The position numbers and the translations under genes are program-made. From NCBI RefSeq assembly GCF_030812915.1, contig NZ_JAUSTQ010000005.1, positions 1 to 64,000 on the forward strand: a stretch of DNA of 64,000 nt, written 5' to 3'. Positions 1 through 64,000 of the stretch are shown in pieces. The DNA is from Alkalibacillus salilacus (GTDB lineage: Bacteria > Bacillota > Bacilli > Bacillales > Alkalibacillaceae). The notes beneath the pieces were generated by a model. That model ran no database searches and was not told where the DNA came from. It saw only the letters and a list, made by a program, of their open reading frames with translations. Each line of letters begins with the position of its first letter. Within the stretch, counting starts at the first letter, position 1.

Positions 1-45
1 AATACTCTCCTCCTGGTAATCGTTTTTGTGGTTGAAAACATTGTA
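1..45 (-). promoter_or_regulatory. Possible promoter and RBS of a leftward gene lying off the left edge
   Basis: Read on the minus strand, positions 14-8 give an AGGAGGA Shine-Dalgarno sequence just before the window edge, so a leftward gene probably starts a few bases outside. About 26 bp upstream of it lies an extended -10 (TGG followed by TACAAT, 45..40). No good -35 is visible. Its coding sequence is outside the window, so the gene cannot be identified. Confidence 0.35.
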
Positions 46-229
46 CCATGTGGAGAGGAAAATGACCCTTTTTACACAATTATATGGACTCTATCCGCCA
101 ATCGATGATAAACCTCCCTAAATCGCACCTCAACTCGTGACAATTCCATAAAATCAACGGCTTTAAATTGTTTATCGTCTGCTTTTATGATAGGTTTAAA
201 ACGTAAGAAGAAATAAGGAGGATTCACAT

Positions 230-940
230 ATGCCAACAACTCATATTGGTGCAAACAAAGGCGATATCGCCGATAAAATTTTACTTCCGGGTGACCCGCT
301 TCGTGCGAAATATATTGCGGAGAATTTCTTAGAGGATGTTGTCTGCTATAACGAAGTTCGTGGTATGTACGGTTTCACTGGTACATACAAAGGTGAACGT
401 ATTTCTGTTCAAGGTACAGGCATGGGTGCACCGAGTATTTCGATTTATGCGAATGAATTAATTCAAGAATACGATGTGCAAAAACTAATCCGTGTTGGTT
501 CTTGCGGTGCTCTTCAGGAAGATGTGCAAGTCCGTGATGTTATTTTAGCACAATCAGCAACAACAGATTCACAAATGAACCGTACTGTTTTTGGTACTAT
601 TGATTTCGCTCCAACAGCTGACTTCAATTTATTGAAGAATGCTTATGATGTTGGTAAAGAACAAGGATTAAATCTTCGTGTCGGTAACGTATTCACAAGT
701 GATGCGTTCTACCGTGAGAATGCGATGGAACTATTTAACAAACTTGCTGAATACAATGTGCTTGCTGTTGAAATGGAAACATCAGCACTTTATTCAATCG
801 CTGCTAAATACAACCGTGAAGCACTAACTGTCTTAACAGTAAGTGATCACATCATCACTGGCGAAGAAACAACATCACAAGAACGTCAAACAACATTTAA
901 CGACATGATTGAAGTTGCACTAGATGCAGCTATTAAATAA
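230..940 (+). CDS. deoD: Purine-nucleoside phosphorylase DeoD
   Basis: Phosphorolysis of purine (deoxy)ribonucleosides to free base and (deoxy)ribose-1-phosphate in the cytosol, for purine salvage. The 236 residues match the hexameric DeoD family length. Visible family motifs are [11 protein letters not shown] near residue 21, GSCGAL at 90-95 (phosphate-binding region), VEMET at 180-184 (ribose and base contacts) and TVSDH with the catalytic Asp at about 206. A strong AAGGAGG lies 7 bases before the ATG. It stands alone, closed by its own terminator. A weak TATGAT -10 lies at 193-198. Function is very secure. Confidence 0.97.
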
Positions 941-948
941 TTTCACTT

Positions 949-978
949 AGTCGTCTACATGAGTAGGCGACTTTTTTT
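949..978 (+). terminator. Rho-independent terminator of deoD
   Basis: A 10-bp stem (one G-U pair) with an ATGA loop at 949-972 is followed by a run of T at 973-978, 9 bases after the deoD stop codon. Confidence 0.85.
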
Positions 979-984
979 AACATT

Positions 985-1039
985 ATTGTTTACCATTTTT
1001 AAAATTAAGTTGACAATAAAATCACCCTTCCTGTATATT
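985..1039 (+). promoter_or_regulatory. bioY promoter overlapped by a BirA operator
   Basis: The -35 TTGACA (1010-1015) and -10 TATATT (1034-1039) are 18 bp apart. Overlapping the -35 is a split inverted repeat, ATTGTTTAC (985-993) and GTTGACAAT (1009-1017), separated by exactly 15 bp. This spacing and sequence fit the Gram-positive BirA (biotin repressor/ligase) operator, in which TTGTnAAC half sites flank a 14-16 bp spacer. Biotin-loaded BirA bound here would cover the -35 and block transcription. Confidence 0.8.
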
Positions 1040-1072
1040 AAATGTGAACCAAACATAAGAGGAGGGTGAACA

Positions 1073-1675
1073 ATGAAACAAAAAATGAGTGCTCAAGAAA
1101 TTACATTAGGGTCAGTATTTGTTGTCCTATTAATGATTGGTGCTAATATTGCGATTTGGTTTCCATTCTTAAAAATTACATATGGGGCTGGAACTGTTCC
1201 CTTATCACTACAGACATTTTTTGCGATTTTAGCTGGATTAATCTTAGGAAAGCGTCTTGGCGTGTTTGCAGTTATAACTTATATTTTAATTGGCCTTGTC
1301 GGCGTGCCAGTCTTTGCTGAAATGTCATCAGGACCTCAAGTCTTAATTATGCCGACAGGAGGATTCTTGCTTTCATTTATTGCTGTTGCTTGGGTTGCAG
1401 GCTGGATTGTCGAAAAGAGTCAACAACCGACTGTTAAGACTTATCTAGTGGCTACATTATTTGGTTTGCTGGCAAACTACCTCATTGGTATACCATTCAT
1501 GGTGGCTTCAACTAATATCGTTATGGAAGTTCCATTATCGATTGGACAAGGTGTCATTGCGATGGTTCCATTTTTCATTAAAGATTTCATCATTACCATG
1601 GGAGCTGCGGTTTTATTACCGAAGATTTTAGGTAGACTTGAGTCAGCCAATATCCAATTAACATCTCACACTTAA
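1073..1675 (+). CDS. bioY: Biotin transporter BioY (ECF S component)
   Basis: Substrate-binding membrane subunit of an energy-coupling-factor biotin importer. The 200 residues form about six hydrophobic helices. The segment after the second helix, with PLSLQTFFAILAGLILG near residues 43-59, and the GPQVLIMPTGGFLLSF stretch near 88-103 are typical of BioY. A GGAGGG RBS precedes the ATG. The gene is single, with a BirA operator over its promoter, which independently supports biotin as the substrate. It would need the EcfA/EcfT module, which is not in this window, or could work alone as some BioY proteins do. Confidence 0.95.
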   Translation: MKQKMSAQEITLGSVFVVLLMIGANIAIWFPFLKITYGAGTVPLSLQTFFAILAGLILGKRLGVFAVITYILIGLVGVPVFAEMSSGPQVLIMPTGGFLLSFIAVAWVAGWIVEKSQQPTVKTYLVATLFGLLANYLIGIPFMVASTNIVMEVPLSIGQGVIAMVPFFIKDFIITMGAAVLLPKILGRLESANIQLTSHT

Positions 1676-1678
1676 CAA

Positions 1679-1712
1679 AAATCCCAACTTCTATTAATAG
1701 AAGTTGGGATTT
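1679..1712. terminator. Bidirectional terminator between bioY and pepA
   Basis: A perfect 34-bp palindrome (16-bp arms) flanked by A and T tracts lies between the convergent bioY and pepA stop codons and can serve both strands. Confidence 0.85.
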
Positions 1713-1716
1713 ATTA

Positions 1717-3195
1717 TTATTGATTCATCATCGCTTTTGCTAATGTACGTGCCATAACGCCTGTTGGACCTTTAGGCCCCAAATCATGCGCGTTTTCTGC
1801 CATAGCAGTGCCAGCAATATCTAAGTGAACCCAAGGTGTTTCCTCAGCAAATGCACCGACAAACGCCCCTGCCATAACGGCGTGAGCTTTTCGACCAGGT
1901 GAGTTATTTAAATCGGCAATATGACTTGTTGCGACTTGTTTTTGGTAAACTTCTAAATAAGGTAACTGCCACATCAATTCGCCTTCTTGATTAGCTGCTG
2001 TTACCACTTCATCATACCAATCCTGATTATTTGTCATGGCACCTGTTACTTGATCGCCTAATGCCACCACAACACCACCAGTCAACGTAGCAATATCAAC
2101 AATTTTACTCGCACCTTGTTGTTTCGCATACGTCACAGCATCAGCCATGGCTAATCGCCCTTCTGCATCTGTATTACGGATTTCAATTGTTTTTCCACTC
2201 ATCGATACAATCACATCATCAGGTTTGAATGCTTTGTCACTTACCATATTATCAGTCGCAGGAATTAAGGCCATCACATTAGTTTTCGGCTGAATCTGTC
2301 CAATTGCATCCATAGCCCCAATTACTGAAGCAGCACCGCCCATATCCATTTTCATACCGACAATGCCGTCTTTAGGTTTAAGTGAGTAACCTCCTGTATC
2401 AAATGTAATTCCTTTACCAACAAGTGCCACAGGGTCTTCCCAAGTATCCAGTCCTTGATAAGACATCACAATAAATCGTGGTGGCTCGTCTGACCCTTGA
2501 TTGACCGCAAGCAAAGCTCCCATGCCTAATTCTTCGATTTGCTCACGTTCAAAGACATCAATTTTCAATTCATGTTTATCAGCAATATTTTCTGCAAATA
2601 CAGCTAAATCTTTAGCAGTTAATAAATTACTTGGTAAATTAACTAAATGACGTGCTATATTCGCCCCATTTCCTAAGGCATAACCTTGCTCTGCTGCTTC
2701 CACAACTGAATGATCATTTGTTAAAAAGATTAAAGACTCAAGCTCGTAATGATTCTCCTCACGGTCAGTATGGTAAGTTTCCAATTGATAAGGAGCCATA
2801 ACTGCTGCTTCACCAATTGCCTCTGCGTATGTAGTAGGTTCATCGCTATATAAACTGTCGATTGCTAAACTAGCAGATTGAATAGAGTCTTCAGCTAACT
2901 GTTTAAATAATCGTCCAAACGATTGTCGCGCTCGATCAACAGTGAATTGGTCATAGTCACCAAACCCAACAAAATAAATTCTTTTTGCTTCTAATTGTCC
3001 TAATGTATGTACCTTGGACACATGTCCTTGTGTCGTTGAAACATCACCTGATTCAACAAGATCATCAAGCTGATTATTAAGAGCTTGATTCAATATTTCA
3101 TAAGCTGGTTGTGTTTCTTTTGGCGCTTCGAAAAGTCCAACAATTAAAGCGTCCGTATTATGTTTAGTCAAATCTTCTTGTATAATCGTAAACAT
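1717..3195 (-). CDS. pepA: Leucyl aminopeptidase, M17 family (YuiE-like)
   Basis: Cytosolic, hexameric, two-metal aminopeptidase that removes N-terminal residues from peptides. The 492-residue length is normal for M17 enzymes. The C-terminal catalytic half shows the metal-ligand stretch KGITFDTGG (about 262-270), the MKMDMGGA segment and the family signature NTDAEGRL near 345-352. The N-terminal half is the usual divergent macro-like domain. A GGGAGGG RBS sits just upstream of the ATG. Position between bioY and yuiD matches B. subtilis yuiE. Function of the family is certain; the physiological peptides are unknown. Confidence 0.95.
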   Translation of the reverse strand: MFTIIQEDLTKHNTDALIVGLFEAPKETQPAYEILNQALNNQLDDLVESGDVSTTQGHVSKVHTLGQLEAKRIYFVGFGDYDQFTVDRARQSFGRLFKQLAEDSIQSASLAIDSLYSDEPTTYAEAIGEAAVMAPYQLETYHTDREENHYELESLIFLTNDHSVVEAAEQGYALGNGANIARHLVNLPSNLLTAKDLAVFAENIADKHELKIDVFEREQIEELGMGALLAVNQGSDEPPRFIVMSYQGLDTWEDPVALVGKGITFDTGGYSLKPKDGIVGMKMDMGGAASVIGAMDAIGQIQPKTNVMALIPATDNMVSDKAFKPDDVIVSMSGKTIEIRNTDAEGRLAMADAVTYAKQQGASKIVDIATLTGGVVVALGDQVTGAMTNNQDWYDEVVTAANQEGELMWQLPYLEVYQKQVATSHIADLNNSPGRKAHAVMAGAFVGAFAEETPWVHLDIAGTAMAENAHDLGPKGPTGVMARTLAKAMMNQ

Positions 3196-3330
3196 CTACA
3201 TCCCTCCCATTATCATATATTTAATCATACCAAAAAGTTTCGAATGGCGAAATAAATATTTCTTAGAAAAACGTTTTTTAAAGCCAAATATTCGGGTATG
3301 ATGATAATTAAGAGGAAAGGACGTTTAACT

Positions 3331-3810
3331 ATGGTCGAGATTTTTGAAAACACACCACTTTGGATTGCTTTATTCGCAGTCATCTTTGCTCAAGTTGTGA
3401 AAATTCCTATTCAATATATTGCAACGCGTGAAATTAACTTAGGCATTGCTTTTAGCACTGGGGGCATGCCAAGTAGCCACACAGCAGCCGTTGCATCACT
3501 TACCACAGCTATTGGCATTGAACATGGCTTGAACTCACCTCTCTTTGCCATTGCCTGTGTATTAAGTATTATTGTTATGTATGATGCTACAGGAATTCGT
3601 CGTCATGCAGGTGAACATGCAACGATTTTAAATCAGCTTGTTAAAGATGTTCAGCGTATTGTTGATGATGCCATTCAATGGCAACAGAAAGAAGCTCACG
3701 AAAAGCAAAAGGAACTTAAAGAATTACTAGGCCATCAACCTATTGAAGTTTTCTTTGGTGCCGTCACAGGTATTTTATTAGCAATCATAACGTATACCTA
3801 CTTCTTATAA
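3331..3810 (+). CDS. yuiD: Divergent PAP2 family membrane protein (YuiD-like)
   Basis: Integral membrane protein of the divergent PAP2 (acid phosphatase/vanadium haloperoxidase-related) family. The motifs are MPSSHTA near residues 48-54, including the phosphatase-type SxH, and DATGIRRHAGEHA near 88-100. Hydrophobic helices occur at both ends. I start it at the ATG at 3331, which has AGAGGAAAGG ten bases upstream; an in-frame ATG at 3298 lacks an RBS. That gives 159 residues. Phosphatase activity and substrate are not established for this family. Confidence 0.88.
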   Translation: MVEIFENTPLWIALFAVIFAQVVKIPIQYIATREINLGIAFSTGGMPSSHTAAVASLTTAIGIEHGLNSPLFAIACVLSIIVMYDATGIRRHAGEHATILNQLVKDVQRIVDDAIQWQQKEAHEKQKELKELLGHQPIEVFFGAVTGILLAIITYTYFL

Positions 3811-3823
3811 GCCCTTCTCATTA

Positions 3824-3864
3824 ATTAGCCCAAGATGATCTAAGATAAATCATCTTGGGCTAAT
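3824..3864. terminator. Bidirectional terminator between yuiD and yuiC
   Basis: A perfect 16-bp stem (3824-3839 with 3849-3864) and 9-base loop lies between the convergent genes. The yuiC stop codon is inside the right arm. Confidence 0.85.
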
Positions 3865-4498
3865 TTGTTTGAACAACAGGGACTGTTTCAGTACTAATCG
3901 CTTGCTCCCATTGATTTAGATCCGCTTCAGTTACTGAGCCATCCCCTTCTTCTATCACATAAACCTCTACTTCTTTCTTACCCCAATTATTATATACATC
4001 ATCCACATCTTCATAATACAAATCAATCTTATTACCTTTAATGGCACCACCAATATCCATCACGATCCCATATCCATAATCCGGGATATACAATACCGTC
4101 CCGAGCGGAAAATGATTTAGATCAGCTGCAATGGTTGAGAGTGAGCCTCTTTGTACCTGTAGTCCGGAATAAGTAATCCCATATTGAGGATGGTCTTTCG
4201 TTTTTCCGGTTGATTCGTATCCTGCTGTGTAACCTGTTGCTAGAACAGTACGTGTTGGAAAACGGCGAAAGGCTACTTCAGCACTCTGTTCATCTTGATA
4301 ACTAGCTAACTCAACTGAATCAGAGCTAGATGTAACCTCGATGCTTTTATTTGTCAATTTAGTTAGTTGCTGTTCTTTTGCTTCTTCTGCTACTTTATAA
4401 TCGTCTTCATGCCAATAACTCTGAGTTAAAACTGCGGTGCAAACGATAGCAATCAAACAGATTACTAATACAAAAAAGTTTCTTATCGCAGTACGCAT
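3860..4498 (-). CDS. yuiC: 3D-domain secreted/membrane-anchored protein (YuiC-like)
   Basis: A 212-residue protein with an N-terminal membrane anchor (about residues 6-27) and a C-terminal 3D domain with the three conserved aspartates, seen in MDIGGAIKGNKIDLYY and the acidic stretch after it. The domain is related to the catalytic core of lytic transglycosylases such as MltA, and B. subtilis YuiC has been shown to be a peptidoglycan-cleaving enzyme of this type. Activity on the cell wall outside the membrane is therefore likely. The start at 4498 is chosen because AAAGAGGTG lies 6 bases upstream; the longer frame has none. Confidence 0.88.
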   Translation of the reverse strand: MRTAIRNFFVLVICLIAIVCTAVLTQSYWHEDDYKVAEEAKEQQLTKLTNKSIEVTSSSDSVELASYQDEQSAEVAFRRFPTRTVLATGYTAGYESTGKTKDHPQYGITYSGLQVQRGSLSTIAADLNHFPLGTVLYIPDYGYGIVMDIGGAIKGNKIDLYYEDVDDVYNNWGKKEVEVYVIEEGDGSVTEADLNQWEQAISTETVPVVQTN

Positions 4499-4561
4499 GT
4501 TAAACACCTCTTTGTCACAAAGCGTTACCACAATAAGAAACTTTTATACATGTTAAACTAT

Positions 4562-4879
4562 TTAGAACATTTGATAGCCTTTAGCCCGCAAGATTCGAAT
4601 AACAATACCTGAAACAATAGTTCCAATAAAACCAACGATCAATATAAATAGATCCACTACTTGTAAGTTAACTAAATCTTGACCTAAAGCCGGGAATGAT
4701 TCACCAGGCTGTGTGAAGTAATTCATAAAAGGAACGTCATCTATGATTAAAACGACAATGATTGGAAAAATAATTGCCATGATCCACGTAGAGCGTAGTA
4801 ACATATTTAAGATAAAGCCTATTCCAAAGAATAATACGAAAAATAATATTGATAGCACGAACACTTGCACAATATTCAT
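4562..4879 (-). CDS. yuiB: Small conserved membrane protein (YuiB-like)
   Basis: A 105-residue protein made almost wholly of three hydrophobic helices (about residues 3-25, 28-45 and 75-97). There is no recognisable catalytic motif. It has an AGGAGGCAC RBS before the ATG. The position between yumB and yuiC is as for B. subtilis yuiB, and it is likely co-transcribed with yuiC (63-bp gap). Function is unknown. Confidence 0.8.
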   Translation of the reverse strand: MNIVQVFVLSILFFVLFFGIGFILNMLLRSTWIMAIIFPIIVVLIIDDVPFMNYFTQPGESFPALGQDLVNLQVVDLFILIVGFIGTIVSGIVIRILRAKGYQMF

Positions 4880-5050
4880 GAATGAGTGCCTCCTGTATAA
4901 TGACCACTGGCTAATTAAGTCCAGTGTTTCTTATAAATTTATTCGACAAAACCATCCTTATTTTATCACAGACAAGTGTTTTCAGTAAGATAAACACGTT
5001 AGAGACACAAATTTGTTAAATTATGAAACAGGGTCCTTCTAAATAAACAA

Positions 5051-5075
5051 AAAAGGCAGCTAGTCGCTGCCTTTT
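5051..5075 (-). terminator. Terminator of yumB
   Basis: On the minus strand a GGCAGC/GCTGCC stem with a five-base loop is followed by TTTTTTTG, just after the yumB stop codon. Confidence 0.8.
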
Positions 5076-5078
5076 GGT

Positions 5079-6299
5079 TTAGTGATACATATCGAGTTTA
5101 CCTTTTTTAAGTAGTAATCCAACGCCACCTAGTTTTAATAAATAACGGTTGTCGATTACTTTCTTCATAATAGATGCTGAACGACCATATAATTTCTTAT
5201 CGTCAAAAATAACACCAATGGCATCAGTATGACCTAATGAAGCAACTGTACCCTTAATATCTGGTTCGAATCCTTCGAGATCACTTTGTCCATTTACTAA
5301 CTGTTTTAAATTATGGGCAGCCGTATCTGCCATTTGCATTGCAATTTGAGCTGTTGGTGGGTATGGACGTTCTGTTTCTTCGTTAAAGAATACAGCACAA
5401 TCACCAACAACAAACACATCATCATAATCTGGAGTACGTAAGTCATCACGTACAGCAACACGACCACGACTTACTTCAAAGCCAGATTCTTCGACGATTG
5501 AGTTACCGCGCACACCAGCAGCCCAAATAATATTCTTCGTCGCAATCTCTTCTTGTTCTCCGTCTTTCTCAACAACAATACCGTCTTCTGTACACTTCTT
5601 AAGCATTGTGTTCAAACGGAATTCTACGCCTTTCTCTTCAAGACGATTCATAGCATACTCAACTAATTCTTCATCAAAGCCAGCTAATGCTGTAGGACCC
5701 GCTTCAACGTTTAATAAACGAACTTTGCTTGGGTCGACATCATATTCTTGGCATAATTCAGGAATACGATTAACTAATTCTCCAACAAACTCAACACCAG
5801 TGAAGCCTGCGCCACCAACAACGATCGTTAATAAGTCTTGACGATCCTCTTTAAACATATTGTATTGAGCAAAGTTATACTCAATATGATCACGAATATA
5901 GCGAGCACTATTAATATTATTAATCGTGTATGCATGATCGAGAAGACCTTCAATTCCAAATGTTGCTGATTCAAAGCCAAGGCCAATGACAAGATAGTCA
6001 TATGTAAGCTCGCCATCTTCAAGCTTTACGACTTTGTTATCTGGGTCAATCGATTGCACCGTGTCTTGAACGAAATTAACTTTGTTGAAATCTACAACAT
6101 CATTAATTTGAATACGAGTCCGATCATGGTGAAGTGTACCCGCAGCATTCTCGTGTAACCATGTCGTTTGATAGTGGTAATCATGCTTGTTCACTAAAGT
6201 AATGTCAGCTTCTGTGTCACCGATTATTTTCTGTAGCTTCGTTGTCGTCATAATGCCACCATAACCAGCGCCTAACACAACAATACTTGGTTTGTTCAT
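5079..6299 (-). CDS. yumB: Type II NADH dehydrogenase (NDH-2, YumB-like)
   Basis: Peripheral membrane flavoprotein that passes electrons from NADH to menaquinone without pumping protons. The 406 residues show an FAD-binding GAGYGG near residues 11-16, a second dinucleotide fold [16 protein letters not shown] near 160-176 for [13 protein letters not shown] near 270 and [10 protein letters not shown] near 298. The C-terminal region is amphipathic, as expected for membrane attachment. It lies divergent to yumC, with which it shares a 301-bp regulatory region holding a Rex-like operator. It could be the main NADH dehydrogenase of the strain; another ndh elsewhere cannot be excluded. Confidence 0.93.
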
Positions 6300-6356
6300 T
6301 TACATCACATCCATCCCAATAATTTTAAAAAGTTGATTGTGAAATTCAACGATACT

Positions 6357-6374
6357 TTGTGAAAAAATTCACGT
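6357..6374 (-). promoter_or_regulatory. Rex-like operator upstream of yumB
   Basis: TTGTGAA-AAAA-TTCACGT matches the Rex consensus TTGTGAA-N4-TTCACAA at 12 of 14 defined bases. Another TTGTGAA half site lies 20 bp away (6337-6343), and a TTCAC-G-GTGAA palindrome lies at 6433-6443 within the promoter. Rex is the NAD+/NADH-sensing repressor of B. subtilis ndh, so feedback on an NDH-2 gene makes biological sense. Confidence 0.65.
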
Positions 6375-6420
6375 ACTGACGTAGAAATTGTCATAAAAAC
6401 GTAAAACTCACCTAAATATA

Positions 6421-6449
6421 ATCTTAGAATTTTTCACGGTGAATTTCAA
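6421..6449 (-). promoter_or_regulatory. Probable yumB promoter
   Basis: On the minus strand TTGAAA (6449..6444) and TAAGAT (6426..6421) are 17 bp apart. The Rex-like site is about 40-55 bp downstream of the expected start of transcription. Confidence 0.5.
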
Positions 6450-6516
6450 CCCTTACAATGATTTCTAATCATTCAGATAATTCGACGCCTTCTCTTGACC
6501 TTAGTTTGCAAAATAT

Positions 6517-6545
6517 TTATCAATTCATGTGTCGAATGTTATAAT
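6517..6545 (+). promoter_or_regulatory. Probable yumC promoter
   Basis: TTATCA (6517-6522), a 17-bp spacer and a perfect TATAAT (6540-6545) lie 56 bp before the yumC start codon. Confidence 0.6.
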
Positions 6546-6600
6546 ATTTATCGGTGTATGATCGATTTATTAGGAATTAGATATATGGGGGAATAAAAAC

Positions 6601-7587
6601 ATGAACGAAGACGTTAAAGATATAGCGATTATTGGCGCTGGCCCCGTCGGTTTATTCACAGCATTTTACGGAGGATTAAGACAAGCTGATGTACAAATCA
6701 TTGAAAGCTTACCTCATATTGGGGGACAATTAACAGCGCTTTATCCTGAAAAATATATTTACGATGTGGCTGGTTTTCCAAAAGTAACAGGACAAGGGCT
6801 TGTAGATAATCTTTATGAACAAGTAAAACCGTTCAATCCCACGATTACGTTAGACCAAGCTGTCCAATCAATTGATAAATTAGAAGAAAATTTATTCAAA
6901 ATAACAACGGATAAAGAAGTATTCTACGCTAAAGCTGTCATTATTACAGCTGGAAACGGTGCATTCGAACCACGTAAGTTAAAACTCGATGGCATTGACC
7001 AATATGAAGATAAAAACTTACATTATTACATCACAAACCTCGAATCATTCCGTGATCGTCATGTGATGATTTGTGGTGGAGGCGACTCAGCGGTAGATTG
7101 GGCCCTAATGTTAGAGCCGATCGCTAAAAAAGTAAGCATTGTTCATCGCCGTGATCAATTCCGCGCCCATGAACACAGTGTTGAACAGTTAACAGACTCA
7201 TCAGCTGACATTCTAACACCTTATTCACCTGTGGAAATCCATGGTGATGATTCAATTGAACGTGTGACACTTCAAAAAACGAAATCAGAAGATACCATTG
7301 ACGTCGAAATTGATGATTTAATCGTCAATTATGGATTCATCTCACAACTAGGTCCTATTAAAGATTGGGGCTTAGAGATTGAAAAGAACGATATTGTTGT
7401 GAATACGCGTATGGAAACAAACATTGAAGGCATTTATGGTGCAGGTGACATTATTACCTATCCAGGGAAAGTCAAACTCATTGCTTCTGGATTTGGCGAA
7501 GGGCCAACAGCTGTCAATAATGCTATGACTCGAATTGATCCAAATGCACGTGTACAACCAAAACATTCAACACATATGTTTAATTAA
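6601..7587 (+). CDS. yumC: Ferredoxin-NADP(+) reductase, type 2 (YumC-like)
   Basis: Homodimeric flavoprotein related to thioredoxin reductase that transfers electrons between NADPH and ferredoxin or flavodoxin. The 328 residues show the FAD-binding IGAGPVGL near 11-18, the NADPH-binding [11 protein letters not shown] near 158-168 and the second FAD motif YGAGDI near 279-284. The CxxC redox pair of thioredoxin reductases is absent, which separates this family from TrxB. It has a GGGG-type RBS and its own promoter and terminator. Its divergent pairing with yumB is unlike a simple operon and suggests joint redox-linked control. Confidence 0.93.
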
Positions 7588-7698
7588 AAAGTTATGATTC
7601 AAGTCATGTCCACTATTATTATGAGCTAATATCTGTTGATGCTTATAACAACTAGGGACTCAGCATGCAAAACATGATCTACACAAAATTTCATTGCA

Positions 7699-7749
7699 AC
7701 CCATAAAAAATGCAGCGCTTAAATTAAAAGCGCTGCATTTTTTATGGGT
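7699..7749. terminator. Strong bidirectional terminator downstream of yumC
   Basis: A 22-bp near-perfect stem (7699-7720 with 7728-7749), with six-base A and T runs inside the arms, lies between yumC and the convergent cupin gene. The rest of 7588-7850 shows nothing else recognisable. Confidence 0.85.
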
Positions 7750-7850
7750 CAACGATTTTCACACCTCTGGTTGACCTTTCATGTTAATGAATAAAATGTA
7801 GATTTATGCCCATAAGACATGAAGTCATCTAATACTGTTTATAGTTCAAG

Positions 7851-8447
7851 TTAACACCAGTTTCCAAAGGGGTGAGGATTATAATCATAATGGTTTTGGT
7901 ATACATTACCCTGTTGGTAGCAATCCTGATATGGACCTATAAAGGTATCTGGCTTTATCGGCTCTGTTACTTGCTCCCACTCGTTTTCATTAAGACAATA
8001 TGTTTGTGCCATTATATCTGCAGGAGTGAATTTTAGAATATCAGAACCCAATACCACTTCAGGATTTGGTGCATCAAAAATTGCCAAAAAGTGTGTATGT
8101 TCATCGATAGTTACTATATAATGCCACCAACCTTGAGGAATGTTTACTACTTGACCTGGTGTTACCGTAAAATGTAGTAATTCCTTTGTAAATGGATTCA
8201 ATATCGAAATAACGGCAGCTCCTGATATAGCGTACACTAATTCTGTTGCGTTTTGATGGTAGTGTGGTTCGATGATATGATCAATACTTAGAAAAATATC
8301 AAGCAGTGATGTATTTTCAAGTGTGTTCAACTGGTTTTGACCGACTACATTAATAAAGTTCTGATTATCTTCCTTAAACAACGTGCTATTATTCATATCA
8401 AAAAAATATTGAGCTGAGGGAGATGTGTAATCAACATTCATACTCAC
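7851..8447 (-). CDS. Cupin-domain protein of unknown substrate
   Basis: A 198-residue single-domain cupin. Motif 1 is PHYHQNATELVYAISG (about 61-76), giving two histidines and the glutamate expected for metal binding. Motif 2 is VVNIPQGWWHYIV (about 98-110), with the third histidine. It resembles the second cupin half of oxalate-decarboxylase-type proteins, but the substrate cannot be read. I take the GTG at 8447 as start because GGAGG lies nine bases upstream; an ATG two codons later is also possible. It belongs to an accessory insert between yumC and yutM and is not part of the conserved yum-yut order. Confidence 0.8.
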   Translation of the reverse strand: MSMNVDYTSPSAQYFFDMNNSTLFKEDNQNFINVVGQNQLNTLENTSLLDIFLSIDHIIEPHYHQNATELVYAISGAAVISILNPFTKELLHFTVTPGQVVNIPQGWWHYIVTIDEHTHFLAIFDAPNPEVVLGSDILKFTPADIMAQTYCLNENEWEQVTEPIKPDTFIGPYQDCYQQGNVYQNHYDYNPHPFGNWC

Positions 8448-8630
8448 AATTAAAAGCCTCCTTTTTAATCATAAGTATGATATGTGTTTAGTTATTCTGC
8501 TGTGATTAGCAATACCAATATTTCTTTCCGAGCACTATTGAGCACCTTACATATTTCTTTATTCTAATAACCTCCCCTATATTACATTCTATCCAGGCCC
8601 CAATAAATGGAATATAATAGCCAAAAAATT

Positions 8631-8653
8631 GACCTCGTTTTTGATTCGAGGTC
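8631..8653. terminator. Terminator hairpin downstream of the metallopeptidase gene
   Basis: GACCTCG and CGAGGTC pair around a 9-base loop, with AATTTTTT following on the minus strand and ACCTTTTTT on the plus strand. The hairpin and its flank up to about 8682 closely resemble the terminator and tail of yutM at 10436-10495. Confidence 0.75.
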
Positions 8654-8706
8654 ACCTTTTTTCTACCTAACTTTAATTAACTGTGACCGGTCCATCTCTT
8701 CTTAAA

Positions 8707-9549
8707 CTAATCTACGTCTTCTGAAAAATAATCGTTTATATATTTTCTTGCTTCAGCGTAGTTTAATCTTAAAACTTCATCTATTGTCTTATGCTCTAAG
8801 AATTGACCAACAATCTTTGCACCGTAATAATAACCTACCCTGTACATGTCCAGTTTTTCAAAATCTTCTATACTAAACAACTTGTTATTAAGTGCATTAT
8901 CAAATGCTTCTGTATTGATAGCATTCTTTATTTCCTTACCAATTTCACTTTTCATTTTTTCACAATTATTGATCCAATTTTTTACTTTCATAGCGTCAAG
9001 AAAACCAAACCAATATATCTGTTCATCTGAATCATTAGTCAATTCGCTACTTAATTTCGTTGCAATTCCTTCAGCAAATATTAATTTGTAGTATTTTTCT
9101 TCTATTGATTTGAAATTCCCTCGATAAAAATCTGGATTAATAAAATAATGTATTGAATGTATGAGTTCGTGGGTTATAAACGTATTAAGGTTGTAAATAT
9201 TGAGTCGCGGTATAATTGCAGATAAGTCAAGAAATACATAGGGCTTTCCATCAAATAATATTCCATGACCGTCATAACTACAATCACCAATAAAAACAAC
9301 GACTCCTACTTCAAAATCTAACCGTAATGAATCATTAATACTATAAAACATTTCAGCTGTTAATGTTCTTAAAAACTCAATAGATCCATTAATATCATTC
9401 GTTGAATAGTTCTTCGTCAGTTCATTAACATTCTTATGAAAATCATCATTTGAATTAAAAACTTTTAAATATTCTCTAAAAAATGGATGATGTATAAAAT
9501 TTTGTTCATTACAGTTAATTTGACTGTATGCAAAATTAATAAATTCCAT
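8707..9549 (-). CDS. Putative zinc metallopeptidase (HExxH), orphan accessory gene
   Basis: The protein has about 280 residues. It carries HELIHSIHY near residue 145, a gluzincin-type HExxH, followed about 30 residues later by FAEGIATKLS, which supplies the likely third zinc ligand Glu. No signal peptide is visible, so it is probably cytosolic. The ATG at 9549 is favoured, with GGGG six bases upstream. The DNA is more AT-rich than its neighbours, with many Asn, Ile and Lys codons. It is inserted between a partial yutM copy (9682-9813) and a copy of the yutM tail (8631-8682). This suggests acquisition by transfer. The family could not be named and the substrate is unknown. Confidence 0.75.
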   Translation of the reverse strand: MEFINFAYSQINCNEQNFIHHPFFREYLKVFNSNDDFHKNVNELTKNYSTNDINGSIEFLRTLTAEMFYSINDSLRLDFEVGVVVFIGDCSYDGHGILFDGKPYVFLDLSAIIPRLNIYNLNTFITHELIHSIHYFINPDFYRGNFKSIEEKYYKLIFAEGIATKLSSELTNDSDEQIYWFGFLDAMKVKNWINNCEKMKSEIGKEIKNAINTEAFDNALNNKLFSIEDFEKLDMYRVGYYYGAKIVGQFLEHKTIDEVLRLNYAEARKYINDYFSEDVD

Positions 9550-9681
9550 ATTTATCCCCATTCATAATAACTATTTCACCACTAGAATAATTTTACAGAC
9601 GATATGATTTTTCAGTTCAACTTAATGATTACTTTACGTTTGGTTTGTGCTAAAGTTTCCGAATTAGTTTACCTTTAATTA

Positions 9682-9813
9682 GATGTTAATATCACCTTTA
9701 AGGTGTTAACTTTTTCTCCGGCTGGCCTTCCACATTCGTTGCTTTAAAGGAAGAACCGCAACCGCATGAGACGATGGCATTCGAATTATCGATCGTAAAG
9801 CCACAAAATTATG
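9682..9813 (-). pseudogene. Decayed 3' fragment of a yutM-like A-type Fe-S carrier gene
   Basis: About 87 bases (9715-9811) align with the 3' end of the intact yutM at 10541-10645 with only seven mismatches. Read on the minus strand, they encode GFTIDNSNAIVSCGCGSSFK and then an altered tail, so the terminal CGC cluster motif remains. There is no upstream coding part and no start. Five of the seven differences are silent, which suggests the copy diverged while functional (for example in a related strain) before being truncated here. Confidence 0.85.
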
Positions 9814-9858
9814 TATTCACATGTTCAACGACTAGAAAAATTTTTACCTAATTTTTGT

Positions 9859-10316
9859 TTACCAATCCAAAATTCGTATGCCTATAACCCCTTTAATATT
9901 AAGGACTAACCATGACATAATAAATGGAACAATAAAACCATAGTAGTTAAAACTTATAGAGTTAAAATCCTGAACAAAAAACACAACGGTAACACCAACA
10001 CCAATCATAAAAATGATGACAGCGTCAGTTATTTTCCTTCGTTTCCAACGTTTCTCTCCTTTACGACCCCGCTCAAATTCTTGTAGCCGTTTATCTATTT
10101 TCGTTCCAATTTCCTTCCCCGTTATGAGGGTATATAAGGCAAATGCTACAATGATCCATATTAATAAAAAAGCATTCCAATAATGAGGATATGATTACCA
10201 TTATAAGCAAAATACATTGCAAGTGCGAAAATCAGCAACATTGCGAGGTTCAGTTGAATTAATTCTTTCTTTTTTAATTGCTTTACCTCTTGTATATCCC
10301 ATTCTTCCCTATCCAT
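9859..10316 (-). pseudogene. Small membrane-protein gene broken by a one-base frameshift
   Basis: From the ATG at 10316 (RBS GAAGGGAG) the frame runs 51 residues to a stop at 10161-10163. The next frame continues without a break to a stop at 9859. Adding one base to the six-A/T run at 10166-10171 restores a single protein of about 152 residues. It has a charged amphipathic start (MDREEWDIQEVKQLKKKE), two helices, a basic loop rich in Lys/Arg (ERGRKGEKRWKRRK) and two more helices. The family is unknown. It may be a true pseudogene, a sequencing error in a homopolymer, or a phase-variable gene. Confidence 0.75.
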
Positions 10317-10430
10317 TTTATACTCCCTTCACTTGACAATTTCTTCAGCTATATAGTTATTAAATTAATCGCAATTTTCAAAACTTTATTATTAAATTAA
10401 CATAAATTCCCTTTAACTTAAACGAATTAA

Positions 10431-10469
10431 AAAAAGGTGATCTCGAATCAATAACGAGATCACCTTTTT
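10431..10469 (-). terminator. Terminator of the yutM operon
   Basis: A 15-bp stem (10431-10445 with 10455-10469), ending in TTTTT on the minus strand, lies 70 bp after the yutM stop codon. The same hairpin and downstream tail recur in diverged form at 8631-8682. Confidence 0.8.
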
Positions 10470-10540
10470 GATACCTAACTTTAATTAAACTGTCCAATAA
10501 TTAAGGTAATATTAAACGTTAATATACCGCCTTATGGATG

Positions 10541-10897
10541 TTAACAATTCTCCGGCTGGCCTTCCACATTCGGTGCTTTAAAGGAGGAACCACAACCGCA
10601 TGATACGATGGCGTTCGGATTATCGATCGTAAATCCGCCACCCATCATGTTTTGTTTAAAATCAATTGTCGTACCTTCAATAATTGGGACGTCCATTTCC
10701 GCGATTACAATGGGAATGCCACCCTCTTCAAATTGACGGTCTGTTTCTTTAACCTCATAATCAAAACCTAATTTATATGAGAGACCACTGCAGCCTCCAC
10801 CTTTAACACCAAAACGTAAGTAGACTTCTTCAGCTGTCTCGTCTTTCAACATTTCTTGTACTTGAATCGTTGCCGATTCAGTTAAGTTAATCGCCAT
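10541..10897 (-). CDS. yutM: A-type iron-sulfur cluster carrier (HesB/IscA/SufA family, YutM-like)
   Basis: Cytosolic carrier that delivers Fe-S clusters to apoproteins. The 118 residues carry the three conserved cysteines of the family: one in GGGCSGLSYKLGF (about residue 36) and the C-terminal SCGCGSSF pair (about 100-102). A GGAGG RBS precedes the ATG. It lies downstream of dapF as in B. subtilis. It probably works with the sufCDSUB products encoded at 28-33 kb and with the NifU-like protein at 12.6 kb. A decayed partial copy lies 0.8 kb downstream. Confidence 0.93.
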   Translation of the reverse strand: MAINLTESATIQVQEMLKDETAEEVYLRFGVKGGGCSGLSYKLGFDYEVKETDRQFEEGGIPIVIAEMDVPIIEGTTIDFKQNMMGGGFTIDNPNAIVSCGCGSSFKAPNVEGQPENC

Positions 10898-10957
10898 GTT
10901 TAATACCTCCCTAAATGTCAGTATACTAACATTTAACCCCTACTTCAAACATCTAAC

Positions 10958-11821
10958 TCAGACCCAAAGATTACCTTGAGCAATCGTAACGGCTGGTCCA
11001 CGCATCGATACACTTCCTGATCCAAGCCAAGTAATCCATAAATCACCACCGTCTAAATGAACGGTTACTTCTTGGTCACGTTCTAAATAACCATTAAGGG
11101 ATGATGCCACCACTGCTGCACAAGCACCTGTTCCGCAGGCTTGGGTAATGCCTGACCCCCGTTCCCATACACGGAAATTAATTTCATCATGTTTTACTAC
11201 TTCAACAAATTCAACATTCACACCTTCTGGAAAACGATCATCATTGGTTACTTTAGGGCCTAGTGTATAAAGTGGTGCATCCTTAATCTGCTCTTGAAAA
11301 AATATAGCATGTGGATTCCCCATCGAAACCGCAGTGACGTGGTAATCATCACCATCAACACGAAATGGCTCATGAATCACTTCATCAAATAAGCCACCAC
11401 TTTCTGTTTCCATCGGTATAGTTGACCGAGCTAAAATGGGTTCACCCATATCAACTGTTACACTTTCGACCAACTGATCATCATCAAGATGGACAGTTGC
11501 TTGCACGACTCCTGACTTTGCTTCGATATAGAAAGTTTTTTGTTGTACATATCGAGATTCATACGCGAATTTCGCCACGCAACGTAGACCATTTCCACAA
11601 TTCATCGCTTCAGATCCATCACGATTAAAGATCCGCATACGTACGTCAGCTACCTCTGATGGCAACACCATAATCAATCCATCAGAACCAATACCAGTAT
11701 GGACGTTCGAGGCTTGTCGGGCAATTTCAGGTAAATCCTGTTCTAATAAATTGACCTTAAACCCATCAATATAAATATAACTATTGCCGAGCCCATGCAT
11801 TTTAGTGAAAGGAATGTTCAT
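10958..11821 (-). CDS. dapF: Diaminopimelate epimerase
   Basis: Interconverts LL- and meso-diaminopimelate in lysine and peptidoglycan synthesis, without a cofactor. The 287 residues form the two-lobed family fold. Both catalytic cysteines are visible: in [11 protein letters not shown] (about 72-82) and in [14 protein letters not shown] (about 223-236). It sits between yuzB and yutM, with gaps of 16 and 60 bp, so one transcript is likely. Function is secure. Confidence 0.96.
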
Positions 11822-11837
11822 ACCACAACCTCATTTC

Positions 11838-12074
11838 CTATATTAATTGTTCCTCTTCTAAAAATTGATACACTTTCTTAACAAGCTCATCTGGTGTATC
11901 AGCCATAATTAGTTCACCATCAGCAATAGCAAATAAACTCATGGCACAAATCGCACAGTTGCTAGTACACCCATACTCTACAACATCTATATCAGGGTCT
12001 TTATCTAATTGTTCTAGGGCTTCTTGTGAGCCGCTCATTAAATTATTAACACAAAACTCGACTAACGGGTTCAT
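11838..12074 (-). CDS. yuzB: DUF1450 small protein (YuzB-like)
   Basis: A 78-residue cytosolic protein. Five cysteines are present, four of them clustered or paired as CTSNCAIC plus the early FCVNNL, suggesting metal or disulfide chemistry. The ATG at 12074 is chosen because GAGGAG lies eight bases upstream; the GTG three codons earlier would overlap that RBS. The position just upstream of dapF matches B. subtilis yuzB. Biochemical function is unknown. Confidence 0.82.
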   Translation of the reverse strand: MNPLVEFCVNNLMSGSQEALEQLDKDPDIDVVEYGCTSNCAICAMSLFAIADGELIMADTPDELVKKVYQFLEEEQLI

Positions 12075-12122
12075 GACGTCCACTCCTCGCTTGTATTTCT
12101 AATGGTGAACCCTTTCACATAT

Positions 12123-12449
12123 CTAAGAAGACGGTGATAAACCGCGTTCCTCAAGTGCTTTATAGACTGTCTTTAATCGTGGGTTCCCTTCACCGACAAT
12201 TTCATCTTCGACTAAGACGACTGGAAAAATCATATCCTCTTCGACAACTTTTTCAGCAAATTGCTGATAAGGTTCTTCATTCGGGGGATTATAAATATCG
12301 ACATAACGATATGTCACATAATCATCCCCGTATTTTCTTGAGATCGCGGCTTGTAACCAATCATATTGTTCCTTAGAACTCGGTAAGTTAACACAACTTG
12401 CACAAAGAACCTCAGCACCATATACAACTAATTCAATTTGCTGATTCAT
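12123..12449 (-). CDS. yuzD: Thioredoxin-like YuzD family protein (DUF1462)
   Basis: A 108-residue protein with an N-terminal CASCVN motif (CxxC) following a beta strand and a glutaredoxin-like pattern (VVLVEDEIVGEGN late in the chain). A disulfide or metal-transfer role is likely but unproven. The start at 12449 is set by AGAGGGGGAG just upstream; the earlier in-frame ATG lies in that region. It heads the yuzD-yuzB-dapF-yutM run and is divergent from yutI. Confidence 0.8.
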   Translation of the reverse strand: MNQQIELVVYGAEVLCASCVNLPSSKEQYDWLQAAISRKYGDDYVTYRYVDIYNPPNEEPYQQFAEKVVEEDMIFPVVLVEDEIVGEGNPRLKTVYKALEERGLSPSS

Positions 12450-12628
12450 CAAACTCCCCCTCTTTAACAAATAACTTCACGATTTATTAGCTAATTATAT
12501 TTTACAAAACTTTCGCTTCGAGTTAAAATGAAAATGGTTCTCAACAACATATTTTTAAATAAAAGCACGATAATAGATTTTTAATTAGAATTTATTTATA
12601 ATTAAATTAAGAAAGGGGAAAATGTGCG

Positions 12629-12850
12629 ATGTTTGATCAAGTCCAAGAAGTTATAGGTAAATTACGCCCGTTTTTATTACGTGATGGCGGTGACGTTGAA
12701 CTGGTCGACGTAGATGATGGCATCGTCTTACTTCGACTAAAAGGAGCATGCGGTAATTGCCCAAGCTCTGCAATCACCCTTAAAGCTGGTATCGAGCGTG
12801 CATTAATCGCTGAAGTTCCTGGTGTCCAAGAGGTAGAACAAATTTTCTAA
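12629..12850 (+). CDS. yutI: NifU C-terminal-domain Fe-S scaffold (YutI-like)
   Basis: A 73-residue stand-alone NifU C-terminal (Nfu) domain. The cluster-binding motif is ACGNCPSS at about 45-52, preceded by [14 protein letters not shown], which is diagnostic. Acts in transfer of [4Fe-4S] clusters to target proteins. An AAAGGGG RBS lies ahead of the ATG. It is monocistronic, with its own terminator. It complements yutM and the suf operon elsewhere in the window. Confidence 0.92.
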
Positions 12851-12865
12851 ATGAATTCATAAAGT

Positions 12866-12898
12866 AAGCCCTCAATGTCATCACTACATTGAGGGCTT
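12866..12898. terminator. Bidirectional terminator between yutI and the dehydrogenase gene
   Basis: A perfect 13-bp stem (12866-12878 with 12886-12898) is followed by seven T on the plus strand and preceded by A residues serving the minus strand. Confidence 0.85.
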
Positions 12899-12914
12899 TT
12901 TTTCTTTTATGATA

Positions 12915-13880
12915 TTAGTTCACAGGCGTTTTAGCTTTATTGCCATTTAAGACAGCGATTATGTTTTGCGCTGTAAGCCACATCATCTCAGTACGTGTTT
13001 CATAACTTGATGATCCAATATGTGGTAATGCGACAACGTTATCAAGTTCTAACAAGGGATGATCTGATTGAATCGGTTCATTTTTGAAGACATCTAATCC
13101 TGCCGCATAGAGCTCTTTCGACTTCAGAGCTTCATATAAGTCATCTTCATTTACGACGCCACCACGTGACGAATTAATAAATATAGCTGACGATTTCATT
13201 TGCTTAAAAATATTCATATTAAACATGTCTTCAGTCTCTTTAGTTAGTGGTGTCATACATACAACAAAGTCAGACTGTTCAATTACATCATCAAAGGAAC
13301 GATAATTAACCCCTAATGCTTCTTCTGCCTCTTCTTTTCTAGAACGATTATGATATAGGACAGTCATATCGAAACCTGTCGCTCGTTTAGCAACGGCTTC
13401 ACCAATACTTCCCATGCCAATTATTCCTAATGTCTTATGGTGAACATCTGCACCTGCCAACATATAAGGTGACCAAGCTTGCCACTGATTGTTTTCAATA
13501 TATTGAGTCGCTTCTGGAATTCGTCTAGCTGTTGCTAACAACAAACCAAACGTTAAATCAGCTGTTGTATCTGTTAAAACATCCGGTGTGTTCGTAACGA
13601 CAATTCCTCGATTTTGAGCAGCACTAACGTCAATATTGTCATAACCAACAGCTAAATTGGCGATCACTTTCAAGTTCGACGCTTGATCTAATAAAGCTTC
13701 ATCAATTGAATCAGTTAGCATCGTTAACAAAGCGTCTGCTTGACGAGCTTTCTCTTCCAAAACATCTCGTGGTACAGGCACTTCATCCGAATCATATACT
13801 TCTACTTCATAATCCTCTTCTAACGATTGTATAACCTCATCAGCTATACGACGCGTTACAAAAACAAACGGCTTTGTCAT
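12915..13880 (-). CDS. D-2-hydroxyacid dehydrogenase (glyoxylate/hydroxypyruvate reductase type)
   Basis: NAD(P)-dependent oxidoreductase of 321 residues, most like D-glycerate dehydrogenase/glyoxylate reductase. The Rossmann motif GIIGMGSIGEAVAKR is near 149-163. Catalytic residues are visible as the Arg in SSRGGVVNE, the Glu in FKNEPI and the His in LPHIGSS. I start it at 13880, where GGAGG lies eight bases upstream; an earlier in-frame ATG has no RBS. It is the last gene of a yutE-yutF-dehydrogenase operon (24 bp after yutF). Exact substrate is not readable. Confidence 0.88.
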   Translation of the reverse strand: MTKPFVFVTRRIADEVIQSLEEDYEVEVYDSDEVPVPRDVLEEKARQADALLTMLTDSIDEALLDQASNLKVIANLAVGYDNIDVSAAQNRGIVVTNTPDVLTDTTADLTFGLLLATARRIPEATQYIENNQWQAWSPYMLAGADVHHKTLGIIGMGSIGEAVAKRATGFDMTVLYHNRSRKEEAEEALGVNYRSFDDVIEQSDFVVCMTPLTKETEDMFNMNIFKQMKSSAIFINSSRGGVVNEDDLYEALKSKELYAAGLDVFKNEPIQSDHPLLELDNVVALPHIGSSSYETRTEMMWLTAQNIIAVLNGNKAKTPVN

Positions 13881-13903
13881 GTTTGCACCCTCCAACATCA
13901 AAT

Positions 13904-14671
13904 TTAAAATTGCTTCCAATCAGCAAGTGATTTAACCGAATACGTTGGTTGAATCGACACTTTCTTTAAATCATCGCGTGATGTCACGCCTGTTTCCACG
14001 TGCAAAGTATCGATGCCCGCTTCAATACCTGCCATGATATCTGTGTCATAATTATCGCCAACCATAATCACATCACGATGAGGAAGATTTAATTCATCCA
14101 ACGCTAATTCAATCATTAAAGAATCGGGTTTTCCTACTACAATGGGTTCAGTTTTTGTCACGTGACGGATCAATTCGACGTAAGCACCATTTCCTGGAAC
14201 AAACCCCTCTTCTGTCGGCACACGTAAATCAGGATTCGTCGCAATAAACTGAGCTCCCTTTTGAATATGAAGGCAAGCTTCTTTCAATTTATGATACGTC
14301 ACATGCCGATCGATCCCGACTAAAACATAATCTGGTGATTCTTCAGTTATTTTAAGACCCCGTGAATGAAGCGCTTCTTCCACACCATGTTCACCAATCT
14401 TAAACACACGAGCATCCTCTTGCTGTGATTTAATATAATCAGCCGCAATAATCGATGGTGTTAAAATATGGGACTCTTCTGCTTGTATTCCATTTTCTTT
14501 CAACTTCTCCATGGTTTTATAACGTGTTCTTGAAGAATTATTCGTGACGAAACGAAATGGGATGGATTCTGATTGTAAGGAACGGATAAAATCTGCCGCT
14601 TCAGGAATCGGTGCATTCCCCCGATACATCGTTCCATCTAGATCAATTAAGTATGCCTGGTATTTCGCCAT
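13904..14671 (-). CDS. yutF: HAD-family sugar phosphatase, subclass IIA (YutF-like)
   Basis: Predicted phosphatase of the NagD-like HAD subfamily, 255 residues. Motif I is LIDLDGTMYRG (about 8-18), with the nucleophile and acid/base Asp pair. Motif II is FVTNNSSRT (about 39-47). The late GDNYDTDIMAG (about 203-213) supplies the Mg-binding acidic residues. B. subtilis YutF is an orthologue. It starts one base after the yutE stop region, with AGGAGAGG upstream, so translation is probably coupled. Substrate is unknown. Confidence 0.92.
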   Translation of the reverse strand: MAKYQAYLIDLDGTMYRGNAPIPEAADFIRSLQSESIPFRFVTNNSSRTRYKTMEKLKENGIQAEESHILTPSIIAADYIKSQQEDARVFKIGEHGVEEALHSRGLKITEESPDYVLVGIDRHVTYHKLKEACLHIQKGAQFIATNPDLRVPTEEGFVPGNGAYVELIRHVTKTEPIVVGKPDSLMIELALDELNLPHRDVIMVGDNYDTDIMAGIEAGIDTLHVETGVTSRDDLKKVSIQPTYSVKSLADWKQF

Positions 14672-14672
14672 A

Positions 14673-15122
14673 TTAGTCCTCTCCTTGCCGTTTCTTAAAT
14701 GCCGTAATCGGACCCATTTCCTTTTCTAAGTAACGATATACTTGTGTCGTCAATTGATTTAAAACGGGTAGACTATCATCCAAAGTCGCTTGAAGCTTAT
14801 GATGATCGATTGCCGTATAGTCTTTGACAAGTGGGCCTCTTAATCCAATCACTTGTTTAAATGCATCTTCTTGTTCTGTTGTGATCACCTGTTCATCGAC
14901 TAAGATATCAATAACATCCTCATAGCTACCAGGGTCTCGCATAATAAAGCCATCAATCATCATATTTCCTATGTCAACGATTGCTTCAATCGTCATATGT
15001 ACAATACGTTCAAGGCCGAATAGTTCAATGTTTGATTCAAACGTTGCCTGTTCATACGTGCTTAATAAATTATTGAAATATGTTGATGTTTGATCCATTT
15101 TTTCTAGGTCCACAAAGTACAT
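14673..15122 (-). CDS. yutE: HEPN-like DUF86 protein (YutE-like)
   Basis: An all-helical 149-residue protein of the DUF86/HepT-like HEPN family. HepT toxins carry an R-x4-H-x-Y RNase motif; the matching segment here reads LRGPLVKDY, so the histidine is replaced by Lys. A ribonuclease role is therefore doubtful. No MntA-type nucleotidyltransferase antitoxin gene lies nearby; it is instead linked to the housekeeping yutF. The start at 15122 follows AAAGGA by nine bases. Function is unknown. Confidence 0.82.
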   Translation of the reverse strand: MYFVDLEKMDQTSTYFNNLLSTYEQATFESNIELFGLERIVHMTIEAIVDIGNMMIDGFIMRDPGSYEDVIDILVDEQVITTEQEDAFKQVIGLRGPLVKDYTAIDHHKLQATLDDSLPVLNQLTTQVYRYLEKEMGPITAFKKRQGED

Positions 15123-15150
15123 AATCATCATTCCTTTCAATTTCTAGTTT

Positions 15151-15179
15151 ATCATAGACAATTAATTCTTATATATAAA
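15151..15179 (-). promoter_or_regulatory. Probable promoter of yutE-yutF
   Basis: On the minus strand TTTATA (15179..15174) and TATGAT (15156..15151) are spaced by 17 bp, about 30 bp before the yutE start codon. Confidence 0.45.
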
Positions 15180-15224
15180 AATATTTGCGCCATACTATAA
15201 CTGATTTTAAATAGTAGGAGCTGA

Positions 15225-15512
15225 ATGATGTTGCCTTTTAAGACGATTAACGATGAAATGACTGATGGCCATGTTCGTTACGTTAGTTTCACAGGTGATG
15301 ATCGACGTTTTGATTTGGCCATTGTTAAGAGCGATCAAGAACAAGCGAAAAGTTTCGTCATTGATTTACAACGATCACGCTATACTGAGATTCATGATCA
15401 TGAGCTAGAAGATAGTGATTATTTTTGCCACTTTTTACATCTCAATACGTATGAAGCAGAAGCGATTCACGATTATTTAACTGAATTGTTGCAACAACCA
15501 CAAGCAACATAA
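15225..15512 (+). CDS. Small conserved protein, probably DUF3055 family
   Basis: A 95-residue soluble protein. The pattern VRYVSFTGDDRRFDLAI near residues 18-34 followed by a VIDLQ-x-R stretch and an acidic C-terminal helix fits what I recall of DUF3055 (SAV0927-type) proteins of Bacillales. A GTAGGAG RBS lies before the ATG pair. It is divergent from yutE and 15 bp upstream of the next small gene, with which it is probably co-transcribed. No function is known. Confidence 0.7.
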   Translation: MMLPFKTINDEMTDGHVRYVSFTGDDRRFDLAIVKSDQEQAKSFVIDLQRSRYTEIHDHELEDSDYFCHFLHLNTYEAEAIHDYLTELLQQPQAT

Positions 15513-15527
15513 GAAAGGAGCATTTAA

Positions 15528-15800
15528 ATGGGTAAGAAGAAAAAGAACGATGATTTTAAACCTGTTGAAATACAACAAAATATGCAAACACCAGAAGAAT
15601 TTCCTGAAGGGACGTATGGTGAACCTGTTAATGACGAACCTCTAGAGGCCCGTGAATATGATCCAAAACGCCGTCATTATTCAGGCTATAACTATGAAAA
15701 TAAAGAACTGCATCACGATCTACCGAGGCAATATCCATTTGCCCATCAACCGAATAATTTTCCAGATGACGAAGACCCAGAACACGATGATCAAGGGTGA
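15528..15800 (+). CDS. Small hydrophilic hypothetical protein
   Basis: A 90-residue protein, very charged and rich in Pro, Asp, Glu, Tyr and His, with a lysine-rich start (MGKKKKNDD). It has no hydrophobic core and is probably largely disordered. A perfect AAAGGAG RBS and a terminator right after the stop support it as a real gene. I do not recognise the family. Confidence 0.7.
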   Translation: MGKKKKNDDFKPVEIQQNMQTPEEFPEGTYGEPVNDEPLEAREYDPKRRHYSGYNYENKELHHDLPRQYPFAHQPNNFPDDEDPEHDDQG

Positions 15801-15810
15801 ATTCAATTAA

Positions 15811-15842
15811 AAATGACCGGATTAGCGGACATCCGGTCATTT
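15811..15842. terminator. Bidirectional terminator before yutD
   Basis: A 12-bp perfect stem (15811-15822 with 15831-15842) and 8-base loop lies between the small hydrophilic gene and the convergent yutD stop codon. Confidence 0.85.
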
Positions 15843-16113
15843 AACTATCTATTTGTTTTAAGACAAAGTAAGCACAACCAAAATTACAGTATTCGTACAA
15901 ATAATCTTCTAATGCTGAAATTTTTGTGTCAAATGTCGCCTTTTGATTTTGATCATCGTAGAAGCCTTTTAAACGCAGTTGACCAAAGCCCCAATCACCA
16001 ACTATATAATCATATTTCGTTAAAATATCACTAAAACGCTGTTCTATTACATCTTCTTGAAACCCTTCTCGGTAATCGTGAATGAGCTCATATTGTTGCC
16101 CTAATAATTCCAT
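15841..16113 (-). CDS. yutD: YutD family protein
   Basis: A 90-residue cytosolic protein with the family hallmark YDYIVGDWGFGQLRLKGFY near residues 34-52 and a C-terminal CNFGCAYFV pair of cysteines. The start at 16113 is preferred because AGAGGTG sits six bases upstream; the longer frame begins inside that RBS. Orthologues are widespread in Firmicutes next to yutE/lytH, but no function has been established. Confidence 0.85.
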   Translation of the reverse strand: MELLGQQYELIHDYREGFQEDVIEQRFSDILTKYDYIVGDWGFGQLRLKGFYDDQNQKATFDTKISALEDYLYEYCNFGCAYFVLKQIDS

Positions 16114-16225
16114 TTGAATCACCTCTATAACTATTAGTGTATCATATAAATCCTTCTTTTCGCTCTTATGATTTCAAAAAAGACGGAAACACTATTAATA
16201 CTGATTAAGCAAAGGAGTATTTTAC

Positions 16226-17182
16226 ATGAAACGCCGTATCATAACTGGCTTATTCATTTTCATAGTCATCCTAACACCTAGTAATAGTTGGGCTGAAGAC
16301 GAGTCCTTATCTGAAGAAAGAATGAACCTTTATCAAAAAACAGCTTCCCTAACCCAAGTCCCGTGGAGCATCATTGCTGCAATCGATCAATATGAACGGA
16401 ATATCAATGATGTTGATGAAGATCGAATAACTGGAATTCAAATGGATCCCAATAAATGGTTTGGATTATTAGCTGTTGACGAAAATCCCTCTCACTATGA
16501 AGCGACGATTCAAGCTTTTAATGGGATTGGCAAAGATGGTGATGGTGATCAATACGCAAACCCCCAAAATGACGAAGATGTTTTATTTACATTCGCCCAT
16601 TGGCTTAATGAACAACTGGGTAAAGGCATATCTTACGAAGAAAGTTTAGCTCAATATTATGACCGTGAAAAAGCAGCTCAAATGATCAAGCAATATCAAC
16701 AGTTATTCAGCCATTACTCAACCGTGGAGTTAGATGAACACGCATTTCCAATTCCGTCTTACAACCAATATTCTTACCGGTCTACATGGGGAGCTGGACG
16801 TGGTTATGGAGGCAGACGAATCCATGAAGGTACCGATTTATTCGCAAGTTATGGTACGCCGGTTCGCTCAACATCATATGGTATTGTTGAAATCAAAGGT
16901 TGGAATAAATACGGAGGGTGGCGAATTGGCATCAGGGATACAGACAATGTTTATCATTATTACGCTCACTTGAACGGATTCGAAGATGAACTAGAAGAAG
17001 GCGATATTGTCGAGCCAGGTGATGTCATTGGTTACGTTGGGGCTTCCGGATATGGACCAGTTGGAACTTCTGGTAAATTCCCTCCTCACCTCCATTATGG
17101 TATGTACCGAGATAATGGTGAAAATGAATGGGCATTTGATCCTTATCCACATTTAAAAAGATGGGAAAAGCAATCACAATAA
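16226..17182 (+). CDS. lytH: M23 metallopeptidase, LytH (YunA)-like sporulation endopeptidase
   Basis: A secreted cell-wall endopeptidase of 318 residues. A signal peptide covers about 1-24 (cleavage after WA). The middle region (about 40-160) resembles a lysozyme-like or peptidoglycan-binding fold. The C-terminal LytM domain has the zinc ligands in HEGTDLF (His and Asp, about 206-210) and HLHYG (about 287-291). In B. subtilis LytH, in the same position between yutD and yunB, cleaves the L-Ala-D-Glu bond during spore cortex maturation; the same role is inferred. An AAAGGAG RBS precedes the ATG. Confidence 0.87.
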   Translation: MKRRIITGLFIFIVILTPSNSWAEDESLSEERMNLYQKTASLTQVPWSIIAAIDQYERNINDVDEDRITGIQMDPNKWFGLLAVDENPSHYEATIQAFNGIGKDGDGDQYANPQNDEDVLFTFAHWLNEQLGKGISYEESLAQYYDREKAAQMIKQYQQLFSHYSTVELDEHAFPIPSYNQYSYRSTWGAGRGYGGRRIHEGTDLFASYGTPVRSTSYGIVEIKGWNKYGGWRIGIRDTDNVYHYYAHLNGFEDELEEGDIVEPGDVIGYVGASGYGPVGTSGKFPPHLHYGMYRDNGENEWAFDPYPHLKRWEKQSQ

Positions 17183-17183
17183 T

Positions 17184-17214
17184 AAAGGGTGTGTCTGGAT
17201 TCGACACACCCTTT
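17184..17214. terminator. Bidirectional terminator between lytH and the NSS gene
   Basis: A 12-bp perfect stem (17184-17195 with 17203-17214) ends in five T and lies between the convergent stop codons. Confidence 0.85.
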
Positions 17215-17217
17215 TTA

Positions 17218-18600
17218 TTATTGAGTTAACATACTAATTAAGTTTGTAATCAGAATGTATAAGATACCTGCAGGAGCGACAATACGCAAGAACCAAATCC
17301 ACAAATTACCTAATGTCGTATCTTGTAGACCTGTTTCACGTAGTGCCTCAACCTTATTCCAACCCCAACCAACAAATAGCGCAGTTACAAAGCCACCTAA
17401 CGCTAATGTGTATTGAGCAGTAAATAAGTCTAGCGTATCTAAGAACGTGATCGTGTCACCATCTGTGTTAAGGAACGCGAATATTTTCATTTCTGTTAAT
17501 GCTGGTACAGCACCTTGTGATAACGCTGATAGAAAACCAAATACTGTAATAATCGCACCAGCAATTAGTGTTGTTGGTTTACGTCCAGCATTGAAACGAC
17601 GCATTGCCCAAGAAACACCAACTTCCAACAATGAAATCGCAGATGATAAAGCTGCAATTCCAACAAATAGGAAGAAGAAAATACCGAAAATCGTTCCACC
17701 TAAGCCCCATTGTCCGAATGCCTCAGGTAACGTCATGAATAATAAACCTGGACCTGCACCTGGTTCCATTCCGAATGAGAAAACAATCGGGAAGATCATA
17801 AGACCCGCGAACACAGCGAAGAACGTATCAAATACAACAACCGTTCCTGCCGCAGAAGGCAAACGAGATTCTTTCGGTAAGTATGAAGCATACGTAATCA
17901 TAGCACCCATACCTAGTGATAATGTAAAGAATGCCTGACCAACAGCTGCACCCCATACATTAATATCACCTAAAGCATTAAAATCAGGTGAGAACATAAA
18001 GCTAAGTGCTTCGCCTGCACCATCCATTGTTAAACCAAACACGGCTAAAATGATAACAAGAACCGCTAGCATTGGCATAAATGTACGGTTGGCAATTTCG
18101 ATCCCTTTCTTAATACCGAAATAAACAACGCCGATGACAACAACCATAAATAAGAACTGCCAAACAACTGGACCAAATGAACTAGCAATGAAATCACCGA
18201 AGAATCCTTCAAATTCACCAGATTCGACATTTCCTGCCGCGCCTGTAAGATAACTAAATAAATAGTAAAAGACCCAACCAGCAATAACACCGTAGAACGA
18301 CAGGATTAATGTACCTGATAAGACGCCTAGAAAACCACCGATTTTACCAAATGATTTGGCTTTGATGTTTTCAAATGAATGAATCGCGTCTGATTGTCCA
18401 CGTCGACCAACTGAAAATTCAGCTAATAAAACAGGTAGACCAATTAAGGCGATACAAATAAAATAAGCGATTAAAAATGCGAATCCTCCGTTTTCCCCTA
18501 ACATGTAAGGGAAGCGCCAAATATTACCTAAGCCTACTGCTGAACCAACAGCTGCAAAAATAAAACCAAACCTTGTTGCAAACTGCTCTCTTCCTTGCAT
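17218..18600 (-). CDS. Neurotransmitter:sodium symporter (NSS) family transporter
   Basis: A sodium-coupled amino-acid transporter of 460 residues with 11-12 membrane helices. Helix 1 shows the unwound ion-binding signature AAVGSAVGLGNIWRFPY (about 14-30), as in LeuT and MhsT. The start at 18600 (MQGREQ) has GGGG nine bases upstream; the ATG two codons earlier would be too close. It is monocistronic, with a consensus promoter and an 11-bp hairpin in its leader. The substrate cannot be read; tryptophan, tyrosine or branched-chain residues are typical of relatives. Confidence 0.92.
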   Translation of the reverse strand: MQGREQFATRFGFIFAAVGSAVGLGNIWRFPYMLGENGGFAFLIAYFICIALIGLPVLLAEFSVGRRGQSDAIHSFENIKAKSFGKIGGFLGVLSGTLILSFYGVIAGWVFYYLFSYLTGAAGNVESGEFEGFFGDFIASSFGPVVWQFLFMVVVIGVVYFGIKKGIEIANRTFMPMLAVLVIILAVFGLTMDGAGEALSFMFSPDFNALGDINVWGAAVGQAFFTLSLGMGAMITYASYLPKESRLPSAAGTVVVFDTFFAVFAGLMIFPIVFSFGMEPGAGPGLLFMTLPEAFGQWGLGGTIFGIFFFLFVGIAALSSAISLLEVGVSWAMRRFNAGRKPTTLIAGAIITVFGFLSALSQGAVPALTEMKIFAFLNTDGDTITFLDTLDLFTAQYTLALGGFVTALFVGWGWNKVEALRETGLQDTTLGNLWIWFLRIVAPAGILYILITNLISMLTQ

Positions 18601-18627
18601 AATCATATTCCCCTTTCTATTATAATT

Positions 18628-18653
18628 CAGTACAACGATTAGTCGTTGTACTG
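18628..18653 (-). promoter_or_regulatory. Perfect inverted repeat in the NSS leader
   Basis: An 11-bp perfect stem (CAGTACAACGA/TCGTTGTACTG) with a TTAG loop lies between the promoter and the RBS. It has no T tract, so it is not a terminator. It could be a repressor operator or a structured 5' leader. Confidence 0.6.
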
Positions 18654-18686
18654 GTACTCACTTAAATATATTGATTATTTTGTTTT

Positions 18687-18715
18687 ATTATAATTTTTTG
18701 ACAACTTTTTTTCAA
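18687..18715 (-). promoter_or_regulatory. Promoter of the NSS transporter gene
   Basis: TTGAAA (18715..18710), a 17-bp spacer and TATAAT (18692..18687) on the minus strand. The stretch from 18716 to 18871 shows only AT-rich sequence. Confidence 0.7.
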
Positions 18716-18871
18716 GACTTTTTCAAAAAGTTTCATTAGTCTTAGCAAAAAAGTCACAAAATTCAATCATTAAGTGAGCAACAACGTATACAATCATACC
18801 AAATATCCAAATGTTTTGACAATATGATTTATAAAAAAACTTTGATGCTTTGAAGTATGTAAGTTAATGTC

Positions 18872-18912
18872 AAAAAAACTCAGGCTATCGATTAACTTCG
18901 ACAGCCTGAGTT
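18872..18912 (-). terminator. Terminator of the NhaC-family gene
   Basis: A 14-bp stem with one mismatch (18877-18890 with 18899-18912) runs into a stretch of seven T on the minus strand. Confidence 0.8.
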
Positions 18913-18920
18913 CATGTGAG

Positions 18921-20456
18921 TTATTTATTTTTTAGCAATAAGACAATCCCTATTAAAATCGCAATCGTTACCACTAAACCAATGATCACTGAACTAGTTA
19001 AGGCAAATGCTAAATAGCCAAGAATTGTTGATGTTGCCGCAATTAAGGCATACGGAATTTGCGTGACTATGTGATCAATGTGGTTCGAACCTGCACCAGT
19101 TGATGACAGAACTGATGTATCAGAGATTGGTGAACAATGGTCACCAAAGACTGAACCAGCTAAAACGGCTGATAGTGCCGGAACTAATAACGTCGGATCT
19201 AATTCAACAGCCATAGAGCCTGCAATTGGTAACATTAAACCAAACGTCCCCCATGAGGTTCCTGTCGCAAATGCAGTGACACCCGCAATTAAGAAAATCA
19301 TCACGGGTAAGTAGGCAGCATTTAGGCTTGCCTCTTCGACGATTCCTACTAAGTAATCATCTGTTCCAATAGCTTCAATAATCGCAACAATCATCCAAGC
19401 TAATATTAAAATGTAGACAGCTGGAAGCATCGCTTTAATACCTTCCCATGTGACAGAGAAGAAATTCGTTTTCTCACCTGGCTGCACCGCATATAAGATC
19501 ATCGATAATATGACGGCAAGTGTCCCACCTAATACAAGCGATAAATTCACATCGGTATTCGCAAAGGTCGAAACCAGCGTTACCCCATCTTCGCTTCCTT
19601 GAATACCTGTAATTACCATCATGGTAATGGTTGTTACCAATAGAACTAACAATGGTAATAGTAGGTGATAAACTCGTCCATGTCCGTTTTCTTTAACGCC
19701 ACCTTTTAAGTCGCCTGGTACATCAGGATTCTCTGGGTCAATTAATGTTCCAGATGCTTCTGCACGTTGCTCATGTTTTTTCATTGGACCAATTTCAAGT
19801 TTAAAGAAAATAGCTAGAAAGACGAGCATGACAGCTGCAATCGCATAAAAGTTATACGGAATCATTTGAACAAACGTCGTTAAAGCTGATAATTCGGTTA
19901 ACTCATGCGTTGAAATAATCGTTGCAATAATTCCGATAATATAAGCACCCCAACTCGAAATCGGTGTTAATACCGTAACAGGGGCTGACGTTGAATCAAT
20001 TAAATAAGCTAACTTCGCGCGCGAAACATTTTGACGGTCTGTAATGGGACGGGAAACTTGACCGATCGTTAGACTGTTAAAATAATCATCAATAAAAATG
20101 GCTACACCTAAAAGGCCAGTTGTATACTGTGAGCCTTTACGTGTTCGTACTCGATTAACTGCCCACTGACCGAATGCCTGGGCACCTCCAGTAGCTGTTA
20201 AGAATGCGATTAAGATACCTAATAGTAATAAAAAGATGATGAGCTGTACACTCCAGATATCCCAAGCACCTTCAGCGTAAAATAAATTTTGAAATGAAAA
20301 CCAAATTCTTTCCAGTGTTCCTAATATGTCATAACTTTCCACCATAAGCGCACCCACAACAATACCAGCACCTAGTGATAACAAGACTCTTCTTGTTAAG
20401 AGCACGAGTAAAATCATGATAAATGGTGGAAGCAATGACCAAAATGTTTCCTCCAT
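18921..20456 (-). CDS. NhaC-family transporter under lysine-riboswitch control (probable lysine transporter)
   Basis: A 511-residue membrane protein with 11-12 helices of the NhaC/ion-transporter superfamily. Recognisable are IFIDDYFNSLTIGQVSRP near 119-136 and FATGTSWGTFG near 397-407, both typical of the family. Family members exchange Na+/H+ or amino and organic acids. The leader is a complete lysine riboswitch, so lysine is the probable substrate; NhaC-type genes behind L boxes have been proposed as lysine transporters (LysW). Direction of transport cannot be decided, although repression by lysine favours uptake. AAAGGAGG precedes the ATG. A charged loop near 225-260 separates the two halves. 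Confidence 0.85.
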   Translation of the reverse strand: MEETFWSLLPPFIMILLVLLTRRVLLSLGAGIVVGALMVESYDILGTLERIWFSFQNLFYAEGAWDIWSVQLIIFLLLLGILIAFLTATGGAQAFGQWAVNRVRTRKGSQYTTGLLGVAIFIDDYFNSLTIGQVSRPITDRQNVSRAKLAYLIDSTSAPVTVLTPISSWGAYIIGIIATIISTHELTELSALTTFVQMIPYNFYAIAAVMLVFLAIFFKLEIGPMKKHEQRAEASGTLIDPENPDVPGDLKGGVKENGHGRVYHLLLPLLVLLVTTITMMVITGIQGSEDGVTLVSTFANTDVNLSLVLGGTLAVILSMILYAVQPGEKTNFFSVTWEGIKAMLPAVYILILAWMIVAIIEAIGTDDYLVGIVEEASLNAAYLPVMIFLIAGVTAFATGTSWGTFGLMLPIAGSMAVELDPTLLVPALSAVLAGSVFGDHCSPISDTSVLSSTGAGSNHIDHIVTQIPYALIAATSTILGYLAFALTSSVIIGLVVTIAILIGIVLLLKNK

Positions 20457-20534
20457 GATAATCCTCCTTTATAAATGAGTTCGAGAATGCCGTTCTATGA
20501 TTTAACACAGTAGTATGTTAATGCTATATATCAT

Positions 20535-20573
20535 AAAAAAAAGTAATGATAGAGAAATCTACCATTACTTTTA
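20535..20573 (-). terminator. Intrinsic terminator of the lysine riboswitch
   Basis: A 14-bp stem containing one G-U pair is followed by eight T on the minus strand, between the aptamer and the transporter start. This is the expected lysine-dependent off switch. Confidence 0.88.
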
Positions 20574-20589
20574 GAAGTCGGTTATTTCT

Positions 20590-20765
20590 CGATCAGTAGC
20601 TCCCCGTCTCTTGTACGAGAGTGTATTCTTTATTCAAAAATACACCAATACTTAAAGTCTGACACTCTAAGTACTTCGGCATTCAACCCTTTCACACATG
20701 GTCATCGTTGTCATCCTCCCACATGTTACTGATGCTAAATGCACCTCTACCTCATCGATCGATAA
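20590..20765 (-). ncRNA. Lysine riboswitch (L box) aptamer
   Basis: On the minus strand the 5' part reads GAGGTAGAGGTGCAT and is followed by AGTAACATG, GTGAAAGGGTTGAATGCCG and, near the 3' end, GGGGAGCTACTGATCG. These segments match the conserved L-box core in the right order and spacing, including the GAAAGGG...GCCGAAG junction. The 3' strand pairs back to the 5' strand to form P1. A hairpin of low conservation (P4/P5) lies between. It ends just ahead of the terminator, so lysine binding should stop transcription of the NhaC-family gene. Confidence 0.92.
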
Positions 20766-20794
20766 GGTTATATATTCAATTTCGCACAAACGTT

Positions 20795-20823
20795 ACTATA
20801 CCATGCTCATTTATTCTTGTAAA
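20795..20823 (-). promoter_or_regulatory. Promoter of the lysine riboswitch transcript
   Basis: TTTACA (20823..20818), a 17-bp spacer and TATAGT (20800..20795). The -35 overlaps the 3' end of yunB, so the transporter is transcribed separately from the yun genes. Confidence 0.7.
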
Positions 20824-21626
20824 TCCCTATATGGAATCGAAATATCTGGTGAACTTCCGCCACCTTGATTATAAAAGTCCGGTACTTCCCCTTGTATAAC
20901 CCCAATCGAGACTGGAACATGTGTTTCAACTGTCGTCGTTTTCGTGGCAAACGGAATAACAACTTGAACATTAGCTTGAATAAAAATATCTAACTCAATC
21001 AACGCATTATTAATCCCGTATTCCGTTACTCTTCGCTCAACATCTGATTGCACGTCACCAATAATTCTAAAATTCACTGGTACTTGTGGCCCTAAGTTAG
21101 CCAATAACGCATTATTCGTTGCTTGACCAATCGGAATGCGTACAATAGCACGATGGTCTTCAACTGTATCTTCTTCTAAAACAACATCATGCTCTAAATC
21201 AAAATCTAACGACTCCTCAGGTGTTATTTCACCACGTTCAATTCTTTTCAAGAAATTTTGAACTCGAAACGTCGTATTACGTAGAACCCGGTTAATGACA
21301 ACACTATTCCAGTTCATTGATACAATATTTCCAGACTCATCTGTTTCAATATCTAATATCTCATCAGCTTCCAAGTCATCGACAATTCGGCGGCTTACTG
21401 CTTCATTAATAGCCTCTCTTGCAAATTGATTCGTCTTAGTTTCTGCCATTTCGATCAAAGTGGGTTCAATTCCTCGATTAATTAACCATACAGATAAGAG
21501 GGTTGCTATAATGAACACCACAACAGTCATCATGAATATTTGCCCGAATGTCTTAGGTTTTCTCTTCGATCGTCGTACTCCTCTGATTCGACGCAAGCCA
21601 CCACCCCCTCTAATTAATTTATGCAC
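20811..21626 (-). CDS. yunB: Sporulation protein YunB
   Basis: A 271-residue protein with a basic N terminus (RRSKRKPK), one membrane helix (about 30-50) and a large extracytoplasmic domain ending in a conserved region with IGVIQGEVPDFY. B. subtilis YunB belongs to the sigma-E regulon of the mother cell and its loss affects spore formation mildly. The only upstream start in frame is GTG at 21626, which has no close RBS; a TTG at 21596 has AGAGGGGG four bases before it and may be the true start, giving 261 residues. Its presence supports an endospore former. Confidence 0.88.
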   Translation of the reverse strand: MHKLIRGGGGLRRIRGVRRSKRKPKTFGQIFMMTVVVFIIATLLSVWLINRGIEPTLIEMAETKTNQFAREAINEAVSRRIVDDLEADEILDIETDESGNIVSMNWNSVVINRVLRNTTFRVQNFLKRIERGEITPEESLDFDLEHDVVLEEDTVEDHRAIVRIPIGQATNNALLANLGPQVPVNFRIIGDVQSDVERRVTEYGINNALIELDIFIQANVQVVIPFATKTTTVETHVPVSIGVIQGEVPDFYNQGGGSSPDISIPYRDLQE

Positions 21627-21651
21627 AAAAGTTAGAGGGAATGTGCTTCCT

Positions 21652-21969
21652 TTATGAAGAGGTTAATGATAATAAGGCGTGCTTCCCAATCATGCCTTCA
21701 TACCACCCATATTTCTCCTGAGCTGAAGTCGTTACTTTCTGTAATGGGGCATGAATTAATGCATCAACAGTACGAACACCCACTGCCCTAGCCGCAATAA
21801 TTTCCCGATCTTTTAAATAGTCGTTAAACAAATCAATATCTAACGCCCCGCACATGATATAACCAATATCATTCGAGATAATGAGTAAGTTAGTTTTTGG
21901 CAGAGCCACGTGTGTATACGTAAAAGGTTGATCATCAATCCAAATCGGTTCCACATGAATCAATGCCAT
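21652..21969 (-). CDS. yunC: DUF1805 protein (YunC-like)
   Basis: A 105-residue protein with the conserved pattern LPKTNLLIISNDIGYIMCGALDI (middle third) and a following RAVGVRTVDALI segment. An AAAGGAGG RBS is present. It lies between yunB and yunD as in B. subtilis. The fold of the family is known from structural work, but no activity has been assigned. Confidence 0.86.
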   Translation of the reverse strand: MALIHVEPIWIDDQPFTYTHVALPKTNLLIISNDIGYIMCGALDIDLFNDYLKDREIIAARAVGVRTVDALIHAPLQKVTTSAQEKYGWYEGMIGKHALLSLTSS

Positions 21970-22002
21970 CGACCTCCTTTAGTATACAATATGTCTTAAA
22001 AC

Positions 22003-22045
22003 AAAAAGAAGTGTCTGTCTAACTTTTATACGTTAGACAGACACT
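22003..22045 (-). terminator. Terminator of yunD
   Basis: A perfect 14-bp stem (22010-22023 with 22032-22045) overlaps the end of yunD and is followed by TCTTTTTGTTTT on the minus strand. Confidence 0.8.
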
Positions 22046-23399
22046 CTGTTAAGACATCCCTTAAAAACTCTGGCATATAATATTGTTTATCATCAACTTC
22101 TGAAATCGATGGAATAAGCCATGGAAATGAAAAAGTATCAGCTGTTGCTAGTGTGTATTTTTTGTCAGGATCAACACGTTCTCCTGCTATACTAATCGTT
22201 TCCAACAATTGACCATCCGCTTTATAATGTAAGGTAATCTGTGAGTACACCATCTTTCCTAAGATTTCACCGCGGAAACCTAATCCCTTAAGTTCATGAT
22301 TCTTAAAACGTTCGGATTCAAATAATCTTATCGTTTCGATTAATTCTTGCCCTGATAATGTCATTTTGCATGGATTCATCGGATGAGGGCAGCTTTCATG
22401 AATATGTTTTTTCGTAACAGGTCCTGAATCAAAACCAGATAATAAAACACCCGAGTTAAGCGCTGCTACATCCGCATTCGTCCAAATTCTTAATTTTTCA
22501 ACGAACCTCTCCATAAGCTTAGTAGACTGAAACCAGTCAATCGGGAATGGCTCAGAAAGGGATGTCACGACCTGATCTAAATATTGATGCGCTTTATCAT
22601 CCCATGCCTGAATTTGTTGTATGGTTTCCTCATCTTGAGCACTTGAAATCGGGATTGCTTCTCCTGATAGAGAAGCCACCTGTCCTGATTGATGATCAAA
22701 ATCTATATTAATATAGCCGTAGTGATAACCTTGCTTACCAACAGCATTAATGATCGTGCCGTGCTCAACTCTCCCCTGGTCAATTAAATGATGAGTATGA
22801 CCTCCAATAATGACATCAATCGGATATTGTTCAGCCATTTTTTCATCTTCATATAAACCTAAATGTGACAAAACAACCACTATGTCACATTGATTACGGA
22901 GCTCAGGTATGTAATGCTCTAAAATAATTTTAGGATCATCGACTGACCATCCTAATAATTCATAGAACTTTCGAAATGGAGCTGTCACACCTAGCACGCC
23001 AACTTTAGCTCCTTGCTTTGATTTGAGGATTTGATAGGGCTTTAGCCATTCAGGTGCTTCCCGATTTTGAGGGTGCACATTAGCACAGGCGACTGCAAAT
23101 GAGGCATCATCATACAAATAATATAATCGATCATTAGATAATGTAATACCTTCATTATTTCCAAATGTGACGACATCATAGCCTGCTTCACTCAATAGCG
23201 AAACATTCGCTTGACCCAGTGTCGCTTCTGTGATGGGATGTACACGGTCTAAATGGTCACCATTATCAAGCAATAAACTCGTTTCACCTTCTAACTCATG
23301 AATACCCCGGTATTTTTTAATACCAGCCATTATGTTCGGCCAATTGTCGAAATAACTATGCAAATCACTCGTGAAATATATATGAACCTGTTCTTGCAT
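22026..23399 (-). CDS. yunD: 5'-nucleotidase/metallophosphoesterase (YunD-like)
   Basis: A two-domain enzyme of 457 residues. The N-terminal metallophosphoesterase domain shows FTSDLHSY (about 9-16), LDNGDHLD (about 44-51), a NNEG motif near 77 and GGHTHH (about 195-200), all metal ligands. The C-terminal half is the 5'-nucleotidase substrate-binding domain. No signal peptide is visible, unlike UshA, so a cytosolic enzyme acting on nucleotides or related phosphoesters is likely. It lies 66 bp downstream of yunE. Confidence 0.9.
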   Translation of the reverse strand: MQEQVHIYFTSDLHSYFDNWPNIMAGIKKYRGIHELEGETSLLLDNGDHLDRVHPITEATLGQANVSLLSEAGYDVVTFGNNEGITLSNDRLYYLYDDASFAVACANVHPQNREAPEWLKPYQILKSKQGAKVGVLGVTAPFRKFYELLGWSVDDPKIILEHYIPELRNQCDIVVVLSHLGLYEDEKMAEQYPIDVIIGGHTHHLIDQGRVEHGTIINAVGKQGYHYGYINIDFDHQSGQVASLSGEAIPISSAQDEETIQQIQAWDDKAHQYLDQVVTSLSEPFPIDWFQSTKLMERFVEKLRIWTNADVAALNSGVLLSGFDSGPVTKKHIHESCPHPMNPCKMTLSGQELIETIRLFESERFKNHELKGLGFRGEILGKMVYSQITLHYKADGQLLETISIAGERVDPDKKYTLATADTFSFPWLIPSISEVDDKQYYMPEFLRDVLTECLSNV

Positions 23400-23464
23400 A
23401 CAGTGACGTCTCCTTCATCTACCAAGGTTACTGATATATTTAGTTTAACACTAACTCGCTTCTC

Positions 23465-24304
23465 TTATATAGATTGAATAATTAATCTTATGCCGATTAT
23501 AATCATGATCATGCGTAAAATCCATTCAATTGTTCGACCGTTCAACCGTTGATTCACAACAGCCCCTAAATAACCGCCTAACCACGAACCTGGTATACTC
23601 ATGAGCGTGTATAGCCACATGACATGCCCTGCAGATATATGAGCCACTGAAGATGTGAAACTTGAGAAGAAAATCATAAACATAGATGTTGGCGCTGCAA
23701 TATGAGCTGGAAAGCCAAATAATAAGATCATAGCCGGAACCATTAAGGAACCCCCACCAACACCAAACAAGCCAGACATCATCCCTACAAAAAAGGCTAT
23801 AAATATGCCTAAGACAGCATTATAAGAATAAGTTGTTGCTTGACCTGACAATTCAAATGTACGAACCACCCGAAGTCGGCCATCTTTCACTTTAGGAACA
23901 TGATTTTCCTTAATAAGCATCTTTTTCACAAAGAACATTGCTGTTACAAGAAGCATTAATAGTCCAAAATAAAACTGAAATGTGTCTACTGCTACAAATT
24001 GATTCACATAAACGCCTGTTAAAGCACCTGGGATACTACCACTTAAAAATAACGAACCACTAAATACATCAACGCGTTGACGTTTTAAGAAAGTTAATGT
24101 TGAGGAAAGACCCGTAAAAATCATCACAATTAACGACATCGCGACGACATTTTGTGGTGTTACCCAAGAGAAGGCATCAGAGAAGGTAGCTAAAAATAAC
24201 AATACCGGTACAAATATGACACCACCGCCTAATCCAGCAATACTGCCAACAAATGCACTTAACAAACCAATGATAAACATGATGGTTAATACCATTATCA
24301 TCAT
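23465..24304 (-). CDS. yunE: TauE/SafE (TSUP) family permease (YunE-like)
   Basis: A 279-residue membrane protein with eight or so helices. The two family repeats are visible as GSIAGLGGGVIFVPVLL (about 18-34) and GMMSGLFGVGGGSLMVPAMILL (about 177-198). Members export or import sulfite, sulfoacetate or related organosulfur anions; the substrate here is unknown. Start is uncertain among ATGs at 24304, 24301 and 24295, with GGAT just upstream. Probably co-transcribed with yunD. Confidence 0.88.
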   Translation of the reverse strand: MMIMVLTIMFIIGLLSAFVGSIAGLGGGVIFVPVLLFLATFSDAFSWVTPQNVVAMSLIVMIFTGLSSTLTFLKRQRVDVFSGSLFLSGSIPGALTGVYVNQFVAVDTFQFYFGLLMLLVTAMFFVKKMLIKENHVPKVKDGRLRVVRTFELSGQATTYSYNAVLGIFIAFFVGMMSGLFGVGGGSLMVPAMILLFGFPAHIAAPTSMFMIFFSSFTSSVAHISAGHVMWLYTLMSIPGSWLGGYLGAVVNQRLNGRTIEWILRMIMIIIGIRLIIQSI

Positions 24305-24471
24305 CCAATCTTAAAAATTCCACATACGTATCTATCATAGCATAATTTGTAAAGGAATGATGAGTACAATTGCTGTGGAACTTTTATGTGTTTTCCATTC
24401 TGATAAAACCTCTTGCAAACGTTTAGAAGAATTGAAAGAATAGTATTAGACAACAAATAGGAGTGGACGTT

Positions 24472-25491
24472 ATGAAGAAATTCGTTGGCAGTCGTGTGAT
24501 TAAAACAGGACTAGCTATATTTATCACGGCGTTGATTTGTGATTATCTCGGCTGGCCCCCTGTTTTTGCTGTGATCACAGCGATCGTGACCATCGAGCCA
24601 ACCGTGTCTCAATCAATTAAAAAAGGGATTGTGCGTTTTCCAGCATCAGCAGTAGGTTCTTTTTATGCGGTCTTATTTATCACCTTATTCGGTCATTCAC
24701 CACTAACATATGCCTTGGCCGCTGTGTTCACCATTATAACAACATATCGGTTGAAATTATATTCAGGTCTACTCGTTGCCACGTTAACATCTGTTGCCAT
24801 GATCGATGTTATACACGCCAATGTCATTATGTCATTCTTTATCCGTTTAGGGACAACCACAATCGGTTTGGTCGTTTCAACTTTAATCAATTTATTTATA
24901 TTACCACCTGACTACTCCAGTAATATTAAACAAAGGCTAAATAAAGTGGCTGAACAAACAGGTAATGCGGTAGAGCAGATTTTCCACCGTTATCTAATCA
25001 ATCATATTGATCAGTATCATTGTCAGCTAACACTGGATGGTTTAACAGAAGAAGTACAAAATATCGAATCATTAATTGAGTATCAAAAAGATGAGGCGAA
25101 ATATCATCCCTTAACGACAGATGAACGAGATGAACTAAAACTAGTAGAACGACAGCTAATTAGAATTAAGCTTATGATTTATCACATGGATAATATTTTG
25201 AATACACCATTAACCCAATTAGATTTACCTGAAGCAGAAAATGACATGATCCTAGAATCCGTACAAGAACTTGCTTATTCCATGAAAGAAAATACGTACT
25301 TTGATTTAGAATCTCATCGACAAAAAGTTAAACAATTGATGGCTCTATATTGGAAAGATAGTGATGAACTTAGTGAGCATAAGGAAGATTATACAACAAC
25401 TTTCCCCGCTGAAATCATCGCTTTGTATGAATTAGTATCAATTTTTTATTTAGTCGAAAATTATTATAGTCAAAAACCAAAATTGAAATAG
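24472..25491 (+). CDS. Aromatic acid exporter family protein (FUSC/DUF939-like)
   Basis: A 339-residue protein with an N-terminal membrane half of about six helices (roughly residues 8-145) and a cytosolic helical C-terminal half. The N-terminal pattern RVIKTGLAIFITALICDYLGWPP, followed by AVITAIVTIEPTVSQSIKKG, is typical of the ArAE/DUF939 family. A role in export of small acids is inferred from the family only. The ATG at 24472 is eight bases after AGGAG. It is divergent from yunE and single. Confidence 0.85.
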   Translation: MKKFVGSRVIKTGLAIFITALICDYLGWPPVFAVITAIVTIEPTVSQSIKKGIVRFPASAVGSFYAVLFITLFGHSPLTYALAAVFTIITTYRLKLYSGLLVATLTSVAMIDVIHANVIMSFFIRLGTTTIGLVVSTLINLFILPPDYSSNIKQRLNKVAEQTGNAVEQIFHRYLINHIDQYHCQLTLDGLTEEVQNIESLIEYQKDEAKYHPLTTDERDELKLVERQLIRIKLMIYHMDNILNTPLTQLDLPEAENDMILESVQELAYSMKENTYFDLESHRQKVKQLMALYWKDSDELSEHKEDYTTTFPAEIIALYELVSIFYLVENYYSQKPKLK

Positions 25492-25525
25492 CTTTTTAAA
25501 TTGATTAATTCGAACCGTTATAAAC

Positions 25526-25570
25526 AAACTTCACCCCCTATGTCAGTTTAAGATATAGGGGGTGAAGTTT
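25526..25570. terminator. Bidirectional terminator after the exporter gene
   Basis: A perfect 16-bp stem (25526-25541 with 25555-25570) with A/T-rich ends lies between convergent genes. Confidence 0.85.
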
Positions 25571-25624
25571 ATTTAAATTTAACTCTACATAACTAATTGG
25601 ATGATACGGAGTAGTATGAACTGG

Positions 25625-25957
25625 TTACGCAGCTAATTTCTCACATTCATCTGCACACTTATGGCAAGCTTCAGCACATCTTTGACAATGATCATGCTCA
25701 TGCTTAGCACATTCATCACCACATTCTCGACAGATCTTCGCACATAGTTGAGCAATCTCATTCACAAACGGTGTATCGCGTGTTAACGCTTGTTCAAAAT
25801 AAGCACAAATATCTGCACATTCACGGTCTAAACGGATGCATCTCGCCATATCTTGCATATGATCTTCCTGTAAACAGGATGTGAAACAATGATTACATGC
25901 TTCCATACATTCATGTAAGGCATCAATGACATTTGAATACTTCTCATGACTCATCAT
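25625..25957 (-). CDS. Cysteine-rich four-helix-bundle copper-binding protein (YhjQ/Csp-like)
   Basis: A 110-residue protein with 16 cysteines spaced mostly by two or three residues along helices (positions 17, 21, 24, 28, 40, 47, 51, 72, 76, 79, 83, 91, 94, 98, 101 and 105), plus a HEHDH cluster. This is the pattern of DUF326/Csp copper-storage proteins, in which the helices line a tube filled with Cu(I). No signal peptide is present, so it is the cytosolic type. GGAGG lies four bases before the ATG pair. It probably buffers copper together with copZ at 46.2 kb. The copper count per protein is not known. Confidence 0.88.
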   Translation of the reverse strand: MMSHEKYSNVIDALHECMEACNHCFTSCLQEDHMQDMARCIRLDRECADICAYFEQALTRDTPFVNEIAQLCAKICRECGDECAKHEHDHCQRCAEACHKCADECEKLAA

Positions 25958-26131
25958 AAAACCTCCTATCGATTTAGTTACTGTGTATATAACCGTATGA
26001 TTGGATATTTAAACAGGTATTATGATAATTTTTGTTCAAAGATCATAATTGTTATCTTTTTCTAAGTATCCTTAATGCTTTACTAAGATGCATGATTAAA
26101 ACGCAATCCTTCATAAATTAATCTTATCTGT

Positions 26132-27385
26132 TTAGAATTGAAAATCGCCATCCTTCATTAGTAAGTATTCAGTTTCGTCCTCTTTAACACCCACAACTTT
26201 CGTATCTTCAGAACCAAAGGTCACATTGACTAGCAAAAGTGACGTATTCAGACCTGCTTCCTTCAGCTCTTCCTCAGATTGATCAGTGCTATTTTGAATA
26301 TTGGAGGGGGATGCATTTCCGATTCCAATGTGACTGGACGTATTTTCATCAAACAAGGTATTGTAAAAAAGAGTATCTGTTTGAGCCAAAGGAGATTGAT
26401 TAGAAACCAAGGCAATTTCACCAAGATAACATGAACCTTCATCTGTTTCGATGATATTTTGTAACACTTCTTGTCCCTTCTCGGCATAATATTCTGTAAT
26501 CCGTCCATCTTTAAAAATTAGATAAAAGTTATCTATCATATTTCCCTCATAAATAAGGGGTTTAGTACCTACCAATTTGCCATTCACCTTATTTTTATGA
26601 GGTGCAGTAAATATTTCTTCTGTAGGAATGTTCGGAAAGAAAGGTATTCCGTCTTTATCTACGACACTTCCACCGATATAGAGATGATTTTCAGGTAGAC
26701 CAACTAATAAATCAGTTCCACAGCTATTTGAAAAATGCAAAGCTTCAAATTGACTCTCATTTAGCACTTTTATTCGAGACTCAAAAGCTCTATTGTGATT
26801 CTCCCAATCTTCTATAGGGTTTCCGCCATCTGCTCGTGACCCTTTTAAAATTAACTTCCATAGTAATTTTAAAGCTTCTTCTTCACTTAGATTGGGAAAT
26901 ACTTTTGTGGCCCATTCAATGGACGGAACAACTAAAAGACACCACCGTACTTCGTGAGATCTGATTTTCGCATAATGATCCCTTAATTTAGTACGAAAAG
27001 CTTTTTGGAACCGACTTATTCTTTCTGGAGAAACCTCCTGAAAAGCACTTAAGTTTTCAGAAACTATATGGATGTAGGCAGCACCTGAATCGTTCCATTC
27101 TTTAAATCGTGCAGACTGCCAGTCAGGAAAGTGATCGATGGCACGATCTGTTGCATTTAAGTAAAAATCTTTCGTCGACTGTTCATCTGTCCAATCTATA
27201 AATACATTTGAGGCTCCTGTCTCGTAAGCTACCGTTTGGATTAGACGTGCAAATGTAGCATTTTGTATATCACTATGTATAATCAATAATTGATTCTTTT
27301 GCAGATTCACACCAGCCCGAACGCCAAGTTCTGCATACTTTTTTAACTGTGAATCATCTATAAATTCATATACTCCGTTATCCAT
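26132..27385 (-). CDS. M29 family aminopeptidase
   Basis: A metal-dependent aminopeptidase of 417 residues, the normal length of the thermophilic aminopeptidase (AmpS/AmpT/PepS) family. Family features include the N-terminal KYAELGVRAGVNLQKNQLLII (about 12-32), IPTEEIFTAPHKNKVNG (about 256-272) and the C-terminal HIGIGNASPSNIQN. The start at 27385 follows AGGAGA by nine bases. It is single. The gap upstream contains a GC-rich repeat element. Confidence 0.9.
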   Translation of the reverse strand: MDNGVYEFIDDSQLKKYAELGVRAGVNLQKNQLLIIHSDIQNATFARLIQTVAYETGASNVFIDWTDEQSTKDFYLNATDRAIDHFPDWQSARFKEWNDSGAAYIHIVSENLSAFQEVSPERISRFQKAFRTKLRDHYAKIRSHEVRWCLLVVPSIEWATKVFPNLSEEEALKLLWKLILKGSRADGGNPIEDWENHNRAFESRIKVLNESQFEALHFSNSCGTDLLVGLPENHLYIGGSVVDKDGIPFFPNIPTEEIFTAPHKNKVNGKLVGTKPLIYEGNMIDNFYLIFKDGRITEYYAEKGQEVLQNIIETDEGSCYLGEIALVSNQSPLAQTDTLFYNTLFDENTSSHIGIGNASPSNIQNSTDQSEEELKEAGLNTSLLLVNVTFGSEDTKVVGVKEDETEYLLMKDGDFQF

Positions 27386-27460
27386 TCCAATATCTCTCCT
27401 ATGAACGTATTGCATAATTTCATTACAAAACTCTATGCTAGGTCGGGCGATGATGAAAAT

Positions 27461-27517
27461 GCAAACAGCTCCTTAGTTTTGGTGTTATAAAACAAGGATA
27501 ACAAATAAGGAGTTTGC
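27461..27517 (+). repeat. Inverted repeat beside the GC-rich element
   Basis: GCAAACAGCTCCTTA and TAAGGAGTTTGC can pair with a three-base bulge around a 30-base loop, followed on the plus strand by GTGCTTTTATTTTTTT. It looks like a weak plus-strand terminator although no plus-strand gene ends here. It may be a relic of a lost gene. Confidence 0.35.
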
Positions 27518-27547
27518 GTGCTTTTATTTTTTTATCCAAAGCGCTAA

Positions 27548-27960
27548 GTTGGCATCAGGTGAGAAGCGTAGGTGGTGACGCCTAGTCAACTAAAAGCGGT
27601 CACGTCCTGCGCCTGCGAGTACTCGGCGCAGAATAGTCGAAGAAGCCTAGGAAATTAGCTTTTGTGACCAAAGTCGACATTAGACCGTCCAGGTCGTCAC
27701 GGGAACAGCACGCGTCTCGAGACCCCCAGAGGCCATGTTTTTCGGCCGAGGGATGCACCTGCGTCTGCAAGTCAACGCTTCGAAGTAGGCTTCCTCGGTG
27801 CAAGTAGCAGAGAAGCTTATTCGATGTAGCTGCCTGGCTCGAGCCGTGCCCCTGCATAGAAAACACTGCGAAAAAACGAACGTAGTGAGATTGAGCAGAT
27901 GTTGCACTTGTGCCCTATGGGGGCAAGCATCCACCGTAAGCGGATCACATGATGCCAACG
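27548..27960. repeat. GC-rich palindromic repeat element, long form
   Basis: A 413-bp block far richer in G+C than its surroundings, bounded by perfect 10-bp inverted repeats (GTTGGCATCA at 27548-27557 and TGATGCCAAC at 27951-27960). Inside, in order, are GTGAGAAGCG, GTCTCGAGACCCC, AGGCCATG..GGCCGAGG, GGCTCGAGCCGTGCCC and GCGGATCAC. The same ordered modules occur on the opposite strand in the compact copy at 45888-46033. Several internal hairpins are visible, such as CTGCGCC/GGCGCAG near 27608-27632. No convincing reading frame, RBS or transposase is present. It is probably a non-autonomous mobile repeat or a structured RNA. Confidence 0.7.
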
Positions 27961-28026
27961 GCCACCATCAAACCTTCACGCAAAATTGTGTATCTACCCC
28001 CAACAAATATTTTAGAGCATAAAAAT

Positions 28027-28060
28027 AACCCTTGATTTAATTTTCATTAAATCAAGGGTT
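28027..28060 (-). terminator. Terminator of the suf operon
   Basis: A perfect 15-bp stem with a TTTC loop (28027-28041 with 28046-28060) just after the sufB stop codon, followed by ATTTTT on the minus strand. Confidence 0.85.
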
Positions 28061-28067
28061 AGTATGA

Positions 28068-29465
28068 TTAACCGATTGAGCCTTCCATTTCGAACTTAAT
28101 CAAACGGTTCATCTCAACGGCATATTCCATTGGTAGTTCTTTCGTGAATGGCTCGATGAAGCCCATGACGATCATTTCTGTTGCTTCTTCTTCAGAAATA
28201 CCGCGACTCATCAAGTAGAATAGCTGCTCTTCAGATACTTTCGATACTTTCGCTTCGTGCTCAAGTGAGATGTTCTCATTTAGCACTTCATTGTAAGGAA
28301 TCGTATCTGATGTTGATTCATTATCCATAATGAGCGTGTCACATTCGATGTTCGAACGAGCACCTTCTGCTTTCTTACCGAAGTGAACAATACCACGATA
28401 CGTTACTTTACCACCTTGTTTTGAAATCGACTTCGATACGATTGTCGATGACGTATTTGGTGCTAAGTGGTGCATTTTTGCACCCGCATCTTGGTGCTGT
28501 CCTTTACCAGCAAGAGCGATTGATAATGTGTTACCACGTGCGCCTTCACCTTTTAGAAGGACAGATGGATATTTCATCGTTAACTTAGAACCTAAGTTAC
28601 CGTCTACCCATTCCATTGTCGCGTTCGCGTCAGCAGATGCACGTTTTGTCACTAAGTTATAAACGTTGTTCGCCCAGTTTTGGATCGTTGTATAACGGCA
28701 ATACGCATCTTTCTTAACGAAGATTTCAACAATCGCACTGTGTAGTGAGTTCGTTGTATAAACAGGTGCAGTACAACCTTCTACATAGTGAACTGATGCG
28801 CCTTCATCAACAATGATTAACGTACGCTCAAACTGACCCATATTCTCTGAGTTAATACGGAAGTAAGCCTGTAGTGGCGTTTCAACTTTCGTATTCTTCG
28901 GTACATAAATGAATGAGCCACCAGACCATACAGCTGAGTTAAGCGCTGCGAATTTGTTGTCAGACGGTGGAATCACTTTACCGAAGTATTCACGGAATAA
29001 CTCTTCGTTTTCTTTAAGTGCTGTATCCGTATCTTTGAAAATAACGCCCATTTCTTCAAGTTCTTTTTCCATGTTGTGGTAAACAACTTCAGATTCATAC
29101 TGAGCGGATACACCAGCTAAATACTTCTGTTCTGCTTCAGGGATTCCTAGACGATCAAACGTCTGTTTAATCTCTTCTGGAACCTCATCCCATGAGCGTT
29201 CTGTTTGGTCAGACGGTTTAACGTAATACGTGATTTCGTCAAAGTCTAACTCATTTAAGTCGCCACCCCATTGCGGCATTGGTTTTTTATGAAATTGTTC
29301 GTACGCTTTCAAGCGGTACTCTAACATCCATTCCGGCTCTTCCTTTTGGCGTGAAATTTCACGCACAACGTTTTCTGTAAGTCCACGTTCTGTACGGAAA
29401 ATTGAAACGTCCTTATCATGGAATCCGTACTTGTAATCGCCGATTTCAGGTGCTTGTTTAGCCAT
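28068..29465 (-). CDS. sufB: Fe-S cluster assembly scaffold SufB
   Basis: Core subunit of the SufBCD scaffold, 465 residues, the normal length. The right-handed beta-helix core and the C-terminal region with [22 protein letters not shown] (with the conserved Glu and His) are intact, and the conserved Cys sits in [12 protein letters not shown]. The protein binds nascent [4Fe-4S] cluster with SufC and SufD. It is the last gene of sufCDSUB, 45 bp after sufU. AAGGAGG lies before the ATG. Confidence 0.97.
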
Positions 29466-29510
29466 ACTTTCACCCTCCTTAAAAGATTATGCGAAGACTT
29501 TATTTAGTCC

Positions 29511-32480
<2,970 letters not shown>

Positions 32481-32499
32481 TCGTTACCCTCCTATCGAA

Positions 32500-33285
32500 T
32501 TACGCTTCTTGGCCAACTGTTTCGTCATCGATGCCTAGTTCTTCTTTAATCCAGTCATAACCTTCAGATTCTAGACGGTGAGCTAGCTCTGGACCACCTG
32601 ATTTTACAATACGACCTTGCATCATAACGTGTACGTGGTCTGGCGTAATGTAATCAAGTAGACGCTGGTAGTGAGTAATGATTAAGCAACCAAAGTCATC
32701 GCTACGCATTTCGTTGATCCCTTTTGAAACAACTTTAAGGGCGTCAATGTCTAGACCTGAGTCAATCTCATCTAAGATTGCAATAGCTGGTTGCAACATC
32801 ATTAATTGTAAGATTTCGTTACGCTTTTTCTCACCACCTGAGAAGCCTTCGTTTAGGTAACGTTGTGCCATATTTTTATCAATTTCTAATGTATCTAACT
32901 TACTGTCCATTTCTTTAATGAACTGCATAAGTGGAATTTCATCGCCTTCTTCGCGTTGAGAATTGATTGAAGAACGTAAGAAGTCAGATGTTGTCACACC
33001 ACTGATTTCACTTGGGTATTGCATTGCTAAGAAAAGACCAGCTTGTGCACGTTCGTCTACTTCCATTTCTAGTACGTCTTCACCATCTAAATAAATTTCA
33101 CCTTTTGTGATTTCATATTTAGGGTGTCCCATTACTGCACTTGCTAGTGTTGATTTACCTGTTCCGTTTGGTCCCATGACAGCGTGGAATTCGCCACCAT
33201 TAATAGTAAGGTTTACACCTTTTAAAATTTCTTCACCTTCAATTTCAACGTGAAGATCTTTGATTTCTAAAGTTGATCCTGCCAT
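32500..33285 (-). CDS. sufC: Fe-S assembly ATPase SufC
   Basis: ABC-type ATPase of 261 residues that drives conformational change of SufBD. Walker A is GPNGTGKST (about 38-46), the signature is EGFSGGEKKRNE (about 147-158) and Walker B AILDEIDSGLD (about 168-178). First gene of the operon; GGAGG precedes the ATG. There are no membrane segments, consistent with a soluble role. Confidence 0.97.
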   Translation of the reverse strand: MAGSTLEIKDLHVEIEGEEILKGVNLTINGGEFHAVMGPNGTGKSTLASAVMGHPKYEITKGEIYLDGEDVLEMEVDERAQAGLFLAMQYPSEISGVTTSDFLRSSINSQREEGDEIPLMQFIKEMDSKLDTLEIDKNMAQRYLNEGFSGGEKKRNEILQLMMLQPAIAILDEIDSGLDIDALKVVSKGINEMRSDDFGCLIITHYQRLLDYITPDHVHVMMQGRIVKSGGPELAHRLESEGYDWIKEELGIDDETVGQEA

Positions 33286-33412
33286 TTGAATACCTCCAGT
33301 TCATTATTTCGAGTCTGGTCATTCTCAATTTATTCTCATTGTTAGTTTATAACATTTCTAAATTATTATCAACTCTCAGATATAGAATAACCTTATAACC
33401 ACTCACTCTACC

Positions 33413-33441
33413 ATTATAATAAAAAACACATACTTTTTAAA
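33413..33441 (-). promoter_or_regulatory. Probable suf operon promoter
   Basis: TTTAAA (33441..33436), a 17-bp spacer and TATAAT (33418..33413), leaving a leader of about 120 bases before sufC. Upstream (33454-33470) is an AT-rich imperfect palindrome, TGATAATTATCTTATCA, only loosely like a Fur box. Confidence 0.5.
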
Positions 33442-33484
33442 CGTATAGCTATTGTGATAATTATCTTATCAACCTTTGATCGAA

Positions 33485-33520
33485 CAAAAAAACACCCACC
33501 TTCAATTTATGTAAGGTGGG
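33485..33520 (-). terminator. Terminator of the small gene upstream of sufC
   Basis: A CCCACCTT/AAGGTGGG stem (33495-33502 with 33513-33520) is followed by GTGTTTTTTTT on the minus strand, 50 bp after the stop of the small coding sequence. Confidence 0.75.
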
Positions 33521-33571
33521 AATTTCACTAAAGGTCTATTTTGTTATTTCGATCTTGCTTGAGTTGTTATT

Positions 33572-33757
33572 TTAACGGTGAATCATACGATCCACATCAG
33601 ATACCATTTTTTGTGATTGTTGATATTCTTGTTCGCGACGACGTTCAACAGCTAACTGATTTTCTAATTTTCGGCTATACTCTTCATAACCTATTCCATG
33701 TGACTGCTGCATCGCTTTCTCCATATCACTTGTGTAATTCAAATCACTCTGTAAAAT
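33572..33757 (-). CDS. Small hydrophilic protein, start uncertain (possible non-ATG start)
   Basis: An open frame followed by a good terminator. The conserved-looking part is MEKAMQQSHGIGYEEYSRKL and then a Gln/Glu/Arg-rich stretch, likely helical or coiled coil, with no Cys or hydrophobic core. From the ATG at 33724 it has 50 residues but no RBS. An excellent AAAGGATGA lies seven bases before an in-frame ATT at 33757 (61 residues); a TTG at 33742 is another option. The stop codon TGA lies just upstream of the RBS. I do not recognise the family. Confidence 0.5.
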   Translation of the reverse strand: MLQSDLNYTSDMEKAMQQSHGIGYEEYSRKLENQLAVERRREQEYQQSQKMVSDVDRMIHR

Positions 33758-33850
33758 GACTAAATCATCCTTTCAATTTGTTTACATGATTAATCATAAC
33801 ACGCTCATATAGAAAGCAAAAATAGCATTTACCCCCAATATAATACGTAA

Positions 33851-33889
33851 ATAAGAGTGTGAACACATCTGTTGTGTTCACACTCTTAT
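33851..33889. terminator. Terminator downstream of metQ
   Basis: A perfect 16-bp stem (33851-33866 with 33874-33889) ends the metNPQ transcript about 60 bp after metQ. Confidence 0.8.
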
Positions 33890-33948
33890 CTTTTAATAAA
33901 TCGTATTAATAGCTTATGAATAAAGCCAAATGCTTAAAATTTGCTTTT

Positions 33949-34788
33949 TTATTCGCTAACAGGAACGATTGCTCCATCATATTCTTCTTCCATGAATGAT
34001 TGAATTTCATCTGAACGAAGAACCTCAACTAATGTTTGTAATGCTTCAGAATCTTCATTTTCTGAACGTGTTGCAATGACATTAGCGTATGGTGACTCAG
34101 AACCTTCAAGTATTAACGCGTCTTCAGTTGGGTTTAAATCACCTTCAATCGCGTAGTTCGTATTGATTGCCACTAAGGCGTCGGATTCACGCTCATAGTT
34201 TTCGACTAAGAAACCTGCCTCAATGCTTGCATCAAAGTTTAAGTTTTTCGGATTTTCAACGACATCATCCACTTCTGCCGTTACAGGATTGACTTCTGAA
34301 TCTAACTTAATTAGCCCGTTCTCTTGTAATAATGCAAGAACACGTCCGTGGCTTGCAACTGAACGACTCATAATAACGTCAGTACCTTCTTCAATATTGT
34401 CTACGTCATCAATATTTTTCGAATAAATACCGATTGGTTCGATATGGATACCTCCGAGACTAACGAAATCATAACCTGCTTGCTCTTTTTGATCCTCTAA
34501 ATAAGGAATGTGTTGGAAAAAGTTAGCGTCAATTGAACCGTCTGCTAACGCTTCGTTTGGTAAAATATAATCTTGGAACGTTTCAATCGTTAAATTAATA
34601 CCTTCTTCTTCTAGTTGTGGCTTAGCTTCTTCTAATATTTCCGCGTGTGGAACTGGTACTGCTCCAACTGTTAATTCAACTGGTTCATCACTGTCACTGT
34701 TTCCTCCACCTTCAGCTTCACCTGTACCACAAGCTGCTAATACGGCGACTAATAATAATGACGTTACGAATAAAATACCTTTTTTCAT
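33949..34788 (-). CDS. metQ: Methionine ABC transporter substrate-binding lipoprotein MetQ
   Basis: NlpA/MetQ-family lipoprotein of 279 residues. The lipobox LLVAVLAAC puts the acylated cysteine at about residue 20, followed by a flexible Gly/Glu linker. The start at 34788 (MKKGILF) is chosen from AAGGGGAG seven bases upstream and from the signal peptide; the longer frame adds an implausible N terminus. It binds methionine outside the membrane for the MetNP importer. It is last in the operon. Confidence 0.95.
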   Translation of the reverse strand: MKKGILFVTSLLLVAVLAACGTGEAEGGGNSDSDEPVELTVGAVPVPHAEILEEAKPQLEEEGINLTIETFQDYILPNEALADGSIDANFFQHIPYLEDQKEQAGYDFVSLGGIHIEPIGIYSKNIDDVDNIEEGTDVIMSRSVASHGRVLALLQENGLIKLDSEVNPVTAEVDDVVENPKNLNFDASIEAGFLVENYERESDALVAINTNYAIEGDLNPTEDALILEGSESPYANVIATRSENEDSEALQTLVEVLRSDEIQSFMEEEYDGAIVPVSE

Positions 34789-34846
34789 GATTAAACTCCC
34801 CTTAAATTTTTTTATTTTATATCTTAACGAGTGAAGCACCCATTAA

Positions 34847-35515
34847 TTATCGATGATCAATACGTTTAGAAATCCAATCACCAATGAATTGGAAAATAAA
34901 TACAATAACAACAATGAAGATTGTACAAGCTAATACCACATCGTTGTTTCGACGTTGGAACCCTTCCATGTAGGCAAGGTCTCCTAAACCTCCAGCACCA
35001 ATGACACCAGCCATGGCAGTATAACTGATTAACGCAATCGCCGTTACGGTTATACCTGATATTAACGCTGGCATTGATTCTGGCAATAACACTTTGAAAA
35101 TAATCGTTCTTGTTTTAGCTCCCATAGCTTTAGCCGCTTCAATCACTCCCTTATCAACTTCTCTTAAGCCAATCTCAACAAGTCGTGCATAGAACGGCGC
35201 TGAACCAACAATTAATGCTGGTAATGCAGCGTTAGGACCTCGAATCGTACCAAGTAAAAAGTCCGTAAACGGAAATAAGAGTAAAATTAAAATAATAAAC
35301 GGAATCGCGCGAGACACGTTCACGATGATTGCGACAATTGAATTCAATGATTTGTTTTCCCATAGATTCCCTTTATTCGTTAAATAAAGTAATAACCCTA
35401 GTAGGATTCCAAGAATAAATGTGCCCAATACAGAAATGAATGTCATATATAAGGTTTCATAAGTAGCAACCCACATCTTTTCCATATCAACGTTTGGAAA
35501 TATATTAGTCAACAT
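34847..35515 (-). CDS. metP: Methionine ABC transporter permease
   Basis: A MetI-type permease of 222 residues with five membrane helices. The EAA coupling loop is visible as EAAKAMGAKTRTIIFKVLLPES (about 131-152). It is called metP in B. subtilis (metI in E. coli). The ATG at 35515 is six bases after GAGGTGA and its frame overlaps the end of metN by 11 bases. Confidence 0.95.
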   Translation of the reverse strand: MLTNIFPNVDMEKMWVATYETLYMTFISVLGTFILGILLGLLLYLTNKGNLWENKSLNSIVAIIVNVSRAIPFIILILLLFPFTDFLLGTIRGPNAALPALIVGSAPFYARLVEIGLREVDKGVIEAAKAMGAKTRTIIFKVLLPESMPALISGITVTAIALISYTAMAGVIGAGGLGDLAYMEGFQRRNNDVVLACTIFIVVIVFIFQFIGDWISKRIDHR

Positions 35516-36533
35516 GATCAATCACCTCGACTCCCACACCAGTTGTCTTAACGTAATTCATCACGTCTTCAATCGTTTCTGGCTCTCCTTGAAATTCAAC
35601 ATAAAGCGTACCGTAAGCACCTTCTTGAGTCGGTGAGATCGAGCCTTGTAGGATATTAACGTTGATATCGAATTGTTTCGACACATCACTAATTAATGCC
35701 CGTTTCGCATTATGTCCTACAAAGTGTAACTTCACTACTTTTGAACGCTCATCTGATGTAATAAAGTCCTTTAACTCTTCTACTGATCCTTCTTGAGGAT
35801 TTAATTGTTGAACAAATCGTTTCGTGGTTTTCGATTGCGGGTTCATAAATACATCTAAGACATCCCCCTGTTCAACCACATGTCCTTGCTCCATCACGGC
35901 TACACGATGACAAATCTTTTGGATCACATGCATTTCATGTGTAATGAGTATAATAGTTAAATCAAGTTTCTCATTAATCGATACAAGTAAATCCAATATG
36001 TCATCAGTTGTCTCTGGGTCTAAAGCTGACGTTGCTTCATCACACAACAATACTTTAGGGTCGTTCGCGAGTGATCTCGCAATTCCAACACGTTGCTTTT
36101 GACCACCACTTAATTGGGATGGATAGGAATTTTCACGTCCTTTAAGCCCAACTAATTCGATGAGTTCAAGTACTTTTTCCTCACGATTAGCCTTTGGAAT
36201 ACCTGCAATTTCTAATGGAAATGCAATATTCTCATAAACTGTTCTCGACCAAAGTAGATTAAAGTGTTGAAAAATCATTCCGATTTTCTGTCGTTCAAGA
36301 CGTAATTGCGCCTTACTGAGATCCGTCATATCTTGGCCGTTTAATATGATTTCACCATCTGTCGGATCTTCTAGGCGATTGATTAATCGGACGAACGTAC
36401 TTTTTCCTGCACCGCTATAACCAATGACACCATATATATCACCTTTCTCGATATCAATGGATACATCATCAACGGCTTGAACAGTATGATCTTTTGTTTT
36501 AAAGGTTTTAGATAAATTATTTATCGTTATCAC
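35505..36533 (-). CDS. metN: Methionine ABC transporter ATPase MetN
   Basis: Importer ATPase of 342 residues. Walker A is GYSGAGKST (about 38-46), the signature LSGGQKQR (about 140-147) and Walker B VLLCDEATSALD (about 159-170). The C-terminal NIL domain (about 260-340) is the methionine-sensing regulatory part that causes trans-inhibition. The start is the GTG at 36533, nine bases after AAGGAGG; an upstream in-frame ATG lies inside the riboswitch terminator and is not credible. Under control of two SAM riboswitches in series. Confidence 0.95.
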   Translation of the reverse strand: MITINNLSKTFKTKDHTVQAVDDVSIDIEKGDIYGVIGYSGAGKSTFVRLINRLEDPTDGEIILNGQDMTDLSKAQLRLERQKIGMIFQHFNLLWSRTVYENIAFPLEIAGIPKANREEKVLELIELVGLKGRENSYPSQLSGGQKQRVGIARSLANDPKVLLCDEATSALDPETTDDILDLLVSINEKLDLTIILITHEMHVIQKICHRVAVMEQGHVVEQGDVLDVFMNPQSKTTKRFVQQLNPQEGSVEELKDFITSDERSKVVKLHFVGHNAKRALISDVSKQFDINVNILQGSISPTQEGAYGTLYVEFQGEPETIEDVMNYVKTTGVGVEVIDHVD

Positions 36534-36556
36534 AGTTATGACCTCCTTGCTGCCGA

Positions 36557-36598
36557 ATAAAAAACCTTTCTGCTCCAATAAGAGAACAGAAAGGTTTT
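36557..36598 (-). terminator. Terminator of SAM riboswitch 2
   Basis: A 15-bp stem with one mismatch (36561-36575 with 36584-36598) is followed by TTTTTTATT on the minus strand, just upstream of the metN RBS. Confidence 0.9.
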
Positions 36599-36617
36599 AC
36601 GAATTAACCAATTGTTC

Positions 36618-36727
36618 TCTTATCTATCAAAGCAAAAAATACTTTGAAGGAATTAGCACCTATCATGCCTCATGCATGACGGTTGCTGGGTTTCGCAGGG
36701 CCTGTCCCTCCACCTCTCTGGATAAGA
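36618..36727 (-). ncRNA. SAM-I riboswitch 2 (proximal to metN)
   Basis: A full S-box aptamer. On the minus strand it reads TCTTATCCAGAGAGGTGGAGG, then GGCCCTGCGAAACCCAGCAA, then GGTGCTAATTCC, and closes P1 with GATAAGA. All conserved core elements, including the kink-turn GAGGGA region and the pseudoknot loop, are present. Followed by its own terminator. SAM binding should stop transcription into metNPQ. Confidence 0.95.
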
Positions 36728-36747
36728 GATTTTATTCCATTATTCAT

Positions 36748-36775
36748 TTTATACGTTAATCTGTTAATGTGTTAA
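36748..36775 (-). promoter_or_regulatory. Possible promoter between the two SAM riboswitches
   Basis: TTAACA (36775..36770), a 16-bp spacer and TATAAA (36753..36748). It would start transcripts that pass only through riboswitch 2. Confidence 0.5.
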
Positions 36776-36779
36776 TCAC

Positions 36780-36810
36780 AAAAAAACTTTCTTGTAAGAA
36801 CAAGAAAGAG
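36780..36810 (-). terminator. Terminator of SAM riboswitch 1
   Basis: CTTTCTTG/CAAGAAAG stem with a six-base loop (36787-36808), followed by seven T on the minus strand. Confidence 0.88.
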
Positions 36811-36820
36811 GTTTACTCAA

Positions 36821-36927
36821 TCTTATCTTACAATGCTTTCACATTGCAGGAATTAGCACCAATCATGTACACTACATGACGGTTGCCGGGCTTCACAGGG
36901 CCTTCCCCTCCGCCTCTCTGGATAAGA
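36821..36927 (-). ncRNA. SAM-I riboswitch 1 (distal)
   Basis: A second full S-box aptamer. On the minus strand it has TCTTATCCAGAGAGGCGGAG, GGCCCTGTGAAGCCCGGCAA and GGTGCTAATTCC, closing with GATAAGA. It differs from riboswitch 2 at many positions, especially in the P3 and P4 stems, while the core is kept. So both are under selection rather than a recent duplication. It has its own terminator and upstream promoter. Confidence 0.95.
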
Positions 36928-36956
36928 AGTTCATTATTCAACTTGCGATAAATTGT

Positions 36957-36985
36957 ATGTTAGCATAGGAATAGATAAACGTCAA
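36957..36985 (-). promoter_or_regulatory. Main metNPQ promoter
   Basis: TTGACG (36985..36980), a 17-bp spacer and an extended -10, TGC TAACAT (36962..36957), 30 bp upstream of riboswitch 1. Confidence 0.65.
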
Positions 36986-37025
36986 ATCCAATCTCAAAGA
37001 AAATTTTAATAAAAGGATGGTTAAG

Positions 37026-37454
37026 ATGAAAGCACCTACATTTGAATTACCTTATTTGGATAAACCTGATCAAATGTTTAACCTTAATGATATAATAGGT
37101 GAAAAAGTGATTGTTCTTACTTTTTGGGCATCATGGTGTCCAGACTGTGCGCGTGACCTACCCAAAAAAGAACAGTTTTATAAAACCATGCGACATAATA
37201 ACATCGAAATGTTGACGATTAATGTGACAGGCCGCGAACGCGATATGTCTGAAGCGCATAAATTCCAAGAACAATTTTTAACTCAGACAGTCCTACAAGA
37301 TCGTGGTCGAGAAATTTATGATTTATATCAAGCTGACGGTGTTCCGACAACTATTGTCATTGATTTAGATGGTAATATTGTCGGTCAATTCGGTGATAAG
37401 GATGACTTTGTTGAAGTCATTAAAATCATTGGTGATTACTTCCCAGCTCAATAA
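37026..37454 (+). CDS. TlpA/ResA-like thiol-disulfide oxidoreductase
   Basis: A 142-residue thioredoxin-fold protein of the AhpC/TSA-Redoxin type. The active site is WASWCPDCARDLP (CxxC at about 39-42), and the cis-Pro lies in GVPTTIVID. There is no signal peptide or membrane anchor, so it is cytosolic, unlike ResA itself. The ATG at 37026 is chosen because AAAGGATGG lies upstream; the ATG three codons earlier is within that RBS. It is divergent from metN. Confidence 0.85.
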   Translation: MKAPTFELPYLDKPDQMFNLNDIIGEKVIVLTFWASWCPDCARDLPKKEQFYKTMRHNNIEMLTINVTGRERDMSEAHKFQEQFLTQTVLQDRGREIYDLYQADGVPTTIVIDLDGNIVGQFGDKDDFVEVIKIIGDYFPAQ

Positions 37455-37455
37455 A

Positions 37456-37497
37456 CTGTAAAAGCCCCGAACTCATTAAAGTTCGGGGCTTTTACAG
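37456..37497. terminator. Bidirectional terminator between the redoxin gene and yusE
   Basis: A perfect 18-bp stem with a six-base loop lies between the convergent stop codons. Confidence 0.88.
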
Positions 37498-37509
37498 ATC
37501 ATCATTTAT

Positions 37510-37842
37510 TTACGTTTGTTGAGTCCTTTCTTTAACCAAATAAGGTCCCATCTCTTTCAATAAATACGGTACAGAATTAAACGTATAGAGTCGCTCAACT
37601 GCTTCTCCATGTTTCACCACAAGCAAACAAGGCACACTCGTTATGTTGAACTCTTGCATAAATTCCGGTGCAAGTGTGGCATTTAATTCATAAAACTTCT
37701 CATCTTCTAGCGTGTCTTCAATATAATGCAACATCCGTTTAGCCACTTTACACGTGCCACAAAATGGACTATTCACAAATAACAAATGATGTTGCTTTTT
37801 ATTAACGATAAACTGGGCCTGTTTGCCATTTACTTCTTGCAT
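37510..37842 (-). CDS. yusE: Thioredoxin-like protein (YusE-like)
   Basis: A 110-residue thioredoxin-fold protein with active site PFCGTCKVAKRML (CxxC at about 29-32) and a cis-Pro in ITSVPCLLVV. Redox partner unknown. The stop-to-start distance from yusF is four bases, so the two are co-translated. The position near gcvH matches B. subtilis yusE. Confidence 0.88.
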   Translation of the reverse strand: MQEVNGKQAQFIVNKKQHHLLFVNSPFCGTCKVAKRMLHYIEDTLEDEKFYELNATLAPEFMQEFNITSVPCLLVVKHGEAVERLYTFNSVPYLLKEMGPYLVKERTQQT

Positions 37843-37846
37843 AATA

Positions 37847-38203
37847 TTATGACCCCTTTAAATATTTTACCTTAACTTTAAAATTAGCTGCTTGTAAAAT
37901 AGAGGCTACCACATGTTCAGGTGTATCTTCAACTTGGCGGTATTGAGTTTCAGTAAATAAATTCTCTGCGTGAGATAACTCCTGATTCAACTGCTTCCGT
38001 AATTTCCGGCCAGGTTCATCTTCATCAGTAAAAATATAAACGTCACGGTCTAATAAATCATAGTTTTCAATCAGTTCATCTAAAGCATATACACCAATTG
38101 TACCAAACGTACACAGAATAGCTTCCTCTTGTTCTAAGACACGATTGAGTTTCTGGCGATCTTGTTTACCTTCTACAATAATTAAACGAGATAATGGTTC
38201 CAT
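37847..38203 (-). CDS. yusF: Stand-alone TOPRIM protein (YusF-like)
   Basis: A 118-residue protein made of one TOPRIM domain. The catalytic-type Glu is in IIVEGKQDRQKL (about 8-19), and the DxD pair in IFTDEDEPGRKLRK (about 66-79). It resembles RNase M5-type small primase-like proteins. Nucleic-acid cleavage or binding is inferred. The ATG at 38203 is five bases after AGGTGA. Confidence 0.87.
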   Translation of the reverse strand: MEPLSRLIIVEGKQDRQKLNRVLEQEEAILCTFGTIGVYALDELIENYDLLDRDVYIFTDEDEPGRKLRKQLNQELSHAENLFTETQYRQVEDTPEHVVASILQAANFKVKVKYLKGS

Positions 38204-38281
38204 CTTATTCACCTAAATTTGATCTAAGTTAGAAAAGACTGATCTCTTGATGAAGATCAGTCTTGAGAGTGATTTATTTAC

Positions 38282-38665
38282 TTATTCATCATCTACCATT
38301 TGTTGATAAGCATCAGCATCCATTAGCTTGTCCAAGTCGGTTTTATCTGATACTTCAACAACGACCATCCACGCTTGATCATGTGGTGATTCGTTCACAA
38401 GTTCTGGACTATCTTCTAACTCTTCATTAACTTCCACCACTTTACCAGAAACAGGTGCGTATAGTTCTGAAACTGTTTTAACTGATTCAACACTACCAAA
38501 TGGTTGATCTAAAGTTAGTTCATCGCCTTCTTCTGGTAATTCAACAAACACAATATCGCCTAATTCATCTTGTGCGAATTCTGTAATACCAATACGTACA
38601 CGGTCGCCTTCATCTTTCACCCATTCGTGTTCTTCTGAATATAAGTATTCTTTCGGTAAACTCAA
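38282..38665 (-). CDS. gcvH: Glycine cleavage system H protein
   Basis: Lipoyl-carrier protein of 127 residues that shuttles the aminomethyl group between the P, T and L proteins; in B. subtilis it also carries octanoyl groups during lipoate synthesis. The lipoylation lysine is in [16 protein letters not shown] (about residue 64). A GAGGGGATC RBS is seen. The P and T protein genes are not in this window. Confidence 0.96.
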
Positions 38666-38735
38666 GAGATCCCCTCCAAAATTTCAAAATCATAATTTTA
38701 TCATACAATAAAGTTAAATGTTATGCATTAACAAG

Positions 38736-39095
38736 TTACGAATTCCAAATTTCTTCAAATGTATCTTCATTAAATCCGACAGTTACGTGCTCACCATCAG
38801 TCACAATTGGTCGCTTAATCAACATGCCATCTGAAGCTAATAACTCAATTTGTTCGTCTTCAGACATAGATGGTAAACGTTCTTTTAAATTAAGTTCACG
38901 ATATTTCTTACCTGACGTGTTGAAAAATTTCTTTGTTGGCAAGTCACTACGTTCAATAATCTGTTTTAATTCTGTTTGATTTGGTGGATTGTCCACAATA
39001 TGTACTGAATCGTACTCCAAATTATGTTCATCTAACCATTTCAGAGCTTTTCTGCATGTCCCACATTTGGGATATTGATAAACCGTTAAACTCAT
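38736..39095 (-). CDS. yusI: ArsC/Spx-family protein (YusI-like)
   Basis: A 119-residue arsenate-reductase-fold protein. It has a CGTCRKALKWL motif (about 11-21), with a CxxC like Spx, and the RPIVTDGEHVTVGFNED stretch near the end. The start at 39095 is nine bases after GAGGAGGG. Whether it is a redox enzyme or a regulator such as Spx is unsettled. The position next to gcvH and fadE matches B. subtilis. Confidence 0.87.
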   Translation of the reverse strand: MSLTVYQYPKCGTCRKALKWLDEHNLEYDSVHIVDNPPNQTELKQIIERSDLPTKKFFNTSGKKYRELNLKERLPSMSEDEQIELLASDGMLIKRPIVTDGEHVTVGFNEDTFEEIWNS

Positions 39096-39212
39096 GTGAT
39101 TTCCCTCCTCAATTATTCTCATTCATTTTAACATGAACAGTCGTTAAAATTGATTATTTTGCATAAGTAATCCGCATGGTGATTACCATGCGGATTAGCT
39201 TGATCAAACTAA

Positions 39213-40991
39213 TTATACAACATATTTTTCTTCTTCAACTAATTGTGACGCGATTTCACGTTTTATCGCAATCACATTCACATGGTCACGACGAGTTAAT
39301 TTGCGTAACGCTGATAGCATCATGCGTAGATTGTCGCCTTCTTCAACAGCAATTAACGTTTCTTTTGCATGTGCTTCAATGTCATTCATTGTTTCTTCGA
39401 CAAAGACTTGTGTGTATAGAAGTTTCTGATGAGCTTGAGCTTCACCATCTTTTTCAATCGCTTTTTCGGTACGCAGCACAGCTGATTCCATATTATAAAT
39501 ATCCGCTGCAATATCAGCAATATTAGAAAGTAACTCTTGCTCATTCTCTAGTTTATCTTGATATTTTTGAGCCGCGATTCCGGCAGCTAATAAGCCGATT
39601 TTCTTCGCATTACCAACAAGATATTTTTCCTGAGCTAATGCTTCATCACCTGGTGTTTCAGGCATCATGGACATTAATTCATTTTGTAAATTCGTTGCTT
39701 TTTCAAGTAGTGGAAGTTCGCCTTTCATCGCTTTCTTCATGAACGTTCCTGGCACAATCATGCGGTTAATTTCATTTGTCCCTTCGAAAATACGATTGAT
39801 ACGTGAATCACGATAAATACGCTCTACTTCGTATTCTTGCATGAAGCCATAACCACCGTGAATCTGTACCGCTTCATCGGCTGCGAAATCAAGTAATTCA
39901 GTTGCTGTATATTTGTTCATTGAGCATTCAATTGCATACTCTGCAATCCCTTTTGCGACTTCTGATCCGTCATTTAACTCTTCTTTTGATAGTTGACCGA
40001 GTCGAGATTCGAATAATCCAACTGTACGGTAAACAGCACTTTCATTGGCATATGTTTTAGCCGCGACGCTTGCTAATTTTTCTTGGATTAACGGAAAGCT
40101 TGAAATTGGTGTTTGGAACTGTTTACGTTCATTGGCATAACTTGCTGCTAACTCGAGTGCACGTTTCGCACTACCAACGCCACCAATTGCTAATTTATAA
40201 CGACCGACGTTTAAAATATTAAATGCAATCACATGACCGCGACCAATTTCGCCTAGAACATTTTCGACTGGTACTTCAGCATCTTCTAATACTAATGTAC
40301 GAGTTGAAGATGATTTGATCCCCATCTTCTTCTCTTCTGGGCCAGTTGAAACACCTGGGAAGTCACGCTCAATAATAAAGGCTGTGAAGTGTTCACCATC
40401 AACCTTCGCATATACAACGAAAACGTCAGCAAAAGCTGAGTTGGTGATCCACTGCTTTTCACCATTCAGAACGTAATGAGTACCCGCTTCATTTAATTTT
40501 GCTGTAGTCTTTGCACCTAACGCATCTGAACCAGAACCAGGTTCCGTTAATGCGTAAGCAGCAATCTTTTCCCCCGTAGCTAATGATGGCAAATACTTTT
40601 GCTTTTGTTCATGGTTCCCGAAGAAAACGATTGGCAGTGAGCCAATTCCAACGTGGGCACCATGAGTGATTGAGAAACCACCAGCAAGTGACATTTTCTC
40701 TGTCACAAGTGAAGACGTGATTTTATCAAGTTCTAATCCGCCATATTCTTCCGGGACATCAATACCTAGTAAACCTAATTCCCCTGCTTTTTCAAGTAGT
40801 TTAACAGACTTATCAAATTCATGATTTTCTAAATCATCTAATACTGGCCATACATCATTTTTAATATAATCTTCTGTCGTTTTCGCAATCATTTTGTGTT
40901 CATCGGTAAAATCTTCTGGTGTTAAGACGTCTTTCGGCTCAACATCTTCGACTAAAAATGATCCACCTTTAAATACTTTTTCCTCTATCAT
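39213..40991 (-). CDS. fadE: Acyl-CoA dehydrogenase FadE (YusJ-like)
   Basis: FAD-dependent first step of fatty-acid beta-oxidation, 592 residues. Visible are AYALTEPGSGSDALG (about 145-159, FAD/substrate), WITNSAFADVFVVYAK (about 176-191) and the catalytic Glu region YRDSRINRIFEGTNEINR (about 402-419). The C-terminal 170 residues form the extra helical domain seen in long FadE proteins. A GGGAGG RBS precedes it. Third gene of fadNAE. Confidence 0.96.
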   Translation of the reverse strand: MIEEKVFKGGSFLVEDVEPKDVLTPEDFTDEHKMIAKTTEDYIKNDVWPVLDDLENHEFDKSVKLLEKAGELGLLGIDVPEEYGGLELDKITSSLVTEKMSLAGGFSITHGAHVGIGSLPIVFFGNHEQKQKYLPSLATGEKIAAYALTEPGSGSDALGAKTTAKLNEAGTHYVLNGEKQWITNSAFADVFVVYAKVDGEHFTAFIIERDFPGVSTGPEEKKMGIKSSSTRTLVLEDAEVPVENVLGEIGRGHVIAFNILNVGRYKLAIGGVGSAKRALELAASYANERKQFQTPISSFPLIQEKLASVAAKTYANESAVYRTVGLFESRLGQLSKEELNDGSEVAKGIAEYAIECSMNKYTATELLDFAADEAVQIHGGYGFMQEYEVERIYRDSRINRIFEGTNEINRMIVPGTFMKKAMKGELPLLEKATNLQNELMSMMPETPGDEALAQEKYLVGNAKKIGLLAAGIAAQKYQDKLENEQELLSNIADIAADIYNMESAVLRTEKAIEKDGEAQAHQKLLYTQVFVEETMNDIEAHAKETLIAVEEGDNLRMMLSALRKLTRRDHVNVIAIKREIASQLVEEEKYVV

Positions 40992-41015
40992 ATTAAATCC
41001 TCCCCAATTCTAGTA

Positions 41016-42191
41016 TTATAGTAATTCAAACACACCGGCAGCACCCATACCGCCGCCAATACACATTGTACAAACACCATATTTCACACCACGACGTTTC
41101 ATTTCGTGAATAAGTGATAAGGTTAGTTTCGTACCAGTACAACCAAGTGGGTGTCCAAGCGCAATAGCCCCACCATTAACGTTTACAATCTCTTCATCTA
41201 AACCTAATTCACGGCAAACTTGCAGTGCTTGTGATGCAAAGGCTTCGTTTAACTCATATAAACCAATGTCATCCAGCGTTAATCCAGCTAACTCTACAGC
41301 TTTAGGGATTGCTTTAACCGGACCAACTCCCATGACTTCTGGTTCAACACCAGCGACTGTAAACGAACGGAATTTCGCCATTGGTGTTAAACCTTCTTGT
41401 TCAGCTTTTTCACGGTCCATAACTAATACAGAAGCTGCACCATCACTCATTTGTGAGGCATTACCTGCTGTTACCGACCCTTTAACGTTAAAGGCTGGCT
41501 TTAAATTAGCTAAACTTTCGACACTCGTGTCTGGACGGACACCCTCATCTTGTGAAACAGTGAATGTTCGTTCTTGGACTGTGTTATCCGCTCCAACTGA
41601 ACGGTCAACAACTTCAACAGGTACTATTTCGTCATCGAACTTACCTTCTTTAAGGGCTTGAGCAGCACGTTCATGACTACGAGCAGCAAAAGCGTCCTGA
41701 TCTTCCCTTGTAACACCATAACGATTGGCTACCTCTTCAGCTGTATGCCCCATATTCATATAATATTCTGGCGCTTCATCAACTAAAGTCGGGTTCGGGC
41801 GAATAACATTTCCACCCATTGGGATCATCGACATCGATTCAGCTCCACCTGCAACAATCGTATCCGCATAGCCAAGCATGATTCGTTCAGCTGCGTATGC
41901 AATACTTTGTAGCCCTGAAGAACAATAACGGTTGATCGTAATACCAGGAACATCGTGGTCTAAACCTGCTAATCCGGCAATTTGTCTCGCCATATTCATA
42001 CCTTGTTCGGCTTCTGGCATAGCACATCCGATAATGACATCGTCAATTTTTCCATCGTAATTACTAGCTCGTTTTAAAGTTTCTTTAACCGTTGTAGCGG
42101 CTAAATCATCTGGACGCGTATGCGCAAATGAGCCTTTATTTGCTTTTCCGACAGGTGTTCTTGCACCTGACACAATAACTGCTTCTCTCAC
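41016..42191 (-). CDS. fadA: 3-ketoacyl-CoA thiolase FadA
   Basis: Final thiolytic step of beta-oxidation, 391 residues. The catalytic cysteines are in NRYCSSGLQSIA (about 83-94) and CTMCIGGGMGAAGVF near the C terminus; the active-site His is in GGAIALGHPLGCTG. The GTG at 42191 is chosen, with GAGGAGG seven bases upstream; the longer frame has no RBS. It follows fadN by 33 bases and precedes fadE by 24. Confidence 0.96.
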   Translation of the reverse strand: MREAVIVSGARTPVGKANKGSFAHTRPDDLAATTVKETLKRASNYDGKIDDVIIGCAMPEAEQGMNMARQIAGLAGLDHDVPGITINRYCSSGLQSIAYAAERIMLGYADTIVAGGAESMSMIPMGGNVIRPNPTLVDEAPEYYMNMGHTAEEVANRYGVTREDQDAFAARSHERAAQALKEGKFDDEIVPVEVVDRSVGADNTVQERTFTVSQDEGVRPDTSVESLANLKPAFNVKGSVTAGNASQMSDGAASVLVMDREKAEQEGLTPMAKFRSFTVAGVEPEVMGVGPVKAIPKAVELAGLTLDDIGLYELNEAFASQALQVCRELGLDEEIVNVNGGAIALGHPLGCTGTKLTLSLIHEMKRRGVKYGVCTMCIGGGMGAAGVFELL

Positions 42192-42224
42192 AATAGAACC
42201 TCCTCTTCGGTTGGATTTCACCAC

Positions 42225-44609
42225 TTAGTTACGTAACGGTTTGCCATTTTGAAGCATATGCATCATACGTTCTTGTGTCTTTTGTTCACCGACTAAACTC
42301 AAGAATGCTTCACGCTCTAAGTCAAGTAAGTATTGCTCGCTTACTCTCGTTCCATATTTGATCTTGCCACCTGCTAAAACGTGGGCAAGGTGACTGGCAA
42401 TTTTAATATCGTGATCCGATGCATAGCCACTTAACTGTAATTGTTTGGCGCCAAGCATCATCGTCGCGTAGCCTGGTTCACCAACAACTGGAACCTTCTC
42501 CTCTTGTGGTGGTTGATACCCAGCTTTATCAAATGCTAGCACTTTATTCTTAGCGTCATAGATTTGATGATCGCCATTAAAACTAATGGAATCAAAGTCA
42601 TCTAAAAAGCCATATTCGACGGCTTCAGCAGCTGATGTTGACGTTTTACCAGTTGCAATTTTTTCAAACACATCATTCGCCACTTTTTGTAGGTCTAAAT
42701 CTACACCTTCTGGTAGGCCGCGTAACTGATTTAAATAAAATTCTTTGTTACCACCGCCACCAGGAATTAAACCAACACCAGCTTCGACTAAGCCCATGTA
42801 AGTCTCTGGTGATGCCTGTTGACCTGCTGCTGGAAGGACGAGTTCAGTTCCTCCACCTAATGTCATACCAAATGGCGCTACTACAACAGGCTTTTCATTA
42901 TATTTAATACGTTGCATGGCTTGCTGGAATTGTTTAATGACCAAATCAATTTCAAAGAAGTTAAATTCTTGAGCTTCCATCAAAATCATCGCTAGGTTAG
43001 CACCGACGCAGAAATTCTTACCTTGGTTACCAATCACGAGTCCACGGTAATTCTGATTCACTTCATCGAGTGAGTCATTAATCATTTGAATAACATCCAT
43101 GCCAATTGAATTATTCTGTGATGTGAATTCAAGTAATGCGACATCATCACCTAAATCAATTAAACTAGCACCACTATTTTGTTTAATGACACCCTTCGCT
43201 TGTTTATGAAGTTTCAAATCAATCTCTTTTTCGTTAACCGCTTTTTCGACATACTCACCTTTATGATAGAAATACAGCTTTCCGTTCTCTGTTTTATAGA
43301 ACGATTCGAATCCTTGTTCGAGCATCGATTTAACCCAAGCTGGTACTGTAGCCCCTTCTTCTTCCATGCGTTCAGTCGCTTTTCTAACACCAATTGCATC
43401 CCACATTTCAAACGGGCCGATTTCCCAACCAAAGCCCCACTTCATCGCATCATCGATCTGGGTAATATCGTCAGCAATGTCACCTAGAAGCTCAGCAGAA
43501 TAGATTAGTGTCGGCTTAGTAATATTCCATACAAGGTCACCAGCTCGGTCACCTTTGGCAGATACAAGCGCTTTCAACTTACGCTTTGGACCTTTTTCTT
43601 GTTTCGCAGCTCCAGATGCATCTGTCTTCAGTTTTTGTTGCTCTTGTTCATACTCTAATGTTTCAGGGTTTAGCTCATAAATCGTACTACCATTTTTGTC
43701 TTTATGTTTATAGAAAAAGCCTTTACCTGTCTTCGCTCCAAGCATGCCTTTCTCATTCATTTGTTTCATAAATCCTGGCACTTCAAAGACTTTCTTCTCG
43801 TCACCTTCTACTTGATCGTACACGTTATTTGCAACGTGAATGAACGTATCAAGTCCAACAACATCTAGTGTTCTAAATGTTGCACTTTTTGGTCGACCAA
43901 TCATTGGACCTGTGACTGAATCGACTTCACCGATACTGTAACCACCGTTAAGCATTTCTTGCACGGTCACAAGCAAACCATAAGTACCAATACGATTGGC
44001 AATAAAGTTCGGTGTATCTTTCGCTTCAACGACACCTTTTCCGAGGACATCTTCCCCAAAACGTTTCATGAAAGCGAGAACGTCTGGATCAGTCTCTTTA
44101 TTTGGAATCACTTCAAGTAACTTTAAGTAACGCGGTGGATTAAAGAAGTGCGTCCCTAAAAAGTGTTTCTTGAAGTCTTCTGAACGACCTTCTGCCATCG
44201 CATTAATGGAAATACCTGACGTATTCGAACTCACAATCGAACCTTCGCGACGGTGTTCATCCACTTGTGCATAGACCTTTTGCTTAATCTCTAAATTCTC
44301 AACCACAACTTCAATGATCCAGTCAACATCATTCAACTCTTGCATATGATCCTCAAAGTTACCTACTGAGATTAAATCAAGACTTTTTTGAGTGGTAATT
44401 GGTGATGGATTTTGTTTACGAAGTTTCTTTTTGTTTTCGGCAGCAATCTTATTGCGCGCTTTCGGATCTTGTTTTTCCTCTTCTGATAAATCGTTTGGCA
44501 CGATATCTAGCATTAGCGTCGGAATACCCAAATTGGCTAAATGCGCCGCAATACCAGCTCCCATAACGCCTGAACCTAAGACTGCAGCACGTTTTATGCT
44601 TCCGTTCAT
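42225..44609 (-). CDS. fadN: 3-hydroxyacyl-CoA dehydrogenase/enoyl-CoA hydratase FadN
   Basis: A bifunctional beta-oxidation enzyme of 794 residues. The N-terminal half is the NAD-dependent dehydrogenase (GSGVMGAGIAAHLA at about 13-26 binds NAD; HFFNPPRY holds the catalytic His). The C-terminal part is an enoyl-CoA hydratase domain with GKNFCVGANLAM and GVGLIPGGGGNKEF. This order, dehydrogenase first, is typical of Bacillus FadN. The start at 44609 has GGGGGAG upstream. First gene of the operon, controlled by a FadR box. Confidence 0.96.
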   Translation of the reverse strand: MNGSIKRAAVLGSGVMGAGIAAHLANLGIPTLMLDIVPNDLSEEEKQDPKARNKIAAENKKKLRKQNPSPITTQKSLDLISVGNFEDHMQELNDVDWIIEVVVENLEIKQKVYAQVDEHRREGSIVSSNTSGISINAMAEGRSEDFKKHFLGTHFFNPPRYLKLLEVIPNKETDPDVLAFMKRFGEDVLGKGVVEAKDTPNFIANRIGTYGLLVTVQEMLNGGYSIGEVDSVTGPMIGRPKSATFRTLDVVGLDTFIHVANNVYDQVEGDEKKVFEVPGFMKQMNEKGMLGAKTGKGFFYKHKDKNGSTIYELNPETLEYEQEQQKLKTDASGAAKQEKGPKRKLKALVSAKGDRAGDLVWNITKPTLIYSAELLGDIADDITQIDDAMKWGFGWEIGPFEMWDAIGVRKATERMEEEGATVPAWVKSMLEQGFESFYKTENGKLYFYHKGEYVEKAVNEKEIDLKLHKQAKGVIKQNSGASLIDLGDDVALLEFTSQNNSIGMDVIQMINDSLDEVNQNYRGLVIGNQGKNFCVGANLAMILMEAQEFNFFEIDLVIKQFQQAMQRIKYNEKPVVVAPFGMTLGGGTELVLPAAGQQASPETYMGLVEAGVGLIPGGGGNKEFYLNQLRGLPEGVDLDLQKVANDVFEKIATGKTSTSAAEAVEYGFLDDFDSISFNGDHQIYDAKNKVLAFDKAGYQPPQEEKVPVVGEPGYATMMLGAKQLQLSGYASDHDIKIASHLAHVLAGGKIKYGTRVSEQYLLDLEREAFLSLVGEQKTQERMMHMLQNGKPLRN

Positions 44610-44638
44610 GAATGCTCCCCCTATCCGTTTTATGTTTT

Positions 44639-44656
44639 TGAATGAATACTCATTCA
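44639..44656 (-). promoter_or_regulatory. FadR operator of fadNAE
   Basis: TGAATGAATACTCATTCA is an exact match to the B. subtilis FadR (TetR-type, YsiA) consensus TGAATGAMTANTCATTCA. It lies 30 bp upstream of the fadN start codon, so FadR would repress beta-oxidation unless long-chain acyl-CoA is present. Confidence 0.92.
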
Positions 44657-44671
44657 TTTTAACCTAAAATT

Positions 44672-44738
44672 TTTTGGATAGCTCTCTATCCAAAATTTAA
44701 CCTATTTATACTATAAATTATTTTCAGACATTTCGCAA
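44672..44738 (-). promoter_or_regulatory. Probable fadNAE promoter with leader hairpin
   Basis: TTGCGA (44738..44733), a 17-bp spacer and TATAGT (44715..44710). A perfect 10-bp hairpin (44672-44681 with 44686-44695) would lie at the very 5' end of the transcript, ahead of the FadR site. Confidence 0.5.
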
Positions 44739-44768
44739 ACATTATTTTGTGAAAATAACCAAAGTAAA

Positions 44769-44799
44769 CCCGGCATTTGAAGCTGGTGAACATGCCGGG
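44769..44799 (-). terminator. Probable terminator of the proline dehydrogenase gene
   Basis: An 8-bp GC-rich stem, CCCGGCAT/ATGCCGGG, followed on the minus strand by TTTACTTTGG. The T tract is short. Confidence 0.6.
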
Positions 44800-44809
44800 C
44801 TTGGGATGT

Positions 44810-45727
44810 TTATTTTTTAACTAGACCTTTAAGAACAAAGGCTACATTCGCCGGTCTTTCAGCTAAACGACGCATGTTATAACCGAACCAATCACGACCA
44901 TACGGAACATAGACTCTGACATTATAACCTTCCTTAACTAGTTCCTCTCGTAATTCTGCACGCATGCCATATAACATTTGAAATTCAAACTGTTCACGTG
45001 GAATATTGTGCTCATCCGTATACTGTTTTGTGAACTCGATAATTGCATCATCATGTGAGCCAATCGCTGTGAAATGACCATGATCCAAATGCATAGCAAT
45101 CACTTTTTTCAAGTTCTCATCAACATCGGTTTTGTTCGGATAAGCGACTTCTTCAGATTCTTTATAAGCTCCTTTGACAAAGCGGATGTTCGGATTGTAA
45201 GGGTCTAAACGCTCAACATCACTTACCGTACGATATAGATAGGACTGTAAGACTGTTCCAAGTAAATCATATTCGCGTTTAAGTGTCTCAAAAATCGTTA
45301 ACGTCTGCTCACAACGCGCATAATCTTCCATATCAATAGTGACGAGCACTTGATGTTTCTCGCCAGCTTCTAGAATGCGTCTCATATTATGTAAGACGAG
45401 TTTTTCTGAAATATCAAGTCCCATTGATGTCATCTTGAGTGAGACTTGCGAATCCAAATTTAATTTATCAATCACTTTAATCGTTTTAATCGTTTCAAGT
45501 GTACGTTCTTCTGCTTCACTTTCTTCTGTTACATATTCACCAAGGTGATCAAGCGTAACAGCCATGCCTCTATTATTTAGTGTGCGAATATTTTCAGCAG
45601 CATGAGCTAAATCTGGACCAGCAACAAAGCGACTCGCACCAAATTTAAAACCGTATTTCATAGCTAATGATTTTAATAGTTGATTATTTGATAGAAACAA
45701 GAAAAATTGACGCATTACTTTTTCCAT
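44810..45727 (-). CDS. Proline dehydrogenase
   Basis: FAD-dependent oxidation of proline to pyrroline-5-carboxylate, 305 residues, a stand-alone PRODH domain as in B. subtilis PutB and YusM (FadM). The TIM-barrel shows VTLDHLGEYVT (about 56-66), SLKMTSMGLDIS (about 93-104), FVKGAYKESEEVAYP (about 195-209) and a final YVPYGRDWFGYNMRRLAERPANV with the conserved proline-binding arginines. The start at 45727 has GGGGG eight bases upstream. The location next to fadN matches yusM. A cre-like site lies just upstream. Confidence 0.93.
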   Translation of the reverse strand: MEKVMRQFFLFLSNNQLLKSLAMKYGFKFGASRFVAGPDLAHAAENIRTLNNRGMAVTLDHLGEYVTEESEAEERTLETIKTIKVIDKLNLDSQVSLKMTSMGLDISEKLVLHNMRRILEAGEKHQVLVTIDMEDYARCEQTLTIFETLKREYDLLGTVLQSYLYRTVSDVERLDPYNPNIRFVKGAYKESEEVAYPNKTDVDENLKKVIAMHLDHGHFTAIGSHDDAIIEFTKQYTDEHNIPREQFEFQMLYGMRAELREELVKEGYNVRVYVPYGRDWFGYNMRRLAERPANVAFVLKGLVKK

Positions 45728-45759
45728 GACGTTTTCCCCCAGTGTGTCTAACATGATTG

Positions 45760-45773
45760 TGAAACCGTTTACT
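45760..45773 (-). promoter_or_regulatory. Possible CcpA (cre) site before proline dehydrogenase
   Basis: TGAAACCGTTTACT agrees with the cre consensus TGWAANCGNTNWCA at 13 of 14 positions. It is 33 bp before the start codon, suggesting carbon catabolite repression of proline use. Confidence 0.5.
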
Positions 45774-45887
45774 ATTTTATCATTTTTCAGTCAAAATTTT
45801 AATTATTTCTTTTGAAATTTCAAAATTTCTTCTATTGATTAGATTAGTTCTTTAAGGTATCTAAAAAATGAGCTTTGTTAAAAGTCC

Positions 45888-46033
45888 GTTGTTGATATTG
45901 TGATCCGCTATCGGTGAACGCTTTCCGCGGGCACGGCTCGAGCCTCCTCGGCCAAAATGCATGGCCTGCGGGGTCTCGAGGCTCGTGCTATTCCCGCAGG
46001 AGTCGTCACCTTCGCTTCTCACAATTCAACAAC
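45888..46033. repeat. GC-rich palindromic repeat element, compact form
   Basis: A 146-bp element with imperfect 15-16-bp terminal inverted repeats (GTTGTTGATATTGTGA and TCACAATTCAACAAC). Its interior is GC-rich and folds on itself: the GGCTCGAGCC and GTCTCGAGGCTCGTG arms are self-complementary. The same ordered modules appear in reverse orientation in the 413-bp element at 27548-27960. No coding capacity. The remainder of the 45774-46140 gap shows nothing recognisable. Confidence 0.8.
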
Positions 46034-46143
46034 TCAGTGCTGCATCATTTAATAATCAATACTAATCTTTTATCATAACCAAAAAATAAGTAGTATTATT
46101 TAATAAATAGGCGAAATGATTTCATAAATTCAAGGAGTATGAA

Positions 46144-46169
46144 AAAACCTCGGCATCCGCCGAGGTTTT
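46144..46169. terminator. Terminator of copZ
   Basis: A perfect 11-bp stem with an ATCC loop and A/T tails, 12 bp after the copZ stop codon. Confidence 0.85.
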
Positions 46170-46180
46170 GAACAATTTAT

Positions 46181-46387
46181 TTAGTTCAGAACATCATAAC
46201 CTTGTTCTTCAATGGCTTCTTCCATTTCTTCTTTACCAACTGTATCTTCATCATATGTGACATCAACATTACCACTATCTAAATTGACTTCAACAGAAGC
46301 AATCCCATCTAGTTCTTTCAACGCTCCTTGGACTGCTTGTTTACAATGATCACAAGACATACCTTGGACTTTCAATGTCAATTCCAT
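46181..46387 (-). CDS. copZ: Copper chaperone CopZ (HMA domain)
   Basis: A 68-residue heavy-metal-associated domain protein with the metal site VQGMSCDHCKQAV (CxxC at about 11-14). It passes Cu(I) to a CopA-type ATPase or to regulators; copA and csoR are not in the window. I favour the ATG at 46387 because it gives the usual CopZ length; an ATG at 46399, closer to AAGGA, is the alternative. It is downstream of the DUF302 gene and probably co-transcribed. Confidence 0.88.
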   Translation of the reverse strand: MELTLKVQGMSCDHCKQAVQGALKELDGIASVEVNLDSGNVDVTYDEDTVGKEEMEEAIEEQGYDVLN

Positions 46388-46470
46388 TCGTTCATTCATT
46401 CCTTCCTTAATAGCTTTGTACCTATTATTACGCATATATATAGAATTTTCAAATAAAAAATATCAAAAAT

Positions 46471-46857
46471 TTAGACAGCTTCATCGATCGCCTTGATCAT
46501 CGTTTCTTCGATGTCTGTTGCAAATTCTTGGACATCTTTTGAATCAATGTGACTCATCAATGCCGTCGGTCTTGGCATACCTATTTTGGTTTCGTTATCA
46601 CTTTCATAAACAACAACCTTACATGGTAAGAAATAACTTACTTTCTCTTCCATACTTAGAACATCTCTAGCAGCTTTAGGATTACAAACTTCTAAAATTC
46701 TGAATGACTGATCAAAATCGTCAAAACCTTTATTATGCAATGTTTCTTTCACATCAAAATCCCACAACACACCGAATTGAACATTTTTAAGTGAGGATGT
46801 TAAATCATCAACAGCTGCTTCAATCGTCTTATTTGTTGTCACTGTATAATCAAACAT
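46471..46857 (-). CDS. DUF302 domain protein
   Basis: A 128-residue cytosolic protein of the DUF302 family. Recognisable are FGVLWDFDVKETL (about 28-40), EVCNPKAA (about 56-63), FLPCKVVVY (about 75-83) and the final MPRPTALM segment. Family members often accompany copper or other metal genes, as here next to copZ; the conserved cysteines could take part, but the role is unknown. The start at 46857 is set by GGAGGG upstream. Confidence 0.85.
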   Translation of the reverse strand: MFDYTVTTNKTIEAAVDDLTSSLKNVQFGVLWDFDVKETLHNKGFDDFDQSFRILEVCNPKAARDVLSMEEKVSYFLPCKVVVYESDNETKIGMPRPTALMSHIDSKDVQEFATDIEETMIKAIDEAV

Positions 46858-46927
46858 AATAAAGCCCTCCACGTATAAGTATTTCATTCATAATCTACCC
46901 AAAAATGCTAGTTAACAAACACGATAA

Positions 46928-46973
46928 TAAATCGTAATCATTACTATTTACAAACCGTAACCATTACGATATA
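46928..46973 (+). promoter_or_regulatory. Two adjoining Zur boxes at the znuA promoter
   Basis: Two abutting 23-bp palindromes at 46928-46950 and 46951-46973 share cores ATCGTAATCATTACT and ACCGTAACCATTACG. Both match the Zur box TCGTAAT-N-ATTACGA closely. They cover the -35 and -10 elements, so zinc-loaded Zur would block the promoter. Confidence 0.88.
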
Positions 46974-46975
46974 AT
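46947..46975 (+). promoter_or_regulatory. Promoter of znuACB-zur
   Basis: TTTACA (46947-46952), a 17-bp spacer and a perfect TATAAT (46970-46975), 35 bp before the znuA start codon. Confidence 0.85.
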
Positions 46976-47009
46976 CTTAGTTAGCTTATTTAAAACGAAG
47001 GAGACTGCG

Positions 47010-48098
47010 ATGATGAAACGACTTTTGATTGCATTTATTATACTTATTACTATTACACTCGTAGCCTGTGGTGAGAACGATGAACAAACTACTGAGGACC
47101 ATTCCGAACCAACGAACGGTGAGCAAGAAGAAACAGCGAGTCAGGAATCTTCTGCTGGCACAGTCGTCACGTCCATCTATCCATTAGAATTCATCATTTC
47201 CGAAATTGCAGGTGATGTCGTTGATGTTGAAACGGTTATCCCACCAGGTGCTGATGCTCACACGTATGAGCCATCGACGCGAGACATGATTGATATGTCA
47301 AACCATGATGCCTTTTTCTACGTCGGAAATGGTTTAGAAGTATTCGCGGATACATTAGCAAGCACGCTTGAAGGTGAAGGTGTCGAAGCATTTGCACTCG
47401 CAGATCACGAAGATCATTTATTTGCTGAAATAACTACAGATAGTCATGCTGAAAATAGTCACGAAGACGAAGATAATCATGATCATGAAAACGAAAACAG
47501 CCATGATGACGAACATAATCATGACCACGAAGATGAGCATGAACATGAACACAACCATGCCCATGAAGATGGTGAACTAGATTTGCACTTTTGGTTAGAC
47601 CCAGCTCGCATGACTCAAGCTGGTGAATTAATTCTTTCACAACTTAAAGAAATGTATCCAGATCATGCTGACACATTTGACACAAACTATGAATCATTTT
47701 CCGAGCAAATGAATAATCTCGATCAATCATTCAAATCAACTCTAGGTGATCAACAAGTTGATATTTTAGTCGCTCACGAGGCCTTTGGGTACTGGGAGCA
47801 AGAATACGGTATCCAACAACATGGGATCCGTGGATTATCTTCTTCGCAAGACCCTTCACAGAAGGAATTACAAGAGCTATTTAAAACATTGCAAGAGCGC
47901 AATCTGAACCATGTTATATTAGAGAAGAATCGGGATGACAGTTTAGCCCAAACGATTGCGGATGAATTCGATCTTACAATCTATGAATTACACAGTCTAG
48001 AAACGATTACAGAAGATGATATCGAACAGGGTGCTGATTACGTCGATATTATGAAAAACAACTTAGAAGTCTTGGAAGATACAATCAATCAAGACTAA
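47010..48098 (+). CDS. znuA: Zinc ABC transporter substrate-binding lipoprotein ZnuA
   Basis: A cluster A-I metal-binding lipoprotein of 362 residues. The lipobox TLVAC places the lipid cysteine near residue 20, followed by an acidic linker. Metal ligands are seen in PPGADAHTYEPS (about 82-93), LHFWLDP after the loop, and VAHEAFGYW (about 253-261). Between the first two is a very His/Asp/Glu-rich loop (about 145-190), typical of zinc rather than manganese binders. GAAGGAG precedes the ATG. First gene of the Zur-controlled operon. Confidence 0.95.
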   Translation: MMKRLLIAFIILITITLVACGENDEQTTEDHSEPTNGEQEETASQESSAGTVVTSIYPLEFIISEIAGDVVDVETVIPPGADAHTYEPSTRDMIDMSNHDAFFYVGNGLEVFADTLASTLEGEGVEAFALADHEDHLFAEITTDSHAENSHEDEDNHDHENENSHDDEHNHDHEDEHEHEHNHAHEDGELDLHFWLDPARMTQAGELILSQLKEMYPDHADTFDTNYESFSEQMNNLDQSFKSTLGDQQVDILVAHEAFGYWEQEYGIQQHGIRGLSSSQDPSQKELQELFKTLQERNLNHVILEKNRDDSLAQTIADEFDLTIYELHSLETITEDDIEQGADYVDIMKNNLEVLEDTINQD

Positions 48099-48122
48099 CT
48101 GAACATGTGAGGAGGACTCAAT

Positions 48123-48875
48123 ATGTCACATTTAATTGAAGTGAATAACGTCACTCATCGCTATGACCATCATAAAGTGTTGGAAGATGTTAGTTTCACG
48201 ATTACCGAAGGGGACTTTGTAGGTTTAGTTGGTCCTAACGGTTCAGGTAAAACGACAATCATTAAATTAATGCTCGGCTTAGAAAAGGTACAAAAAGGCT
48301 CAATTACAGCTTTCAATAAACCTATCGAAAAGTTTCATAATAAAGGTCATATTAGTTTCGTCTCACAGAAGGCAAACTCATTCAGCCGAGACTTTCCAGC
48401 TACAGCGAAAGAAGTTGTCAGTATGGGGTTAACTACTAAAGCCAGTGTTTGGCGACCAACAACGAAGAAATATGAATATTTAATTTTTGAAGCACTCGAT
48501 CGCGTCAATATGTTGAAATACGCTAATCACAATATTGGCGATCTTTCTGGCGGTCAGCAACAACGAATCTTTATTGCTAGAGCCATTGTGAACAATCCAA
48601 AACTATTAATCTTAGATGAACCAACTGTTGGTGTCGACACAGAAAACGTCGAGCAATTTTATCAGTTATTATCACAGCTCAACAGAGAACTTGGCATTAC
48701 ACTAATTCTCGTATCACATGATATAGGCACGATTACAACGCATGTTAATGATTTGCTTTGTCTAAATAAATCCGTGCACTATCATGGTAACCCGAATGAC
48801 TTTGAGAATATGACTGATGAACAACGCTCAATCATTTATGGACATACCATGAATACTATTACACATCACCATTAA
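48123..48875 (+). CDS. znuC: Zinc ABC transporter ATPase ZnuC
   Basis: ATPase subunit of 250 residues. Walker A GPNGSGKTT (about 38-46), signature LSGGQQQR (about 140-147), Walker B LLILDEPTVG (about 160-169) and switch His in LVSHD. It has a histidine-rich tail (THHH), common in metal importers. 24 bp after znuA, with a GAGGAGG RBS. Confidence 0.95.
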   Translation: MSHLIEVNNVTHRYDHHKVLEDVSFTITEGDFVGLVGPNGSGKTTIIKLMLGLEKVQKGSITAFNKPIEKFHNKGHISFVSQKANSFSRDFPATAKEVVSMGLTTKASVWRPTTKKYEYLIFEALDRVNMLKYANHNIGDLSGGQQQRIFIARAIVNNPKLLILDEPTVGVDTENVEQFYQLLSQLNRELGITLILVSHDIGTITTHVNDLLCLNKSVHYHGNPNDFENMTDEQRSIIYGHTMNTITHHH

Positions 48876-48892
48876 AGCTAGGAGGGGCATTC

Positions 48893-49738
48893 GTGCTTGA
48901 AGCATTACTCAACTTTGAAATACTACGCAACACCTTTTACACAGGCTTGATCGTCGGACTACTCGCCCCTTTATTAGGGACATTTATTGTCGTACGCAGA
49001 CTATCGCTTATTTCGGACGGCTTATCTCACGTTACATTAGCGGGGATCTCATTTGGTTTACTAATGCAAAAAAAATATACCTTACTCATGTTAACACCGT
49101 TTCATACAGGAATATTCTTTTCAGTACTTGGAGCGATCGTAATCGAAAATTTACGACACGTCTATAAATCTTTTCAAGAGATTGCAATTCCAATCACCTT
49201 GTCAATCGGTGTTGGACTAAGCGTCGTCTTCATCGCCTTAGCTGATGGCATCAACACGGATATTTACGCCTATCTATTCGGTTCGGTTGCAGCAGTTAGT
49301 CGTGCTGATCTATATGTTGTTTTAGTGACGGCTGTTTTCGTAATCATTGTCATTACTTTCTTATACAAGGAACTGTTTGCCTTATCGTTTGATGAAGAAT
49401 TTGCAACTGTTTCAGGTATTCGTGCAAAGATTATTCATTATTTATTTATTATTATGACTGCTCTTGTCATAGCAGCGTCTATCCGCATCGTCGGGGTATT
49501 ACTTGTGTCTGCTCTCATGACATTACCAGTGGCAACCGCCATGCGTTTAGCGAAAAGCTTTAAACAAACGATTATTTTTAGTATCATTTATGGTGAAACG
49601 TCTGTTATTATCGGATTAATTACTGGCTATTATTTTGAAATTCCACCGGGTGGTACAATCGTTATCATAGCAGCGATTCTACTCGCCTTAACATTACTCA
49701 TTAAAAAATGGTATTCAGCTTACATCTATAGAGGGTGA
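48893..49738 (+). CDS. znuB: Zinc ABC transporter permease ZnuB
   Basis: A family-3 metal permease of 281 residues with seven to eight helices. Diagnostic is RRLSLISDGLSHVTLAGI (about 35-52) and GVLLVSALMTLPVATAMRLAKS (about 201-222). The start is GTG at 48893, eight bases after AGGAGGGG. Its stop overlaps the start region of zur. Confidence 0.94.
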   Translation: MLEALLNFEILRNTFYTGLIVGLLAPLLGTFIVVRRLSLISDGLSHVTLAGISFGLLMQKKYTLLMLTPFHTGIFFSVLGAIVIENLRHVYKSFQEIAIPITLSIGVGLSVVFIALADGINTDIYAYLFGSVAAVSRADLYVVLVTAVFVIIVITFLYKELFALSFDEEFATVSGIRAKIIHYLFIIMTALVIAASIRIVGVLLVSALMTLPVATAMRLAKSFKQTIIFSIIYGETSVIIGLITGYYFEIPPGGTIVIIAAILLALTLLIKKWYSAYIYRG

Positions 49739-49743
49739 GAGGC

Positions 49744-50154
49744 ATGCAACTAAATGAAGCGTTAGAAACGTTAAAAAATGAAGGTTACAAATACACGAAA
49801 AAACGAGAAGATATTTTGTCGTTTTTCACAGAAGAAGATGGCTATCGTACAGCGAGTGATCTATTAAATTATATGGCCGATAAATACGATGGTCTTAGTT
49901 ATGACACGGTCTATCGTAACCTTCACTTATTTCGTGATTTGGATATATTAGAATCGACAGACTTAAATGGGGAGAAACATTTCCGTCTATCATGTGGTCA
50001 TGATGAGCACCACCATCATTTTATCTGTCATTCATGTGGTAAAACCAAAACCATTAAAGCTTGTCCGATGAATTACATTCAGCAAGACTTTCCTGGTTAC
50101 ACGATTGAGAATCATAAATTCGAAATTTACGGAAAATGCCCAGCATGCCAATAA
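49744..50154 (+). CDS. zur: Zinc uptake regulator Zur (Fur family)
   Basis: A 136-residue Fur-family repressor. The N-terminal winged helix has SYDTVYRNLHLFRDLDIL (recognition helix about 55-72). The sensing site shows DEHHHHFICHSCGKTK (about 86-101), and the structural zinc site has the C-terminal CPAC pair. Located at the end of the operon it should regulate, whose promoter carries two Zur boxes. The ATG at 49744 is chosen, with GAGGGTGAGAGG ahead. Confidence 0.92.
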   Translation: MQLNEALETLKNEGYKYTKKREDILSFFTEEDGYRTASDLLNYMADKYDGLSYDTVYRNLHLFRDLDILESTDLNGEKHFRLSCGHDEHHHHFICHSCGKTKTIKACPMNYIQQDFPGYTIENHKFEIYGKCPACQ

Positions 50155-50195
50155 AAAGATCGAATTGAGTCTAACGGCCTCAATTCGATCTTTTT
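50153..50195. terminator. Bidirectional terminator after zur
   Basis: A perfect 17-bp stem with a nine-base loop and A/T ends, between zur and the convergent SEDS gene. Confidence 0.88.
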
Positions 50196-50199
50196 ATTT

Positions 50200-51339
50200 T
50201 TATTCTACACGTCGATTAAAATGGCCTTTAATCGCTATATTCATCAAAATACCTAGTAAGCCAAACGTAATGAGTAATGATGAACCACCGTAACTAATAA
50301 GAGGTAATGTAATACCAGTGATCGGCATCAACCCTGACACAGCAGCAAAGTTAATCATTGCCTGTGTAATAATCTGGAATGTGATACCAAACGCTAATAA
50401 TCTACCAAATTGATCTGGGGCTCGTTTGGCTATCAATATACCACGGAACATGAAGAATATGTACAAGCCAATGACAAGTAATACACCAATCATCCCTAAT
50501 TCCTCAGCAATAACAGACATAATAAAGTCGGTATGAGCCTCTGGTAAGAAACCGGATTTTTGCACACTGTTTGCAAGCCCTTCTCCTGTCAATCCACCGT
50601 TCGCTATCGCAATTAACGAATGAATTAACTGATAACCTTCACCAGATGGATCTGCAAACGGATCTAAGAATGAGGTGAAACGATCATACCTATATTCAGA
50701 TGAAAAAATCAGTCCAAGCATACTAACAATTGCAATAAAACCTAGACCGAATAAATGAAGAAGTCGTATCCCTGCAAATAATAATATCATTCCGCAAGCC
50801 ATTATAATGGATGCCGCTGTTCCTAGGTCAGGTTGCATTAAAATAAATACAAAAACTAGGCCTAACACTATTAGGGGTGGCAAAACACCTTGACCAAAGT
50901 GATTAAGTTTATCTTGTTTATTGGTATAAACTTTGGCAAAGTAAATAATCATCGCCACTTTCGCTAGTTCAGATGGCTGAAATAAAATCGGACCAAAATT
51001 TAACCAACGAGTAGCAAAATTTCGTTCAACCCCTACTCCTGGAATTAACACGAGTAACAATAATATGAGCGCCACAATAATCATTGGTTTAACTAAGCGA
51101 CCAAGATTGCGATAGGAAAACAAGCTAGCTATTATAAAGACACCTATACCAATGATCAACCACATCAGTTGGCGATCAAAGTAATGTGATGAATCATTAA
51201 TATCAGGATCCATCCCAGCATAAATAAAACTAGCACTATAAACCATCACAATTCCTATTAGACCTAAACTAATAATAGTCGCGAAAAGTGGATAATCTAA
51301 ATGTTTTAAATGTTGTTTCAACTGCTTCAATTCGAACAC
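50200..51339 (-). CDS. SEDS peptidoglycan glycosyltransferase (FtsW/RodA/SpoVE family)
   Basis: A 379-residue membrane protein with ten helices. It polymerises lipid II into glycan strands together with a class B penicillin-binding protein. The family motifs NFGPILFQPSELAKVAMIIY (about 113-132), the conserved LPEAHTDFIMSVIAEELG loop with the catalytic Asp (about 268-285) and the final GITLPLISYGGSSLL (about 346-360) are intact. It is an isolated gene, so FtsW, RodA and SpoVE cannot be told apart by context. There is no mreBCD or division cluster nearby. Confidence 0.9.
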   Translation of the reverse strand: MFELKQLKQHLKHLDYPLFATIISLGLIGIVMVYSASFIYAGMDPDINDSSHYFDRQLMWLIIGIGVFIIASLFSYRNLGRLVKPMIIVALILLLLVLIPGVGVERNFATRWLNFGPILFQPSELAKVAMIIYFAKVYTNKQDKLNHFGQGVLPPLIVLGLVFVFILMQPDLGTAASIIMACGMILLFAGIRLLHLFGLGFIAIVSMLGLIFSSEYRYDRFTSFLDPFADPSGEGYQLIHSLIAIANGGLTGEGLANSVQKSGFLPEAHTDFIMSVIAEELGMIGVLLVIGLYIFFMFRGILIAKRAPDQFGRLLAFGITFQIITQAMINFAAVSGLMPITGITLPLISYGGSSLLITFGLLGILMNIAIKGHFNRRVE

Positions 51340-51416
51340 GCTCCTATATCTACCATCATAACGGAAAACTTACTTGTATGGATAGTAGATTTTAGGACTA
51401 TTTTAAGATGAATTTA

Positions 51417-51444
51417 AAAACCCGCTGATTTTTCAGCGGGTTTT
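51417..51444 (-). terminator. Terminator of the ABC-F gene
   Basis: A perfect 12-bp stem with a TTTT loop just after the stop codon. Confidence 0.85.
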
Positions 51445-51448
51445 TAAA

Positions 51449-53059
51449 TTAAGATAAAGTTGGTGTTTCGATTTTCTTCACGTCATCTAGATATTCTTCA
51501 TAGCTCATTTCACGGTCAATGACACCTTCATCCGTGATTTCAATAATACGGTTGGCGATCGTTTGAATAAACTGGTGGTCATGTGATGTGAAGATGACTG
51601 AACCTTTGAAATTAATTAAACCTTCGTTTAGAGATTGAATTGATTCTAAATCTAAGTGGTTCGTCGGATTATCTAATAATAATACGTTCGCTTCACTTAA
51701 CATCATCCGCGAAAGCATAGCACGAACTTTTTCACCACCCGAAAGCACATTAGCTTTCTTAAATACTTCATCACCAGAGAATAACATTCGACCTAAGAAG
51801 CTACGTAAGAATTTTTCACTTTCGTCATGAGGTGAGTAATCACGTAACCACTCGATTAACGTTTTATTATTCTCTTCGAAAAACGCAGAATTGTCTTTCG
51901 GGAAGTACGATTGAGAAGTGGTCACACCCCACTTGAATGAACCCTCATCTGGCTCTAATTCACCCATTAAAATTTGGATCAATGTTGTTTTAGCCACATC
52001 GTCACCAAGTAAAACAACTTTGTCATCTTTATTCATACGGAATGTAACGTTATTTAACACTTTTTCACCATTAACAGTTTTTGACAAGTTATTCACTTCT
52101 AAAAGATCATTACCAATTTCGCGATCTGGTTTAAACGCAATGTAAGGGTAGCGCCTGGATGATGGTTTAATATCATCAAGCGTGATTTGATCGAGCAACT
52201 TCTTACGAGATGTTGCCTGACGTGATTTAGACGCATTTGCGCTAAATCGGGCAATAAACTCTTTCAACTCTTTAACTTTTTCTTCTTTTTTCTTATTCTC
52301 TTCGTGAGCCATTTTTTGTGCTAATTGGCTAGATTCATACCAGAAATCATAGTTACCTACGTATAATGTAATTTTCTCAAAGTCTAAATCTGCAATATGC
52401 GTACAAACATTATTTAAGAAGTTACGATCGTGAGAAACAACAATAACTGTATTCTCGAAGTTAATCAAAAACTCTTCTAACCAACGAATCGCTTGAATAT
52501 CAAGTCCGTTTGTTGGCTCATCGAGTAAAAGAACATCTGGATTACCGAATAATGCTTGCGCTAATAAGACTTTTACTTTTTCACTTTCTGGTAAGTCTTT
52601 CATTTGTTTATGGTAGCACTCTTCTTTAACTCCTAAACCAGATAATAAAGATGCTGCGTCACCTTCAGCTTCCCAACCACCTAATTCCGCGAATTCACCT
52701 TCAAGCTCAGCTGCACGCATACCGTCTTCTTCAGTGAATTCACCTTTTGCATAAATCGCATCTTTTTCTTGCATGACATTATACAACTGTTCGTGTCCCA
52801 TCATGACAACTTGTAGTACATTCTCTTCTTCATAAGCAAAGTGGTCCTGTTTAAGCATAGCAATACGTTCATCTTTGCCAATCGAAACTTGACCTTCTTG
52901 TTGTTCAATTTCACCGGACAATATTTTAAGAAATGTTGATTTACCAGCACCGTTCGCACCGATTAATCCGTAACAATTTCCTTTAGTAAATTTTATAGAA
53001 ACATCTTCAAATAGTTTACGATCTGAAAATCGTAACCCGACATTTGTAACTTGTAACAT
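51449..53059 (-). CDS. ABC-F family ATPase (YkpA/YbiT-like)
   Basis: A soluble 536-residue protein with two ATP-binding domains joined by a charged linker (about 235-315) that enters the ribosome in relatives. Domain 1 has GANGAGKST (about 34-42) and LLLDEPTNGLD (about 180-190), but its signature reads LPESEKVKV rather than LSGG. Domain 2 has LSGGEKVRA (about 434-442), yet its Walker B is LLLDNPTNHLD, with Asn at the catalytic Glu, and its P-loop region (VLLGDDVAKTT) is also off consensus. Such changes occur in the YkpA/YbiT branch. A role in rescuing stalled translation is inferred. Confidence 0.9.
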   Translation of the reverse strand: MLQVTNVGLRFSDRKLFEDVSIKFTKGNCYGLIGANGAGKSTFLKILSGEIEQQEGQVSIGKDERIAMLKQDHFAYEEENVLQVVMMGHEQLYNVMQEKDAIYAKGEFTEEDGMRAAELEGEFAELGGWEAEGDAASLLSGLGVKEECYHKQMKDLPESEKVKVLLAQALFGNPDVLLLDEPTNGLDIQAIRWLEEFLINFENTVIVVSHDRNFLNNVCTHIADLDFEKITLYVGNYDFWYESSQLAQKMAHEENKKKEEKVKELKEFIARFSANASKSRQATSRKKLLDQITLDDIKPSSRRYPYIAFKPDREIGNDLLEVNNLSKTVNGEKVLNNVTFRMNKDDKVVLLGDDVAKTTLIQILMGELEPDEGSFKWGVTTSQSYFPKDNSAFFEENNKTLIEWLRDYSPHDESEKFLRSFLGRMLFSGDEVFKKANVLSGGEKVRAMLSRMMLSEANVLLLDNPTNHLDLESIQSLNEGLINFKGSVIFTSHDHQFIQTIANRIIEITDEGVIDREMSYEEYLDDVKKIETPTLS

Positions 53060-53179
53060 GACTTTTCCTCCACTTCATAGATTACCACGTTAAGTATAAC
53101 ACGGATGAAATTCATTGCCGAATAATTTCTTTAATATAGACAAATAAAACCATCCAGCGATTATACTGAAGGGTACATG

Positions 53180-54004
53180 TTAAGCAATCGTTATATTTTC
53201 GGTATATTTTTCATCTATATTCTTTGCTCCATCATCCATATGCTTTTCGATAAATGAAATTGTATAATCATTGAATTGATTCGCTTGGTCAATATTACAA
53301 ACATGACCGGAGTCATCAATAATTTGTAATGACGCATTAGGATCACGGTCAGCAGCAAATTGTGCCCCTTTTAAGAATACATGATCTTCATCACCCATTA
53401 AATACAACTTGGGTATCTGTTTCGGCATGGATAAAAATCGTTTATATAAACTTTTTGAAACCGTCAGTAGTTCTGTCCACCGAACAAATTCGCGTTGCCC
53501 TAATTTTGAAGCCTCATTCACAAATGTCGTACGTGAATCTTTATGGTTCTTTTTTGGCATTAAAATACGTGCAAAAAATTTATATAACACCATATATGGC
53601 ACGAATGAACGTACTCTATATGCAATTTTGAATAACATGTCCGTCCAAAACTTCCATTTTACAACTGCGCCACCCATCGTCATCGAAGCGACACGATCTG
53701 GCATTTTGTGGCCAATTTCTGTCATAACCATCGATCCTAATGAAATCCCGATGAAATGAGCCTTACGTAAATTTAAATGATCTAATACTTCTAAAACTTT
53801 ATCTGCTATATTGCGTGTCGTATATTTGGCATCCAATGGTTTGCTTTTTCCATGTCCAGGAAAGTTTATGAATAAACAATTATAGTTTTTCTTAAATTGC
53901 TTGGCTTGTTTATAAAAAATTGTGTGATTTCCACCAACACCATGTAAAAATACAACCCATTCTTGGCTCGAATCGTGTTGATATATCTTATAATCTAATA
54001 ACAT
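53180..54004 (-). CDS. Alpha/beta-fold hydrolase
   Basis: A cytosolic hydrolase of 274 residues. The oxyanion stretch FLHGVGGNHTIF is near 19-30, and the nucleophile elbow GISLGSMV puts the Ser near 89. The acid is likely in LMGDEDHVF near 206, and the His in DDSGHVCNID near 234. The substrate is unknown. The ATG at 54004 is set by GGGGAGG upstream. It is a single gene. Confidence 0.85.
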   Translation of the reverse strand: MLLDYKIYQHDSSQEWVVFLHGVGGNHTIFYKQAKQFKKNYNCLFINFPGHGKSKPLDAKYTTRNIADKVLEVLDHLNLRKAHFIGISLGSMVMTEIGHKMPDRVASMTMGGAVVKWKFWTDMLFKIAYRVRSFVPYMVLYKFFARILMPKKNHKDSRTTFVNEASKLGQREFVRWTELLTVSKSLYKRFLSMPKQIPKLYLMGDEDHVFLKGAQFAADRDPNASLQIIDDSGHVCNIDQANQFNDYTISFIEKHMDDGAKNIDEKYTENITIA

Positions 54005-54088
54005 GAAGTGCCTCCCCAACAACCTAAACATACATTACTCTACTTTATAATTTACCACATATTCACCCAACTGTCATGCAAAGCCGTC

Positions 54089-54117
54089 TTGGCAATTATG
54101 TGACAACCTTCTATATC
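54089..54117 (+). promoter_or_regulatory. Possible promoter of the CmpX-like gene
   Basis: TTGGCA (54089-54094), a 17-bp spacer and TATATC (54112-54117). The leader would be about 200 bases. The rest of the 317-bp gap (54005-54321) is AT-rich, with no further structure recognised. Confidence 0.4.
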
Positions 54118-54321
54118 TTTCCTACCTTAATTATTATCTATTCTTAATTTTTCGAAAAGATTCACCTAATATGATTATTAAGTGGTGTTTACGGGTAGAG
54201 ATGAAATGAATCGAATTTTGTCACAAAATCGTAAACTTTTTAAGGAGGGCTTATTTCTCTTACTTATTTAATGGTGGTCTCAAAGCAAGACATTAACAAA
54301 TTTATGAGAGGAGAATGAACA

Positions 54322-55551
54322 ATGTCAAACTTGAATCAATCCATGCAGAACATGATGAATGACTTAATCCAAGCTCTACCTAATGTCATTGGAGCACTAT
54401 TACTCTTACTACTTGCTTGGATCGTCGCCAGTATTTCCAAAACCATTATTCAAAAGTTACTCGTAAAGGCGAAAGTTGGTTCAGCATTAGAAAAAACACC
54501 AATCGCTGAATCTAAAGAATCAGCAGATCATACATTACATTCAGTTGGTAAAATTGTTTATTATCTAGTATTTATTCTGTTTATTCCAGCCATTCTAAAT
54601 GCCTTAAATATGGATGGTGTCTCAGAGCCAATCACGAATATGATGGACAAGATCCTTGGGTTTATCCCGAATTTATTAGCAGCAGGAATCATATTAATAG
54701 TTGGTTATTTTGTCGCTAAATTAGTTAAAGAAATCGTTCTTAAGTTCTTACAAGGTCTAAAAGTTGATGAATGGTTTAACAAAGTGAATCCAAACAAGGA
54801 TGACCAATCTTTAGAAGAAAACCAAGACAGCTTAGCTAATGTCTTAGCGAACATTCTATTCATCGTTATTCTGATTCCTATCATTACCGTGGCACTTGAA
54901 GCACTTGAAATTTCATCTGTATCAGATCCAATTGTGATGGTGTTAGATCAAGTACTTGCTTTAGTACCAAATATTTTAGTTGCGATTATCTTATTGATTG
55001 CTGGTTATTACATTGCATCACTCGTTAGTTCATTACTAACAAACTTGTTAAATGGCACGGGTATCAACAATATCTACAGTTCATTCGGCATTGATGAAGC
55101 CAATAAACCAAACGTAGATCTTGCCAAGATTATTGGTACAACCGTTAAAGTACTGATTGTTCTATTCTTTACAGTTGAGGCATTTAATGTCCTTCAATTA
55201 GAAGTTCTAAATGAAATTGGCTCGGCAATCATTACGTACTTGCCATTCTTAATTAGTGCTTTAGCTATTTTAGGTGTCGGCCTATTCGTCGCAAACCTAC
55301 TAGCTAATCTCATGATGAAATATTCAAGCAGCAAGCTATCTGCAACACTGGTAAAATATACGGTGATCGTGTTTGCAGTTTTCATGACGCTGGATCAATT
55401 ACAATTTGCACCTAGCATCGTGAACCTTGCCTTCATGCTTATTCTTGGTTCACTAGCTGTTGCATTCGCCATTTCATTTGGTATTGGCGGTCGCGATTTT
55501 GCTAAGAAACAACTTGAGAAGTTAGATGAGAAAATGAATAACAAGCAGTAA
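54322..55551 (+). CDS. Mechanosensitive-channel-type TM-helix protein (CmpX-like)
   Basis: A 409-residue membrane protein of repeated units, each a long hydrophobic helix with the pattern P-N-x-x-x-A-x-x-x-L-x-x-x-G (for example FIPNLLAAGIILIVGYFVAKL near 114-134 and LVPNILVAIILLIAGYYIASL near 214-234). This is the conserved TM-helix repeat of CmpX-like small-conductance channels. The C-terminal MscS beta domain is absent; only the FAISFGIGGRDFAKK tail occurs. A role in osmotic or envelope stress is inferred. GAGAGGAG precedes the ATG. Confidence 0.86.
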   Translation: MSNLNQSMQNMMNDLIQALPNVIGALLLLLLAWIVASISKTIIQKLLVKAKVGSALEKTPIAESKESADHTLHSVGKIVYYLVFILFIPAILNALNMDGVSEPITNMMDKILGFIPNLLAAGIILIVGYFVAKLVKEIVLKFLQGLKVDEWFNKVNPNKDDQSLEENQDSLANVLANILFIVILIPIITVALEALEISSVSDPIVMVLDQVLALVPNILVAIILLIAGYYIASLVSSLLTNLLNGTGINNIYSSFGIDEANKPNVDLAKIIGTTVKVLIVLFFTVEAFNVLQLEVLNEIGSAIITYLPFLISALAILGVGLFVANLLANLMMKYSSSKLSATLVKYTVIVFAVFMTLDQLQFAPSIVNLAFMLILGSLAVAFAISFGIGGRDFAKKQLEKLDEKMNNKQ

Positions 55552-55567
55552 TGTGCTTAATAAATGA

Positions 55568-55593
55568 CCCGGACTAGGCTTACCTAGTCCGGG
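55568..55593 (+). terminator. Terminator of the CmpX-like gene
   Basis: A perfect 11-bp GC-rich stem with a CTTA loop, followed by TTTCTTTTTTTG. Confidence 0.88.
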
Positions 55594-55610
55594 TTTCTTT
55601 TTTTGTTTAT

Positions 55611-55646
55611 ACTTTTGAAATAACTTGATCAAGCTATTTCAAAAGT
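55611..55646. repeat. 36-bp near-perfect palindrome
   Basis: Two 18-base arms pair at 17 positions, centred on TTGATCAA at 55625-55632. It has no loop and no T run after it, so it is not a standard terminator. It lies between convergent genes. Confidence 0.75.
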
Positions 55647-55671
55647 GAGTAATCTTTTTAGATAAGTAAGC

Positions 55672-55711
55672 GAAGTTATGAAATAAGTTGGATAACTTAT
55701 TTCATAACTTC
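55672..55711. repeat. 40-bp palindrome with perfect 18-bp stem
   Basis: Arms 55672-55689 and 55694-55711 are perfectly complementary around a GGAT loop. It shares the TGAAATAA core with the palindrome 26 bp upstream, so the two look like related sites. Confidence 0.75.
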
Positions 55712-55789
55712 ATAAAACATAGAAAAAACGTTTGATGATAAGTCATGTTACTTTAAGCACAATTTTTCACAACTTAATTATATGGAAAT

Positions 55790-56401
55790 TCACTCTCTAT
55801 TTTTCATCACCTCTGCTAAGTTCTTAGCTTGTAAATCTTTTTCCTCACTTAGATGATCAATGATGTTTTGATAATCTTTTCTATTTCGATTTTGGCTTAA
55901 TTTATAAGCAGCTTGAACTTCCTGCACTTTAATTTTAAACCCGACAATACCCTTGATTTGCTTCTTCGTTTGTGAAGAAAGATTCTCCCATAGAACTGGA
56001 TCTTCACACTGTTGTTCATATTTTTGTAATAGTAGTTTAAGGTCTTCTTGTAATTCATGTTCATTCATAATACTCGCTGTTCCATATATATGAACAGATT
56101 GATAATTCCATGTGGGTACATCTTCAGACTCATACCAAGAAGAAGAAATATACGCATGAGAACCTTGATACATAATAAGAACGTTTTCATTTTCATCCTC
56201 GAGCGTTCTCCATTGAGGGTTCGCATATGCCATATGACCTGTAATAAAGTAATCATCACCTTGCTTATATAACTCCAAAGGCACATGAGTGGCGATTGGC
56301 TTCCCTTCTTCAGTCGTTATAATGGTTCCAAAAGAGTTCCTCTGAATAAATTCTCTAATATCTTCAAAATCAGTAACTTTAAAATGTTTGGGGATAAACA
56401 T
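55790..56401 (-). CDS. paiB: PaiB-type FMN-binding protein
   Basis: A 203-residue FMN-binding split-barrel protein of the PaiB (YdeP-type transcription regulator) family. Clear are MFIPKHF at the start, the FGTIITTEEGKPIATHVPLEL stretch (about 24-44), TGHMAYANPQWRTL (about 54-67) and ISSSWYESEDVPTWNYQSVHIYG (about 85-107). B. subtilis PaiAB negatively affects sporulation and degradative-enzyme genes. It follows paiA by 23 bp. Confidence 0.9.
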   Translation of the reverse strand: MFIPKHFKVTDFEDIREFIQRNSFGTIITTEEGKPIATHVPLELYKQGDDYFITGHMAYANPQWRTLEDENENVLIMYQGSHAYISSSWYESEDVPTWNYQSVHIYGTASIMNEHELQEDLKLLLQKYEQQCEDPVLWENLSSQTKKQIKGIVGFKIKVQEVQAAYKLSQNRNRKDYQNIIDHLSEEKDLQAKNLAEVMKNRE

Positions 56402-56424
56402 AATAATCTACCTTTCCCAAAAAA

Positions 56425-56952
<528 letters not shown>

Positions 56953-56968
56953 TCACTCCTTTATATAA

Positions 56969-57421
56969 TCAATAATTTCTCTTATTTCCTTTTTTTACAA
57001 GTTCCCAGTCTTTTTCAATATTTCTTCTTACTCTTTGAAGAAAATTGGATATGGTTTCTATTTCACTTTCGGAAAATCCCTCTAATGCAACGCTATTGGA
57101 ATATTCATTTTCTCTTATTATAAATGGATAAACTTTTTCCCCTTTCTCGGTTGGAAAGAGTTTTTTAATTTTTTTATTATGTTGATCTGATTTCTTTTCA
57201 ACAAAGCCGTTTCTTTCTAGATTTTTAATAGCACGAGCTGCTGTTGTTCGATCTACTTTTATCATCTCAGCTAACTTTTCTTGAATGATTCCTGGATTTT
57301 CACATATTCGAACAATGTACAAATATTGTCCTTTTACGAGGTCATATTCTTTAAATTCTATATTACTTATAGAATCTAATGCCCTGGATATCATTCCAAT
57401 TTCACGAAGGATTTCTTTCAT
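56969..57421 (-). CDS. MarR-family transcriptional regulator
   Basis: A 150-residue winged-helix repressor. The DNA-binding part is PGIIQEKLAEMIKVDRTTAARAIKNLERNGFVEKK (about 38-72) with a wing after. It heads the regulator-paiA-paiB operon (25-bp gap). The upstream 100 bp hold two copies of a GTTGCAAATGC-type operator. These probably mediate autoregulation and control of the divergent, now broken, membrane-protein gene. Confidence 0.88.
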   Translation of the reverse strand: MKEILREIGMISRALDSISNIEFKEYDLVKGQYLYIVRICENPGIIQEKLAEMIKVDRTTAARAIKNLERNGFVEKKSDQHNKKIKKLFPTEKGEKVYPFIIRENEYSNSVALEGFSESEIETISNFLQRVRRNIEKDWELVKKGNKRNY

Positions 57422-57440
57422 AATTAACTCCTTTGATTAT

Positions 57441-57514
57441 TTTTTGTTGCAAATGCAACAAAAATTTTTACATACTAAACTTAACTTAAATTTATCGCAT
57501 TTGCAACAAAAATT
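57441..57514. promoter_or_regulatory. Paired operators of the MarR-type regulator
   Basis: Inverted repeat TTTTTGTTGCA-AA-TGCAACAAAAA (57441-57464) and a second copy of the same half, GCATTTGCAACAAAAATT (57497-57514), 50 bp away. They lie between the regulator and a divergent gene. Confidence 0.7.
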
Positions 57515-57535
57515 AAGATACAGAGGAAGAATATA

Positions 57536-57834
57536 ATGAAATATATTTATATATAGTAGGTATATTAATAATAAACCTTGGTAATTCCTTCACTATGCAA
57601 TCTGACCTTGGAACTTCACCTTTCGTTGCGCTTTTGGTAGGACTGTCAATAAATGTGGGACTTACTGTGGGAAGTTGGGAAATTATTATAGCCTTAATAT
57701 TAATATGTTGTAATTCAATTTTAAATAGACAAAGACCAGAATTATTAGGAATGTTAACTGCTTTTATAATGGGAATCAGAATTGATATCTGGCTTTTTTT
57801 AGCTCCTTGTTCAACTAACCTGCCTCTTTAGCAT
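57536..57834 (+). pseudogene. YczE/YitT-like membrane protein gene, frameshifted and truncated
   Basis: After AGAGGAAG, the ATG at 57536 gives only MKYIYI before a stop. The next frame continues with VGILIINLGNSFTMQSDLGT and a second helix ending in GMLTAFIMGIRIDIWL, then stops at 57832-57834. The IQSDLGTSP-like and LTVGSW motifs are those of YczE/YyaS membrane proteins, normally about 200 residues; here only about 100 remain. One frameshift in an AT repeat and loss of the 3' half explain the state. The 230 bp downstream shows nothing recognisable up to the ssrA terminator. Confidence 0.75.
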
Positions 57835-57983
57835 AAGTACATTTCTTCACAAACTTTATGTTTTATTAAATAAATTTTAACTTAATTTTGTATCAAGATA
57901 AAATTCACGTGAAAATTACAACACCTTCACACCCATATTCCTAATAAGACTCCATTTCAAGCATATATTTGCAAAAAATAAAA

Positions 57984-58022
57984 TTAAGCATAAACTTGCC
58001 TATCCGGCAAGATTATGCTTAA
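57984..58022 (-). terminator. Terminator of ssrA
   Basis: A 17-bp stem with one A-A mismatch and a five-base loop, followed by TTTTATTTTTTGC on the minus strand. Confidence 0.85.
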
Positions 58023-58060
58023 AGTCACAGTCATCAAACGTTTTTTTAACCATATGCATA

Positions 58061-58417
58061 TGGAGATGGCGGGACTCGAACCCGCGTCCAGAGACATCGC
58101 CACTCAGGCTTCTACGAGCGTATTCGATTTATTGTCATTCGCCGATTCTTCAGCCAACCGACAGGCTTCCGAATGGCTAGTCTGATTAATCTCTTCTAAA
58201 GACCTCAGACGGTGGCCTTTAGCGTAGCCCGCTTCATTTTGAGACCCTTCAATCTACCACACGGGCGATGGCAGGAAGGATCCTGTAGCCTGCTTTACGC
58301 AGCTACAGCGAAATCGTTTTGTTTGCCAGTTATTATTAACTGAATGACGTTTAACGAGTCGTCACCTCGACTCGCTACCTGAGCTCGATCTATCCCTGTC
58401 GAATCCAAAACATCCCC
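58061..58417 (-). ncRNA. ssrA: tmRNA (SsrA)
   Basis: Rescue RNA for stalled ribosomes. On the minus strand the 5' end GGGGATG pairs with CATCTCC near the 3' end to make the acceptor stem, and the T arm GGACGCGGGTTCGAGTCCCG is clear. The tag frame at 58327..58295 encodes GKQNDFAVAA and a stop. The mature 357-nt RNA ends at the discriminator A; CCA is not encoded in the genome and must be added afterwards. It lies beside smpB, as in B. subtilis. Confidence 0.96.
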
Positions 58418-58457
58418 GATTAAAGATGTTTGGCTATTAACCGAACGCTACAAATTT

Positions 58458-58486
58458 ATTATAACATGAGGGTAGCCATTTGGAAA
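58458..58486 (-). promoter_or_regulatory. Promoter of ssrA
   Basis: TTTCCA (58486..58481), a 17-bp spacer and an extended -10 (TGT TATAAT, TATAAT at 58463..58458), about 40 bp upstream of the mature 5' end. Confidence 0.7.
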
Positions 58487-58502
58487 ACGGTAAGCTTTTC
58501 CA

Positions 58503-58961
58503 CTAATAATCTTTCAACGCACGCTCGACATCACGTTTCATATCCTTTTGTTTCAAGTCTTCACGCTTATCATATTTCTTCTTACCACGACCGACGCCAA
58601 TCAATAATTTAGCTACACCATTTTTAATATACATTTTCAGCGGCACAATCGAATAACCCTTTTGTTGGGTTTCGCCTGACAATTTATTGATTTCTTTACG
58701 GTGCAATAACAATTTACGAGCACGTGTTGGTTCGTGGTTAAATTGATTGCCTTGCTCATACTCTGATATATGCAAATTATGAACGTATAATTCACCTCGC
58801 GACACCCGAGCAAATGAATCTTTTAAATTGACTCTTCCCGCACGAATGGCTTTGATTTCCGTTCCTCTTAGCACAATTCCTGCTTCAAACGTTTCTTCAA
58901 TATGAAAATCATGTCTCGCTTTACGATTTGTAGCAATGGCATTTGAATCTTTTTGCGGCAT
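58503..58961 (-). CDS. smpB: SsrA-binding protein SmpB
   Basis: Binds tmRNA and brings it to stalled ribosomes. The 152 residues show the OB-fold core with [25 protein letters not shown] (about 26-50) and [18 protein letters not shown] (about 124-141), leading to the basic tail that enters the mRNA channel. The start at 58961 follows GAGGAGGG. It is 85 bp upstream of ssrA on the same strand. Confidence 0.96.
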
Positions 58962-59164
58962 ATTTACCCTCCTCACTGCAAAAGCTATTTTACCAAAAAG
59001 AAGCGTCCATTTAAACTGTCTTCTCTTGAGCTCAACGGTTTCCTAAAAATCGTCATGATCATTCAAAAATTTTTTCTTTATTTTTAAGTCATTGTAATAG
59101 ACAATTGTTTTTATTTTGTGGCATTCTAACTAATTAGGGAAACGAAAGATATGGAGGTTTTGTT

Positions 59165-60034
59165 ATGATCGACACAATGCAAATAAGACAATTAACCATA
59201 GATGATGAATCGCTTGTTGCCAACATGCAAACAGGGATTGAAGATGACTATGTGGTTCGAGTATTCGAACGTTTAGTGACTCATGATAATCAACGACTAT
59301 ATGGGCTTTTTTCTGAAGGAGAACTCGCTTCCATCGCTGGTTATACAGTCTATCAAGGTCAGTATGGAATGTTAGGCCGCTTAAGAAGTGATCAACGCTT
59401 TCTTGGCAACGGCCATGCAACAAGCATTATTCAATATGTTATTAACGAGTTAGAACAATTAGACCATATCAAATGGATTGGGGCTAACACACAATTACAC
59501 AATTTTGCAGCTAAACGTGTGTTAGAGAAATTAAATTTACCTCAACTTGAGATGTTATATCCAGCCGTTTTGACACAACCTGAACAAATGCCAGAAGCTA
59601 ACGGCGATACATGGAAGGAACTCACTACACTAGATGAAAAACGTCGTTGGATTGATCCGATCAAGCAAGACGACTCGGTGATCTTTCCGTTAGAATCTTA
59701 TTATCCATTTCCAGCAAGTCCAGCTTTATTAACAGATGATTTGCTTGAAAGTTGGACGTTTTTCGAAAATGATGCACAAGATCGTTTCGTTATTGTTAAA
59801 CATGATCAGAAGAAAAATCAATATGCTCACGTCGTCTATTTATGGGATGACTTATTTGAACAACCTGGGTTGATGAAAACATTATATAAAACTTTAAGTA
59901 CGTTTAAGCAACAATATGGAGATGATCTTAACCTTCGTTTTGATATTCCAGAATCAACTCGACAATTAATTCCAAACGACGAAGCATTTACTTTCCAAGA
60001 TCCTTGGATTCTACATGGTTATTGGAAAAAATAA
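59165..60034 (+). CDS. GNAT-family N-acetyltransferase, two-part
   Basis: A 289-residue protein. The N-terminal 140 residues form a GNAT domain, with the acetyl-CoA loop region RSDQRFLGNGHATSIIQYV (about 73-91). The C-terminal half does not resemble a known domain; it ends with FQDPWILHGYWKK. TATGGAGG precedes the ATG. It sits on the opposite strand between rnr and smpB, which are usually neighbours, so it appears to be an inserted gene. The acceptor substrate is unknown. Confidence 0.78.
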   Translation: MIDTMQIRQLTIDDESLVANMQTGIEDDYVVRVFERLVTHDNQRLYGLFSEGELASIAGYTVYQGQYGMLGRLRSDQRFLGNGHATSIIQYVINELEQLDHIKWIGANTQLHNFAAKRVLEKLNLPQLEMLYPAVLTQPEQMPEANGDTWKELTTLDEKRRWIDPIKQDDSVIFPLESYYPFPASPALLTDDLLESWTFFENDAQDRFVIVKHDQKKNQYAHVVYLWDDLFEQPGLMKTLYKTLSTFKQQYGDDLNLRFDIPESTRQLIPNDEAFTFQDPWILHGYWKK

Positions 60035-60060
60035 GAGGCTGCGATTCGCAGCCTCTTATT
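60030..60060. terminator. Bidirectional terminator between the GNAT gene and rnr
   Basis: A 15-bp perfect stem (60030-60044 with 60046-60060, tight loop) overlaps the GNAT stop codon and directly precedes the rnr stop codon. Confidence 0.8.
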
Positions 60061-62220
60061 TTATGCCTTCTTCTTTTTCTTCGGTTTTTTCATTCCTACG
60101 ATTTCAAAATCGACAACACGTTCTTCGATATTCGTACCTATTACTCGGACTTTCAATTCATCACCGATTCGAAAGATATTACCTGTTCGTTCACCAATCA
60201 TCACTTGATGCTGTTGGTCAAAGTTGTAATAGTCATCTGTTAGGTGACTAACATGGACAAGTCCTTCAATCGTATTCGGAAGTTCAACGAATAAACCAAA
60301 GTTCGTGACTGAATTAACGATCCCATCATATTCTTCACCGATTTTGTCGGACATGAATTCAGCTTTCTTGAGATCATCTACTTCACGTTCGGCATCAACT
60401 GCACGGCGCTCCATATCTGAAGTATGACGCGCAATAGCTGGAAGCTCTTCCTTCCACTTAGCCGTTGTATCAGCACTTAAGTCATCTTGAATTAAATAAG
60501 TGCGAATTAAACGGTGAACGATTAAGTCTGGATAACGTCTAATTGGGGACGTGAAGTGTGTATAGAATGACGTTGCCAGCCCAAAGTGACCGACACTTTC
60601 TGCCGCATATTTCGCCTGTTGCATCGAACGTAACATCAGCTTAGAAACAACGAGGTCCTCTTTACTACCTGACACTTGATCCATCACCTGTTGTAGAGCT
60701 TTCGGATGAATATCATCAGCCGTTCCTTTCACTTGGTAACCCAAATTAGAGATAAACTCGAAGAAATGACGTAACTTCTCTGAATCGGGATCTTCGTGAA
60801 TACGGTGGATAAAAGGCACGTCCATCCAATGGAAATGTTCGGCAACCGTTTCATTCGCTACAAGCATGAATTCCTCAATCATGCGTTCAGCTACACCACG
60901 TTCACGTAACACAACATCGGTTGGATGCCCTTCATCGTCAACTTTAATCTCAGCTTCTTTGAAATCAAAATCGATAGCCCCACGGTCCATCCGCTTATGT
61001 CTTAATGTTTGCGCAAGGGATGCCATTGTCTCAAACATTGGGACAAGCGTTTCGTATTCTTTTCGCGTAGCTTCATTACCCGCTAAAATGTCATTAACTT
61101 CGCTATAAGTCATACGAGCTGCAGTTTTAATCACAGCAGGGAAGATCTCATGTTGAACAACTTTACCCGCATCATCAATTTCCATTTCACAGCTTAATGT
61201 TAGGCGGTCAACTTGAGGATTTAATGAACAGATTCCATTTGATAAGCGGTGTGGAATCATCGGAATCACACGATCTGTTAAATAAGCACTCGTACTACGT
61301 TCAAATGCTTCTTTGTCAATTGGTGATCCTTCTTTTACATAATGAGTGACATCGGCAATATAAACGCCTAACAAGTGATTGCCATTGCTTAATTGTTCAA
61401 TCCGCACAGCGTCGTCTAAATCCTTTGCGTCGGCACCATCAATCGTCACAATCTGTTTATCACGTAAGTCACGACGTCCTTTCAGATCATCATCCGCTAT
61501 CGTATCTGGCACATTGTTTGCATGATCAAGTGTTTCTTGATCAAATTCTGCTTTAATTCCATGTTTGTGAATGATAGCTAGAATATCAATACCAGGATCA
61601 TTTTTATGGCCTAAGATTTGTGTAATTTCACCTTCTGCACTTTTTGTTTCTTTAGGGTACTCTTTTATTTTCACGATCACTTTATGGCCATCAACTGCTC
61701 CGTTTTCGTTGCCTTCTTTAATAAAAATATCACCAGGAATTCGCTTATCATCAGCAATCACAAAACCGAATCGTCCATTATCTTGATACGTGCCGACAAT
61801 TGGCTGTTCACTGCGTTCAACAATTCGAATCACAACACCTTCTGGTCGGTTTCCATTAGCTGAATCATTCTCAATTCTAATTAGAACTGTATCCCCATTC
61901 ATCGCTGAATTTAAATCAGATTGATGAATATAAACGTCTGACTGCTCTTCACGATCAGGGATTAGAAAGGCGAATCCTTTCGAGTGCATTTGGATGCGTC
62001 CACGAATTAAGTTCATTTTTTCAGGTAAACCATAACGATCTTTACGGTTTCGAATTAACATGCCTTCTTCTTCTAGTTCATTTAATGCTTTCATCAATGT
62101 TTTGACTTCTTCACTATCCTCTAAATCTAATTCTTCTTGCACCTCTTCAACACTTAATGGTCGTGTTGCCTCTTCTTGAAAAAAGGTATTTAATCTTGGT
62201 TTCATTTCTGCTAATTCCAT
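60061..62220 (-). CDS. rnr: Ribonuclease R
   Basis: A 3'-to-5' exoribonuclease of 719 residues that degrades structured RNA and takes part in tmRNA-linked mRNA decay. An N-terminal winged helix and cold-shock domains are followed by the RNB domain with [17 protein letters not shown] (about 262-278, catalytic aspartates) and [15 protein letters not shown]. The C-terminal S1 domain ([16 protein letters not shown], about 632-647) leads to a lysine-rich tail. The ATG at 62220 is six bases after AGAGGTG. Location upstream of smpB-ssrA fits that role. Confidence 0.96.
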
Positions 62221-62244
62221 ATTGTTCACCTCTTCATCCGTTTT

Positions 62245-62991
62245 TTATTTCGACCAATCCAGTTGCTCTAAGTAATGGTGAATATCTTCGTGGACTTGTT
62301 CTTTATAATCACTTAAAGTAATGACATGTGGTGCGCCTTCATACCATTTAATATCCTTTTGATCGCAAGAAACATTGTCATAAATATGCTGTGCACTATC
62401 TTGGTTAATCATTTCATCACTACCAGCTTGTAACACAAAAGTAGGCGTATAAATGGTGTCTAAGTCTTGTTCAACTGATTTTATTAATCGACTTAAGGTT
62501 TCAAACGTTTCAGTAGACTGTTCCATCAGTTCATCCACTTCTTGTTCAATCGTTTCCTTATCTTTTTGTTCCAGTTGTTTGTATTCCTTGGCTTTAAATC
62601 GATAGCCAGCAGATAATTCATCCTTATTATCAAAGAATATCGGTGTACATATCGGAATAACTCCTTTAATCGGTTTATTCATTGCTAGTTTGAGTGATAG
62701 AACACCTCCTAGTGATAAACCGGCAACAGCTATTTCTTCATAACCTAATTCTTTCAAATGATCATAAGCTGCTTCTACATCTTCCCACCAATCTGCGGCT
62801 GTTGTTTTAGCTAACTCTTCAGGTGGCTTACCATGACCACGATAAATAGGTGCATGTGATGTATAGCCTTGCTTTTCTAAATAACGGCCTAGCATCCGGA
62901 CATCTGCCGAATGGCCTGTGAATCCATGTAGAAGTAGAACGGCGCGCGGGCCTGCTTCGAATGTAAATGGTTTAGGTTCTTTGATTTTCAT
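62245..62991 (-). CDS. est: Carboxylesterase Est (YvaK-like)
   Basis: A monoacylglycerol-lipase-type esterase of 248 residues. HGFTGHS (about 22-28) gives the oxyanion hole and GLSLGGV (about 92-98) the nucleophile Ser. The acid is the Asp in AGSDEMI (near 193) and the base the His in GAPHVITL (near 223). It closely fits the Geobacillus Est30/YvaK enzyme. It is 24 bp upstream of rnr, so co-transcribed. Confidence 0.92.
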   Translation of the reverse strand: MKIKEPKPFTFEAGPRAVLLLHGFTGHSADVRMLGRYLEKQGYTSHAPIYRGHGKPPEELAKTTAADWWEDVEAAYDHLKELGYEEIAVAGLSLGGVLSLKLAMNKPIKGVIPICTPIFFDNKDELSAGYRFKAKEYKQLEQKDKETIEQEVDELMEQSTETFETLSRLIKSVEQDLDTIYTPTFVLQAGSDEMINQDSAQHIYDNVSCDQKDIKWYEGAPHVITLSDYKEQVHEDIHHYLEQLDWSK

Positions 62992-63069
62992 GTTGGTCTC
63001 CCTTTCTAATCTACTAATTGATACATTTCCCTAATTATGCCACTTTTAATCATCTTATTTGATTAAAAA

Positions 63070-63099
63070 AGAACAGCAAGTTAGATAACTTGCTGTTCT
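63070..63099 (-). terminator. Terminator of secG
   Basis: A perfect 14-bp stem with a GA loop, followed by TTTTTTAATC on the minus strand. Confidence 0.85.
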
Positions 63100-63114
63100 C
63101 CTAATAGGTATTAT

Positions 63115-63348
63115 TTATTGCACGATATAACCAAGTAGGAATGTAACCACCATAAACGATACACCTAAGATGATCGTTAAACGGTGCAGAATCCCTTCCA
63201 TACCACGTGCTTTTTGTTTACCAAATAATTGTTCAGCACCACCAGAAATCGCACCAGACAAACCAGCACTTTTTCCTTGTTGTAAGAGAACAACGGTAAT
63301 TAACGCAATCGTATTAATAAATAATAATGTTGCTAAAACTTCATACAT
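63115..63348 (-). CDS. secG: Preprotein translocase subunit SecG
   Basis: A 77-residue membrane protein of the SecYEG channel with two helices (about 3-22 and 55-75). The conserved cytosolic loop reads [28 protein letters not shown] (in two segments, about 21-48). The start at 63348 is set by AGGAGG upstream. It is found ahead of est and rnr, as in B. subtilis. Confidence 0.94.
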
Positions 63349-63427
63349 TGCATTGACCTCCTCATGCTTACGCACAAATCCATAAGTTTACTTTAGCACA
63401 AATAAGACGACCAATGCAAGATAGTTT

Positions 63428-64000
63428 TTAGGCATTGGAATTGAGCGATGGTCTGTCATCTTCTTCGTCTAAATCAGGCTCTGTTTCATTAATATACAAG
63501 GCACAAGCTGCATCACCGGTAATATTAACAGCGGTACGTGCCATATCAAGCAAACGGTCAACACCGAGGATGAGTCCAATCGCTTCAACAGGCAAACCAA
63601 CTTGCTCTAATACCATCGCAAGCATAATCAGACCAACACCTGGAACTCCTGCCGTACCAATAGATGCTAAGACCGCGATTAATACAACTGTTAACATTTC
63701 TGTGAGGCTTAAACTTTGTGCATAGACTTGAGCAATAAAGACCGTTGCGACACCTTGCATAATCGCTGTACCGTCCATATTGATTGTCGCACCAACTGGT
63801 TGCACAAACCCACTAACCGATTCTCGTACACCTAAACGTTTCTGTGCGGTTGTCATCGATACTGGCAGTGTCGCACTACTACTGGCTGTACCAAACGCAA
63901 CACTAATCGCTTGGGCAAAGTTTTTTATGAACCAGATAGGACTTTTCTTCGCCAAAAACTTAATGACAGAGCCGTACGTGATGACTGCATGGATTAGTAA
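63428..64000 (-). CDS. Dicarboxylate/amino acid:cation symporter (DAACS), 3' part only
   Basis: The C-terminal 190 residues of a Na+- or H+-coupled glutamate/aspartate or C4-dicarboxylate symporter; the frame is open to the right edge, so the start lies outside. Clear are FGTASSSATLPVSM (the serine-rich HP1 loop), VGATINMDGTAIMQGVATVFIAQ (helix 7 with NMDGT) and GVPGVGLIMLAMVLEQVGLP (HP2), then RTAVNITGDAACALY. The protein ends in an acidic tail. GltP, GltT and DctP types cannot be separated here. Confidence 0.92.
   Translation of the reverse strand, partial: LLIHAVITYGSVIKFLAKKSPIWFIKNFAQAISVAFGTASSSATLPVSMTTAQKRLGVRESVSGFVQPVGATINMDGTAIMQGVATVFIAQVYAQSLSLTEMLTVVLIAVLASIGTAGVPGVGLIMLAMVLEQVGLPVEAIGLILGVDRLLDMARTAVNITGDAACALYINETEPDLDEEDDRPSLNSNA

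Follow-up and report, generated by a model that had tools for sequence, protein, structure and literature searches.

Leaders with two SAM-I riboswitches are already on record. According to the parts of the sources consulted here, 164 doubles and one triple have been catalogued and are expected to act pseudo-cooperatively (PMC9481103), and SAM-SAM pairs make up 41-42% of the tandem cases at metN, metI and metQ of Bacillota (PMC12452182). For classes such as TPP and AdoCbl, tandems are described as far rarer than for glycine, at <1% of leaders (PMC2258182). Bacillus methanolicus has one SAM element before metNPQ and a SAM element together with PyrR before metN1, and the consulted part of its transcriptome paper gives no SAM-SAM arrangement there (PMC4342826). 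No mention of Alkalibacillus together with a riboswitch was found in the literature searched. Here we describe the metNPQ leader of the salt-loving Bacillus relative Alkalibacillus salilacus, in which two complete SAM-I transcription attenuators very probably act one after the other on a single transcript, making OFF control tighter and modestly steeper (pseudo-cooperative).

The window analysed, 64,000 nt from one end of contig NZ_JAUSTQ010000005.1, contains two matches to the SAM-I model RF00162 on the minus strand, upstream of metNPQ and 91 nt apart. The first (distal) aptamer is located at 36820-36928(-) (84.7 bits, E 1.4e-18 by cmscan) and the second (proximal) at 36617-36728(-) (91.3 bits, E 1.7e-20). 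Both exceed the gathering score of 44.4 and span model positions 1-108 of 108; E-values of this size (1e-18 and 1e-20) rule out chance matches. A preliminary description of this DNA had claimed two complete SAM-I aptamers with a full core and had called for a covariance-model search of the leader; both aptamers score as SAM-I, and the coordinates it gave match those of cmscan to within a base. The core boxes GCAACC and GGUGC are present in both units and, across 21 leaders of the family (see below), in all 42 tandem aptamers, as is the GAG of J1/2, read from the alignment output. These three boxes surround the SAM pocket and touch the ligand. By covariance score and core boxes both units belong to the SAM-I class, from which we infer that both bind SAM. 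The aptamer structure is backed by strong covariation over 78 aptamers, in an alignment that was itself fitted to the model. A reading of the distal aptamer as a spermidine variant was rejected, its J1/2 and P3 boxes being canonical; the variant class carries changes in J1/2 and the P3 internal loop, according to the consulted part of PMC10853860. The whole assembly (30 contigs, 96.64% complete) has six RF00162 matches, and the two in the window are the only pair. The other four are single, on other contigs, and precede genes that we take, from their translations, to be metX, a second metN, a metE-like gene and metK; the second metN is also a 50% tblastn match. As for small ORFs, the leader contains only short frames, mostly overlapping an aptamer.

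The operon behind the leader comprises metN, an ABC ATPase with a NIL domain (35505-36533(-), ABC_tran + NIL, with a GTG start behind AAGGAGG), the metP/metI permease (34847-35521(-), BPD_transp_1) and metQ, a lipoprotein of the NlpA family (33949-34788(-), Lipoprotein_9/NlpA). Its earlier naming as metNPQ is right by this domain content; the three proteins match best to the NCBIfam models for MetN, MetI and MetQ, with scores below the curated cut-offs. It should be noted that the consulted part of PMC12452182 assigns the metN-metI-metQ operon under tandem SAM control to metal-ion transport, seemingly on the basis of COG names; the NIL and NlpA domains of the window operon fit methionine import. 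Elsewhere in the window, a lysine riboswitch (20589-20757(-), RF00168, 117.2 bits) precedes a gene (18921-20456) whose product belongs to the Na+/H+ antiporter family PF03553 and is possibly, by this association, a lysine transporter. There is also a tmRNA gene (58058-58417(-), RF00023, 206.1 bits) and, at 37850-38212(-), a small stand-alone Toprim-domain protein, weakly like ribonuclease M5 (below the model cut-off), whose gene adjoins a thioredoxin-like gene and gcvH.

The double leader is widespread among the relatives. With the best metN match per genome taken as the counterpart, all 22 family genomes have a metN (58-97% identity outside the window), and two RF00162 matches precede it in 21 of them (the window, 13 [L008-L020] and seven more). 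The exception is G007 (locus L126), with a single aptamer before its best metN. The preliminary description had asked for this search of relatives and had called the arrangement unusual; on the contrary, two aptamers are the rule for metNPQ in the family, and tandem SAM-I leaders had already been catalogued (PMC9481103 and PMC12452182, in the parts consulted). Its view that the pair is no assembly error is borne out, since the tandem recurs in 21 of the 22 genomes, and we reject that origin. The family genomes have 14 further metN copies, eight of which were fetched as loci (L129-L136), each with one aptamer. In five, the aptamer lies 89-107 nt before metN; in L129, L130 and L133, it lies ~1,050-1,080 nt before the gene with ~300-340 nt further upstream covered, making them weaker controls. 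In a survey of named genomes we took the best 80 metN loci of a longer list, of which 76 had at least 900 bases upstream and four were too short to judge. Within 800 bases, the 76 loci showed two aptamers in 10 cases, one in 50 and none in 16 (model R1). The ten tandem loci belong to Alkalibacillus (3), Allobacillus (2), Filobacillus, Tenuibacillus, Salinibacillus, Salirhabdus and Melghiribacillus, and in every case Rfam recovers both aptamers; by MetN identity, the nearest single-aptamer relatives among these best 80 loci are Gracilibacillus and Saliterribacillus. The named set and the 22-genome family set overlap, so that their counts are not additive; aptamer positions relative to metN are identical in L109, L110 and L112 (the window's genus) and in Alkalibacillus L027, L028 and L029. 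In L112 (G004), the metN match has one internal TGA stop and the tandem leader is intact.

A predicted transcription-attenuating platform, i.e., a terminator and an antiterminator that competes with it by recruiting the P1 3' strand, is present in both units. In the distal one, the antiterminator (36794-36831(-)) would form by pairing of 36831-36821, the P4/P1 3' strand, with 36805-36794 (-16.6 kcal/mol, z -4.7, the best of 200 shuffles equalling the observed energy), and the intrinsic terminator (36780-36808(-)) consists of a hairpin at 36808-36787 with 9 pairs and -8.9 kcal/mol, followed by 7 U in the run 36786-36780. In the proximal unit, the antiterminator (36578-36623(-)) would pair 36623-36613 with 36588-36578 (-16.0 kcal/mol, z -4.7), and the terminator with its U tail (36559-36597(-)) has a longer hairpin (36597-36562, -19.5 kcal/mol), absent from the list of the terminator pattern scan. 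The z-scores come from 200 letter shuffles of the terminator stretch. Over the 21 family leaders, a terminator is found behind every tandem aptamer (42/42), with median energies of -12.7 (distal) and -19.1 (proximal); the distal hairpin is weaker than its proximal partner in 18 leaders, equal in one and stronger in two. Thus, of the two terminators that had been called strong, the proximal one deserves the word and the distal one is moderate. The antiterminator scores z < -2 in 19/21 distal and 19/21 proximal units, the misses being L121 and L125 (distal) and L114 and L121 (proximal; L121 is printed as -2.0).

Conservation of these pairings bears on whether one of the units could be a leftover of a duplication that has lost its function, with the other S box alone doing the work. 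For the proximal unit we used 21 platforms (20 distinct). Four terminator pairs are changed on both sides, a number reached by 4 of 500 shuffles; the antiterminator keeps 98.6% of its cells paired, with a covariation no better than that of shuffles (165/500). For the distal unit the set was limited to 14 of the 21 platforms (L107-L120), leaving out seven whose terminators differ in sequence. Here, the terminator has 90.9% of cells paired and three pairs changed on both sides, and the antiterminator has 96.1% of cells paired, with one pair going from C-G to U-A in five sequences and one of its 11 pairs failing in six of the 14. Counted as pairs, these distal changes are within the range of shuffles (147/500 for the terminator, 456/500 for the antiterminator), which counts against two working switches in series, and the single antiterminator change may be one event. 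Counted as cells, the antiterminator is above all 500 shuffles and no shuffle reaches the 11 cells of the distal terminator; both terminators have more cells changed on both sides than any of the 500. Because the terminator cells exceed the shuffles and the antiterminator has its C-G/U-A pair, the distal unit seems to be kept by selection. The weaker distal hairpin in most leaders and the single aptamer of G007 are what a relic might leave behind, but all 21 distal aptamers pass the RF00162 cut-off and the pairing of the distal platform is kept over the 14 relatives, and we give almost no credence to this explanation.

The candidate promoters bear on how the two units would be transcribed. Putative promoter P1 (36957-36985(-), TTGACG-N17-TAACAT with an extended -10 TG) is located 28 nt before the distal aptamer (shuffle p 0.016). 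A promoter-like pair was computed 18-45 nt before the distal aptamer in all 21 tandem leaders (shuffle p 0.000-0.050), with an extended -10 in 19 and a full consensus in L127 and L128. A consensus scan of the whole leader region gave six promoter-like sites against a shuffled mean of 4.1, a count not above chance. The second promoter that had been proposed between the units, TTAACA-N16-TATAAA (36748-36775(-)), is indeed present when the sequence is read directly, but it is weak and doubtful as a promoter, its -10 being without the final T, and similar elements are not a general feature of the family. The scan requires T at the end of the -10, so TATAAA goes unlisted; its alternatives in the window are TTAACA-18-TAAAAT and TTAACA-17-AATAAT. 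The latter has a shuffle p of 0.038, ends only 10 nt before the proximal aptamer and has no TG.

An internal promoter in the window is possible, and it would create two depths of control, with transcripts from promoter P1 meeting both switches and those from the internal one only the proximal switch, for a less tightly controlled supply. This explanation, rather doubtful to us, can be compatible with two switches in series. It draws on four of the 21 leaders (L121, L125, L127 and L128) that have a near-consensus promoter between the units, in spacers of 150-205 nt (shuffle p 0.000-0.034), and on TTAACA-N16-TATAAA itself, seen by eye in five of the six leaders of the genus (the window and four of the five others). 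Moreover, the p of 0.038 in the window and that of 0.018 for the best scanned candidate of its near twin L108 are no worse than some of those four cases, and both count against the series. However, the candidates of the window are poor in the respects given above, the best scanned candidate is at shuffle level in four of the six genus leaders (p 0.46-0.57), and L111 reads CTAATA (by eye) at the -35. Besides, the gap from the distal U run to the proximal aptamer is just 20-26 nt in five of the 21 leaders, too short for a promoter lying entirely between the units (one overlapping the distal terminator aside). The inter-unit scan of L113 begins too early and includes the terminator, making that row unreliable. 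Together with the upstream pair in 21/21 leaders, these short gaps count in favor of a single transcript, and the promoter layout supports, at the level of sequence, both units being transcribed together.

The same short gaps bear on another proposal, i.e., that the main product of the distal unit is a short, terminated RNA of ~170 nt that responds to SAM and has its own function, whether in addition to attenuation of metNPQ or in its place. SreA and SreB of Listeria are SAM-responsive terminated RNAs of this kind. The distal unit has its own promoter-like pair and its own terminator, and such an RNA must arise whenever this terminator works; literature on a trans-acting SAM riboswitch RNA in Listeria also exists. 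Yet the conserved distal antiterminator would be needless for a constitutively terminated RNA, and the RNA as the sole role fits poorly with the five leaders without room for a promoter between the units, in which the proximal unit is probably reached by readthrough. We therefore see this as a highly improbable main function, although the RNA may arise as a by-product.

The aptamer tree was built from 78 sequences (42 tandem, one family single, eight from the second operons and 27 from 26 of the 80 named loci) and is poorly resolved, with 112 columns kept and 45 of 74 inner branches open. Most proximal aptamers fall, unresolved, among single aptamers of other Bacillaceae. In one group (95/98), 14 distal aptamers are joined by one outside aptamer and five from second operons; the seven remaining distal ones share a second group (99/92) with the proximal aptamers of L127 and L128. 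In these two loci of one genus, distal and proximal aptamers group together (99/91) and are 91-92% identical, which suggests homogenisation or a separate duplication. A recent duplication of the window pair was rejected: its two aptamers agree at 89 of the 106 positions aligned (84% identity), and they are not sisters by the AU test (p 0.0235). The preliminary description had excluded a recent duplication, and this stands as far as the pair in the window is concerned. When all 12 aptamers from its genus are placed in a single clade, the AU test does not reject the tree (p 0.42), and hence a duplication no older than the genus remains compatible with the aptamers alone. Neither was a single clade of all 21 distal aptamers rejected (p 0.067), nor one of 19 without L127 and L128 (p 0.154). 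The simplest reading, which the alignment is too short to prove, is that an ancestral leader with one unit gained its distal unit early in the history of the family, perhaps from another S box of the genome.

In the series arrangement that we favor, transcription would start from promoter P1. At high SAM, the distal aptamer would keep its P1 helix, the antiterminator would not form and a fraction of the polymerases would stop at the distal terminator. Those reading through would then face the proximal SAM-I unit, which would act independently and has the stronger terminator, and transcription of metNPQ would require passage through both. For units that respond in similar SAM ranges, the readthrough fractions should multiply, so that leaks of 10% and 10% leave 1%. 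By this arithmetic, repression rises from 10-fold to 100-fold and the 10-90% response span narrows from 81-fold to about 40-49-fold (49-fold at 10% leak each), but the gain in steepness is lost (span 81) if the SAM responses are 10-fold apart. Tightness would therefore be the surer benefit and steepness a conditional one. Escape from two SAM-dependent terminators in series had been predicted in the preliminary description; it is the best-supported reading and agrees with the "pseudo-cooperative" action of PMC9481103, in its consulted part. Counted against independent units, the minimum free energy structure of the whole leader has 23 cross-unit pairs in the window (0 to 46 over the 21 leaders, with such pairs in 20 of 21), and the two units may thus fold non-independently according to the model. 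We judge this calculation uninformative, because it ignores co-transcriptional folding, as well as SAM. The inequality of the terminators could also mean that the distal switch, being leaky, filters transcription in a graded way and releases a short SAM-responsive RNA before a tight proximal switch takes over, a reading that we hold to be quite unlikely. If true, the unequal pair, which nearly the whole family retains before a single met transporter operon, would not merely steepen the SAM response but shape or broaden it.

Whatever the use of the pair, the family offers a natural series on what a second riboswitch for the same ligand buys: 21 of 22 genomes with the tandem before this operon and one with a lone unit there, second met operons with single units (where examined), leaders with a near-consensus internal promoter and leaders without room for one. 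No view of riboswitch types is changed by it. Two riboswitches whose aptamer class points to a shared ligand stand in one leader, each with its own predicted platform. The window leader is a further, well-conserved example of the catalogued tandem SAM-I arrangement, a kind already known because both double SAM-I leaders and SAM-SAM pairs at metN, metI and metQ are in print. As far as the consulted parts of these papers go, the doubles of PMC9481103 have the same two complete units in one leader and the same predicted pseudo-cooperative OFF action, with no difference in kind, and the SAM-SAM tandems of PMC12452182 share the aptamer pair, the operon and the phylum Bacillota; the consulted part of the latter paper treats the operon as metal-ion transport and does not describe the platforms, the promoters or the conservation in the window's family. 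Tandem TPP riboswitches (PMC9481103, section 11, in part) likewise have two same-ligand units in series and a steeper response, with another ligand and aptamer class. A glycine-type dual aptamer sharing one platform does not match, since each aptamer has its own terminator in 21/21 tandem leaders. The SAM-I/AdoCbl tandem of Bacillus clausii metE (PMC2258182 and PMC9481103, both in part) is, like the window leader, a case of independent attenuators in series in one leader, but there two ligands are combined in NOR logic, whereas the leader described here would read one ligand twice.
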